Of a DNA stretch of 34,863 nucleotides, positions 1-34,863 are shown one piece after another; the stretch's first letter is position 1, and each line of letters opens with the position of its first letter. The notes under the pieces are model-generated. The model saw only the letters and a program-made list of their open reading frames with translations. It was not told where the DNA came from and ran no database searches. Origin of the DNA: Desulfamplus magnetovallimortis (GTDB taxonomy: Bacteria > Desulfobacterota > Desulfobacteria > Desulfobacterales > Desulfobacteraceae); NCBI RefSeq assembly GCF_900170035.1, contig NZ_LT828545.1:41366-76228 (forward strand). The letters are read 5' to 3'. The position numbers and the translations under genes are program-made.

Positions 1-230
1 TTTTGTGATGTGTCATCATCAAGTGAGAAATCAAGCTCAAGTTCATCACCCTCATCAAAGCTAATGTCAGGTTCATTTGATTTAGCAGATGACTTTTGTG
101 ATGTGTCATCTCCAAGAGATAGATCAAGTTCTAACTCATCACCCTCATCAAAGCTAATGTCAGGTTCAGTTGATTTAGTAGATGGCTTTTGTGATGTGTC
201 ATCATCAAGAGAAAGGTCAAGTTCAAGATT
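1..230 (-). repeat. 93-bp tandem repeat inside the zinc-ribbon gene
   Basis: Units starting at 1, 94 and 187 begin with TTTTGTGATGTGTCATC and share most of their sequence over 93 bp (31 codons). The third unit diverges after about 40 bp, and the array may continue left of the window. In protein terms each unit is an acidic block plus a SQK/SAK linker. Because the period is a multiple of three, unit gain or loss would keep the frame. Confidence 0.85.
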
Positions 231-941
231 TGGTGCATCGGGAGATTCAGGGGCATTTATATCTGGTATTTCATCTTCTATTTTGAAATCAAGTTCAAGC
301 TCAGGAGTAGTTCCGGAAGTCGAAGGCTCCGGTAGTGACCCGCCATCTTCATCATCAAGAGAAAAATCAAGATTAATGTCATAATCTATATCATCATCGT
401 CGTCTGAGAGTTTTGTTGAGTCACTGTCAATTTTTAGTTCATCTTCAAGGGATATATCCATTACCATATCATCTTTGTCGGGCAATGAAGTATCGCCTTT
501 TGTGTCAAGGGCGAGTTCATCCTCAAGATTCAATTCATGTTCCGGTTTATCAAAGTTTATAGGGGCATCAGAAGGGGCTTTTGGAGTTGCCTTAACGTTT
601 TTTGAAAGATCAGACACTTCATCAATCTCAATGTTATCTTCAAATTGAAGCTCATTTGCAGTTTGGGTTTTAGAATCGGTCTGGGACTCAGGTAGTGTGG
701 CAGGTGTTTGTGTCTCTGAATGGGAATCGTCATGTTTTTCATGATGCTTTGGAGTGTCGGCTTTTTCCGGTGGAGTCGTAACTGCTGAAAGAGATGACGC
801 ACTATCTAAATCTTTGCGGGAAGGAGGGTAAGCTGTAAATACATGCTTGCAAATGGTGCAGCGGACTTTGGATCCCTCTTTTTTTAGAATGGATTCATCA
901 AGGTTGAATTTTGTTGAGCATTCTTTACAGGTGATAATCAT
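1..941 (-). CDS. Zinc-ribbon (MJ0042-type) acidic repeat protein, C-terminus beyond window
   Basis: The reading frame is open from an ATG at 939-941, preceded by a GGGAGG ribosome site, to the window edge, so the gene is partial at its 3' end. The N-terminus MIITCKECSTKFNLDES followed by CTICKHVF gives two CxxC pairs, typical of the short MJ0042-type zinc ribbon found on many regulatory proteins of Desulfobacterota and Myxococcota. After about 45 residues the protein becomes low-complexity and strongly acidic (LELDLSLDDDTSQK-like stretches), with a 31-residue tandem repeat near the window edge. No catalytic domain is visible in the available ~313 residues; such proteins often end in a membrane or receiver domain that would lie outside. 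Its first 40 residues resemble the N-terminus of the gene at 27936-28631. The function is unknown; the zinc ribbon and the reading frame are clear. Confidence 0.85.
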   Translation of the reverse strand, partial: MIITCKECSTKFNLDESILKKEGSKVRCTICKHVFTAYPPSRKDLDSASSLSAVTTPPEKADTPKHHEKHDDSHSETQTPATLPESQTDSKTQTANELQFEDNIEIDEVSDLSKNVKATPKAPSDAPINFDKPEHELNLEDELALDTKGDTSLPDKDDMVMDISLEDELKIDSDSTKLSDDDDDIDYDINLDFSLDDEDGGSLPEPSTSGTTPELELDFKIEDEIPDINAPESPDAPNLELDLSLDDDTSQKPSTKSTEPDISFDEGDELELDLSLGDDTSQKSSAKSNEPDISFDEGDELELDFSLDDDTSQ

Positions 942-1080
942 AAGCCTCCCCTCTTAAATGGTGTTCAGGCAGAAACCTTTTTTGTGCAGAAAAGTTTATG
1001 TTTTAGCGCCTGATCATTAGTTCTCTTTCAGTTTTTTTCAGGAAAAACAAAAAAACAGGTTGTGTCAGGCACTTATGTAC

Positions 1081-1596
1081 TTAAAATTGTAAATCAAATA
1101 TGGCAGGAAGATTTCTGTATTTTTCATTATAATCAAGACCATATCCTACAATGAAGCCTTTTTCAATGGTAAAACATGCATAATCTACAGCAACCGTCAA
1201 TTCTCGTCGTTCATTCTTATTTATAAGTGTGCATATTTTTATTGAAGCTGGGTTGAGTGATCTGAAATAGTTGATAAGGGCAGCAAGTGTTCTGCCCGTA
1301 TCTACAATATCTTCGACAAGAATAATATGCCTGCCTTCAAGCTGCAGATCGACTTTTTTGGTAAATTCAATTATGCCGGTGGTTTCTGTTCCGCTGTAGC
1401 TTGATGTGCCAACAAGATCAATTTCATGGTCAATGGTAATCGCCCGTGTAAGATCCGACAGAAATATAAAAGATCCCTTCAATATGCCGATCAGTACAAA
1501 GTCCTTGTTTTTATAATCACTTGAAATCCGGTGAGCAATATCGGTTACACGGTCATGGATCTCCTTTTGAGAGATTATGGGAATCAAATTTGTCAT
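1081..1596 (-). CDS. hpt: Hypoxanthine phosphoribosyltransferase
   Basis: The product is 171 residues, normal for the family. It converts hypoxanthine or guanine plus PRPP to IMP or GMP in purine salvage, in the cytoplasm. The PRPP-binding signature ILVEDIVDTGRTL lies at about residues 92-104. The early LIGILKGSFIFLSDL and the flexible-loop region SSYSGTETTG also match HPRT enzymes. It lies 5 bp downstream of the DnaJ-like gene on the same strand, so the two are probably cotranscribed. No regulatory site was seen. Confidence 0.95.
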   Translation of the reverse strand: MTNLIPIISQKEIHDRVTDIAHRISSDYKNKDFVLIGILKGSFIFLSDLTRAITIDHEIDLVGTSSYSGTETTGIIEFTKKVDLQLEGRHIILVEDIVDTGRTLAALINYFRSLNPASIKICTLINKNERRELTVAVDYACFTIEKGFIVGYGLDYNEKYRNLPAIFDLQF

Positions 1597-1601
1597 ATTC
1601 T

Positions 1602-2531
1602 TTATAGTCCTGTTTCCGCAAGTTTTTCAACAAGTTTTTTTTGTTGATCAGTAAGTTCTTTTGGAAAGTTTATGTGAATCATCACAAACAGATGACCACA
1701 TCCATTGCCATTCATAAAAGGAATACCATGTTGGGATATCCTCAGCTTTCCTTTGTGTTTTGTTCCTGGTGGAATATTGAGATTCATTATTTTTCCGGCA
1801 GGGGTTTTAATATCAATTTTGGTTCCAAGTAACGCTTCGGAAAGTTTTATCTCCTTTATTGTTGTAATGTCATTCCCTTCTATCATAAATTCTGGATGGT
1901 TAATAATATTTGATTTGATAAAAAGGTTGCCTCTTGGGCCTCCATAGGGGCTTACCTCTCCTTTTCCAGGAACACGTATTTTTTTGCCTGAAACCATTCC
2001 TTTGGGTATGTTCACCGATAGTGTGTCTGTATTGCCGGCGTGGTTTACGGTTACAGTTTTTTTGCAGCCATTGATGATCTCTTCAAGGGTAAGGTGCAGT
2101 TCATATTCAAGATCGTTTCCTTTTACCTGTCTTCGGGAGCTGCTGTTCATATTTCCAAATGGGTTACCTCCCGTTCCACCTGTAAAGGCGTTTCCTGAAA
2201 AACCTCTTCCAAATGAGGCTCCGCCAAAATTTTGACCAAATCCAAATTCTTTTAAAATATCACCCAGATCAAAATTTCTGAAAATATCTTCCTGGCTGAA
2301 GCGTTGCTGAAAATCAGCAGAGCCATATGTGTCATACTGATTGCGTTTTTCCTTATCACTTAAAACAGCATAAGCTTCGCTTATCTCCTTGAATTTTGCT
2401 TCAGCATTTTTATCATCCTTGTTTTTGTCAGGATGATATTTGAGCGCAAGTTTATGGTATGCTTTTTTTATTTCAGAAGGAGTGGCGTTTTTTTCAACCC
2501 CAAGAATTTTGTAGTAATCTGTTCCAGCCAT
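1602..2531 (-). CDS. DnaJ-domain co-chaperone, CbpA-like
   Basis: It is a J-domain protein of about 309 residues that would stimulate DnaK ATPase activity. The J domain is at residues ~1-70 with the HPD motif in YHPDKN, followed by a Gly/Phe-rich segment with [15 protein letters not shown]-like sequence (~95-130), then the two-part substrate-binding C-terminal domain. The four CxxCxGxG zinc-finger repeats of true DnaJ are missing, which places it with CbpA/type II proteins. I prefer the ATG at 2531 ([10 protein letters not shown]), which has AAGGA about 8 bases upstream, over the in-frame ATG at 2552. hpt follows after 5 bp. The upstream region is filled with the ~80-bp palindromic repeat array. 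Confidence 0.93.
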
Positions 2532-2550
2532 TTTTTTATCCTTTATAACC

Positions 2551-2866
2551 AACGTGGCGGATCACCGCCACAATCTAAATGTTGAAAGTCATTTTAAAAC
2601 AGCCTGTTACCGAGACTTTCATATAACGGCCATGGCGGCATTACCGCCACAATCGAAGAGATGAAAGTCGTTTTAAAAACAGCCACTTACTGAGACTTTC
2701 ATATAAACGTACATGGCGGATGCCCGCCACAATCGAAGAGATGAAAGTCGTTTTAAAAACAGCTATTCATTGAGACTTTCATATAAACGGCCATGGCGGC
2801 ATTACCGCCACAATCAAAGGAATGAAAGTCGTTTTTAAAACAGGCTGTTACGGACACTTTCATATA
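2551..2866. repeat. Tandem array of four ~80-bp two-hairpin repeat units
   Basis: Four units have TGGCGG starts at 2555, 2633, 2714 and 2794, a spacing of 78-81 bp. Each unit consists of hairpin A (TGGCGG - 3 to 5 nt - CCGCCA), a short CAATCGAAG-like spacer, and hairpin B (ATGAAAGTC ... GACTTTCAT with about 27-30 nt between the arms, containing a GTTTTAAAAC core). Units are joined by ATATAACGGCC or ATATAAACGTAC. The same family recurs at 15308, 20361, 27532, 29881 and 33255. The array lies between the mnmG stop and the DnaJ-like gene start. No reading frame is preserved and there are no unique spacers, so it is not coding and not CRISPR. Confidence 0.93.
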
Positions 2867-3187
2867 GAAAACACCATGCAAGATTTGTTCAGTTTGTTTT
2901 TGAATATAAAAATAAACTGAATTTATTTACTGTCAAGATGGGCAAAATATGTGTTGATGAGCCTGTAAAAAGTCAGATTTCGAGAATATTTTACTCATAA
3001 CCCACTGAAATAACCCACTGAAATTATTAATAGCCACTTCTGTGTTGAGGACTTTTTATAAGACCATCATCTGTTGAATAATGAGTAAACGGGCATGATT
3101 GATTATGTATCAATCACCCCCAAGTATAAAAATAATAATTATTTTCACGGTAAATTGAAAGGCATAAATTTATTGTCTGGATATGTG
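2867..3187. other. AT-rich intergenic stretch downstream of mnmG, no gene seen
   Basis: I see no convincing reading frame in these 321 bases. They contain a direct repeat of AACCCACTGAAAT (about 2999-3025) and a perfect 8-bp-stem hairpin, TGATTGAT at 3096-3103 and ATCAATCA at 3109-3116 with a 5-nt loop. The hairpin has no T-tract on either strand, so it is not a classical terminator, although its position downstream of mnmG would suit one. An AT-only palindrome lies near 3127-3143. Confidence 0.5.
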
Positions 3188-5076
3188 TCAATTCGCTCCT
3201 GCTTTTCTTAGTGCAGTGATGCCGATCATAATTATTGATATTGCAGCCGGAGTCATGCCGTCTATTCTTGATGCCTGTCCAAGGGATTCGGGCATTATGG
3301 ATATAAGTTTTTCCCTTATCTCGTTTGAAAGACCATTAAGGGTTGTGTAATCCATATCCTTGGGTATTTTTACAACTTCCATATCCCTGAATTTTTTTAT
3401 TTCCCTGTGTTGACGGGCAATATAGCCTTCATATTTGATTTCGATTTCCACCTGTTTTTTGACCCTTGGTGAAACAGGAGAAGTATCAGGGAAGAGAGTA
3501 TCTACCGCTGAGTAATTTAGTTGTGCCCTTTTCAGGAGTTGATCCAGCTTGATGCCGGTTGTAATAGGTGGCGTGCCCGAAGCTTCAAGGTAGGTGTTAA
3601 CCTCTTTTGAAGGCTTGACTGTATATTCCCTTAGTCTTTTAATCTCTTTTTGTATATCAGCTTCAAGAAGCTTTGTTTTTGCAAGTGTTTCATCCTTTAC
3701 AAGACCTAAAGAGTGGGCTTTTTCCACAAGTCTTAAATCAGCATTATCCTCTCTTAACATCAGTCTGTATTCTGCTCTGGATGTGAACATTCGGTAGGGC
3801 TCTTCGGTGCCTCTGGTTACAAGATCATCAATCATAACTCCCATATATGCCTGGGAACGATCCAGAATAAATTGTGGTTTTTTCTGGATTTTACATGCGG
3901 CATTGATTCCTGCCCATAGCCCCTGTGCTGCTGCCTCTTCATATCCCGATGTACCGTTTATCTGGCCTGCAAGAAAAAGTCCTTCTATTTTTTTGTTTCA
4001 AGGCAGAATGTGAGCTGTTGGGGGTTGAGGTAGTCATATTCAATTGCATAGGCAGGTCTTATTATTTCAGCCTGTTCAAGGCCCGGTACCATACGTACAA
4101 GTTCTGCCTGTATTTCCCAAGGCAGGCTGTTGCCAAGGCCGCTTGCGTATATCTCTTCTGTCTCAATTCCTTCGTGCTCCAGAATGACCTGGTGACTTTC
4201 CCTTTCAGGAAATTTAACGATCTTGTCTTCAAAGGAAGGACAATATCTTGCTGAACGTCCGTGAATATGACCACCGTAAAGGGCGGAGTATTGAAGATGT
4301 TTTCGTACAAAATCGTGGAGTTGTGGGGTGGTATGCCCCATATAGCTTGGAAGCATTGGGTTGGATAGAGATTGGGTTGAAAAAGAGAAAAACGTTGGTT
4401 CAGTATCTGAATCCTGGCGGGTAAATTTTGAAAAGTCAATGGATTGTCTGTGCAGCCTCGGTGGAGTTCCGGTTTTCATTCTGCCAAGCTGAAAACCATA
4501 TTTTTTAAGGGATTCTGCAAGGGCAATTGAGGAAAATTCCCCTGCACGCCCTGCTTCAAATGCTCTGTCTCCTATATGTACTGTTCCTTTAAGAAATGTT
4601 CCGGTGGCAAGTATCACTGCTTCTGATTCAAAACCAAGACCGCTTCTTTCAATTACACCTTTTATTTTGTTATCTTCAACAACAATATCTTCAATCATTG
4701 TCTGTTTGATTTCAAGACAAGGAGCGTTTTCCAGTGCAGATTTCATGACCATGTGATATTTAATTTTATCGTTTTGTGTGCGTGTGGAGTGTACAGCAGG
4801 CCCTTTACGGGTATTCAGTGTATGGTACTGAATGGCTGATGCATCAGATGCTTTTGCCATCATGCCACCAAGTGCGTCTATCTCCTTAACAAGCTGTCCC
4901 TTTGCCATGCCTCCAATGGATGGACTGCATGGCATGGATGCTGTTTTGTCAAGGTCAATGGTCACAAGGAGAACCGAACAACCCATTCTTGATGCAGCAA
5001 GGGCTGCTTCACATCCTGCATGTCCTGCACCGACAACAATTATATCATATTTTTTTTTGTAGAATTTCATGGGCAT
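3188..5076 (-). CDS. mnmG: tRNA uridine-5-carboxymethylaminomethyl modification enzyme MnmG (GidA), with apparent frameshift
   Basis: MnmG uses FAD and works with MnmE to modify the wobble uridine (U34) of certain tRNAs. The dinucleotide motif VGAGHAGCEAA is at ~15-25, followed by CSPSIGGMAKGQLVKEIDAL, RMKTGTPPRL, RYCPSFEDKIVKFP and EYDYLNPQQL. The first frame stops at 3985 just after LETKK. The downstream half (IEGLFLAGQ ... MGVMIDDLVTRGTEEPYRMF) continues in the -1 frame to 3188. The break is a run of seven A (T run at 3988-3994 on the plus strand); one extra A restores a 629-residue protein of normal length. The zero frame reads A AAA AAA immediately followed by a TAG stop, formally a -1 slippery heptamer, but a sequencing indel is simpler. 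The start is the ATG at 5076 or 5070; neither has a strong ribosome site. It is divergent from the gene at 5131. Confidence 0.93.
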
Positions 5077-5130
5077 TTACTATATATCTGCTTATCATTC
5101 CGGTCAAGAAGAGCTTAATATTTTTGTATC

Positions 5131-6120
5131 ATGGAAAGCAGGCCATATCAAAAAGAAGCTGTAATGACGGTCAAGGGAACGTGCAATTCAAGGGAGAAAA
5201 TTAAAGATTTGAAAGAAAAAAGATATTATGATTTTAACTCCTATTTGCGATCCTGTTTTGGGGAACGTGTTCAAAAGATTACTGTTGATACGGGGCTTGG
5301 ATGTCCCAACCGTGATGGAAGGGTCTCAAGCGGAGGGTGTATATATTGCAATAGTCGTGGTTCCGGAAATGGCCTTTGGGAAAAAGGATTTTCCATAACT
5401 GACCAGATTGAACAGGGGCGCAAGGCAATGATGAGGCGCTACAAGGCAAAAAAATTTCTGGTCTATTTTCAATCCTATACCAATACATATACCTCCTGTA
5501 AACATATGAAATCCATGTATGATGAGGCTCTTACAGTTGAAGGGGTTGTGGGAATGGCCATAGGAACTCGCCCTGACTGCATTGATGAAGAAAAGATTGA
5601 GCTTATAGCCTCTTATACTCCCGAATATCTGGTGTGGCTGGAGTACGGAGTCCAGTCAATCCACGATGCTACCCTTGAGCGGATCAACAGAGGGCATGAT
5701 TTTGCATCTGTTGTTAATGCTGTCAACCTTGCCAAAAAGTATAATATTAACATATGTGCTCATATTATTTTGGGGCTTCCTGGTGAAAACCGCAGTATGA
5801 TGATGGAGACAGCCCGCAGGATTGGAGAGCTTGGAATAGATGGTGTTAAACTTCATCTTTTGTATGTTGTAAAGGGAACGCTACTTGAACAAATGTACAA
5901 AAATGGTTCTTATAAATGTCTCTCTATGAATGAATATGTGGAGCTTGTATGTGATTTTATTGCACATCTGCCAGAAAAAGTTATTATTCAGAGAATAACA
6001 GGTGACCCCCATGCAGATGAGCTGGCAGCGCCTTTGTGGGCGCTTGATTATCACCTTGTCTATAACATGATACAGGATCGTCTTGAAGAAAGGGATATCC
6101 GCCAGGGTGATTATTTTTGA
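5131..6120 (+). CDS. YhcC-type (TIGR01212-like) radical SAM protein
   Basis: The product is 329 residues. The radical SAM cluster cysteines follow the widened spacing typical of this family: CPNRDGRVSSGGCIYC (residues ~52-67), where the last two form CxxC. Other conserved stretches are YFQSYTNTYT, IGTRPDCI, WLEYGVQS and HIILGLPGE, and the tail contains VIIQRITGD. This matches the uncharacterised YhcC subfamily; the substrate is unknown. The annotated start lacks a clear ribosome site, and the ATG at 5164 (MTVKG) is an alternative. The gene is divergent from mnmG (54 bp apart) and overlaps the 3' end of apbE tail-to-tail by 10 bp. Confidence 0.88.
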   Translation: MESRPYQKEAVMTVKGTCNSREKIKDLKEKRYYDFNSYLRSCFGERVQKITVDTGLGCPNRDGRVSSGGCIYCNSRGSGNGLWEKGFSITDQIEQGRKAMMRRYKAKKFLVYFQSYTNTYTSCKHMKSMYDEALTVEGVVGMAIGTRPDCIDEEKIELIASYTPEYLVWLEYGVQSIHDATLERINRGHDFASVVNAVNLAKKYNINICAHIILGLPGENRSMMMETARRIGELGIDGVKLHLLYVVKGTLLEQMYKNGSYKCLSMNEYVELVCDFIAHLPEKVIIQRITGDPHADELAAPLWALDYHLVYNMIQDRLEERDIRQGDYF

Positions 6121-7238
6121 TTTGAGCCTGGAAACTCCTTTGAGATGTGATCCTTAAGTTTGCCATTGGTATCTCTTGTTACAATAAGACATTCCGTTCC
6201 TTCAATGCTATTTACAAGCTCTACCCCTTTTTCAGCTCCCATTACCATAAGGGCTGTTGCAAGGCCATCGGCAAATGTGCAGTTATCGGAAATAACAGAA
6301 GCACTTACAACGCCGTTGGACACAGGATAGCCGGTTACGGGATTGATTATATGGGAGTAGGTTTTTCCTTCAAGTTCAATAAAGTTTCTGTAATCTCCGC
6401 TTGTGGCAAGGGCTCTGTTTTTAAGTTCAAATGATGCGTAGATTGCGTTGGGGTTCCCCCCTTTGTCAGGTCTTGTTACCCCAACCATCCATGGGGTGGA
6501 AGGCTTTTTTACTCCGTGTGCAGCAACTTCTCCTCCAATTTCCACAAGAAAGTTTTCATACCCATTTTTTATTAACATTTCACTAACTGCATCAACTCCA
6601 AATCCCTTGGCAATGGAACCAAGGTCAAGGGTTATCCCGTCAAGCTTTTTTTCAAGAATTGGGCCAGAAGTCATCTGGTTTTTATTGCCTGATAAAGAAA
6701 TATGATTAAATCCTGTGTGCGAAAGGCGCTCTTTTACTGTCTCAGGGGAGGGGAGGCGTTTTAGCTGCCGTTCTGTTCCAAAGCCCCATAGATCAACAAG
6801 GGGTTTTAGGGTTGCATCCCATGCACCATTTGTTATTGTGTAAAGTCTCTCTCCAATACTCATTACATATGCAAAATCTCGGGATATTTCTGTAATTTCA
6901 TTTTTTGATGCTTTATTGAAAGCAGATATTTCACTTGACTTAGAATAGACAGACATGCTCTGGTTTACCGCTTTTAATTTCGCGTCAATGCCCTCTTTTA
7001 TCTCTTTTTTGGCTTTTATGTGGGATGGTAGGTAACCATTTGTGTCAGCAATGGGTATAACCACTTTTATGTGGTAGGTTGTACCCATTGTTTTTCCTGA
7101 AAAGATTTCAACAGAAGTCTTTTGGGGTTGGGCAGATACTATGGATGAGGGTGTGAGTATGCATAAATTAATTGATATTAAGCAAATTGCTAATGATATG
7201 AAACAAATTTTAAATGATTTTTTTATGGTGTGTTTCAT
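6111..7238 (-). CDS. apbE: FAD:protein FMN transferase (ApbE), exported
   Basis: ApbE covalently attaches FMN from FAD to threonine residues of exported flavoproteins such as RnfG, and of RnfD. Family features are KTMGTTYHIKV near the mature N-terminus, DLGSIAKGFGVD, VEIGGEVAAHG, ALATSGDYRNF followed by SHIINPVTGYPV, and the C-terminal FADGLATALMVMG. A hydrophobic N-terminal segment (ICFISLAICLISINLCIL) ending near SIVSAQ is a signal peptide for the periplasmic side. I prefer the ATG at 7238 (MKHTIKKSF...), which puts the signal peptide at the very N-terminus; the frame extends to 7274. It lies 259 bp downstream of rnfB behind a terminator, yet in the same direction, and RnfG carries the expected acceptor motif. 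It may have its own promoter in 7275-7400; none is obvious. Confidence 0.93.
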   Translation of the reverse strand: MKHTIKKSFKICFISLAICLISINLCILTPSSIVSAQPQKTSVEIFSGKTMGTTYHIKVVIPIADTNGYLPSHIKAKKEIKEGIDAKLKAVNQSMSVYSKSSEISAFNKASKNEITEISRDFAYVMSIGERLYTITNGAWDATLKPLVDLWGFGTERQLKRLPSPETVKERLSHTGFNHISLSGNKNQMTSGPILEKKLDGITLDLGSIAKGFGVDAVSEMLIKNGYENFLVEIGGEVAAHGVKKPSTPWMVGVTRPDKGGNPNAIYASFELKNRALATSGDYRNFIELEGKTYSHIINPVTGYPVSNGVVSASVISDNCTFADGLATALMVMGAEKGVELVNSIEGTECLIVTRDTNGKLKDHISKEFPGSNQK

Positions 7239-7401
7239 GGTGTTTATTTGAAAATCTCCATAACATGCTGACATTTAAAGATTTTAATATATTTGATTCT
7301 TATTTCTGATTTTAGTGTTCTTTTGGCAAGAGAATCAGAGAACCTCTTTGGCTCTGGCTTGTCCAGGTTAGGTTGTGGTGATCATCCGCCTGTATGTTAT
7401 C

Positions 7402-7438
7402 AAAAAAAAGGGACATGAAAAATAAATATCATGCCCCC
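7402..7438 (-). terminator. Rho-independent terminator after rnfB
   Basis: On the minus strand, GGGGCATGA and TCATGTCCC form a 9-bp stem (one G-U pair) with a 10-nt AT loop, followed by eight T. It starts about 60 bp downstream of the rnfB stop and separates the rnf operon from apbE. The surrounding gap 7239-7496 shows no gene. Confidence 0.85.
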
Positions 7439-7496
7439 TTCAAAGATGTTTCATTTTTTTGGTGTGCCCGTCAGGGCATTGCTGCCACAAAGATCT

Positions 7497-9587
7497 TTAT
7501 GCGTTGTATGATTCCTTTATGGAATTGTCCGGATTGTAGCATGTCCTGCAGCAGTTAAGGCAACGGTTTGCCTCTTTAAGAGCCTGGTCTTCCGGAAGTA
7601 CCTGATCCACTTCTACAAAAGATCGGATACGTTCATTGACAGGAAGCTCAGGCATCTCTGCCCGTTTTATCGGTGTTATACCAGGAACGGTTGTAAATAC
7701 AGACTCTTCAATCCTTTTACCCTGGAGAGATTTTTCCACAGGAGCAATTTTTTCACCCTTGAGGAAAAGATCAATGGATCTGGCAGCCCTTCTGCCTGCT
7801 CCAATTGCATCAACAACAAGAGCAGGGCCTGTTGCAGAGTCCCCACCTGTAAAAATATAGGGGATGGATGTTGACTGGAGGGTTGTCGGGTCATTGTCAA
7901 TGGTACTCCACCTTGTCAGGGCAAGTTCTGAGATTCGTCTTGAGGTCTCTTCCTTGAAACTTGCATCTGGTGATTGACCAATGGCAGTTACAATGGTGTC
8001 AACTTCAAGAAGGGTTTCAGAACCTTCAACAGGAACAGGTCTTCTTCTGCCACTTGCATCAGGCTCACCAAGTTCCATTTTAAGGTACTCAAGGTGAGTT
8101 ACATGGCCATCTTCATTGCCGATAACCTTTGAAGGTGCAGCAAGAAAAACAAAGTCAATGCCTTCATGTTCAGATGCTACAATTTCAACTTCATTTGCAG
8201 GCATCTCTTTACGTGTACGGCGATATACCATGTAAACCTTTTCAAGGCCAAGCCGCAGCATGGTTCTTGCGCAATCAACAGCAGTGTTACCACCGCCGAT
8301 TACACATGCTTTTTTCCCAAGAGGCAGTTTTTCTCCCATTGCAGAGCGGGAAAGGAAGTTGATTCCGTTATAGCATCCTTCAAGGTGGTCTCCTGGAATA
8401 CCAAGTGAGTAGTCTTTCCAGGCTCCAATACCCATAAATATTGCTTCATAGCCTGCTGTGACAAGTGAGCCTAAACCAAAATCGCTTCCAAATCTTACGT
8501 TGGTACGGGTTTCAATGCCAAGCCTTGTAATCCCTTCAATTTCCCAGTCAAGTACTTTTTTGGGAAGACGGTATTCAGGAATTCCGTAGCGGATAATTCC
8601 TCCAAGTTTTGGCATGGCTTCAAAAATTGTGACCTGATATCCAACACGTCTCAGAAAATATGCGCAGCTCAAACCGGCAGGACCACCGCCGATTACAGCA
8701 ACTTTTCTGCCATTATCAGGTGCACATGTGATGGGAACCCTTGTGCCAGATTTCATCTCGTAATCAGCAGCAAAGCGTTTAAGCTGATTGATGGATACAG
8801 GTTCATCTTCAATGCCTCTTCTGCATAGATCCTCACATGGATGTGGGCAGACCCTTCCGCATGAGAGAAGAAGCGGATTTCTCATACGAATGGTCTGTAC
8901 GGCAGCTTTGTAGTCACCCTTTTTGATCTCACTTATATATTTGGGGATATTGATTTCAGCAGGACATCTCTGGGAACATGGTGCAAGTGCTCCATCTTCC
9001 TGGTTGAAATCAAGCAGCCTTTCAGACATTGTCTTTACCTGTAAAATATTTTTTGGACAGGCATTTTCACAGGCACCACAGCCTACGCACATGGTTTCAT
9101 CCACAACAGGAAAACCATCTGGCCCCATATCAATGGCACCAAAATTACATGCTTTTATGCAATCACCAAGGCCAAGACAGCCTACACCGCACTCTCGCTG
9201 GCCTCCGAAAAAACCTGAAAGTGCCTTGCAGGAGTTCACTCCAAGGTAGTGGTATTTTGTATTAGCCCTTTTTCCGCCATCGCAGGTATTGTTGGCAACC
9301 CTGGGTGATGCACTTCCGGGATCCATGCCCATTATCTCTGCAACTTTTGCAATACCTTCAGAGCTTGAAATGACACATACACTGGGAGATGCCTTGCCTT
9401 CAACAACAGCCTGGGCAGCAGAACTGCAACCGGCATAGCCGCATCCACCACAGTTTGCCCCTGCAAGGTTGTTTTCAATCATGGCGATCCTGGGATCTTC
9501 ATAGACATAGAATATTTTGGACGCATAGCTGAGGACAAGGCCGCATACACCGCCTATGCCCAGCATAAATAGTAGCGCTTCCGTCAT
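7497..9587 (-). CDS. rnfB: RnfB fused to a GltD/NfnB-like FAD-NAD(P)H oxidoreductase
   Basis: This 696-residue protein is far longer than ordinary RnfB (about 190-330 residues). Residues 1-30 hold the membrane anchor. NCGGCGYAGC with a later cysteine (C46, C49, C54, C71) is the RnfB cluster motif. Two [4Fe-4S] ferredoxin motifs follow (about 133-147 and 167-177, CVGCGACENACP). From ~195 onward comes a complete glutamate-synthase small-subunit-like module: cysteine-rich CSQRCPAEINIP and CGRVCPHPCEDLC, the FAD motif AVIGGGPAGLS (~297-307), a second nucleotide motif VIGGGNTAVDCA, then the closing FAD segment IFTGGDSATGP. A further CLNCCRTC motif lies near the end. RnfB normally accepts electrons from ferredoxin; the extra module should bind FAD and NAD(P)H. 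The start has GAGG 5 bases upstream. rnfA lies 27 bp upstream. This is the last gene of rnfCDGEAB. Confidence 0.95.
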   Translation of the reverse strand: MTEALLFMLGIGGVCGLVLSYASKIFYVYEDPRIAMIENNLAGANCGGCGYAGCSSAAQAVVEGKASPSVCVISSSEGIAKVAEIMGMDPGSASPRVANNTCDGGKRANTKYHYLGVNSCKALSGFFGGQRECGVGCLGLGDCIKACNFGAIDMGPDGFPVVDETMCVGCGACENACPKNILQVKTMSERLLDFNQEDGALAPCSQRCPAEINIPKYISEIKKGDYKAAVQTIRMRNPLLLSCGRVCPHPCEDLCRRGIEDEPVSINQLKRFAADYEMKSGTRVPITCAPDNGRKVAVIGGGPAGLSCAYFLRRVGYQVTIFEAMPKLGGIIRYGIPEYRLPKKVLDWEIEGITRLGIETRTNVRFGSDFGLGSLVTAGYEAIFMGIGAWKDYSLGIPGDHLEGCYNGINFLSRSAMGEKLPLGKKACVIGGGNTAVDCARTMLRLGLEKVYMVYRRTRKEMPANEVEIVASEHEGIDFVFLAAPSKVIGNEDGHVTHLEYLKMELGEPDASGRRRPVPVEGSETLLEVDTIVTAIGQSPDASFKEETSRRISELALTRWSTIDNDPTTLQSTSIPYIFTGGDSATGPALVVDAIGAGRRAARSIDLFLKGEKIAPVEKSLQGKRIEESVFTTVPGITPIKRAEMPELPVNERIRSFVEVDQVLPEDQALKEANRCLNCCRTCYNPDNSIKESYNA

Positions 9588-9614
9588 AATAACCTCATGA
9601 TCTTGGATTGTAGT

Positions 9615-10190
9615 TTAAACCATCCCTTTAAATGCAAAAAACGAGAGTGCAATCATTCCGGCGGTTACAAGACCTATGGATGTATCCTGGAGAGGTTTTG
9701 GCACTCTTGCAATATTTATCCTCTCTCTTATGCCTGCAAACAGGATCAGGGCAAGGCCGAATCCAACAGCATAGCTGAAAGAGGATACAAGGGACTGCAT
9801 AAATGTATATTCTTCGTTTATGTTGATAAGGCAGACACCCATTACAGCACAGTTGGTTGTAATGAGAGGAAGAAAAATACCAAGGCCAGCATAAAGGGCT
9901 GGAATGCTTTTTTTAAGGAACATCTCAACAAACTGAACAAGTGATGCAATGATCAGAATAAATGAGAGGGTTCGAAGAAACTCTATGTCAAGGGGTTTCA
10001 GAAGGTATGTATCTGTGATCCATGTAATGATACCGGCCATGACAAGAACAAAAACAACAGCCATTGCCATTCCTGTGGCAGTTTCCATCTTTTTGGAAGT
10101 GCCGAGAAATGGGCAGTTGCCAAGAAACTGCGCCAGGAGAATGTTATTGACAAAAATGCAGCTTATGGCAAGAACGAAATAGTCACCCAT
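9615..10190 (-). CDS. rnfA: Rnf complex membrane subunit RnfA
   Basis: It is a hydrophobic 191-residue protein with about six membrane segments, the usual RnfA length. The conserved half-site cysteines LGNCPFLG (about residue 25) and TTNCAVMG (about 113) are present; in Rnf/Nqr complexes the A/D(E) pair bind an intramembrane iron-sulfur cluster. The sequence is paralogous to RnfE upstream. AGGAG lies about 9 bases before the ATG. It sits 15 bp downstream of rnfE and 27 bp upstream of rnfB in the operon. Confidence 0.95.
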   Translation of the reverse strand: MGDYFVLAISCIFVNNILLAQFLGNCPFLGTSKKMETATGMAMAVVFVLVMAGIITWITDTYLLKPLDIEFLRTLSFILIIASLVQFVEMFLKKSIPALYAGLGIFLPLITTNCAVMGVCLININEEYTFMQSLVSSFSYAVGFGLALILFAGIRERINIARVPKPLQDTSIGLVTAGMIALSFFAFKGMV

Positions 10191-10205
10191 TTAAGTAGTC
10201 TCCTT

Positions 10206-10799
10206 TTATTTCTTACCGATAAGGTTCATTAAACACAGCAGCAGTCCAAGACATACAAAGGCACCTGGTGCTTCAACCATGAAAGTAAAAGGCTGAAAGT
10301 CAGGTCCAAAAACCGGATTGCCCAGAATGGTACCGTCTCCAAGACACTCCCGAACAGCTCCAAGGGCTCCCAGGGATAATGTAAAACCTATGCCCATGCC
10401 AAGGCCATCGGCGATTGCCATGTGGGGAGGATTTTTGCTGGCAAATGCTTCTGCACGGCCAAGAACAATGCAGTTAACAACGATCAGGGGAATAAATATA
10501 CCAAGTTTCAGGAATAGAGGATAGGTATATGCCTGCATCATAAGTTCAACGACCGTTACAAAGGTCGCTATTATAACAATAAAACAGGCAATCCTGACTT
10601 TAGCTGGTATGATATCTCTTAGAAGTGAAACAAGAAAGTTGGAACAGACAAGTACAAAGGTAGTTGCAATACCCATTCCAATCCCGTTTTCAACAGATTT
10701 TGTTACCGCAAGAACAGGACAGAGACCCAGAACCAGGCGAAACGGGGGAACTTCTGCCCAAAGTCCCTTGGTAAACTCTTTAACTATGGATTGTGCCAT
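10206..10799 (-). CDS. rnfE: Rnf complex membrane subunit RnfE
   Basis: It is a 197-residue integral membrane protein when started at the ATG at 10799 (MAQSIVKEFTKGLW), which has AGGAGA about 9 bases upstream; the longer start at 10844 would overlap rnfG. LGLCPVLAVT and VVNCIVLGRAEAFASKNPP are the RnfE/RnfA-family signatures with the two conserved cysteines. It pairs with RnfA in the membrane core, on the route between the cytoplasmic iron-sulfur subunits and the periplasmic flavin subunit. It starts 13 bp after the rnfG stop. Confidence 0.95.
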   Translation of the reverse strand: MAQSIVKEFTKGLWAEVPPFRLVLGLCPVLAVTKSVENGIGMGIATTFVLVCSNFLVSLLRDIIPAKVRIACFIVIIATFVTVVELMMQAYTYPLFLKLGIFIPLIVVNCIVLGRAEAFASKNPPHMAIADGLGMGIGFTLSLGALGAVRECLGDGTILGNPVFGPDFQPFTFMVEAPGAFVCLGLLLCLMNLIGKK

Positions 10800-10812
10800 A
10801 ATATAATATCTC

Positions 10813-11406
10813 CTAATTGGCCATCTGTGCGGTCTGTTTTTCAATCTCTGGTTTTAGGCGGGTATATAACTCCTGGGCCTTCTGAGCCGCAAGGCAAACC
10901 CCAACCGATGTGATGGTCGCTCCGGACATTGCATCTATCTCTCCGCCGCTTTTCTTTATCCCGAGGTTTTTATCCATTGTCTTTCCGGCAAACTGGGAGA
11001 CAAACTTTGGATCGTCTTTGGCTCTGGAGCCAAGGCCCGGGGTTTCACTGTGAGTTGTAACTGCAACGCCAATAATCTCGTCCGACTCAATATTTACACC
11101 CACCATGAGACCGATATCTCCACCAAAGCCCTTACCTTTTGTCTCAAAGGTGATAGCTTTGGGGGTGCCATCATATTTGCCAACAAAAAAAGTGACCTCT
11201 TCTTCCTGGTCCATGATTTTGAATCTGTCCTGAAGAGGATCGTTTGATACATCACTCAGGATGAGTTTGATGGCAGGTGCTTTCTGGAATTTGAGTACCT
11301 GATTTTCAATTTTATCGTTGGTTCCTGTTTTGACAGCAGCCAGCATGCCTCCTGAAAAGGCGCTCAGGACTGTCAGAACAACAACCATGCTTATCATTTC
11401 ACGCAT
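10813..11406 (-). CDS. rnfG: Rnf complex FMN-carrying subunit RnfG
   Basis: The product is 197 residues with one N-terminal membrane segment (MISMVVVLTVLSAFSGGMLA) and a periplasmic FMN-binding domain. HSETPGLGSRAKDDP and IDAMSGATITSVGV match the family; the Thr in SGATIT is the residue expected to receive FMN from ApbE, whose gene lies downstream of the operon. It overlaps the end of rnfD by 8 bp, indicating translational coupling. Confidence 0.95.
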   Translation of the reverse strand: MREMISMVVVLTVLSAFSGGMLAAVKTGTNDKIENQVLKFQKAPAIKLILSDVSNDPLQDRFKIMDQEEEVTFFVGKYDGTPKAITFETKGKGFGGDIGLMVGVNIESDEIIGVAVTTHSETPGLGSRAKDDPKFVSQFAGKTMDKNLGIKKSGGEIDAMSGATITSVGVCLAAQKAQELYTRLKPEIEKQTAQMAN

Positions 11407-12367
11407 TGTTCACACCCTTTCCCAACGCTTTTGGCCTTATGTTGTCAATTAGCGGATTAATAAGATTAATCAGCAGGATAGCAAAGAACGTACCATCAGG
11501 ATAGGCACCGATGTTTCTGATCAGAATGGTCATCAAGCCTCCCATGGCTCCATATATAAACATGGGAATGGTGTGTACCGGGGATGATGAAGAGTCTGTG
11601 GCAAGAAAAAATGCGCCGAGAAGCGTATATCCTGTAAAAAGATGAAACATGGGTTCAGCATATTTTCCCGGGTCAACCATGTTAAATAGTCCTGCTGTTA
11701 CAAGAATACCTGCAATGTATGAAACGGAAATTTCCCATCTGATGAATCCGCGCAGTATAAGGTATATCCCGCCTAAGATGATCCCTATTCCAGATACAGC
11801 TCCAATTGCACCAACCTCTTTTCCGATCACAAGATCTGATAGGTTGAAAAGTCCCGTGGCTGAGACTCCCTGATGTTTCAGGGCAGCAAGGGGGGCAAGG
11901 GCAGTAAAATTGAAATCATAACTGAGAAGGGTTGCATCAAAGTCAAAAAAGGTGTGCCATGAAACCATCAGTATTGTGGCACCGATAACAGCAGGGCTGA
12001 AGGGATTGCCGCCAATTCCTCCAAAAACCTGCTGACCAACAACAACGGCAACGAATGTACCGATGATGACCGCCCACCATGGGATTGTTGCAGGAAACAT
12101 CATGCCCAGAAGCATGCCTATGACCCCTGCATTGTAGTCATTCAGGGTTATAGGACGTTTTGAAATAAAGTTAAAAAGTGCTTCCCAGGCCATGGCAGTT
12201 GAGATGGAGAGACATATAACACCAAGAGCAGGCATGCCGAACTGAAAAATCCCGAAAAGAACTGCAGGAAGGGCAGCCGCCATTATATTGAGGTTCATGC
12301 ATTTGATGCTGCTTCCATCGTGCCAGAACGGGGCATGGGATACTGTGAATTTGTTCTGCTTATGCAT
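11399..12367 (-). CDS. rnfD: Rnf complex membrane subunit RnfD
   Basis: It is a 322-residue polytopic protein of the NqrB/RnfD family. The ATG at 12367 (MHKQNKFTVSHAPFWHDG) has GGAGG 7 bases upstream and is preferred over the frame start at 12385. SHAPFWHDG at the N-terminus, GGNPFSPAVIGATILM and the segment HQGVSATGLFNL are typical; the Thr in VSAT corresponds by position to the flavinylated Thr of the family. It overlaps the rnfC 3' end and the rnfG start by 8 bp each. Confidence 0.95.
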   Translation of the reverse strand: MHKQNKFTVSHAPFWHDGSSIKCMNLNIMAAALPAVLFGIFQFGMPALGVICLSISTAMAWEALFNFISKRPITLNDYNAGVIGMLLGMMFPATIPWWAVIIGTFVAVVVGQQVFGGIGGNPFSPAVIGATILMVSWHTFFDFDATLLSYDFNFTALAPLAALKHQGVSATGLFNLSDLVIGKEVGAIGAVSGIGIILGGIYLILRGFIRWEISVSYIAGILVTAGLFNMVDPGKYAEPMFHLFTGYTLLGAFFLATDSSSSPVHTIPMFIYGAMGGLMTILIRNIGAYPDGTFFAILLINLINPLIDNIRPKALGKGVNNA

Positions 12368-13653
12368 TTTCAGCCTCCGTTTCAATCTCTGATTCCAGCT
12401 TTATAAGTTCCCGTTTCCCAAGACGGATATACTGGAATATTGGGATGTTTGCTCTGCATACATAGCTGCAGAGGCCGCACTCAATACAGGAAAGCATGTC
12501 GCAACTATCAGCAGCATCCTGATAAAGATTGGCTTCAAGGTAGCGAACAAGCAGGTTTACAGGAACATTGGCAGGACATATCCTTATGCAGTTACCGCAG
12601 TTGATACATGGATAGTCGGAGATTACCGGTATCTCGCTGCTTGCCTGGATAATGATTGTGTCCATATCCGGCAATACAGGGTGATAAAGGGTATAAGCAG
12701 AGATTCCCCTTAGAGGGCCGCCTATAATTACCCTGTCTTTTTCAACTGCCTCAATACCAAGCTGGGTTAAAATTCTGTGAATCGGGGTTCCTATGGTTGC
12801 TTTTACCCTTGTGGTGTTACCATTTTTATCTGTTACACCAATGAACTTTTCATAAACAGGTTCTTTGCGGTCATAGGAGTCAACAAGTGCAAAAACAGCC
12901 TCGGCTGAAAGAAAACAGATTCCTGTATCCTCAAATGATTTGCGAGGTGCCTTGAAAATCCCCAGATGCTTTTGAATAATTATTTCAGGCAAAGAGTCAG
13001 TATAGTCACAGGATATCTTTATGAGGTTCATTCCTCCGAATGCCCCAAGTTTTGACATGCTTTCAGGCAGGGCAATCATAATATCCTGAATACCTGTCAG
13101 GCGTTTGAGAAGGTCAACTCCTTTGCCAATATTATCTCTGAATCTTGTCATAACAAACTGTTGGGTTGTTGAAACAAGATCAGCATCAACGGCATTGATA
13201 ATAATTTTTGTGACCCTGCATCCTGGATCGGCAAGCAGTTTCAAAGGTGGGTTGCCTGGGATGCCCTGTAGATATTCTGCCGCACTTGCGATATCCGGAG
13301 TATCTGCATATCCGGCAAATTCATTGTCGCCTTCCTGGTTTGTGTTTGTTTCCAGGGTCAGACAGGTAACGGCCTCGCCTGTATTTCCTGTTACAGGAGA
13401 GATGTTTGTGATGGTTCCGGAAACAGGCATTGTAACATACTCACTGCTTTCTTTGTAGAGAAAGAGTCTGTCTCCCTTTTTGACCACCGCACCTTTTTTT
13501 TACAAGGGATTCTCTGGTGCTGTCCAATGGTTCGTTCAGCAGTAGAATCATCCTGGGTGGTACTGGAATGGCCTCCGGCTCTTTTGGACCTGATTCAACA
13601 AGGTCGCATTTGAGCTTTGGTTCAGTTAATCCGATAAATGATCTCTTAATCAT
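12360..13653 (-). CDS. rnfC: Rnf complex subunit RnfC, frameshifted and lacking the usual NADH/FMN motifs
   Basis: The N-terminal piece (13441-13653, MIKRSFIGLTEPKLKCDLVE) and the main piece (12360-13487) belong to one gene of about 430 residues. They are separated by a run of eight A (T run at 13494-13501 on the plus strand); removing one A joins SLVKK to GAVVKKGDRLFLYK. The barrel-sandwich segment (VVKKGDRLFL...MPVSGTITNIS) and two C-terminal cluster motifs (CINCGNCIRICP, CIECGLCSYVC) are clear. In the middle, where RnfC/NuoF proteins carry a GxGGAGFPT loop and an ECEPY-like acidic patch for FMN/NADH, this protein reads LQGIPGNPPLKLLADPG and NAVDADLVSTT. RnfC is normally the NADH-reactive subunit; here that role is doubtful. 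It is the first rnf gene. Confidence 0.92.
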
Positions 13654-13988
13654 AACAAACCTTTATCTGGTGAAATTGGGTGATCCATGTCTTTATTTTG
13701 ACGATATTGCCTGAAACTTGAGTTGCATCAGCAATGCATGCCGTAGTTATCATGGTCTTTGATAAAAAATTTTGTACCGCGAAAACTCTTTCACGATTTT
13801 ATGACAGAGGCCGAACAATGACAGCCGTTACTGTCTGGTAACTTATCAATTCCAGTTAGGGGGTTTTTTAAGCAAACCTTTTTCCCTATATGATTTGATC
13901 TCTTCTCTATCACAACTTGCGATAGAGTCTGATTTCTTTATGGGCACAACATTTTGGATGGCTCTTGTTGGCAGTCAAGGGTCAAAAG
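13654..13988. other. Intergenic region between the cytochrome gene and rnfC
   Basis: No gene is seen in these 335 bases. Two hairpins can form: GACAG/CTGTC with a 6-nt loop near 13827-13842, and a 7-bp perfect stem CTCTATC (13905-13911) with GATAGAG (13921-13927). Neither is followed by a T-tract on the minus strand, so transcription from the cytochrome gene into rnfC is possible. The stretch is long enough to hold a separate rnf promoter, which I could not identify. Confidence 0.5.
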
Positions 13989-14354
13989 TTAGATAGCATG
14001 GCATGAATTACATTCCACAGGACCTGCGCCCATATCCTGATGGCAGCCTGTACACTGTGCATGGAATGCGTCCGTTCTGCCCGGCATTGATTCATCACCG
14101 GTGGCCTCGTGACATTCACTGCAGTTATAGATCTCGTCATCTTCAATATTGTGATGACAATCCAAGCAGGAAACATCATACTCTGTGTTATGCACGCCGT
14201 GGGTAAAAAGAACCTTGCCTGCGGCATTGTGAAACATTAACCTGACAGGTTCATTTGGTGCCGGTGGCGGAAATGCTGCATAACATGTAAGACCAGTAAT
14301 AAAAAGTACAACTGCGAGCAGAGAAGCGATTTGTAAATCTTTTTTCGAGGTCAT
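13989..14354 (-). CDS. Periplasmic tetraheme cytochrome c (class III-like) heading the rnf cluster
   Basis: It is a 121-residue exported protein with four CxxCH heme sites: CLDCH, CSECH, CTGCH and CNSCH. An N-terminal signal peptide (IASLLAVVLFITGLTCYA) directs it to the periplasm. VLFTHGVHN before the first site resembles the VxFxHxxH signature of the cytochrome c3/c7 fold, where the histidines serve as sixth heme ligands. I chose the ATG at 14354, which has GAGGG 8 bases upstream; an ATG at 14369 is less well spaced. It is on the same strand as, and 335 bp upstream of, rnfC. Multiheme cytochromes next to rnf are known in sulfate reducers and in Methanosarcina acetivorans, where electrons leave Rnf through the cytochrome; the same role is inferred here. 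Confidence 0.93.
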   Translation of the reverse strand: MTSKKDLQIASLLAVVLFITGLTCYAAFPPPAPNEPVRLMFHNAAGKVLFTHGVHNTEYDVSCLDCHHNIEDDEIYNCSECHEATGDESMPGRTDAFHAQCTGCHQDMGAGPVECNSCHAI

Positions 14355-14369
14355 GGTTATTGCCCTCAT

Positions 14370-14830
14370 CCTTAAAATGGTAAAGCTGTTAATAGTGTTA
14401 ATACGACAGGTTAAACCCTAAACCCTAAACGCTAAACTTTAACTCTACTATCTCAGAAAATGACAATATTCAAGTTAAAAATCCAGAGTTTTTGAAAAAT
14501 CTGAATTGATTTTAATGAAAATGTCCTGGTATAAAAAAAAGGCAGACAGATAAAATACCACATTGGATAGTGGTGTCGTGTCTGTTATGCCTCAATATAT
14601 TGTTGTGGATTGGTTTGCTGAGCAGCCTGTCAATGTGACTTGATTTTACGGATAAATCTGTTTGGGTCAGAATGCTTAGGAATGAGAACGAAATAACTTT
14701 CCCATTTTGATTTACACTAAGCGGGCGGAACACTCGGGTTCATGGATATAAATGGTCACGTTATTTAAAACCTATTCATTATCAATTTGCAATTTAACGA
14801 TCATGGCTGATTTGTGCAAAGGTTTGCTTC
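14370..14830. other. Gene-free region upstream of the cytochrome/rnf cluster
   Basis: No supported gene is seen; a 73-codon minus frame at 14512-14733 has no ribosome site or family resemblance and runs into the palindromic element. The region should contain the promoter for the cytochrome and possibly rnf genes, but no convincing -35/-10 pair was found. Three head-to-tail TAAACCC-like heptamers lie at 14412-14437, and the inverted-repeat element at 14676-14783 fills the far end. Confidence 0.5.
14676..14783. repeat. ~107-bp inverted-repeat element, copy 1 (second repeat family)
   Basis: The left end, TTAGGAATGAG followed by AACGAAATAACTTTCCC, closely matches both ends of the element at 31198-31303. 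The right end (GTTATTT ... CCTATTCATT) is a degraded inverted copy. The interior is unrelated to that of the other copy. Length and terminal inverted repeats suggest a MITE-like non-autonomous element; no matching transposase is in the window. Confidence 0.65.
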
Positions 14831-15286
14831 TCAGGAGGGCTGGCAGTTTTCGTTCTTTTTTGTGAATCGCATGAGAAAAGGTTGAAACTCTTTTTTCTTT
14901 GCCCAGGCGTTGTTAATGAGTCGGATAACTCCAAATGAAACCGCAAAACACAAAGCGCCTGAAAGCAGAGATGTGATGGAGGGGTCTGTGTTGATTTTTG
15001 CAGATAAGGTATCACCCGTTGCTGCACCTGCAATAAGCATAAGCACGGGAAATATATATAGAAGGAATGTTATTTTAAGAAGAGGGGCTGTTTTAAATCC
15101 AACAATTACACGGTCTCCGATGGATGCATTAAGGGTGTTCTCAAGCTGAATGGTCATCTCCTGAGCTTTTGAAGCCTCCTGGCAGGAATCTTTGGACTCA
15201 CATGATTCGCATGATTTTGATCTAACTGTTTTCACCCATGCATTTGCACCGATGGTGCCGGTTATTACCCCTTCTTTAGTCACCAT
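14831..15286 (-). CDS. RseC/MucC family membrane protein
   Basis: It is a 151-residue protein with an N-terminal cysteine cluster (KSCESCESKDSCQE, ~24-37), a small beta domain (ENTLNASIGDRVIVGF), then two membrane segments (ITFLLYIFPVLMLIAGAA and SLLSGALCFAVSFGVIRLI). This is the RseC layout. RseC is linked in E. coli to the SoxR-reducing system, which includes the Rnf-like Rsx complex, so its place upstream of rnf on the same strand fits a redox role. It lies ~480 bp from the cytochrome gene, so it is not clearly in the same operon. The two-hairpin repeat lies just upstream. Confidence 0.88.
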   Translation of the reverse strand: MVTKEGVITGTIGANAWVKTVRSKSCESCESKDSCQEASKAQEMTIQLENTLNASIGDRVIVGFKTAPLLKITFLLYIFPVLMLIAGAATGDTLSAKINTDPSITSLLSGALCFAVSFGVIRLINNAWAKKKEFQPFLMRFTKKNENCQPS

Positions 15287-15307
15287 ATCTTTTCTCCATA
15301 AAATGGT

Positions 15308-15419
15308 TATGGCAGACTAATCTGCCATGGCCGTTTTATATGAAAGTCTCAGTAATCGGCTGTTTTTAAAACGACTTTCATCTCTTCGATTGTGGCGTGA
15401 ATCCGCCATGTACGTTATA
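15308..15419. repeat. Two-hairpin repeat family: one full unit plus one extra hairpin A
   Basis: In reverse orientation relative to the array at 2551. Hairpin B arms are ATGAAAGTC (15340-15348) and GACTTTCAT (15373-15381); hairpin A is TGGCG (15393-15397) with CGCCA (15404-15408). An additional hairpin A at 15310-15327 reads TGGCAGA-CTAA-TCTGCCA, a base-paired variant of the usual TGGCGG/CCGCCA stem. It lies between the RseC-like gene and the small gene at 15426. Confidence 0.9.
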
Positions 15420-15425
15420 AAAAAA

Positions 15426-15737
15426 TTAGGCATACAGGTTGACTTTTAACTCATTTATCTTCTGGCTGTATTCCTGCTCAATTTTCATCTGTTTTCGGCT
15501 GTATTCCTGGTCCAGCTCTCTGATTTCATCAATATGCTTTTGTTCTGTCTGTTTCTTCAGGACGCCTTTCTCCTGATCCAGTTTGCGTGCCTGCGTGCTG
15601 AGTGACACACTGTCACTGCTTCTTTCTGTTCCGGATGGCCCGTCGTTTGCCTGTGATGAAGACGCAGGTTCACTTGCAGTCAATGTTTGCATCTGGTATG
15701 GAATGCGGGAGCCTGTTATATTTAGTGCAGAGATCAT
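15426..15737 (-). CDS. Small coiled-coil protein of unknown function
   Basis: It has 103 residues and no family that I recognise. The N-terminal half is Ser/Thr-rich with the segment DSVSLSTQARKLDQ; the C-terminal half (about residues 50-100) is a charged heptad-like helix rich in E, Q, K and I, probably a coiled coil. A good AGGAG site lies 7 bases before the ATG, supporting it as a real gene. The neighbouring upstream gene at 15788 has a related VxxSxxAR segment, and only 50 bp separates them, so they are probably cotranscribed. Confidence 0.7.
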   Translation of the reverse strand: MISALNITGSRIPYQMQTLTASEPASSSQANDGPSGTERSSDSVSLSTQARKLDQEKGVLKKQTEQKHIDEIRELDQEYSRKQMKIEQEYSQKINELKVNLYA

Positions 15738-15787
15738 GGGGCTTCTCCTTTCCCTGAACCATTTGCTGTTGCTTTGCCTGAATGATA

Positions 15788-16261
15788 TCAGGCTATAAGG
15801 TCAACACTGAATCGATTTGCTGCCCCTGCTTGTGATGCTGCATAGGGTGATGTTGGTGCAGTGGAGTACATTTGTAATGAGTTTGATTGCTGTTGAAGAC
15901 TCTGTCTCTGTTGCTCCATCTGCCGGGTGTCTCGGTTTTCCTGCACCCTGTTTGAATCCTGGGTTGCCTGGGAATTGTCCGATGCAGCGGAAGAGTTTAC
16001 AGCCGCAGATGTCTCCTGCACCTGTGTTGATGACTGAAGCTCTCCTGTGGCAGCAGCTCTTGCTTCGCTGGAAATATTAACTTCAACGCCCTGGGTGTTC
16101 AAGGATCTTGATGTTTGAGAATCCTGTGTCTGTAATGCGTTACCTGAAGATCCATTTTCCTGATTGCGTTGTGTTGATACTCCTTGAGTATTTTCCTGTG
16201 TTCTTGAGCCATAGGATGACTGCATTGGTGAGGCATAGTTGTTAACATTATTTATATTCAT
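15788..16261 (-). CDS. Low-complexity Gln/Ser/Asn-rich protein of unknown function
   Basis: It has 157 residues and begins MNINNVNNYASPMQSSYG. Most of the sequence is Q, S, N, T and A; the only ordered-looking part is GVEVNISSEARAAATGE (about 58-74), which resembles DSVSLSTQARKL in the next gene downstream. AGGAGG stands 6 bases before the ATG, an optimal ribosome site. There is no signal peptide or membrane segment. Cytoplasmic or secreted by a signal-independent route are both possible; I do not assign a function. Confidence 0.7.
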   Translation of the reverse strand: MNINNVNNYASPMQSSYGSRTQENTQGVSTQRNQENGSSGNALQTQDSQTSRSLNTQGVEVNISSEARAAATGELQSSTQVQETSAAVNSSAASDNSQATQDSNRVQENRDTRQMEQQRQSLQQQSNSLQMYSTAPTSPYAASQAGAANRFSVDLIA

Positions 16262-16390
16262 TGCATCCTCCTTTTTGCCTTGGGTTTGCTTTGTTTTTAT
16301 CTATGGTTACCCATGTGGCGAATTCAGGAATGATTTCAAAAAAGCCTATCTATCCACCTTCTGTGTGTATATTTAAAGTGGTTAGATCAA

Positions 16391-16634
16391 TACTCAAAGC
16401 CGACACCTATGATCTTTTGAGCCTTGTCAACATTGTCTGAATCAGGATGTCCAAGATTACTCAAAAGCGACACCTATGAGCTTTTGAGCCTTGTCAATAC
16501 TGTCTGAATCAGGATGCCCAGGATGCTCAGGATTTACAGGATAAAAATCCTGAGCATCCTGTAAATCCTGGTTATCCTGATTCAGACAAATTCAATAACT
16601 GCTCAAAAAACAATAAGGTGTCGATTTTGAGTCA
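16391..16634. repeat. Composite repeat: 67-bp direct duplication plus large inverted repeat
   Basis: 16391-16457 and 16458-16524 are direct copies (ACTCAAA.GCGACACCTATGA-type start, ending GTCTGAATCAGGATG). 16571-16634 carries a diverged inverted copy of the same unit. At the centre two mutually exclusive perfect hairpins are possible: AGGATGCTCAGGAT (16520-16533) with its complement at 16547-16560, or CAGGATTTACAGGAT (16528-16542) with its complement at 16556-16570. The rest of the gap 16262-16826 shows no gene. Confidence 0.88.
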
Positions 16635-16747
16635 ATAAATCACAGGTTGTTTGAAACCAAATCCTTAACAAGTATAATTAAACCTTGTTATATATTCCCA
16701 ATATATATATGCAAGAAGGTAAAGTCAATTTTTTTGAAATATTTTCC

Positions 16748-16776
16748 TTGACAAGGGTTTGGGAAAACTATATAAG
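16748..16776 (+). promoter_or_regulatory. Sigma-70-type promoter of the tRNA-Asn gene
   Basis: TTGACA at 16748-16753 is a perfect -35 box; TATAAG at 16771-16776 is a good -10 box; the spacer is 17 bp. The predicted start would lie about 45 bp before the mature tRNA 5' end. Confidence 0.8.
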
Positions 16777-16826
16777 CATTCCGTCTTTACCGAGTTTTTC
16801 ATTTTTGAAAGTCGTGAAGCATCTGC

Positions 16827-16902
16827 TCCCCAGTAGCTCAGTCGGCAGAGCAAGTGGCTGTTAACCACTGGGTCCGCGGTTCAAGTCCGTGCTGGGGAGC
16901 CA
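16827..16902 (+). tRNA. tRNA-Asn (anticodon GTT)
   Basis: It has a 76-nt cloverleaf. The acceptor stem TCCCCAG pairs with CTGGGGA; the discriminator base is G and the 3' CCA is encoded. The D arm contains AGCTCAGTCGGCAGAGC. The anticodon stem AGTGG/CCACT encloses the loop CTGTTAA with anticodon GTT. The T arm contains GGTTCAAGTCC. It is a single gene flanked by its own promoter and terminator. Confidence 0.98.
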
Positions 16903-16921
16903 ATAAAAATAATTTGTTATC

Positions 16922-16957
16922 AAACCCCTTACAAAATTATTTGTAAGGGGTTTTTTT
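16922..16957 (+). terminator. Rho-independent terminator after tRNA-Asn
   Basis: CCCCTTACAAA (16925-16935) pairs with TTTGTAAGGGG (16940-16950), an 11-bp perfect stem with a 4-nt loop, followed by seven T. Confidence 0.95.
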
Positions 16958-17277
16958 ATATTCTTAATTTTTTAGATACAATTTTATCTATAATGTATTT
17001 ATTATTATTTTTTTTATTATAGTGAAGGATTGGGGTATTTTTATTATCAGAAAATCTGTGAAATGGGTTTGCTATGGCCGTTATTAAAAATCAATTCCTT
17101 AGAAAGAATTTGTAACTGACAAGTTCCGGTATGGAATGTATTATAATTTGCGTCAGATGCGATACTCCTTGACATGGAGTTATTTACAGAATAGTTTTTA
17201 AAAATTCTCTGGTACTTGTATGTTGCGTTGAATATTGAGGACATTTGTCTGTGAATTTGTTGTAAGGTAACTGTGTA
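16958..17277. other. Upstream region of the hybrid kinase gene, no gene seen
   Basis: AT-rich at the left. A 125-codon minus-strand frame (17047-17424) overlaps the kinase start and shows no family resemblance, so I treat it as a shadow. A kinase promoter must lie here, but none stands out. Confidence 0.4.
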
Positions 17278-19110
17278 ATGGTGGAATACTGCCCAAAGGT
17301 ACTTACTGTTGATGACGAGGCTTTTATCAGAAGGAGTATTCGTCTTTTTCTTGAAGATTATGGCTTTACAGTTTTTGAGGCTGCCAATGGTAAAGAAGGT
17401 CTGAAGGTCTTTAATGAAGTTCAACCTGATATTGTGCTGCTTGACTTAAAAATGCCAGAGCTGGATGGTTATCAGCTTCTTGATCTTTTTTATGAAACCG
17501 CTCCTGAAATTCCTGTTATAGTGGCTTCTGGGACGGGAAACTTCTCTTCTGTTGTGAAAGCCCTGCATTCTGGTGCCTGCGACTATATCCTGAAACCCAT
17601 ACAGGATATGAATGTACTGCGTCATGCTATCCAAAAATGTTTGAAAGAGAGTGATCTTAAGAAAAAAAATCAGCAGTATCAAAAAGATCTTGAAAGGCAG
17701 CTTCGGCGGGCACAGAAGATGGAAGCAATTGCCGCCCTGACCGGAGGAATAGCCCATGATCTTAATAATATTTTAAGTCCGATATTAGGATATGCAGGTA
17801 TGTTGATGAACTCATCACTGCCAGGTGATATGGTTTATCAGAGAAGTCAAAAAATTCAGAAGGCCGGTTACCGTGCGGCAGATCTTGTTAATCAGATTCT
17901 CAACCTTTCCAGAAAGGATGAAGGTGAAATAAGGCCGTTACAGCTTCGATATGTTGTAAGAGAAGTTGTAAGGCTGCTCAAAGGCTCCATACCCTCAACA
18001 ATAACCATTCGGGAGTCGCTGGACAAAAGATGCGGCCGTGTTAAAGCAGACTCCACCCAAATTCATCAGGTTCTGATGAACCTTTGCACCAATGCATATC
18101 ACGCCATGGAATCAATTGGTGGGATTTTGACAATTTCACTTAAAGAAGTCCTTGTAACTAACGATCAGGATTCACTTTTACCCCAAAATAAAGAAAGTGA
18201 GTTTTCCGGCATAATAATGCCTGACAATGTCCCTTCAAAGACCTTGCAGAACAACTCTTCATGGCCGAACTCACCACTCACAACCGACCATGATAATAAT
18301 GATTGCTGCTTTCAAGGTAAATATAAGCAAATAGAACCTTCATCAGATGGCCCACCATGCTGTTGTTCAGTCTGGGAAGATATGTATGACCCCTCATCTT
18401 CAGGCAGAATCCCTGATAACCTCCTTCAATCCGGAAGGTATGCTCTGGTCCAGGTAACTGATACCGGCAAGGGGATTCCTGATGATATAAGACAGAAAAT
18501 TTTTGACCCTTATTTTACAACCAAGGATGAAGGCAGGGGCACCGGACTTGGACTCTCAATTGCCAGAAACATTGTGCGCCATCTTGATGGAGAGATCCAT
18601 TTTGAATCCTCCCCTGAGGAGGGGACATGTTTTTCGGTTTTGATACCGATATTAAATGAAGGTGTCAGGTATGATGAAGAAGCAAATAAAAAATTGCAGA
18701 CAAGGCGCTCTGGAAGTCAGAATATCCTTGTTGTTGATGATGATACTGCAATTGTCCAGATGTACAAAGAGGGGCTTGAAGAGTCTGGCTATGTTGTAAA
18801 ATCATTTGATTCCAGTATGAAAGCCGCATTATATATAAAAGAGCCTGAAAAAATATCGGGAGTTGATCTTGCTGTTTTTGATCAGACAATGCCTGATTTT
18901 ACAGGTATCCAGCTAGCAGAGGAGCTTTTCAGTTTCAGGCCGGGTATCCCTGTGATTCTTTGCAGTGGTTATCCCATGGATAACCTTTCTGAGTTGCAGC
19001 GCAGTGTTCCCGGGATCAAGTCTCTTATGAAAAAACCGTTTACTGTTGAATGTCTTTCCATTGAAATTCAGAAAGTTTTACATGAAGCCGGGAAGCAAAA
19101 CAATGGATGA
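17278..19110 (+). CDS. Hybrid sensor kinase: REC - HisKA - HATPase - REC
   Basis: It is a 610-residue cytoplasmic protein with no membrane segment. The N-terminal receiver has phosphoacceptor D56 (DIVLLDLKMP) and Lys in YILKPIQD. A coiled-coil linker (~122-148) leads to HisKA with the phosphorylated His160 in GGIAHDLNNILSP, of the NtrB-like HDLNN class. The ATPase N-box is NLCTNAYHAM (~268-277), the G1 box DTGKGIP (~395-401), and GRGTGLGLSIA the G2 box. The C-terminal receiver has D535 (LAVFDQTMPDFTG). An extra ~90 residues (about 295-386; Ser/Asn-rich, containing CCCS) sit inside the ATPase domain between the N and G1 boxes. The next kinase gene overlaps its stop by 8 bp, and their N-terminal receivers are clearly similar, suggesting duplication. 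Confidence 0.94.
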   Translation: MVEYCPKVLTVDDEAFIRRSIRLFLEDYGFTVFEAANGKEGLKVFNEVQPDIVLLDLKMPELDGYQLLDLFYETAPEIPVIVASGTGNFSSVVKALHSGACDYILKPIQDMNVLRHAIQKCLKESDLKKKNQQYQKDLERQLRRAQKMEAIAALTGGIAHDLNNILSPILGYAGMLMNSSLPGDMVYQRSQKIQKAGYRAADLVNQILNLSRKDEGEIRPLQLRYVVREVVRLLKGSIPSTITIRESLDKRCGRVKADSTQIHQVLMNLCTNAYHAMESIGGILTISLKEVLVTNDQDSLLPQNKESEFSGIIMPDNVPSKTLQNNSSWPNSPLTTDHDNNDCCFQGKYKQIEPSSDGPPCCCSVWEDMYDPSSSGRIPDNLLQSGRYALVQVTDTGKGIPDDIRQKIFDPYFTTKDEGRGTGLGLSIARNIVRHLDGEIHFESSPEEGTCFSVLIPILNEGVRYDEEANKKLQTRRSGSQNILVVDDDTAIVQMYKEGLEESGYVVKSFDSSMKAALYIKEPEKISGVDLAVFDQTMPDFTGIQLAEELFSFRPGIPVILCSGYPMDNLSELQRSVPGIKSLMKKPFTVECLSIEIQKVLHEAGKQNNG

Positions 19111-20337
19111 CCATAATAGAACAGAAATTCTCGTAATTGATGATGAGGCCTATATCCGAGATAGCGTAAAGGCTTTTCTTGAGGATTACGGTTATCATGT
19201 TAATGAAGCAAAAAATGGCAGAGATGCCCTGCTGTTTTTTGAAAAAAAAAGCCGGATGTGATTTTATGCGATCTTCGTATGCCGGAAATGGATGGTTTGG
19301 CTGTACTTGGTGAGGTTGTTAAAAAGTCACCTGAAACACCTGTGATAATAATTTCCGGCGCTGCTAATATTGGGGATACTGTGGATGCTCTTCGTCTTGG
19401 AGCATGGGATTATATCATAAAACCCATTCAGGATATGACAGTTCTTATTCATTCTGTTACAAAATGCCTTGAAAGGGCACAGTTGCTAAGGGAAAAGGAG
19501 CAGTATCGAAAAGGCCTTGAAAAAGTTAATGCTCAGTTGATTCAGTCACTTGACGCCCTTGAAAAGACAAAGGATAAACTGGTTCAGGCAGAAAAAATGG
19601 CAGCTCTTGGGGGGCTTGTTGCAGGTGTTGCCCACGAAATCAATACACCTGTCGGGATTGCAATCACTGCTGCCTCTTTCTTAAAAGACAGGACAGGAAG
19701 CATCAATTCGCTTTTTACATCCGGAACTCTAAAAAAGAGCGATCTGGAAAACTATCTACAGAACATGGGTGAAGTTTCCCATTCAATCCTGGTTAACATG
19801 GAGCGTGCAGCCGCTCTTATTAAGAGTTTTAAGCAGGTGGCTGTTGATCAGACAATAGAAGAGAAAAGAGTTTTTAATTTAAAAAAATATCTTCAGGATG
19901 TACTGGTAAGCCTTAGACCAGCTTATCGTAACCGGATGGGTATTGTGCTTGAAGTCAATTGCCCTGATACCATTGAAGTTAATTCATATCCAGGGGCATT
20001 TTCTCAGATTATCAGTAATCTTTTAATGAACTCCTTTATACACGGTTTTAAGGACGAGAAGAGTGATAAAGGGGAAGTTTTTTTTGATATCTCATTTGAG
20101 AATTCCGATCTTTTTATTAAATATAGAGATACCGGCGTTGGAATGAACGATGAGCAGCTTGCAAAAATCTTTGACCCTTTTTTCACAACAACAAGGGGGC
20201 AAGGAGGGACAGGACTTGGGATGTCAATTGTTTTCAATCTTGTTACACAAACCCTTGGTGGTACAATTGAATGTAAAAGTGTCTATGGAGAAGAGACAGA
20301 GTTTCTGATTTCTGTACCAGGTGTTCTTGTTCTTTAA
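19103..20337 (+). CDS. Response-regulator/histidine kinase (REC - HisKA - HATPase), frameshifted
   Basis: The frame from the ATG at 19103 (MDDHNRTEILVIDDEA) breaks at a run of nine A (19242-19250) and resumes one frame away; adding one A gives FFEKKKPDVILCDLRMPEMDG and a 411-residue protein. The receiver has D57, then a coiled-coil linker (~120-165), HisKA with His178 (GLVAGVAHEINTPVG), N-box NLLMNSFIHGF, G1 box DTGVGM, and GQGGTGLGMSIV. No membrane segment is present. It overlaps the preceding hybrid kinase by 8 bp. The zero frame stops soon after the A run, so without correction only a ~52-residue fragment would be made. Sequencing error is the simplest explanation; slippage is the alternative. 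Confidence 0.9.
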
Positions 20338-20360
20338 TTTGCAAATTTTTTACAAGTTTT

Positions 20361-20483
20361 ATATGAAAGTCTGGATAACAGCTTGTTTTTAAAACAACTT
20401 TCATCCCTTCGATTGTGGCGGTAATCCGCCATGTACGTTATTAGAAAGTCTCCTTAGCAGGCTGATATGTAGCGACTTTCATA
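20361..20483. repeat. Two-hairpin repeat family: one full unit plus an extra hairpin B
   Basis: The orientation is as at 15308. ATGAAAGT... pairs with ...ACTTTCAT in hairpin B (about 20363-20404), followed by hairpin A TGGCGG-TAAT-CCGCCA (20416-20431) and TACGTTAT. A further GAAAGTC (20444-20450) pairs with GACTTTC (20474-20480). It occupies the gap between the REC-HK gene and the membrane kinase gene; the rest of 20338-20661 shows no gene. Confidence 0.9.
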
Positions 20484-20661
20484 TTTTGTTGTGATGCCTC
20501 AGCAAACATTGGGGGTGTTTGGTAAGTATCGGAGTGATGCGTTTGTTGTATAGTGTATTGAGATATGCTCATTTTTTTGTTGCAGCAAAATGTAAGGTAT
20601 TGCGTATTAATATGCGGGTACCGTATTTTTACGTTTATCAATATTTGGAATTTTAAGATCA

Positions 20662-21675
20662 ATGATGCAAAATACTTCAAGATGGTATCTTCACCCAGTA
20701 TTTATTTTTGCATGTTCCATAATCTCACTTGCCACTGCCCTTGTATTGACAATTTACTGGTATATGGAGATAACGGCTGCCCTTGAAGTGATAATCAAGA
20801 AGTTTCACATTGACCCTGGACAGATTTTCCCATCAAGAACCGGAATGACCATTCTGGTTTTGACTCTTCTGGTTACTGTTGTCCTGGCAGGTATTCTCCT
20901 GGCATTTATCTATTACCAGCGGACAGTAAGACTCTTTACCCTTCAGCATAATTTTATTTATAATTTTACCCATGAGTTGAAAACCCCCGTTACTTCACTT
21001 AAAATATATCTTGAAACTTTTTTGAGACACCCTCTTGAACCTGAAGATATCAGGAAATATAGTAAATACATGCTCAGTGATGTGGGACGCCTGATTGATA
21101 ATATCAACAGCATCCTGAATCTGGCAAGAATTGAAAGTCGAAGTTATGGTGCCGAGCTGACCCGAGAAGATCTGGTTGACCTTGTTGAAAATTTCTGTAA
21201 AAGTCATGGCTCTTTGTTTCATCAATGCAGGATAACAGTACATGATCCAGGAAAAGCATATATATATCCTGTAAATATTTTGCTTTTTGAGATGCTTTTG
21301 ATGAATATTCTTTCAAATGCAGTAAAGTATAATGAATCAAAGCATCCAAGGGTTGATATCTCATTCCGGCCATGCAGGCAGAGAATCTGTATTGATTTTT
21401 CAGATAACGGTATCGGTATTGAGAAGAGTGAAATAAAAAAGATCTTCAGGAAATTTTATCAGGCAGGTAATGTTAATGGAGTTGATGTAAAGGGCAGCGG
21501 TCTTGGACTCTACCTTGTTTTCAGTATTGCCAGAATACACGGATGGAAGGTTACAGCAACAAGTGAAGGCAGTGGAAAAGGATCTGTTTTTACTCTTTTT
21601 CTTCCCCGTGAGGAAACAGGGGATATTCATGGTAAGAATTTATGGAAAATGGTAAAAAAAAGCGTATCCTGGTAA
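20662..21675 (+). CDS. Membrane-bound sensor histidine kinase
   Basis: It has 337 residues and two membrane segments (about 12-34 and 61-84) flanking a short ~25-residue extracytoplasmic loop, too small for a standard sensor domain. HisKA contains His104 in NFTHELKTPVTSLK; the ATPase has LMNILSNAVKYN, DFSDNGIGIEKSE and GSGLGLYLVFS. It is of the EnvZ/PhoR-like HExxTP class. Its 3' end overlaps the response regulator gene by 34 bp, so the two form a cognate pair. The signal is unknown. No strong ribosome site was seen; the ATG at 20665 is an alternative. Confidence 0.93.
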   Translation: MMQNTSRWYLHPVFIFACSIISLATALVLTIYWYMEITAALEVIIKKFHIDPGQIFPSRTGMTILVLTLLVTVVLAGILLAFIYYQRTVRLFTLQHNFIYNFTHELKTPVTSLKIYLETFLRHPLEPEDIRKYSKYMLSDVGRLIDNINSILNLARIESRSYGAELTREDLVDLVENFCKSHGSLFHQCRITVHDPGKAYIYPVNILLFEMLLMNILSNAVKYNESKHPRVDISFRPCRQRICIDFSDNGIGIEKSEIKKIFRKFYQAGNVNGVDVKGSGLGLYLVFSIARIHGWKVTATSEGSGKGSVFTLFLPREETGDIHGKNLWKMVKKSVSW

Positions 21676-22460
21676 TTGAGGATGAGGCTCACATTGCCGA
21701 GGGTATTGAGCTGAATCTTGCTATTCAGGGTTATGACGTTCAGGTTGCACCTGACGGGGTTATGGGGCTTGAAATATGGCGTTCATGGTCACCCGATCTT
21801 ATTGTACTGGACGTGATGCTTCCAATGATTGATGGCTTTTCTGTACTTCGCACCATAAGAGCTGATGATGAAAAATTGCCTGTGCTTATCCTCTCTGCTA
21901 AAAGCAGCGTTGAGGACAAGGTTCATGGCCTTCGTTGCGGAGTGGATGACTATCTTGCCAAACCCTTTGATCTGGATGAATTCCTGCTTCGGGTCAAAAG
22001 ATTGATTGCAAGGGGAACCTGGTCGGCTGATAAAAAGATGATATCACCATTTTCCGGAAGTGAAAGTTCTGGAGCAGAAGAAGTGAGTGGGATAAATCCT
22101 CATAAAGACGATTTTCATGGTCATTCTTCATCTATTTCAGAGCCTTTTTCAGGAGACTCTTACTCTTTTGGAGAAAACACTGTTAATTTTATTACTTGTG
22201 AAGCCCTGGGGCATGGGGGTAAAATTGTCCTTACAGAGCAGGAGATTAAATTATTGAAACTGTTTATTGCCAACAGGGGAAGGCCTGTTTCACGCAAGGA
22301 TCTTCTTGAGGCTGGATGGGGCTATTCCAGTGATACCTCCACAAGAACCCTTGATAATTTTATGGTGCGCTTCAGAAAATATTTTGAGAAAAATCCCAGA
22401 AAGCCACAATATTTTAAAAGTCGGAGATCTGTAGGATATATTTTTGAGCATGATAATTGA
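21642..22460 (+). CDS. OmpR/PhoB-type response regulator with an extended linker
   Basis: It has 272 residues; typical members have 220-240. The receiver (1-120) has phosphoacceptor D57 (LIVLDVMLPMIDG), conserved Ser/Ala in LSAKSS and Lys in LAKPFD. The C-terminal winged helix (~195-270) includes LTEQEIKLLKLFIANRGRP, SRKDLLEAGWG and the VGYIFE wing. The linker (~126-178) is about 45 residues longer than usual and Ser-rich (SGSESSGAEE, GHSSSISEP). It overlaps the kinase upstream and the phosphopantetheinyl transferase downstream (by 11 bp), so all three are translationally coupled. Confidence 0.94.
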   Translation: MENGKKKRILVIEDEAHIAEGIELNLAIQGYDVQVAPDGVMGLEIWRSWSPDLIVLDVMLPMIDGFSVLRTIRADDEKLPVLILSAKSSVEDKVHGLRCGVDDYLAKPFDLDEFLLRVKRLIARGTWSADKKMISPFSGSESSGAEEVSGINPHKDDFHGHSSSISEPFSGDSYSFGENTVNFITCEALGHGGKIVLTEQEIKLLKLFIANRGRPVSRKDLLEAGWGYSSDTSTRTLDNFMVRFRKYFEKNPRKPQYFKSRRSVGYIFEHDN

Positions 22461-23604
22461 CAAGATTGTAATTAAAAGTCATTCAGGGAAAACAGCGCAT
22501 TTTCCGGAAAATGGCTGTGATTCAGAACAAGCTGTTCATATTCCAGAAAGGATTTATGATTCAGGAAAGAGTTCTCTCTATTGTCTTGATATTCAATCTT
22601 TTGCCTCTGAAATTATACCCGAAAAGCCCCTTGATGATTTTGCTTTTAAAAGAAATATCTTTTTTTCTCCAGATGATTTTCTGTTTTCCTTTTTATCGGA
22701 GCATGAACTTGTGCAGCTAAACGGCTTTAAAAGCCTTAAAAAACAGTTGGAGTGGATTTCTGGACGATTTCTTGTTAAATATTTCATTATCAATGAGGGA
22801 GACTGTGCCTACAGTTTGTCCGAAGCTTACTCCATTGCTGAAGCCACTTCTATTGCTGAAGCCACTTCTATTACTGAAGCCACTTCTATTACTGAAGCCA
22901 CTTCTATTACTGAAACCACCTCCTCTGCTGAAGCCACCTCTTCTGCTAATACTGCCTCTTTTTTTATCTCAGCCATACCCTCAATGATGTCCGGAATGGA
23001 TAAAATAGTCATATCATACACAGAGTTTGGAGCACCCTATGTTGCATCCTTTCCTGATACAGCACTATCTATATCCCACTCCGGCCACTATGCTGTTGCA
23101 GCCTTTGCTAAGCCTTCATTGTCTGATTTAACCTCCCCCCTTGATCATGAAAATCGTGCGTGGGATTATCACACTAAACAGAACTCTTCTTTTGGAAAAC
23201 AGCAGGAACAAAATCTTCATTGCAATAGGGCAGATCACAAAAAAAAGGGTTTTTGTTGCTCATTGAGACACAATGGCATTGAAAAAACAGAGAAAGATTT
23301 TAAAAAAAACGTATTATCTGTTGGCGTGGATATTGAAAAAATTGGGAAACTTCCGGATAAATTATTTTTGAAAACAGCATTTACTGAAAAAGAGATTGGG
23401 AAGCTTTCCATGGAGCCTTGCAGTATATTTCAATCATGGACAGTTAAAGAGGCCTTCCTTAAATACATTGGCAAGGGATTTAATGAAAGCCTTCATAATG
23501 TTGAAGTGTTGGAAGATAAAATTTTTTATCATGGAGAGCAGGTTGATGTTGTGATCAGCTCTTTTCTTGTTAATGATTGTTATGTATTGTCTTTAATTGA
23601 GTAG
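22450..23604 (+). CDS. 4'-phosphopantetheinyl transferase (Sfp-like) with long low-complexity insertions
   Basis: The enzyme class moves the phosphopantetheine arm of CoA to a serine of carrier proteins. Diagnostic parts are SISHSGHYAV (~207-216), VGVDIEKI (~291-298) with the Mg-binding acidic residues, and QSWTVKEAFLKYIGKG (~328-343), the WxxKEA signature. The protein has 384 residues, against about 210-250 usual. Extra sequence lies at 125-166 (seven EATSIA/EATSIT-type hexapeptides) and at ~221-288 between SHSG and GVDIE (polar, Cys/His-containing). The ATG at 22450 is preferred; an in-frame TTG lies at 22444. Being coupled to a two-component pair suggests regulated activation of a synthase, but no such synthase is in the window. 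Confidence 0.9.
   Translation: MIIDKIVIKSHSGKTAHFPENGCDSEQAVHIPERIYDSGKSSLYCLDIQSFASEIIPEKPLDDFAFKRNIFFSPDDFLFSFLSEHELVQLNGFKSLKKQLEWISGRFLVKYFIINEGDCAYSLSEAYSIAEATSIAEATSITEATSITEATSITETTSSAEATSSANTASFFISAIPSMMSGMDKIVISYTEFGAPYVASFPDTALSISHSGHYAVAAFAKPSLSDLTSPLDHENRAWDYHTKQNSSFGKQQEQNLHCNRADHKKKGFCCSLRHNGIEKTEKDFKKNVLSVGVDIEKIGKLPDKLFLKTAFTEKEIGKLSMEPCSIFQSWTVKEAFLKYIGKGFNESLHNVEVLEDKIFYHGEQVDVVISSFLVNDCYVLSLIE
22822..22947 (+). repeat. 18-bp tandem repeat (7 copies) inside the phosphopantetheinyl transferase gene
   Basis: Seven in-frame copies of GAAGCCACTTCTATTRCT-type units run without gaps; the outer copies are more diverged than the central ones, which are nearly identical. They encode EATSI(A/T) hexapeptides. 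The period is a multiple of three, so copy-number change would not shift the frame. Confidence 0.95.
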
Positions 23605-23687
23605 TGATTTTATGGTATAGGAATTTCCATTTTTATGATGTGATTTTAATGATAATTTGGTAAAAAAAGTTTAGAGAGGTAAATCTT

Positions 23688-25775
23688 TTGAATCAGTTCT
23701 ATAAAAATCTGTCACTTTGGTTAGTGATCGTTTTGATGATGGTGATGTTGTATAATATTTTTAATCAGCAGCCTGTAACAGAGAGCAGCCTTGGGTATTC
23801 GGAGTTTCTGGCCATGGTTGAAGCAGATCGTGTCCAGAGCGTTGTACTTCAGGGGCAGGATCTCTATTTTACAGATATCAATGGAACCAGATACAAGTCC
23901 TTTGCTCCAAGGGATGCTGAGATGATTGATATTCTCAGAAAACACGGGGTTGCCATTAAAGCCAAACCTCCCACTGAATCCTCATGGTTCATGTCTATTA
24001 TTATTTCATGGCTGCCCATGATTGTCCTGATTGGGGTGTGGATTTTCTTTATGCGCCAGATGCAGGGTGGGGGCGGTGGAAAAGCAATGTCATTTGGCAA
24101 AAGCAGAGCACGCCTTATGTCTGAAAAGGGGGAAAAGGTCACCTTTAGGGATGTTGCAGGTATTGATGAAGCAAAGGAAGAGTTGACCGAAGTGGTTGAC
24201 TTTCTTAAAGAACCCAAAAAGTTTACCCGCCTTGGTGGCCGAATACCCAAAGGGGTTCTGCTTGTTGGCTCTCCTGGAACAGGAAAAACCCTTTTGTCAA
24301 GGGCTGTTGCCGGTGAAGCAGGGGTGCCTTTTTTTACAATCAGTGGCTCGGATTTTGTGGAGATGTTTGTGGGTGTTGGTGCATCAAGGGTCAGGGATCT
24401 TTTTGCCCAGGGTAAAAAAAATGCACCCTGTATTATTTTCATAGATGAAATTGATGCTGTTGGAAGGCAGCGTGGGGCCGGTATGGGTGGTGGTCATGAT
24501 GAGCGTGAACAGACACTGAACCAGCTTCTTGTGGAGATGGACGGATTTGAGTCCAACGAAGGTGTTATACTGATGGCCGCAACCAACAGGGCAGATGTTC
24601 TCGATCCTGCACTTTTAAGGCCAGGGCGTTTTGACCGTCAGGTTGTTGTTGATCTTCCCGATATCAAGGGCAGAATTGGTATCCTTAAAGTTCACATGAA
24701 AAGAACACCTCTTGACAATGACGTTGATGTTGTTGTTCTTGCCAAGGGAACTCCGGGATTTTCCGGAGCAGATCTGGAAAATCTTGTTAATGAGGCTGCA
24801 CTTCTTGCTGCAAAACGAGATCATGAAAAACTTACCATGGTGGATTTTGAGGATTCAAAGGACAAGGTCTATATGGGACTTGAGCGAAAATCCAAGGTGA
24901 TCCGCGAAGATGAAAAAAAGACAACTGCCTACCATGAGGCAGGCCATGCCCTTGTTGCAAGACTTCTTCCCGGAACTGATGCGGTTAATAAAATTACCAT
25001 TATTCCCAGAGGCAGGGCTGCTGGAGTAACATGGTTTCTGCCGGATGAGAGCGGTTTTAAATATAAGGATCAGCTTGAAAACGAACTTTGCGTTGCATTT
25101 GGCGGAAGAGTTGCAGAGGAGCTCATTTTCAAGAGAATCAGTACAGGTGCCTCCAATGACATAAAACAGGCAACTGCCATGGCAAATCGAATGGTAAGGA
25201 TCTGGGGTATGAGTGATGATCTTGGTCCCCTTGATTATAATCAGGGTGGAGAGCAGATTTTCATAGGCAGGGAATTTGGCCATGCCAGGGAGTATTCTGA
25301 GGATACTGCAAGGAAGATTGATGCAGAGGTTTCAAATATTATAAAGCGAAATTACAATATTGCCCGTGAGGTACTTGAGGAGCATCTTGATATTCTTCAT
25401 AAGCTTGCTGCACTTCTCCTTGAAAAAGAGACAGTTATGGGTAAAGAGCTGGATGAGTTGATAAAGTCAATGAAACCAGATTTCAATCCTCCCGAGCCAG
25501 ATACATTTTTTGATGATGAAGCCTTGATGGCCATGGCCATGGAAGATGACAGTGATGGTGAGGATGACCCTGATGGCAACGGGGATGAAGATATGGATGA
25601 TGACTCCGGCGATGATGATGGCGACAAAATCAGTTTTCTTTTTAGAAAGGGAAAAGTATCTGGTAAAAAAGCAGCTTCAGGGAAGTCTGTTGTTGATGAA
25701 GATGCTTATGAAAAAGGTACAAAGGATTCAAAGAGTGATATGAAACCAGGTAGTGACGAGGAAAGTGAGAAGTGA
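23688..25775 (+). CDS. ftsH: ATP-dependent zinc metalloprotease FtsH
   Basis: It is a membrane-anchored AAA+ protease that degrades misfolded membrane proteins and regulators. Membrane segments are at ~9-25 and ~103-122; Walker A GSPGTGKT at ~194-201; Walker B IIFIDEID at ~249-256; second region of homology [20 protein letters not shown]; protease motif HEAGH at 416-420. The start codon is TTG with GAGAGG 8 bases upstream. The C-terminus (~610-695) is an unusual highly acidic Asp/Glu/Gly tail followed by a Lys-rich end, making the protein 695 residues rather than the usual 610-650. It overlaps folP by 1 base, a common ftsH-folP pairing. Confidence 0.97.
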
Positions 25776-26722
25776 TGAGTTGCAATACTAACAAAAATTT
25801 GCACATGAATTCAGATACAATGAATCATGGAAGCGGAAAAGCATCCTTTTGTAACCTATTATACAATGTAAAATGGGGCAGATACTCACTCAGGCTTGGA
25901 GTTGAGCCATGTATAATGGGTATTATAAACACAACTCCTGATTCATTTTCCGATGGCGGGAAGTTTTTTGCATGTGAGGATGCAGTATCACACGGAATTA
26001 AGCTTTTTGAGCAGGGAGCAGATATTCTTGATATTGGCGGGGAGTCTTCCCGACCCTTTTCAGAGCCTGTGTCTGTTGAAGAAGAGCTTGAACGGGTTAT
26101 TCCTGTAATTGAGAAACTTTCAGCACAGGTTAATGTTCCCATATCAATTGATACAGTAAAGTCTGAAGTTGCATCAAAGGCACTTGATGCAGGGGCATCC
26201 ATCATTAACGATATAAGTGCCATGGAGATGGATCCTCTTATGATGGAACTTGCCGCCCAAAGAGAGGTTCCTGTGATTTTGATGCACATGAAGGGTTCTC
26301 CTGCAACAATGCAGATAAATCCGGATTATGATGATTTTCTGGGTGAAATTATCAGCTATCTTGCTGATCGTGCAGAGATTGCTATCAAGGCAGGGATTTC
26401 TCCTGATCATATTATTGTTGATCCTGGAATTGGCTTTGGAAAGAGGGTTGAGCACAATCTTATGCTTATAAGGCATCTTGATAAGCTATCTGCTCTTGGA
26501 TTTCCGGTACTCATGGGGCCATCCAGGAAATCATTTATACAAAAGATCATTGCCGATAAAAGAACTTCTGCAAAAACAACTCCCCTCTCTATAGAGACAG
26601 AATGCGGCACAATGGCTTCTGTTGCAGCATGTTTGATGAATGGCGCTCATATTGTCAGGGTACATGATGTGGCATCAGCAAGGGTGGTTGCAGATATCAT
26701 TCATGCTGTCAAGATTGTCTGA
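25775..26722 (+). CDS. folP: Dihydropteroate synthase
   Basis: It condenses p-aminobenzoate with dihydropterin pyrophosphate in folate synthesis. Motifs: IMGIINTTPDSFSDGG (~48-63), DILDIGGESSRP, ISIDTVKSEVA, IINDISAME, ILMHMKG, DPGIGFGKRVEHN and GPSRKSFI. It has 315 residues, about 30 more than usual, because of an N-terminal extension ([14 protein letters not shown]...). The ATG at 25775 shares its A with the ftsH stop (TGATG), indicating coupled translation; a GTG at 25772 is an alternative. coaX follows after 33 bp. Confidence 0.96.
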   Translation: MSCNTNKNLHMNSDTMNHGSGKASFCNLLYNVKWGRYSLRLGVEPCIMGIINTTPDSFSDGGKFFACEDAVSHGIKLFEQGADILDIGGESSRPFSEPVSVEEELERVIPVIEKLSAQVNVPISIDTVKSEVASKALDAGASIINDISAMEMDPLMMELAAQREVPVILMHMKGSPATMQINPDYDDFLGEIISYLADRAEIAIKAGISPDHIIVDPGIGFGKRVEHNLMLIRHLDKLSALGFPVLMGPSRKSFIQKIIADKRTSAKTTPLSIETECGTMASVAACLMNGAHIVRVHDVASARVVADIIHAVKIV

Positions 26723-26755
26723 ATTGCATAATTAGTGATAAAACACGAGGTGAAA

Positions 26756-27535
26756 ATGCTGCTTGTAATTGATGTGGGCAATACCAATACTGTACTTGGT
26801 GTTTTTGATGGTAATACTCTGATAAGAGATTGGAGAATCAGAACAATTCGAGATACCACCGCAGACGAGTTTAATGTCCTTGCCAATGCCCTGTTTGCAG
26901 ATAAAGGGATAAATAAAGAAGATATCACAAGCGTTGTAATATCTTCTGTTGTACCTCCGGCTGTGCCGATTTTGGATCGTTTCTGTGAAAAATATCTTTT
27001 GACAAAGCCTTTCTGGGTTTATCCTGAATCTGTCAGGAACCTCATGCCTATTTTGTATAACAATCCTGCCGAGGTTGGAGCAGACCGAATTGTCAATGGA
27101 ATTGCAGCCTATGCAAAGTACAGAAAAAGTCTGATTGTAATTGATTTTGGCACAGCAACAACCTTTGATGCAATTTCAGAAAAAGGGGAGTATCTTGGCG
27201 GGGCAATTGTTCCGGGATTGATGATTTCATCAGAGGCTCTGTTTCAAAGAGCATCAAGATTGCCAAGGGTGGAGATGTTCATGCCGCCTGCATCAGTTAT
27301 AGGAAAGGATACCATTGACAGTATCAAGTCCGGTCTTATGCACGGTAATGCTGCAATGGTTGATGGTATGGTTGCCCGTATGAAGAGGGAGATGGCAACG
27401 GAGCCTGCAATAATAGCAACAGGTGGCCTTGCTGTATTGATTGCAGGTCTTTCAGATACCATTGAATCTGTTGAAAGTTCTCTCACCCTTGAGGGACTCA
27501 GAATTATAAGTGACGAGCTGATGAAGACCAAATAA
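26756..27535 (+). CDS. coaX: Type III pantothenate kinase
   Basis: It phosphorylates pantothenate, the first step of CoA synthesis; the type III enzyme belongs to the ASKHA fold. MLLVIDVGNTNTVLGVFDG opens the protein (phosphate loop), with NPAEVGADRIVNGIAAY, VIDFGTATTFDAI and GGAIVPGL following. It has 259 residues, normal. The ATG at 26756 has AGG 6-7 bases upstream; the longer frame from a GTG at 26735 is unlikely. Its TAA stop lies within the first bases of the adjacent palindromic repeat (ATAACGTACATGG). It follows folP closely and probably ends the ftsH-folP-coaX operon. Confidence 0.95.
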   Translation: MLLVIDVGNTNTVLGVFDGNTLIRDWRIRTIRDTTADEFNVLANALFADKGINKEDITSVVISSVVPPAVPILDRFCEKYLLTKPFWVYPESVRNLMPILYNNPAEVGADRIVNGIAAYAKYRKSLIVIDFGTATTFDAISEKGEYLGGAIVPGLMISSEALFQRASRLPRVEMFMPPASVIGKDTIDSIKSGLMHGNAAMVDGMVARMKREMATEPAIIATGGLAVLIAGLSDTIESVESSLTLEGLRIISDELMKTK

Positions 27536-27858
27536 CGTACATGGCGGATACCCGCCACAATTGAAGTTTTGAAAGTCTTAATAAAAAAAATCAGTTGCTT
27601 ACGGAGACTTTCATATAACGGCCATGGCAAACCCATTTTGCCACAACGAAGCATGAAAGCCCTGAAAAAAACCTTGAAATACGGGGACTTTCTTATAAAC
27701 GGCCATGGCAGATACATCTGCCACAACGAAGTATGAAAGTCATCAAAAGCCTTAAAATATGGGGGCTTTTTAATAAACCTCCATGTTTGCTGACACATCA
27801 CAACGATGGTTGAAATTTTTTATATATCAGCATGTTACGAAGGCTTTCTAATAAAAAC
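27532..27858. repeat. Tandem array of three diverged and one decayed two-hairpin repeat units
   Basis: Same orientation as the array at 2551. Unit 1 (from 27532) has TGGCGGATAC-CCGCCA-like hairpin A; unit 2 (~27618) has TGGCAAA/TTTGCCA; unit 3 (~27700) has TGGCAGAT/ATCTGCCA. Both partners of the stem changed together, so base pairing is kept. Hairpin B arms are GAAAGTC/GACTTTC in unit 1 and weaker in units 2 and 3. A fourth unit (~27777-27858) is recognisable but eroded. It lies between convergent coaX and the zinc-ribbon gene at 27936. Confidence 0.88.
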
Positions 27859-27879
27859 ATCCAAATTTGGCATCCTTCA

Positions 27880-27904
27880 TGTCCACCTTTGTTTAAGGTG
27901 GACA
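27880..27904. terminator. Perfect 10-bp hairpin between convergent genes
   Basis: TGTCCACCTT (27880-27889) pairs with AAGGTGGACA (27895-27904) around a 5-nt loop, directly followed by a second small GCCC/GGGC hairpin. There is no T-tract on either strand, but a strong stem between the two 3' ends is consistent with a bidirectional transcript end. Confidence 0.5.
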
Positions 27905-27935
27905 AGCCCGCCTAAAGGGCGCTAAGTTCAAAGCC

Positions 27936-28631
27936 TTATGTAATTTTACCCATTTTTCTGAGGGATTCGTTGTAAATGGCATAAAATTGTTCGTGCTCTT
28001 TTACGGTACGCCTGACAAGTCCTTCCATTCCGGTGATTTTGCTTATATTTATTATCTGGTTTACGCTTAAATGAAACGAAGCCATGTTGTCCATTGTTCT
28101 ATGGTTTTTTGACAGAAAGAATACAACAGTGCGTCGTCTCAACATCATATCAAGGTCATTGATGTACTCCATAAGGTATGCAAACCCTCTTCTGTTAACA
28201 TCAAAATCCTCGTCAACAATAATAATGTTGAAAAGGTGATACTTCATACGGTTGAGAGCTGTCTGAACATTATCCACAGTTTCAATCTGGTACTGCATGC
28301 TGTTCATTATCTTTACTGATATCTCAAGTGCATGTGGATGTGAAATGCATAAAAGAGCTGTTTTGGCATTTTCATCAAGAAGGTCAAAAGGCTTGTCAGA
28401 AGCATTATATTCAGATGTTTCAGGATAAACTCTTCTTGGTACCGGCACCTGGGGTGCTTTGGACTGTACAGGAATTTCGCTGCTATCAAGAGTCTGGGTG
28501 TTGCTTTCATCAGGCATTATATGTATTCTCTGTTTGCATTTCGGGCACAACAGAGAGGCTTTTCTTCCCTTGGGAATTTTTTCATCCGGAATATTGAGTT
28601 TTGTGTAGCAATGGTTGCATGAAATTTCCAT
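27936..28631 (-). CDS. Zinc-ribbon protein with a degenerate receiver-like domain, linked to pilT genes
   Basis: It has 231 residues. The N-terminal MJ0042-type zinc ribbon has MEISCNHCYTKLNI and LLCPKCKQRI (two CxxC pairs). A ~50-residue Pro/Ser linker follows. From ~88 the fold prediction by eye is receiver-like: TALLCISHPHALEISVKIM, then FNIIIVDEDFDVNRRG where the phosphoacceptor would sit, but the conserved LxMPxxDG segment after the Asp and the KP motif are absent. It starts 8 bp after the upstream PilT-family gene, so it is in that operon and may modulate pilus retraction; this is inference. The zinc ribbon resembles that of the gene at 1-941. Confidence 0.82.
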   Translation of the reverse strand: MEISCNHCYTKLNIPDEKIPKGRKASLLCPKCKQRIHIMPDESNTQTLDSSEIPVQSKAPQVPVPRRVYPETSEYNASDKPFDLLDENAKTALLCISHPHALEISVKIMNSMQYQIETVDNVQTALNRMKYHLFNIIIVDEDFDVNRRGFAYLMEYINDLDMMLRRRTVVFFLSKNHRTMDNMASFHLSVNQIINISKITGMEGLVRRTVKEHEQFYAIYNESLRKMGKIT

Positions 28632-28639
28632 ATATCATT

Positions 28640-29800
28640 CTATCCTTCATAGTCATGATCAAGTTCAAGGGCTTCAATGTCAGTGGTTTTTTCTCCCCTG
28701 GCACTTTTTATGGTATCCATTCCCCTGCCCACAACAGCTTTTCTTGAGGCATAGGCAGAAGCTGTCTCTTCTGTAATAAGTCCTTGTTGATAAAGCCTTA
28801 TTATATAACGGTCAAATGTTGTCATACCAAAGGCTTCGCCATCGGTGATGATTTCATAAAACGTTTTGCCGTCCATTTCGCCATTGAGAATAGAGTCTTT
28901 TATTCGCAGGTTGCTTCCCATTATCTCAAAGGCTGCAACCCTTCCGCCACCAACCTTTGGAAGAAGTCTCTGACATACAATCCATCTTATGGTATCTGCA
29001 AGGCGTATTCTTATCTGATGCTCTTCTTTTAATGAAAACATTCCTATGATACGGTTTATTGTCTGTCCGGCATCAACTGTATGGAGCGTTGATACAACAA
29101 GGTGGCCGGTCTCTGCTGCGGAAAGACCGATTTCCACAGTTTCTCTGTCCCTCATCTCACCAACCAGGATAACCTTGGGCGCCTGCCTTAAGGCCGCTCT
29201 GAGGCCATTTGCAAATGTGTCAAAGTCTTCTCCAAGCTCACGTTGGTTGAATGTGGCCATTTTCTGGGGATGCTGAAATTCGATGGGATCTTCCAGCGTG
29301 ATTATGTGAATGGATTTGGTTTCATTTAATGCATCGAGAAAAGCGGCAAGAGATGTTGATTTACCACTACCTGTGGCACCAGTTACAAAAATGATGCCGT
29401 TTTTCTCCTGGGTCATCTTGTGAAAGGTTTTAGGGAGGTTCAGGCTCTCTATTGTGGGGATGGCTGTTTCAAGTTTTCTCAGAACAATGGAGTATTGACC
29501 TGATCTTGAAAAAATATTTACCCTGAAACGTGCCTTGTCCCCAAGAGCATATGATAGGTCGCAGGAACCTTCCCTGAGCAGAGCTTCTGTAAGGCGGCGA
29601 TCCTGTTTTATAAGGTTAAGAGCAATTGTTTCGGTCTGAAACGGGGTTAAAACCTTGAAGTCAGGCTCCATTTTAACTGGTATCAGTTCTCCCGATGATT
29701 CCACCTGAAGGGGTTTTCCAGGAGTAAAGTTAAGGTCTGATACGTTAAAATGGGCTTCAAGCATTTTACTCAGAATGTGGTCTATTTCTTGTTTCTGCAT
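28640..29800 (-). CDS. PilT/PilU-family pilus retraction ATPase (PilU-like)
   Basis: It is a hexameric cytoplasmic secretion-type ATPase of 386 residues. Walker A GATGSGKST is at ~141-149; the Asp box is IITLEDPIEF, Walker B VILVGEMRD, and the His box GHLVVSTLHT. The AIRNLIRE motif of true PilT is replaced by LRIKDSILNGE, and the C-terminus is extended, both of which fit PilU-like proteins. GGGGA lies ~9 bases before the ATG. It lies downstream of the canonical pilT, separated by 208 bp that contain one repeat unit, and 8 bp upstream of the zinc-ribbon gene. Confidence 0.93.
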   Translation of the reverse strand: MQKQEIDHILSKMLEAHFNVSDLNFTPGKPLQVESSGELIPVKMEPDFKVLTPFQTETIALNLIKQDRRLTEALLREGSCDLSYALGDKARFRVNIFSRSGQYSIVLRKLETAIPTIESLNLPKTFHKMTQEKNGIIFVTGATGSGKSTSLAAFLDALNETKSIHIITLEDPIEFQHPQKMATFNQRELGEDFDTFANGLRAALRQAPKVILVGEMRDRETVEIGLSAAETGHLVVSTLHTVDAGQTINRIIGMFSLKEEHQIRIRLADTIRWIVCQRLLPKVGGGRVAAFEIMGSNLRIKDSILNGEMDGKTFYEIITDGEAFGMTTFDRYIIRLYQQGLITEETASAYASRKAVVGRGMDTIKSARGEKTTDIEALELDHDYEG

Positions 29801-29880
29801 GGCAGCTTTTTCCCCTGAATTTCTGATGAACCTGCAAAAAAGTGCGGTTTCAAGACTTTCCAGCAGTACCCGCTGAAGTT

Positions 29881-29964
29881 TTATATGAAAGTCTCTGTAA
29901 CAGGCTGTTTTAAAACGACTTTCATCTCTTCGATTGTGGCGGTAATGCCGCCATGGCCGTTATT
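29881..29964. repeat. Single two-hairpin repeat unit between the two pilT-family genes
   Basis: Orientation as at 15308. Hairpin B ATGAAAGTC...GACTTTCAT is followed by CTCTTCGATTG and hairpin A TGGCGG-TAATG-CCGCCA, ending GGCCGTTATT. This is close to consensus. It lies within the operon gap on the path of transcription from pilT to the PilU-like gene, so the transcript would carry both hairpins. Confidence 0.92.
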
Positions 29965-30008
29965 AAAATAGCGTCTCTGTTGTTTGGAATTTTTTACAAG
30001 ACCATAAA

Positions 30009-31091
30009 TTATGCCTCTGTGAAATCCACCGGAGGCGTTTTCAGGAATGGTCTGAAGAGTGACTTGTTGTTAGCCTTGGTGTATGCCTCTTCAGCGCTTA
30101 TCCATCTTTTATTGTACAGTTGCATTACAGCGTCGTCAAGAAGCTGCATACCATATTGTTTTCCTGTTTGAATCATTGACGGAATCTGGTGGGTTTTAGA
30201 TTCACGTATAAGGTTTCTGACAGCAGGTGTGGCCACAAGTATTTCCAGAGCAGCGCATCTGCCTTTTTTATCTATTCGTTTAAAAAGCACCTGGGCAACA
30301 ATAGCCCTGATACCATCGGACAGGGTGGATCTTATCTGTGCCTGTTCTGTGGCCGGAAAAACCTCAATAACACGGTCAACGGTTTTTGCTGCACTTGATG
30401 TATGGAGTGTGCCAAAAACAAGGTGACCTGTGGAGGCAGCTTCAATGGCAAGGGATATTGTTTCAAGATCCCTCATCTCACCTACAAGAATAATATCCGG
30501 GTCTTCACGAAGCGCACCTCGAAGTGCAGAGGAAAATGATTTGGTATGCATTCCCACTTCTCTGTGGTTTATGATACAATTCTGGCTTTTGTGAACAAAC
30601 TCAATGGGGTCTTCTACAGTTATGATATGGTCTTTTCTGATTCTGTTGGCCTGGTCAATTATTGCTGCAAGGGTTGTTGATTTACCACTTCCAGTTGGTC
30701 CCGTAACAAGGACAAGGCCCCTTGGCAATGATGCAAGTTTTGATATTACAGGTGGAAGTCCAAGCTGTTCTGCTGTAAGGATTTCAGCGGGGATTTCACG
30801 AAAAACCGCACCTATTCCATTTCTCTGCATAAAGTAGTTTGCCCTGTACCTTGCAAGTCCCGGGATTTCGTAACCAAAGTCAACGTCACCTGTCTCTTCA
30901 AACACCTTTATTTTATCCTCAGGGGTGATTTCATAGAGGATTGTCCTCAAGTCATCGTTGGACAATGTTTTATACTTGATTCGCTCCATATCACCGTGGA
31001 GGCGTAGGGCAGGAGGCTGGCCTGCCACAAGGTGAAGGTCAGAAGCACCTTGGTCATTCATCAGTTTAAAAAAAGCGTCAATTTTGGCCAT
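30009..31091 (-). CDS. pilT: Type IV pilus retraction ATPase PilT
   Basis: It has 360 residues. GASDLHLVAGQPP near the N-terminus, Walker A GPTGSGKST (~131-139), Asp box IITVEDPIEF, Walker B IILVGEMRD, His box GHLVFGTLHT, and VRNLIRESKTHQ, which matches the AIRNLIRE motif needed for retraction in known PilT proteins. It powers pilus depolymerisation and twitching motility from the cytoplasmic face. No pilus structural or assembly genes are in the window. It is first of a likely three-gene unit with the PilU-like ATPase and the zinc-ribbon protein. Confidence 0.96.
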   Translation of the reverse strand: MAKIDAFFKLMNDQGASDLHLVAGQPPALRLHGDMERIKYKTLSNDDLRTILYEITPEDKIKVFEETGDVDFGYEIPGLARYRANYFMQRNGIGAVFREIPAEILTAEQLGLPPVISKLASLPRGLVLVTGPTGSGKSTTLAAIIDQANRIRKDHIITVEDPIEFVHKSQNCIINHREVGMHTKSFSSALRGALREDPDIILVGEMRDLETISLAIEAASTGHLVFGTLHTSSAAKTVDRVIEVFPATEQAQIRSTLSDGIRAIVAQVLFKRIDKKGRCAALEILVATPAVRNLIRESKTHQIPSMIQTGKQYGMQLLDDAVMQLYNKRWISAEEAYTKANNKSLFRPFLKTPPVDFTEA

Positions 31092-31197
31092 TGCAATCGT
31101 TCTCCTGTAAAGAGAGGCAATTTATAGTATAGAGGTTTTCATTTTATTTTCTGGAAAAGCAAGTGTTTATGGAAAAGTTTGCCCAAAGGAACCTAAG

Positions 31198-31303
31198 TTA
31201 GGGAATGAGTCTTAAATAACTTGCCCATTTCAAAACAGGCGACCATCGCAGGCAGTACGTTTGAAAATTCTAATTGAGCATATTATTTCGTGCTCATTCC
31301 TAA
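31198..31303. repeat. ~106-bp inverted-repeat element, copy 2 (second repeat family)
   Basis: The left end TTAGGGAATGAG...AAATAACTTGCCCATTT (31198 onward) and the right end (ATTATTTCGTG then CTCATTCCTAA, to 31303) are inverted copies. The right end read backwards agrees with the left end of the element at 14676 at about 20 of the first 21 positions. It lies in the 338-bp gap between YggT and pilT, which shows no gene. Confidence 0.75.
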
Positions 31304-31429
31304 AGAAGCAGTAGTGGTTCTTCAAGTTTAAACTGTCGTGTGGTTTTTTCAAAGGTTTCAGGTACTCCAGGCGTTTTTTTTTCCACGACAATCAAACATT
31401 GAAAGAACAGTAGTGTTATGAAAAGTGAA

Positions 31430-31729
31430 TTACAGGAACGAGGTTGCCAGTCGATGGAGACTGCCAACAACAAATGTTTGCAGAAAAATAATGGCAAGCA
31501 TTGCCACAATCGGTGAAATATCAATTCCACCAAAATATACAGGTAGTCTTTTTCTGATCTGATAGAGTACAGGATCAGTTATGTTGTTGATAAATCTTAC
31601 AATATTGTTGTAGGGATCTGGATTGACCCAAGAGAGTACAGCCCTTGCAATTATAATCCACATATATATTTGGAGTGCATAGTCAAGCACCACAGCTACA
31701 GCTTGAAAAAAGTTTCCCAGAATGAACAT
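31430..31729 (-). CDS. YggT family membrane protein
   Basis: It has 99 residues and two or three hydrophobic segments (VAVVLDYALQIYMWIIIARAVLSW; IVAMLAIIFLQTFVVGSL). SWVNPDPYNNIVRFINNITDPVL closely matches the conserved centre of YggT proteins, small membrane proteins of poorly known function. It is monocistronic as far as seen; downstream comes the inverted-repeat element and pilT in the same direction. Confidence 0.93.
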   Translation of the reverse strand: MFILGNFFQAVAVVLDYALQIYMWIIIARAVLSWVNPDPYNNIVRFINNITDPVLYQIRKRLPVYFGGIDISPIVAMLAIIFLQTFVVGSLHRLATSFL

Positions 31730-32062
31730 TTCGAGTAAAAATCTCCTTCAATTAATTTGGTTATGCATATGCAGAGATAACTGTAATGAGTCTTTTGTTA
31801 TTTATTATTAATACACAAGGATGCCGTATTTTGAAATGAAAAGTCAAGTAATTTTGGCCATACTTCATAGCACGGGAAGGGACTATAGATTTTTGAGGAT
31901 GCAAATTGATGGGCTTGGGCATGTAAAATAGAGGGCATGCTTCATTTCCCAGTTTACACTTTCCTGAGAGAAAGCTCTGATTGGTGGGAATCTCTCACAA
32001 CAAAGTGTAAAGTTCTGTTGGGTTCATATGAAGGATGCCAAATAAAGATGTCCAAAAATGCC
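31730..32062. other. Region upstream of the FadR-type gene with a nested inverted repeat
   Basis: No gene is seen. TTTACACTTT (31953-31962) pairs with AAAGTGTAAA (32002-32011), and inside it TGAGAG (31965-31970) pairs with CTCTCA (31992-31997), giving a 59-bp nested palindrome about 50 bp before the FadR-type promoter. It could be a regulator site or a cruciform; no known family of sites is recognised. Confidence 0.55.
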
Positions 32063-32104
32063 TTGACAAAGTAATGCTTTAACCACCATAATGGTCAGAC
32101 CATT
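32063..32104 (+). promoter_or_regulatory. Promoter with overlapping FadR/GntR-type operator
   Basis: TTGACA (32063-32068), an 18-bp spacer and CATAAT (32087-32092) form a plausible promoter. AATGGTC-A-GACCATT (32090-32104) is a perfect 15-bp palindrome overlapping the -10 box and the likely start site. It fits the TGGTnnnACCA core bound by FadR/PdhR-type regulators. Its position suggests autorepression by the gene that follows. A TATAAT at 32110-32115 lacks a matching -35 box. Confidence 0.75.
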
Positions 32105-32133
32105 TTATTTATAATGATTGAAAGCGAAAGATT

Positions 32134-32886
32134 ATGCAGAAAAAAAACAGAGCCAATTTTCAAAAAGCTAAAAAAAGCAGGGTTTTCCAGGATGTTGTCG
32201 GGCAGATTCAGGATGCCATTCTTGATGGGAAATTATCCCCTGGTGACAAATTGCCACCGGAAAGAGAACTTCAAGATACCTTTAATGTAAGCAGAGGAAC
32301 ACTAAGGGAAGCATTAAGAGTACTTGAGCAAAAGGGGCTTATTGAAATTCGTCTTGGAACTGGCGGCGGCTCCATGGTTAGGGAAGCCGGAGCTGAACAG
32401 TTGACAGAGACCCTTGCTCTTATGATAAGGTCAGGCCGTGTCTCTGTTCTGGATATTGGTGAGTTCCGTGAAGGGATGGAGGGCAGGATTGCATCACTTG
32501 CTGCTGATCGCGCTTCAGAGGATGATATACGTAAATTGGAAGAGCTTCTAAATCAGGCTGTCAGTTGTTCTGAAAGGGGAAAAGATGGCTGGGAGGATTT
32601 TCTGGATGTTGATGAGGCCATTCACAAGGAAGTTGCAAGAATAGCCGGAAACGCATTGTATCGCTACTCTGCCCAGGTGGTACATGATAATATCAGAAGT
32701 TATTATGATCAATACCTTGAATTCTCAAGTAGCCGCATACATGAGAATCGTATTGATCTTGAACAACTGGTGAACGCCATCAAGTCCCGCAATGGTGAAG
32801 AAGCAGCCAGAATAGCTGAAAAACATGTTCATGCCTTTAATGTCCGTATGCGTGAAAAGGAGGCGATGGCACAGGGTAAAAACTGA
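32134..32886 (+). CDS. GntR-family (FadR subfamily) transcriptional regulator
   Basis: It has 250 residues. The winged helix is at ~17-85: GKLSPGDKLPPERELQDTFNVSRGTLREALRVLEQKGLIEIR is the GntR signature, followed by the LGTGGGSMV wing. The C-terminal all-alpha FCD domain (~100-240) has EFREGMEG, the FLDVDEAIHKEVARIAGN segment and the ARIAEKHV helix carrying typical metal-site Asp/His residues (D in DVDEAIH, H in EKHVH). FadR-type regulators respond to small carboxylates or acyl-CoAs; the ligand here cannot be told. No metabolic operon lies directly beside it. Its own promoter carries a matching palindrome. Confidence 0.93.
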   Translation: MQKKNRANFQKAKKSRVFQDVVGQIQDAILDGKLSPGDKLPPERELQDTFNVSRGTLREALRVLEQKGLIEIRLGTGGGSMVREAGAEQLTETLALMIRSGRVSVLDIGEFREGMEGRIASLAADRASEDDIRKLEELLNQAVSCSERGKDGWEDFLDVDEAIHKEVARIAGNALYRYSAQVVHDNIRSYYDQYLEFSSSRIHENRIDLEQLVNAIKSRNGEEAARIAEKHVHAFNVRMREKEAMAQGKN

Positions 32887-33254
32887 GTCTGGAAAGGGAA
32901 AAGGAGAATTTGGAATAAGTTGTTTAGGATTTTTTTCAGTTCTGAAGCTGTTTCCACTCTTTTTCCAGATTATTATAAATGTCTTGGAGTTCATCAATGT
33001 TTCTAAAAAAGCAACTCTTGTATATTTAAGCAGCCACGCATCATGTTGCAGTCTTTCTCTACACTTGTGACTCACCGGCTACACGGTTTCCAGCTTTGAT
33101 CTCAGACTCATGCAATTTTTCATATTAATTACATGGCTGTGGCTGCATTCGGTTAAGCGGTCTAACAGCTCTGGAGAACAGCATGGTGGCCAACTCAAAG
33201 GCCTGTTGGTTCATATCTTCCAGGTTTTTGAAACTGCGGCCCTTCATGAGAGGT
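32887..33254. other. Gene-free region after the FadR-type gene, possible transposase remnant
   Basis: No intact gene is seen. On the minus strand 33125-33247 encodes a 40-residue fragment starting MKGRSFKNLEDMNQQAFE, which faintly resembles the end of an IS21-type transposase (GRxFxxLxDLNxQ). It stops at 33125 and its upstream side is cut by the repeat unit at 33255. This is a weak, by-eye resemblance. Confidence 0.25.
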
Positions 33255-33338
33255 TTTATATGAAAGTCTCCGTAACAGCCTGTTTTGAAAATGACTTTCA
33301 TCCCTTCGATTGTGGCGGTGATCAGCCATGTACGTTAT
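33255..33338. repeat. Single two-hairpin repeat unit overlapping the stop codon of the radical SAM gene
   Basis: Orientation as at 15308. Hairpin B ATGAAAGTC / GACTTTCAT is intact; hairpin A (TGGCGG-TGATCA-GCCA) is partly unpaired. The terminal TACGTTAT supplies the TAA stop of the gene at 33335-34863. Confidence 0.9.
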
Positions 33339-34863
33339 ACAAAAAATTCCATCAATCCACTTTTGAACTCTTCAAACTTGCTTAACTCATTAAGACTCTC
33401 ATTTTTATTTTCGGCAGATTTCTCCTCAAGTTCTCCATATTGCAAGTATTTTTGAGCAAATAAAGGAATATCATTCTCTCTAATTTGTCTGCTCTTCATT
33501 TCCCTGCGCCTCTCTATAAACACCTTCCTTTTATTATTGATCTTGACTGTTTTGAAAGGATTGTTGTAACTCATGGTCTCTTTTAATGCTGTATTAAAGT
33601 AACTTAAATGAAGGGAGAGGGTGGCAGAATCCTGCAATGAATGAACATCGTAAGCCTCAAATGAATGTTTACTGGATGCAGTGTTTTCAATGCAAGGTGA
33701 AGCTTCAATGCGAGGGGCGGCTTCAATGCGAGGGGAGGATTCAATGCAAGGGGAAGCCTTGAATCCTTTAGTTAAATCATCGAGATATGGCCAAAGCGAA
33801 CTGTTGAAAAAAAGAGTTTTACCCTCCTTTGGAATATGCCATAAAGATTGATCAAAACCCTGCAATTTTATTTGAAGATCTATGTTTCTTATATCCTCTG
33901 AATCTCCTGTGATGGACATTGATCTGATAAAGCCTGTATCTGTAATATCTTCATATGAGTTCCGTATGAGTCTGGCATTTCTTCTGCGTGAACCTGCTTT
34001 TTGAAACTGGTTGCGATAGGTGAACGAGCAGTAATTTATGGGAAGGAGGATTTTATTTTCAAGGGCATATTTCATGAGTTCCAGGGCAGCCAGCTCGGTT
34101 TCAAGCACTGTTACTCCTGGCCCGTGGAGAAATGTGTAGCCCCTTTTAATGAGTTTTTCCCTGTTGAACTTTGTACACCTTAGCTGATGAAGGTTCATGA
34201 AATTGACCCCTGCATCGTAAAGTTTGGGAATAAGATCTTTTACAGTGGAGATATCTTCAGGTATGGCAGGAATTTCAACTGTGACATGGGGGATGTGTTT
34301 GGCAGCCATCTCAAGCTTTTCAATGTTGTACCTGTCTGCACTCAGATCAAAGCGGATCTCATCAAGCCCAAGGTCAGCAAGATTCTTGAGTTTATCTTCT
34401 GTTATTAGAATACCGTTGGTGTACATCCATATATAATATGGAATCTGTTGTCGTTTTCTTATGGTTTTAAGAAACAGTGTTACCCTTTCCATTGTCATGG
34501 TGGGTTCTCCGCCGCTGAAGCTTACACCCTCTATATCAAATTGTTTAAGATAATCCACATAATCGTCAGGGGTTGGGAAATCAAGATTGTTGGTTCCGGG
34601 AATCCCCTTTTTTTTCTGTGTTGATGGACAATAGAAGCAATGGGCGTTGCAGATATTGTTAACAAAAAGGCACGACCATTTTCCTTGACCGCAAAGCATG
34701 CATCCGGGTGATATATCGTGAATAAATGGTTTTGTTCCTGAGAAAAGAATGCCTGCTGACTTGTCATTTTTTAGATTAACTTCATCGCCGAAATCTCTTT
34801 TACTGCAAGGGTTGTTTAATGACGGAGGTTTATGGTGAGAGCTAAACCCACTCCTTTTATATT
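33335..34863 (-). CDS. Radical SAM protein, 5' end beyond window
   Basis: The frame is open from the window edge; the ATG at 34699 is internal, since the residues before it (GTKPFIHDISPGC) continue a conserved-looking cysteine region and no ATG, GTG or TTG start lies between it and the edge. SPGCMLCGQGKWSC is followed by the radical SAM motif CNAHCFYC, then GVSFSGGEPTM and YTNGILI, as in PflA/MoaA-like SAM enzymes. The extra cysteines just upstream of the cluster motif are unusual. Mid-protein it has NFMNLHQLRCTKFN and PINYCSFTYRNQFQ. A Ser/Pro/Glu-rich stretch with hexapeptide repeats (ASPCIE, SSPRIE, AAPRIE, ASPCIE) follows. The substrate is unknown. The stop codon lies in the terminal bases of a palindromic repeat. 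Confidence 0.85.
   Translation of the reverse strand, partial: YKRSGFSSHHKPPSLNNPCSKRDFGDEVNLKNDKSAGILFSGTKPFIHDISPGCMLCGQGKWSCLFVNNICNAHCFYCPSTQKKKGIPGTNNLDFPTPDDYVDYLKQFDIEGVSFSGGEPTMTMERVTLFLKTIRKRQQIPYYIWMYTNGILITEDKLKNLADLGLDEIRFDLSADRYNIEKLEMAAKHIPHVTVEIPAIPEDISTVKDLIPKLYDAGVNFMNLHQLRCTKFNREKLIKRGYTFLHGPGVTVLETELAALELMKYALENKILLPINYCSFTYRNQFQKAGSRRRNARLIRNSYEDITDTGFIRSMSITGDSEDIRNIDLQIKLQGFDQSLWHIPKEGKTLFFNSSLWPYLDDLTKGFKASPCIESSPRIEAAPRIEASPCIENTASSKHSFEAYDVHSLQDSATLSLHLSYFNTALKETMSYNNPFKTVKINNKRKVFIERRREMKSRQIRENDIPLFAQKYLQYGELEEKSAENKNESLNELSKFEEFKSGLMEFFV
33686..33757 (-). repeat. 18-bp tandem repeat (4 copies) inside the radical SAM gene
   Basis: Four adjoining 18-bp units begin TTCAATGCRAGG on the plus strand (33686, 33704, 33722, 33740), encoding (A/S)SPCIE/APRIE-type hexapeptides. 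The unit length equals that of the repeat in the phosphopantetheinyl transferase gene, but the sequence is unrelated. Confidence 0.93.

Follow-up and report, generated by a model that had tools for sequence, protein, structure and literature searches.

The operon described here belongs to an already known system, 'Rnf2', which combines a large RnfB carrying NAD-binding sites with an RnfC lacking the NADH domain, and what our analysis adds is a parallel loss of the flavin site of RnfD and a proposed order of events in which the RnfC loss precedes the RnfB fusion. The window, i.e. the whole stretch of 34,863 nucleotides of Desulfamplus magnetovallimortis DNA that was analysed, carries the operon on its minus strand, where open reading frames and profile searches give the gene order cytochrome c, rnfC, rnfD, rnfG, rnfE, rnfA and large rnfB. 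The gene upstream of rnfC (13989-14369) encodes a small c-type cytochrome of 126 aa with four CxxCH motifs and a hydrophobic N-terminal stretch. It is followed by RnfC, with a main open frame of 375 aa (12360-13487) and its N-terminal ~50 codons in a different frame (13502-13653), by RnfD (11399-12385), RnfG of the DVU2794 type (10813-11406), RnfE (10206-10844) and RnfA (9615-10190), and finally by RnfB (7497-9587). Upstream of the cytochrome gene, positions 14831-15286 encode a small cysteine-containing protein, which we take to resemble RseC/MucC; similar frames lie ahead of the operon in L061-L063.

The window RnfC aligns with the solved chains 9eri_C, 7zc6_C and 8ahx_C across both the glycine-rich loop and the ECEPY patch, and the alignment reveals that its FMN/NADH site is absent. 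The glycine-rich FMN loop is replaced by LQGIPGNPPLKLL (13233-13271, minus strand like all features of the operon) and is also shortened relative to the solved chains and the organism's own canonical RnfC, the ECEPY patch is replaced by VDADLVSTT (13164-13190), and a third FMN-side stretch, YPQGxEKQLI, is replaced by YTDSLPEIII (12975-13004). The second RnfC of the same organism (L001/L058), which is canonical, has GIVGLGGAAFPT and NGCECEPYL at the first two of these places. The preliminary description had put the loss of the NADH/FMN motifs at 13149-13268, and both replaced motifs fall within or at the edge of that interval; the comparison with the solved chains and with the second RnfC bears out the loss and extends it to the third stretch. 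Its statement that both C-terminal cluster motifs are present is likewise correct (two CxxCxxCxxxC 4Fe-4S motifs, 12576-12608 and 12456-12488), and these motifs are kept in 157/157 RnfC examined, canonical and site-less together, site-less being our term for RnfC without the FMN/NADH motifs. On TIGR01945 the window RnfC scores 153 bits, below the cut-off of 246. Since site-less RnfC of other kinds can exceed this cut-off (352 bits), the motif is the better test. In Pfam at E 0.001 only 4Fe-4S domains were found, and Complex1_51K, SLBB and RnfC_N gave no match, the result for RnfC_N being a weak negative because the searched frame lacked the first ~50 residues.

The window rnfC is interrupted by a frame change adjoining a run of eight T (13494-13501). 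In the other 79 relatives compared the gene is a single open frame of at least 422 aa, and the frame change is therefore likely to be recent or to stem from a sequencing error. The preliminary description was right that the frame change is real and yet the motif stretch lies in a clean frame; the replacement is moreover common to the relatives, which rules against a frame artefact as the cause of the motif loss. Pseudogene decay was rejected in view of the open frames of the 79 relatives and of the retained FeS motifs. Of the window-type RnfC, i.e. that of the window plus those of 79 relatives from its order, 80/80 lack both motifs, and these proteins have a conserved pattern of their own, PGxP together with DxDLxxxT, with few exceptions; this shared loss and pattern show that the replacement is not due to chance. 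The AF2 model built for the window RnfC with 43 sequences (pLDDT 89.3, pTM 0.88) has the canonical RnfC chains as its nearest solved folds, with NqrA next, and superimposes on the A. woodii chain 9eri_C with a TM of 0.80 on the query and an rmsd of 4.4 Å. The model thus suggests that the fold was kept while the motifs were lost.

A search with the window RnfC gave a match at E 0.001, in some cases a weak one, in 187 of 193 relatives. Eighty-one loci were scored, namely the window, 79 operon loci at the order level and the organism's own Rnf1 locus, and 80 of them hold the window-type RnfC. Among the best 80 of 459 relatives, holders of site-less RnfC include by name Desulfobacula, Desulfobacter, Desulfonema, Desulfosarcina, Desulfoluna, Ca. 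Desulfaltia, Desulfocarbo and Desulfarculus; at least one Spirochaetes and at least three Aminicenantes assemblies represent other phyla. The preliminary description had raised the possibility of a second, canonical RnfC that serves the complex. Such a protein is indeed present in the genome, where it has its own Rnf cluster (D, G, E, A and an unfused B), but supply of a canonical RnfC in trans is not general: among 20 near-closed genomes (at most 10 contigs) that match the window RnfC, 14 encode an RnfC above the TIGR01945 cut-off, whereas the other 6 lack one. Five of these six were checked and are site-less; the sixth is G036. Over all 193 relatives, with the eight best candidates scored per genome, 64 have an RnfC above the cut-off, and site-less RnfC of other kinds account for some of these (e.g. 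G115 and G148). Twelve further loci (L338-L341, L346, L347 and L349-L354) encode stand-alone RnfC-like proteins that have the GxGGAG loop but a single FeS motif. No further Rnf subunit was found at these loci, and they were excluded as another family.

The window RnfB has 696 aa, in which an RnfB N-terminal half (NF005503, 5.5e-48; FeS domain match in Pfam, 8.7e-11) is joined to a GltD/NfnB-like FAD/NADPH module running from ~9017 downwards (Pyr_redox_2, 1.7e-31). In alignments the fused half matches Nfn, Stn and GltD chains, and its FAD and NADPH-type motifs are intact (GGGPAG, GGGNTA and YRRTRKEMPA). Typing covered 136 long fusion sequences, some of them duplicates, with type I defined by at least 48% in the GltD half. 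The YRR...EMP motif is kept in 105 of the 106 type I fusions, which include the window, and in none of the 30 type II fusions, where this NADPH motif is missing, the second nucleotide site is degraded and in most cases a GGGxEGL FAD-like motif is left. Type II fusions occur within Rnf operons (L191-L194, L196-L198, L200, L201, L203, L245, L295 and L298), and such operons have an NAD(P)H motif in neither RnfC nor RnfB. The organism itself has, on contig C12, a type II RnfB-GltD fusion that stands alone and lacks the NADPH motif (L207, 5369-7717), near a molybdopterin oxidoreductase split across two neighbouring frames. In L186 (3180-8267) a type II fusion adjoins NuoE- and NuoF-like genes.

Fusion and RnfC state were compared in 230 loci from two collections that share ten genomes (236 RnfC rows, 220 distinct sequences). 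With canonical RnfC (n = 70) RnfB is fused in 0 loci, unfused in 55 and not seen in 15; with site-less RnfC (n = 160) there are 91 type I fusions, 16 type II fusions, 14 unfused RnfB and 39 loci with none seen. Every locus with a fused RnfB thus has a site-less RnfC (107/107), the two genes being co-stranded in 106 of them (the exception is L204). The preliminary description had asked whether all genomes with the fusion have the degenerate RnfC, and they do in these loci; the reverse fails, since ordinary RnfB, or no rnfB at all, can likewise accompany a site-less RnfC. From the 14 unfused cases we dropped L100 and L241, which are cut by contig ends, as well as L069, L264 (both from one genome) and L290, in all three of which RnfB is on the opposite strand; the nine that remain have an uncut RnfB on the rnfC strand (L167, L188, L238-L240, L244, L256, L266 and L299). 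Another 20 loci comprise the 12 of the other family, one borderline case whose loop is partly kept (L357, left out of all counts) and seven with site-less RnfC and unfused, co-stranded RnfB, namely L348, L355, L356 and L342-L345, the last four of which have a ten-heme cytochrome.

Within the 80 window-type loci a fused RnfB is present in 59, and some of the 21 without a fusion end at contig ends. When the 21 genomes concerned were searched with the window fusion, 7 gave a close match (65-70%) and 11 only a distant full-length match (35-40%); for G021, G108 and G145 no full-length fusion was among the matches listed. No rnfB was seen after rnfA in the site-less operons L061, L062, L063, L095, L099, L101, L102, L110 and L113. 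In L105 (7380-7975) two short frames, one RnfB-like and one GltD-like, are likely a decayed fusion.

The loss is not confined to RnfC. Canonical RnfD carries an FMN on a threonine, Thr156 in A. woodii (PMC11889175). In the window RnfD this motif (S/TxATPL) is absent, the sequence being FTALAPLAALK (11876-11908). At the aligned threonine column canonical loci have T in 67/70, with two gaps and one S (a count in a narrower window gave the motif in 57/70), while the 163 RnfD from site-less loci have T in 9, Y in 85 and a gap in 35. The S/TxAT motif is kept among these 163 only in L244 and L256; the later loci L348 and L357 also retain it. The RnfD loss is found together with unfused RnfB as well (L167, L188, L238, L240, L299, L342-L345, L355 and L356). 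RnfD may still bind a flavin non-covalently. The flavin site of RnfG and the cysteines of RnfA and RnfE, by contrast, are kept. The flavinylation motif of RnfG (SGATIT in the window, 10909-10926) was matched in 147/161 site-less systems, the 14 non-matches being ten AGAT/GGAT, one SGST and three cut sequences. The conserved cysteines are present in the window RnfA and RnfE, and in the survey in 148/148 and 147/148 RnfA and in 155/156 and 151/156 RnfE, all misses being gaps. The loci L244, L256 and L348 have changed RnfC loops, a retained RnfD threonine, unfused RnfB and no cytochrome seen, and possibly represent a second, independent change of RnfC. Loss of the RnfD flavin site in Rnf2 was not found in the literature searched, which was mostly non-subscription and included the accessible text of PMC8238504 and PMC10979944; as far as this search reaches, the RnfD loss is new.

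In an RnfC tree (n = 85, motif columns removed) canonical and site-less proteins are split by one branch with an SH-aLRT of 100. In a tree of the RnfB N-domain (n = 89) the 68 fusions, of both types, form one clade (99), in which the cut L241 row, labelled unfused in the RnfC tree, also falls. The unfused RnfB of site-less systems adjoin this clade (94; joined at 91). Outside it are the canonical RnfB, which do not form one clean group; L244, L256 and an odd frame from L151, a second RnfB-like frame with a very long branch, lie among them. Both trees were made by a quick method and contain several long rows. With canonical RnfC as outgroup, RnfC loss precedes the fusion, which is nested inside a single such loss. 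The RnfD state mapped on the RnfC tree requires 3 changes, not 1. The trees and the site-less loci with unfused, co-stranded RnfB give no support to the idea that RnfC lost its site on account of the fusion. The sequence of events would thus be that RnfC and RnfD lost their sites while RnfB was still separate, and that the NADPH module was fused to RnfB afterwards.

An upstream cytochrome with at least three CxxCH motifs was found in 136/160 site-less and in 0/70 canonical loci; the absence is weakly tested in 30 of these 70, which carry only ~1.5 kb of flank, the flanks of the named loci reaching up to 10 kb. No multiheme cytochrome was seen upstream in 24/160 site-less loci, some of them cut by contig ends and others, of the Desulfocarbo/Desulfarculus type, uncut. 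From their gene order and ten-heme cytochrome, L342-L345 appear to be of the D. alaskensis type. In D. alaskensis rnf mutants fail to grow on ethanol, formate and H2, and mutants in the decaheme cytochrome encoded before the rnf operon show no fitness effect on the same three substrates; the authors doubt that Rnf receives electrons from H2 through this cytochrome (PMC4841214).

Taken together, an input arm and RnfG that are kept, RnfD and RnfC flavins that are lost, and a cytochrome that is added fit an exchange of electrons at RnfG. We therefore read the operon as an Rnf2 whose NAD return path is gone and in which RnfG exchanges electrons with a periplasmic cytochrome c, a reading in which our confidence is evenly divided. 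Ferredoxin would deliver electrons to RnfB, as would NADPH through the fused FAD module in the window type; electrons would then pass between RnfB, the RnfA/RnfE cluster and the FMN of RnfG, and their exchange with the periplasmic cytochrome would drive ion export. In the reverse mode an ion gradient may be spent on the reduction of ferredoxin or NADPH. RnfC could be retained as a docking or FeS subunit. The Rnf of M. acetivorans does not use NAD(P), and its RnfG is the proposed electron source for cytochrome c (PMC4023990). The RnfD threonine is likewise missing from two-subunit Nqr/Rnf-like complexes, for which an outward electron flow has been proposed (PMC10979944). Work with D. alaskensis vesicles failed to demonstrate that ferredoxin oxidation with NAD+ reduction is coupled to an ion gradient (PMC4841214). 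Exit at RnfG has points against it: the 4Fe-4S motifs that RnfC retains, the M. acetivorans model with RnfC between RnfB and RnfG, the missing fitness effect in the D. alaskensis cytochrome mutant, where other cytochromes may substitute, the site-less loci without a cytochrome, and the three loci L244, L256 and L348 that retain the RnfD threonine. It is tempting to go further, and more tentatively, and to suppose that the whole return arm, i.e. the RnfD flavin and the FMN/NAD site of RnfC, was lost jointly before the NADPH module was acquired, leaving a pump that couples ferredoxin or NADPH to periplasmic cytochrome c, in the same lineage as L342-L345; we are somewhat inclined to doubt this wider reading. 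The pump would then parallel, in bacteria, the Rnf of M. acetivorans as well as the origin of NQR.

The preliminary description had proposed that NAD(P)H handling moved from RnfC to RnfB, so that the GltD module replaces the RnfC site and the remaining complex is unchanged. Part of this stands, since the RnfC site is lost, the motifs of the window fusion are intact, the NADPH motif being kept in 105/106 window-type fusions, and 0/70 loci with canonical RnfC have the fusion. We nevertheless consider a transfer unlikely: there are 16 site-less loci with a co-stranded, unfused RnfB (the nine and seven named above) and site-less operons with no rnfB after rnfA, type II fusions lack the NADPH motif, the flavin site of RnfD is lost too, and the RnfC loss comes first in the trees. 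Alternatively, RnfC may still conduct electrons through its FeS clusters, either as a wire from RnfB to RnfG/RnfD or to a cytosolic partner that binds at the PGxP/DxDL surface. RnfC keeps both 4Fe-4S motifs, unlike NqrA, which is out of the electron path and has no FeS motifs (PMC12174285); the M. acetivorans model places RnfC between RnfB and RnfG, proposing just such a wire (PMC4023990), and on both grounds RnfC may still carry electrons. The retention of the cluster motifs in 157/157 RnfC, the conservation of the replacement pattern itself and the fold predicted by the model point the same way. Conduction by RnfC is doubtful all the same, as its feed from the covalent flavin of RnfD is lost, the distance between RnfB and RnfC clusters in A. 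woodii exceeds 30 Å (PMC11889175), and no recurring gene was seen in addition to cyt, C, D, G, E, A and B, the systematic search having covered the Rnf proteins and the cytochrome. The retained fold of the model would also be compatible with an RnfC that binds FMN or NADH in the same pocket through other residues, but flavin-less NqrA matches this fold too, none of the three FMN-side stretches is left in canonical form and the loop has become shorter, which makes such a pocket very improbable.

The preliminary description took the arrangement to be undescribed. This does not hold, as Rnf2 has already been reported (PMC5109826 and PMC11887813). In Desulfobacula toluolica, Rnf2 has an RnfB of ~700 aa with NAD-binding sites and an RnfC without the NADH and soluble-ligand domains, the partner of RnfC being stated as still to be identified, and Desulfococcus multivorans, like D. 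autotrophicum, has both Rnf types (PMC5109826). The 2025 account places Rnf2 in the core genome of Desulfobacteraceae, finds it abundant and constitutively formed in six strains, and still has it linking the NADH pool (PMC11887813). A small cytochrome in the D. multivorans cluster and the frequent occurrence beside Rnf1 are also recorded (PMC5109826 and PMC11887813). The window matches the D. toluolica type in the NAD-binding domain of its 696-residue RnfB, in its RnfC without NADH domains and in its cytochrome, and we see no difference from Rnf2; neither the RnfD site nor the order of events nor the type II fusions appear in the accessible text of these two papers. In many Desulfovibrionaceae a 'loss of rnfB', with an FAD-dependent oxidoreductase instead, has been described (PMC11434368), and we suspect that this is the RnfB-GltD fusion under another name.

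From canonical Rnf the window differs in an RnfC below the TIGR01945 cut-off and in the absence of both the FMN/NADH motifs and the RnfD threonine. It shares with the M. acetivorans Rnf a multiheme cytochrome in the operon (PMC4023990) but differs in its RnfC, which scores 95 of 650 bits on the archaeal model NF041837, and in the GltD module on RnfB, of which the accessible text of PMC4023990 makes no mention for M. acetivorans. The likeness to Na+-NQR lies in a flavin-less RnfC homologue combined with an FAD/NAD(P)H module as new input (PMC11889175 and PMC12174285). However, NqrA lacks both FeS clusters, for which the window RnfC has two motifs, the input module is NqrF and not RnfB-GltD, and NQR retains the covalent flavin of NqrB. 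The window module resembles the NADP(H) modules of NfnB, GltD and Stn in its intact FAD and NADPH motifs, but is joined to RnfB in the operon of an ion pump.

Overall, with the flavin sites of both RnfD and RnfC gone, electrons are predicted to leave this complex at RnfG, and the same double loss cautions that not every rnfC gene of a sulfate reducer stands for a ferredoxin:NAD oxidoreductase.
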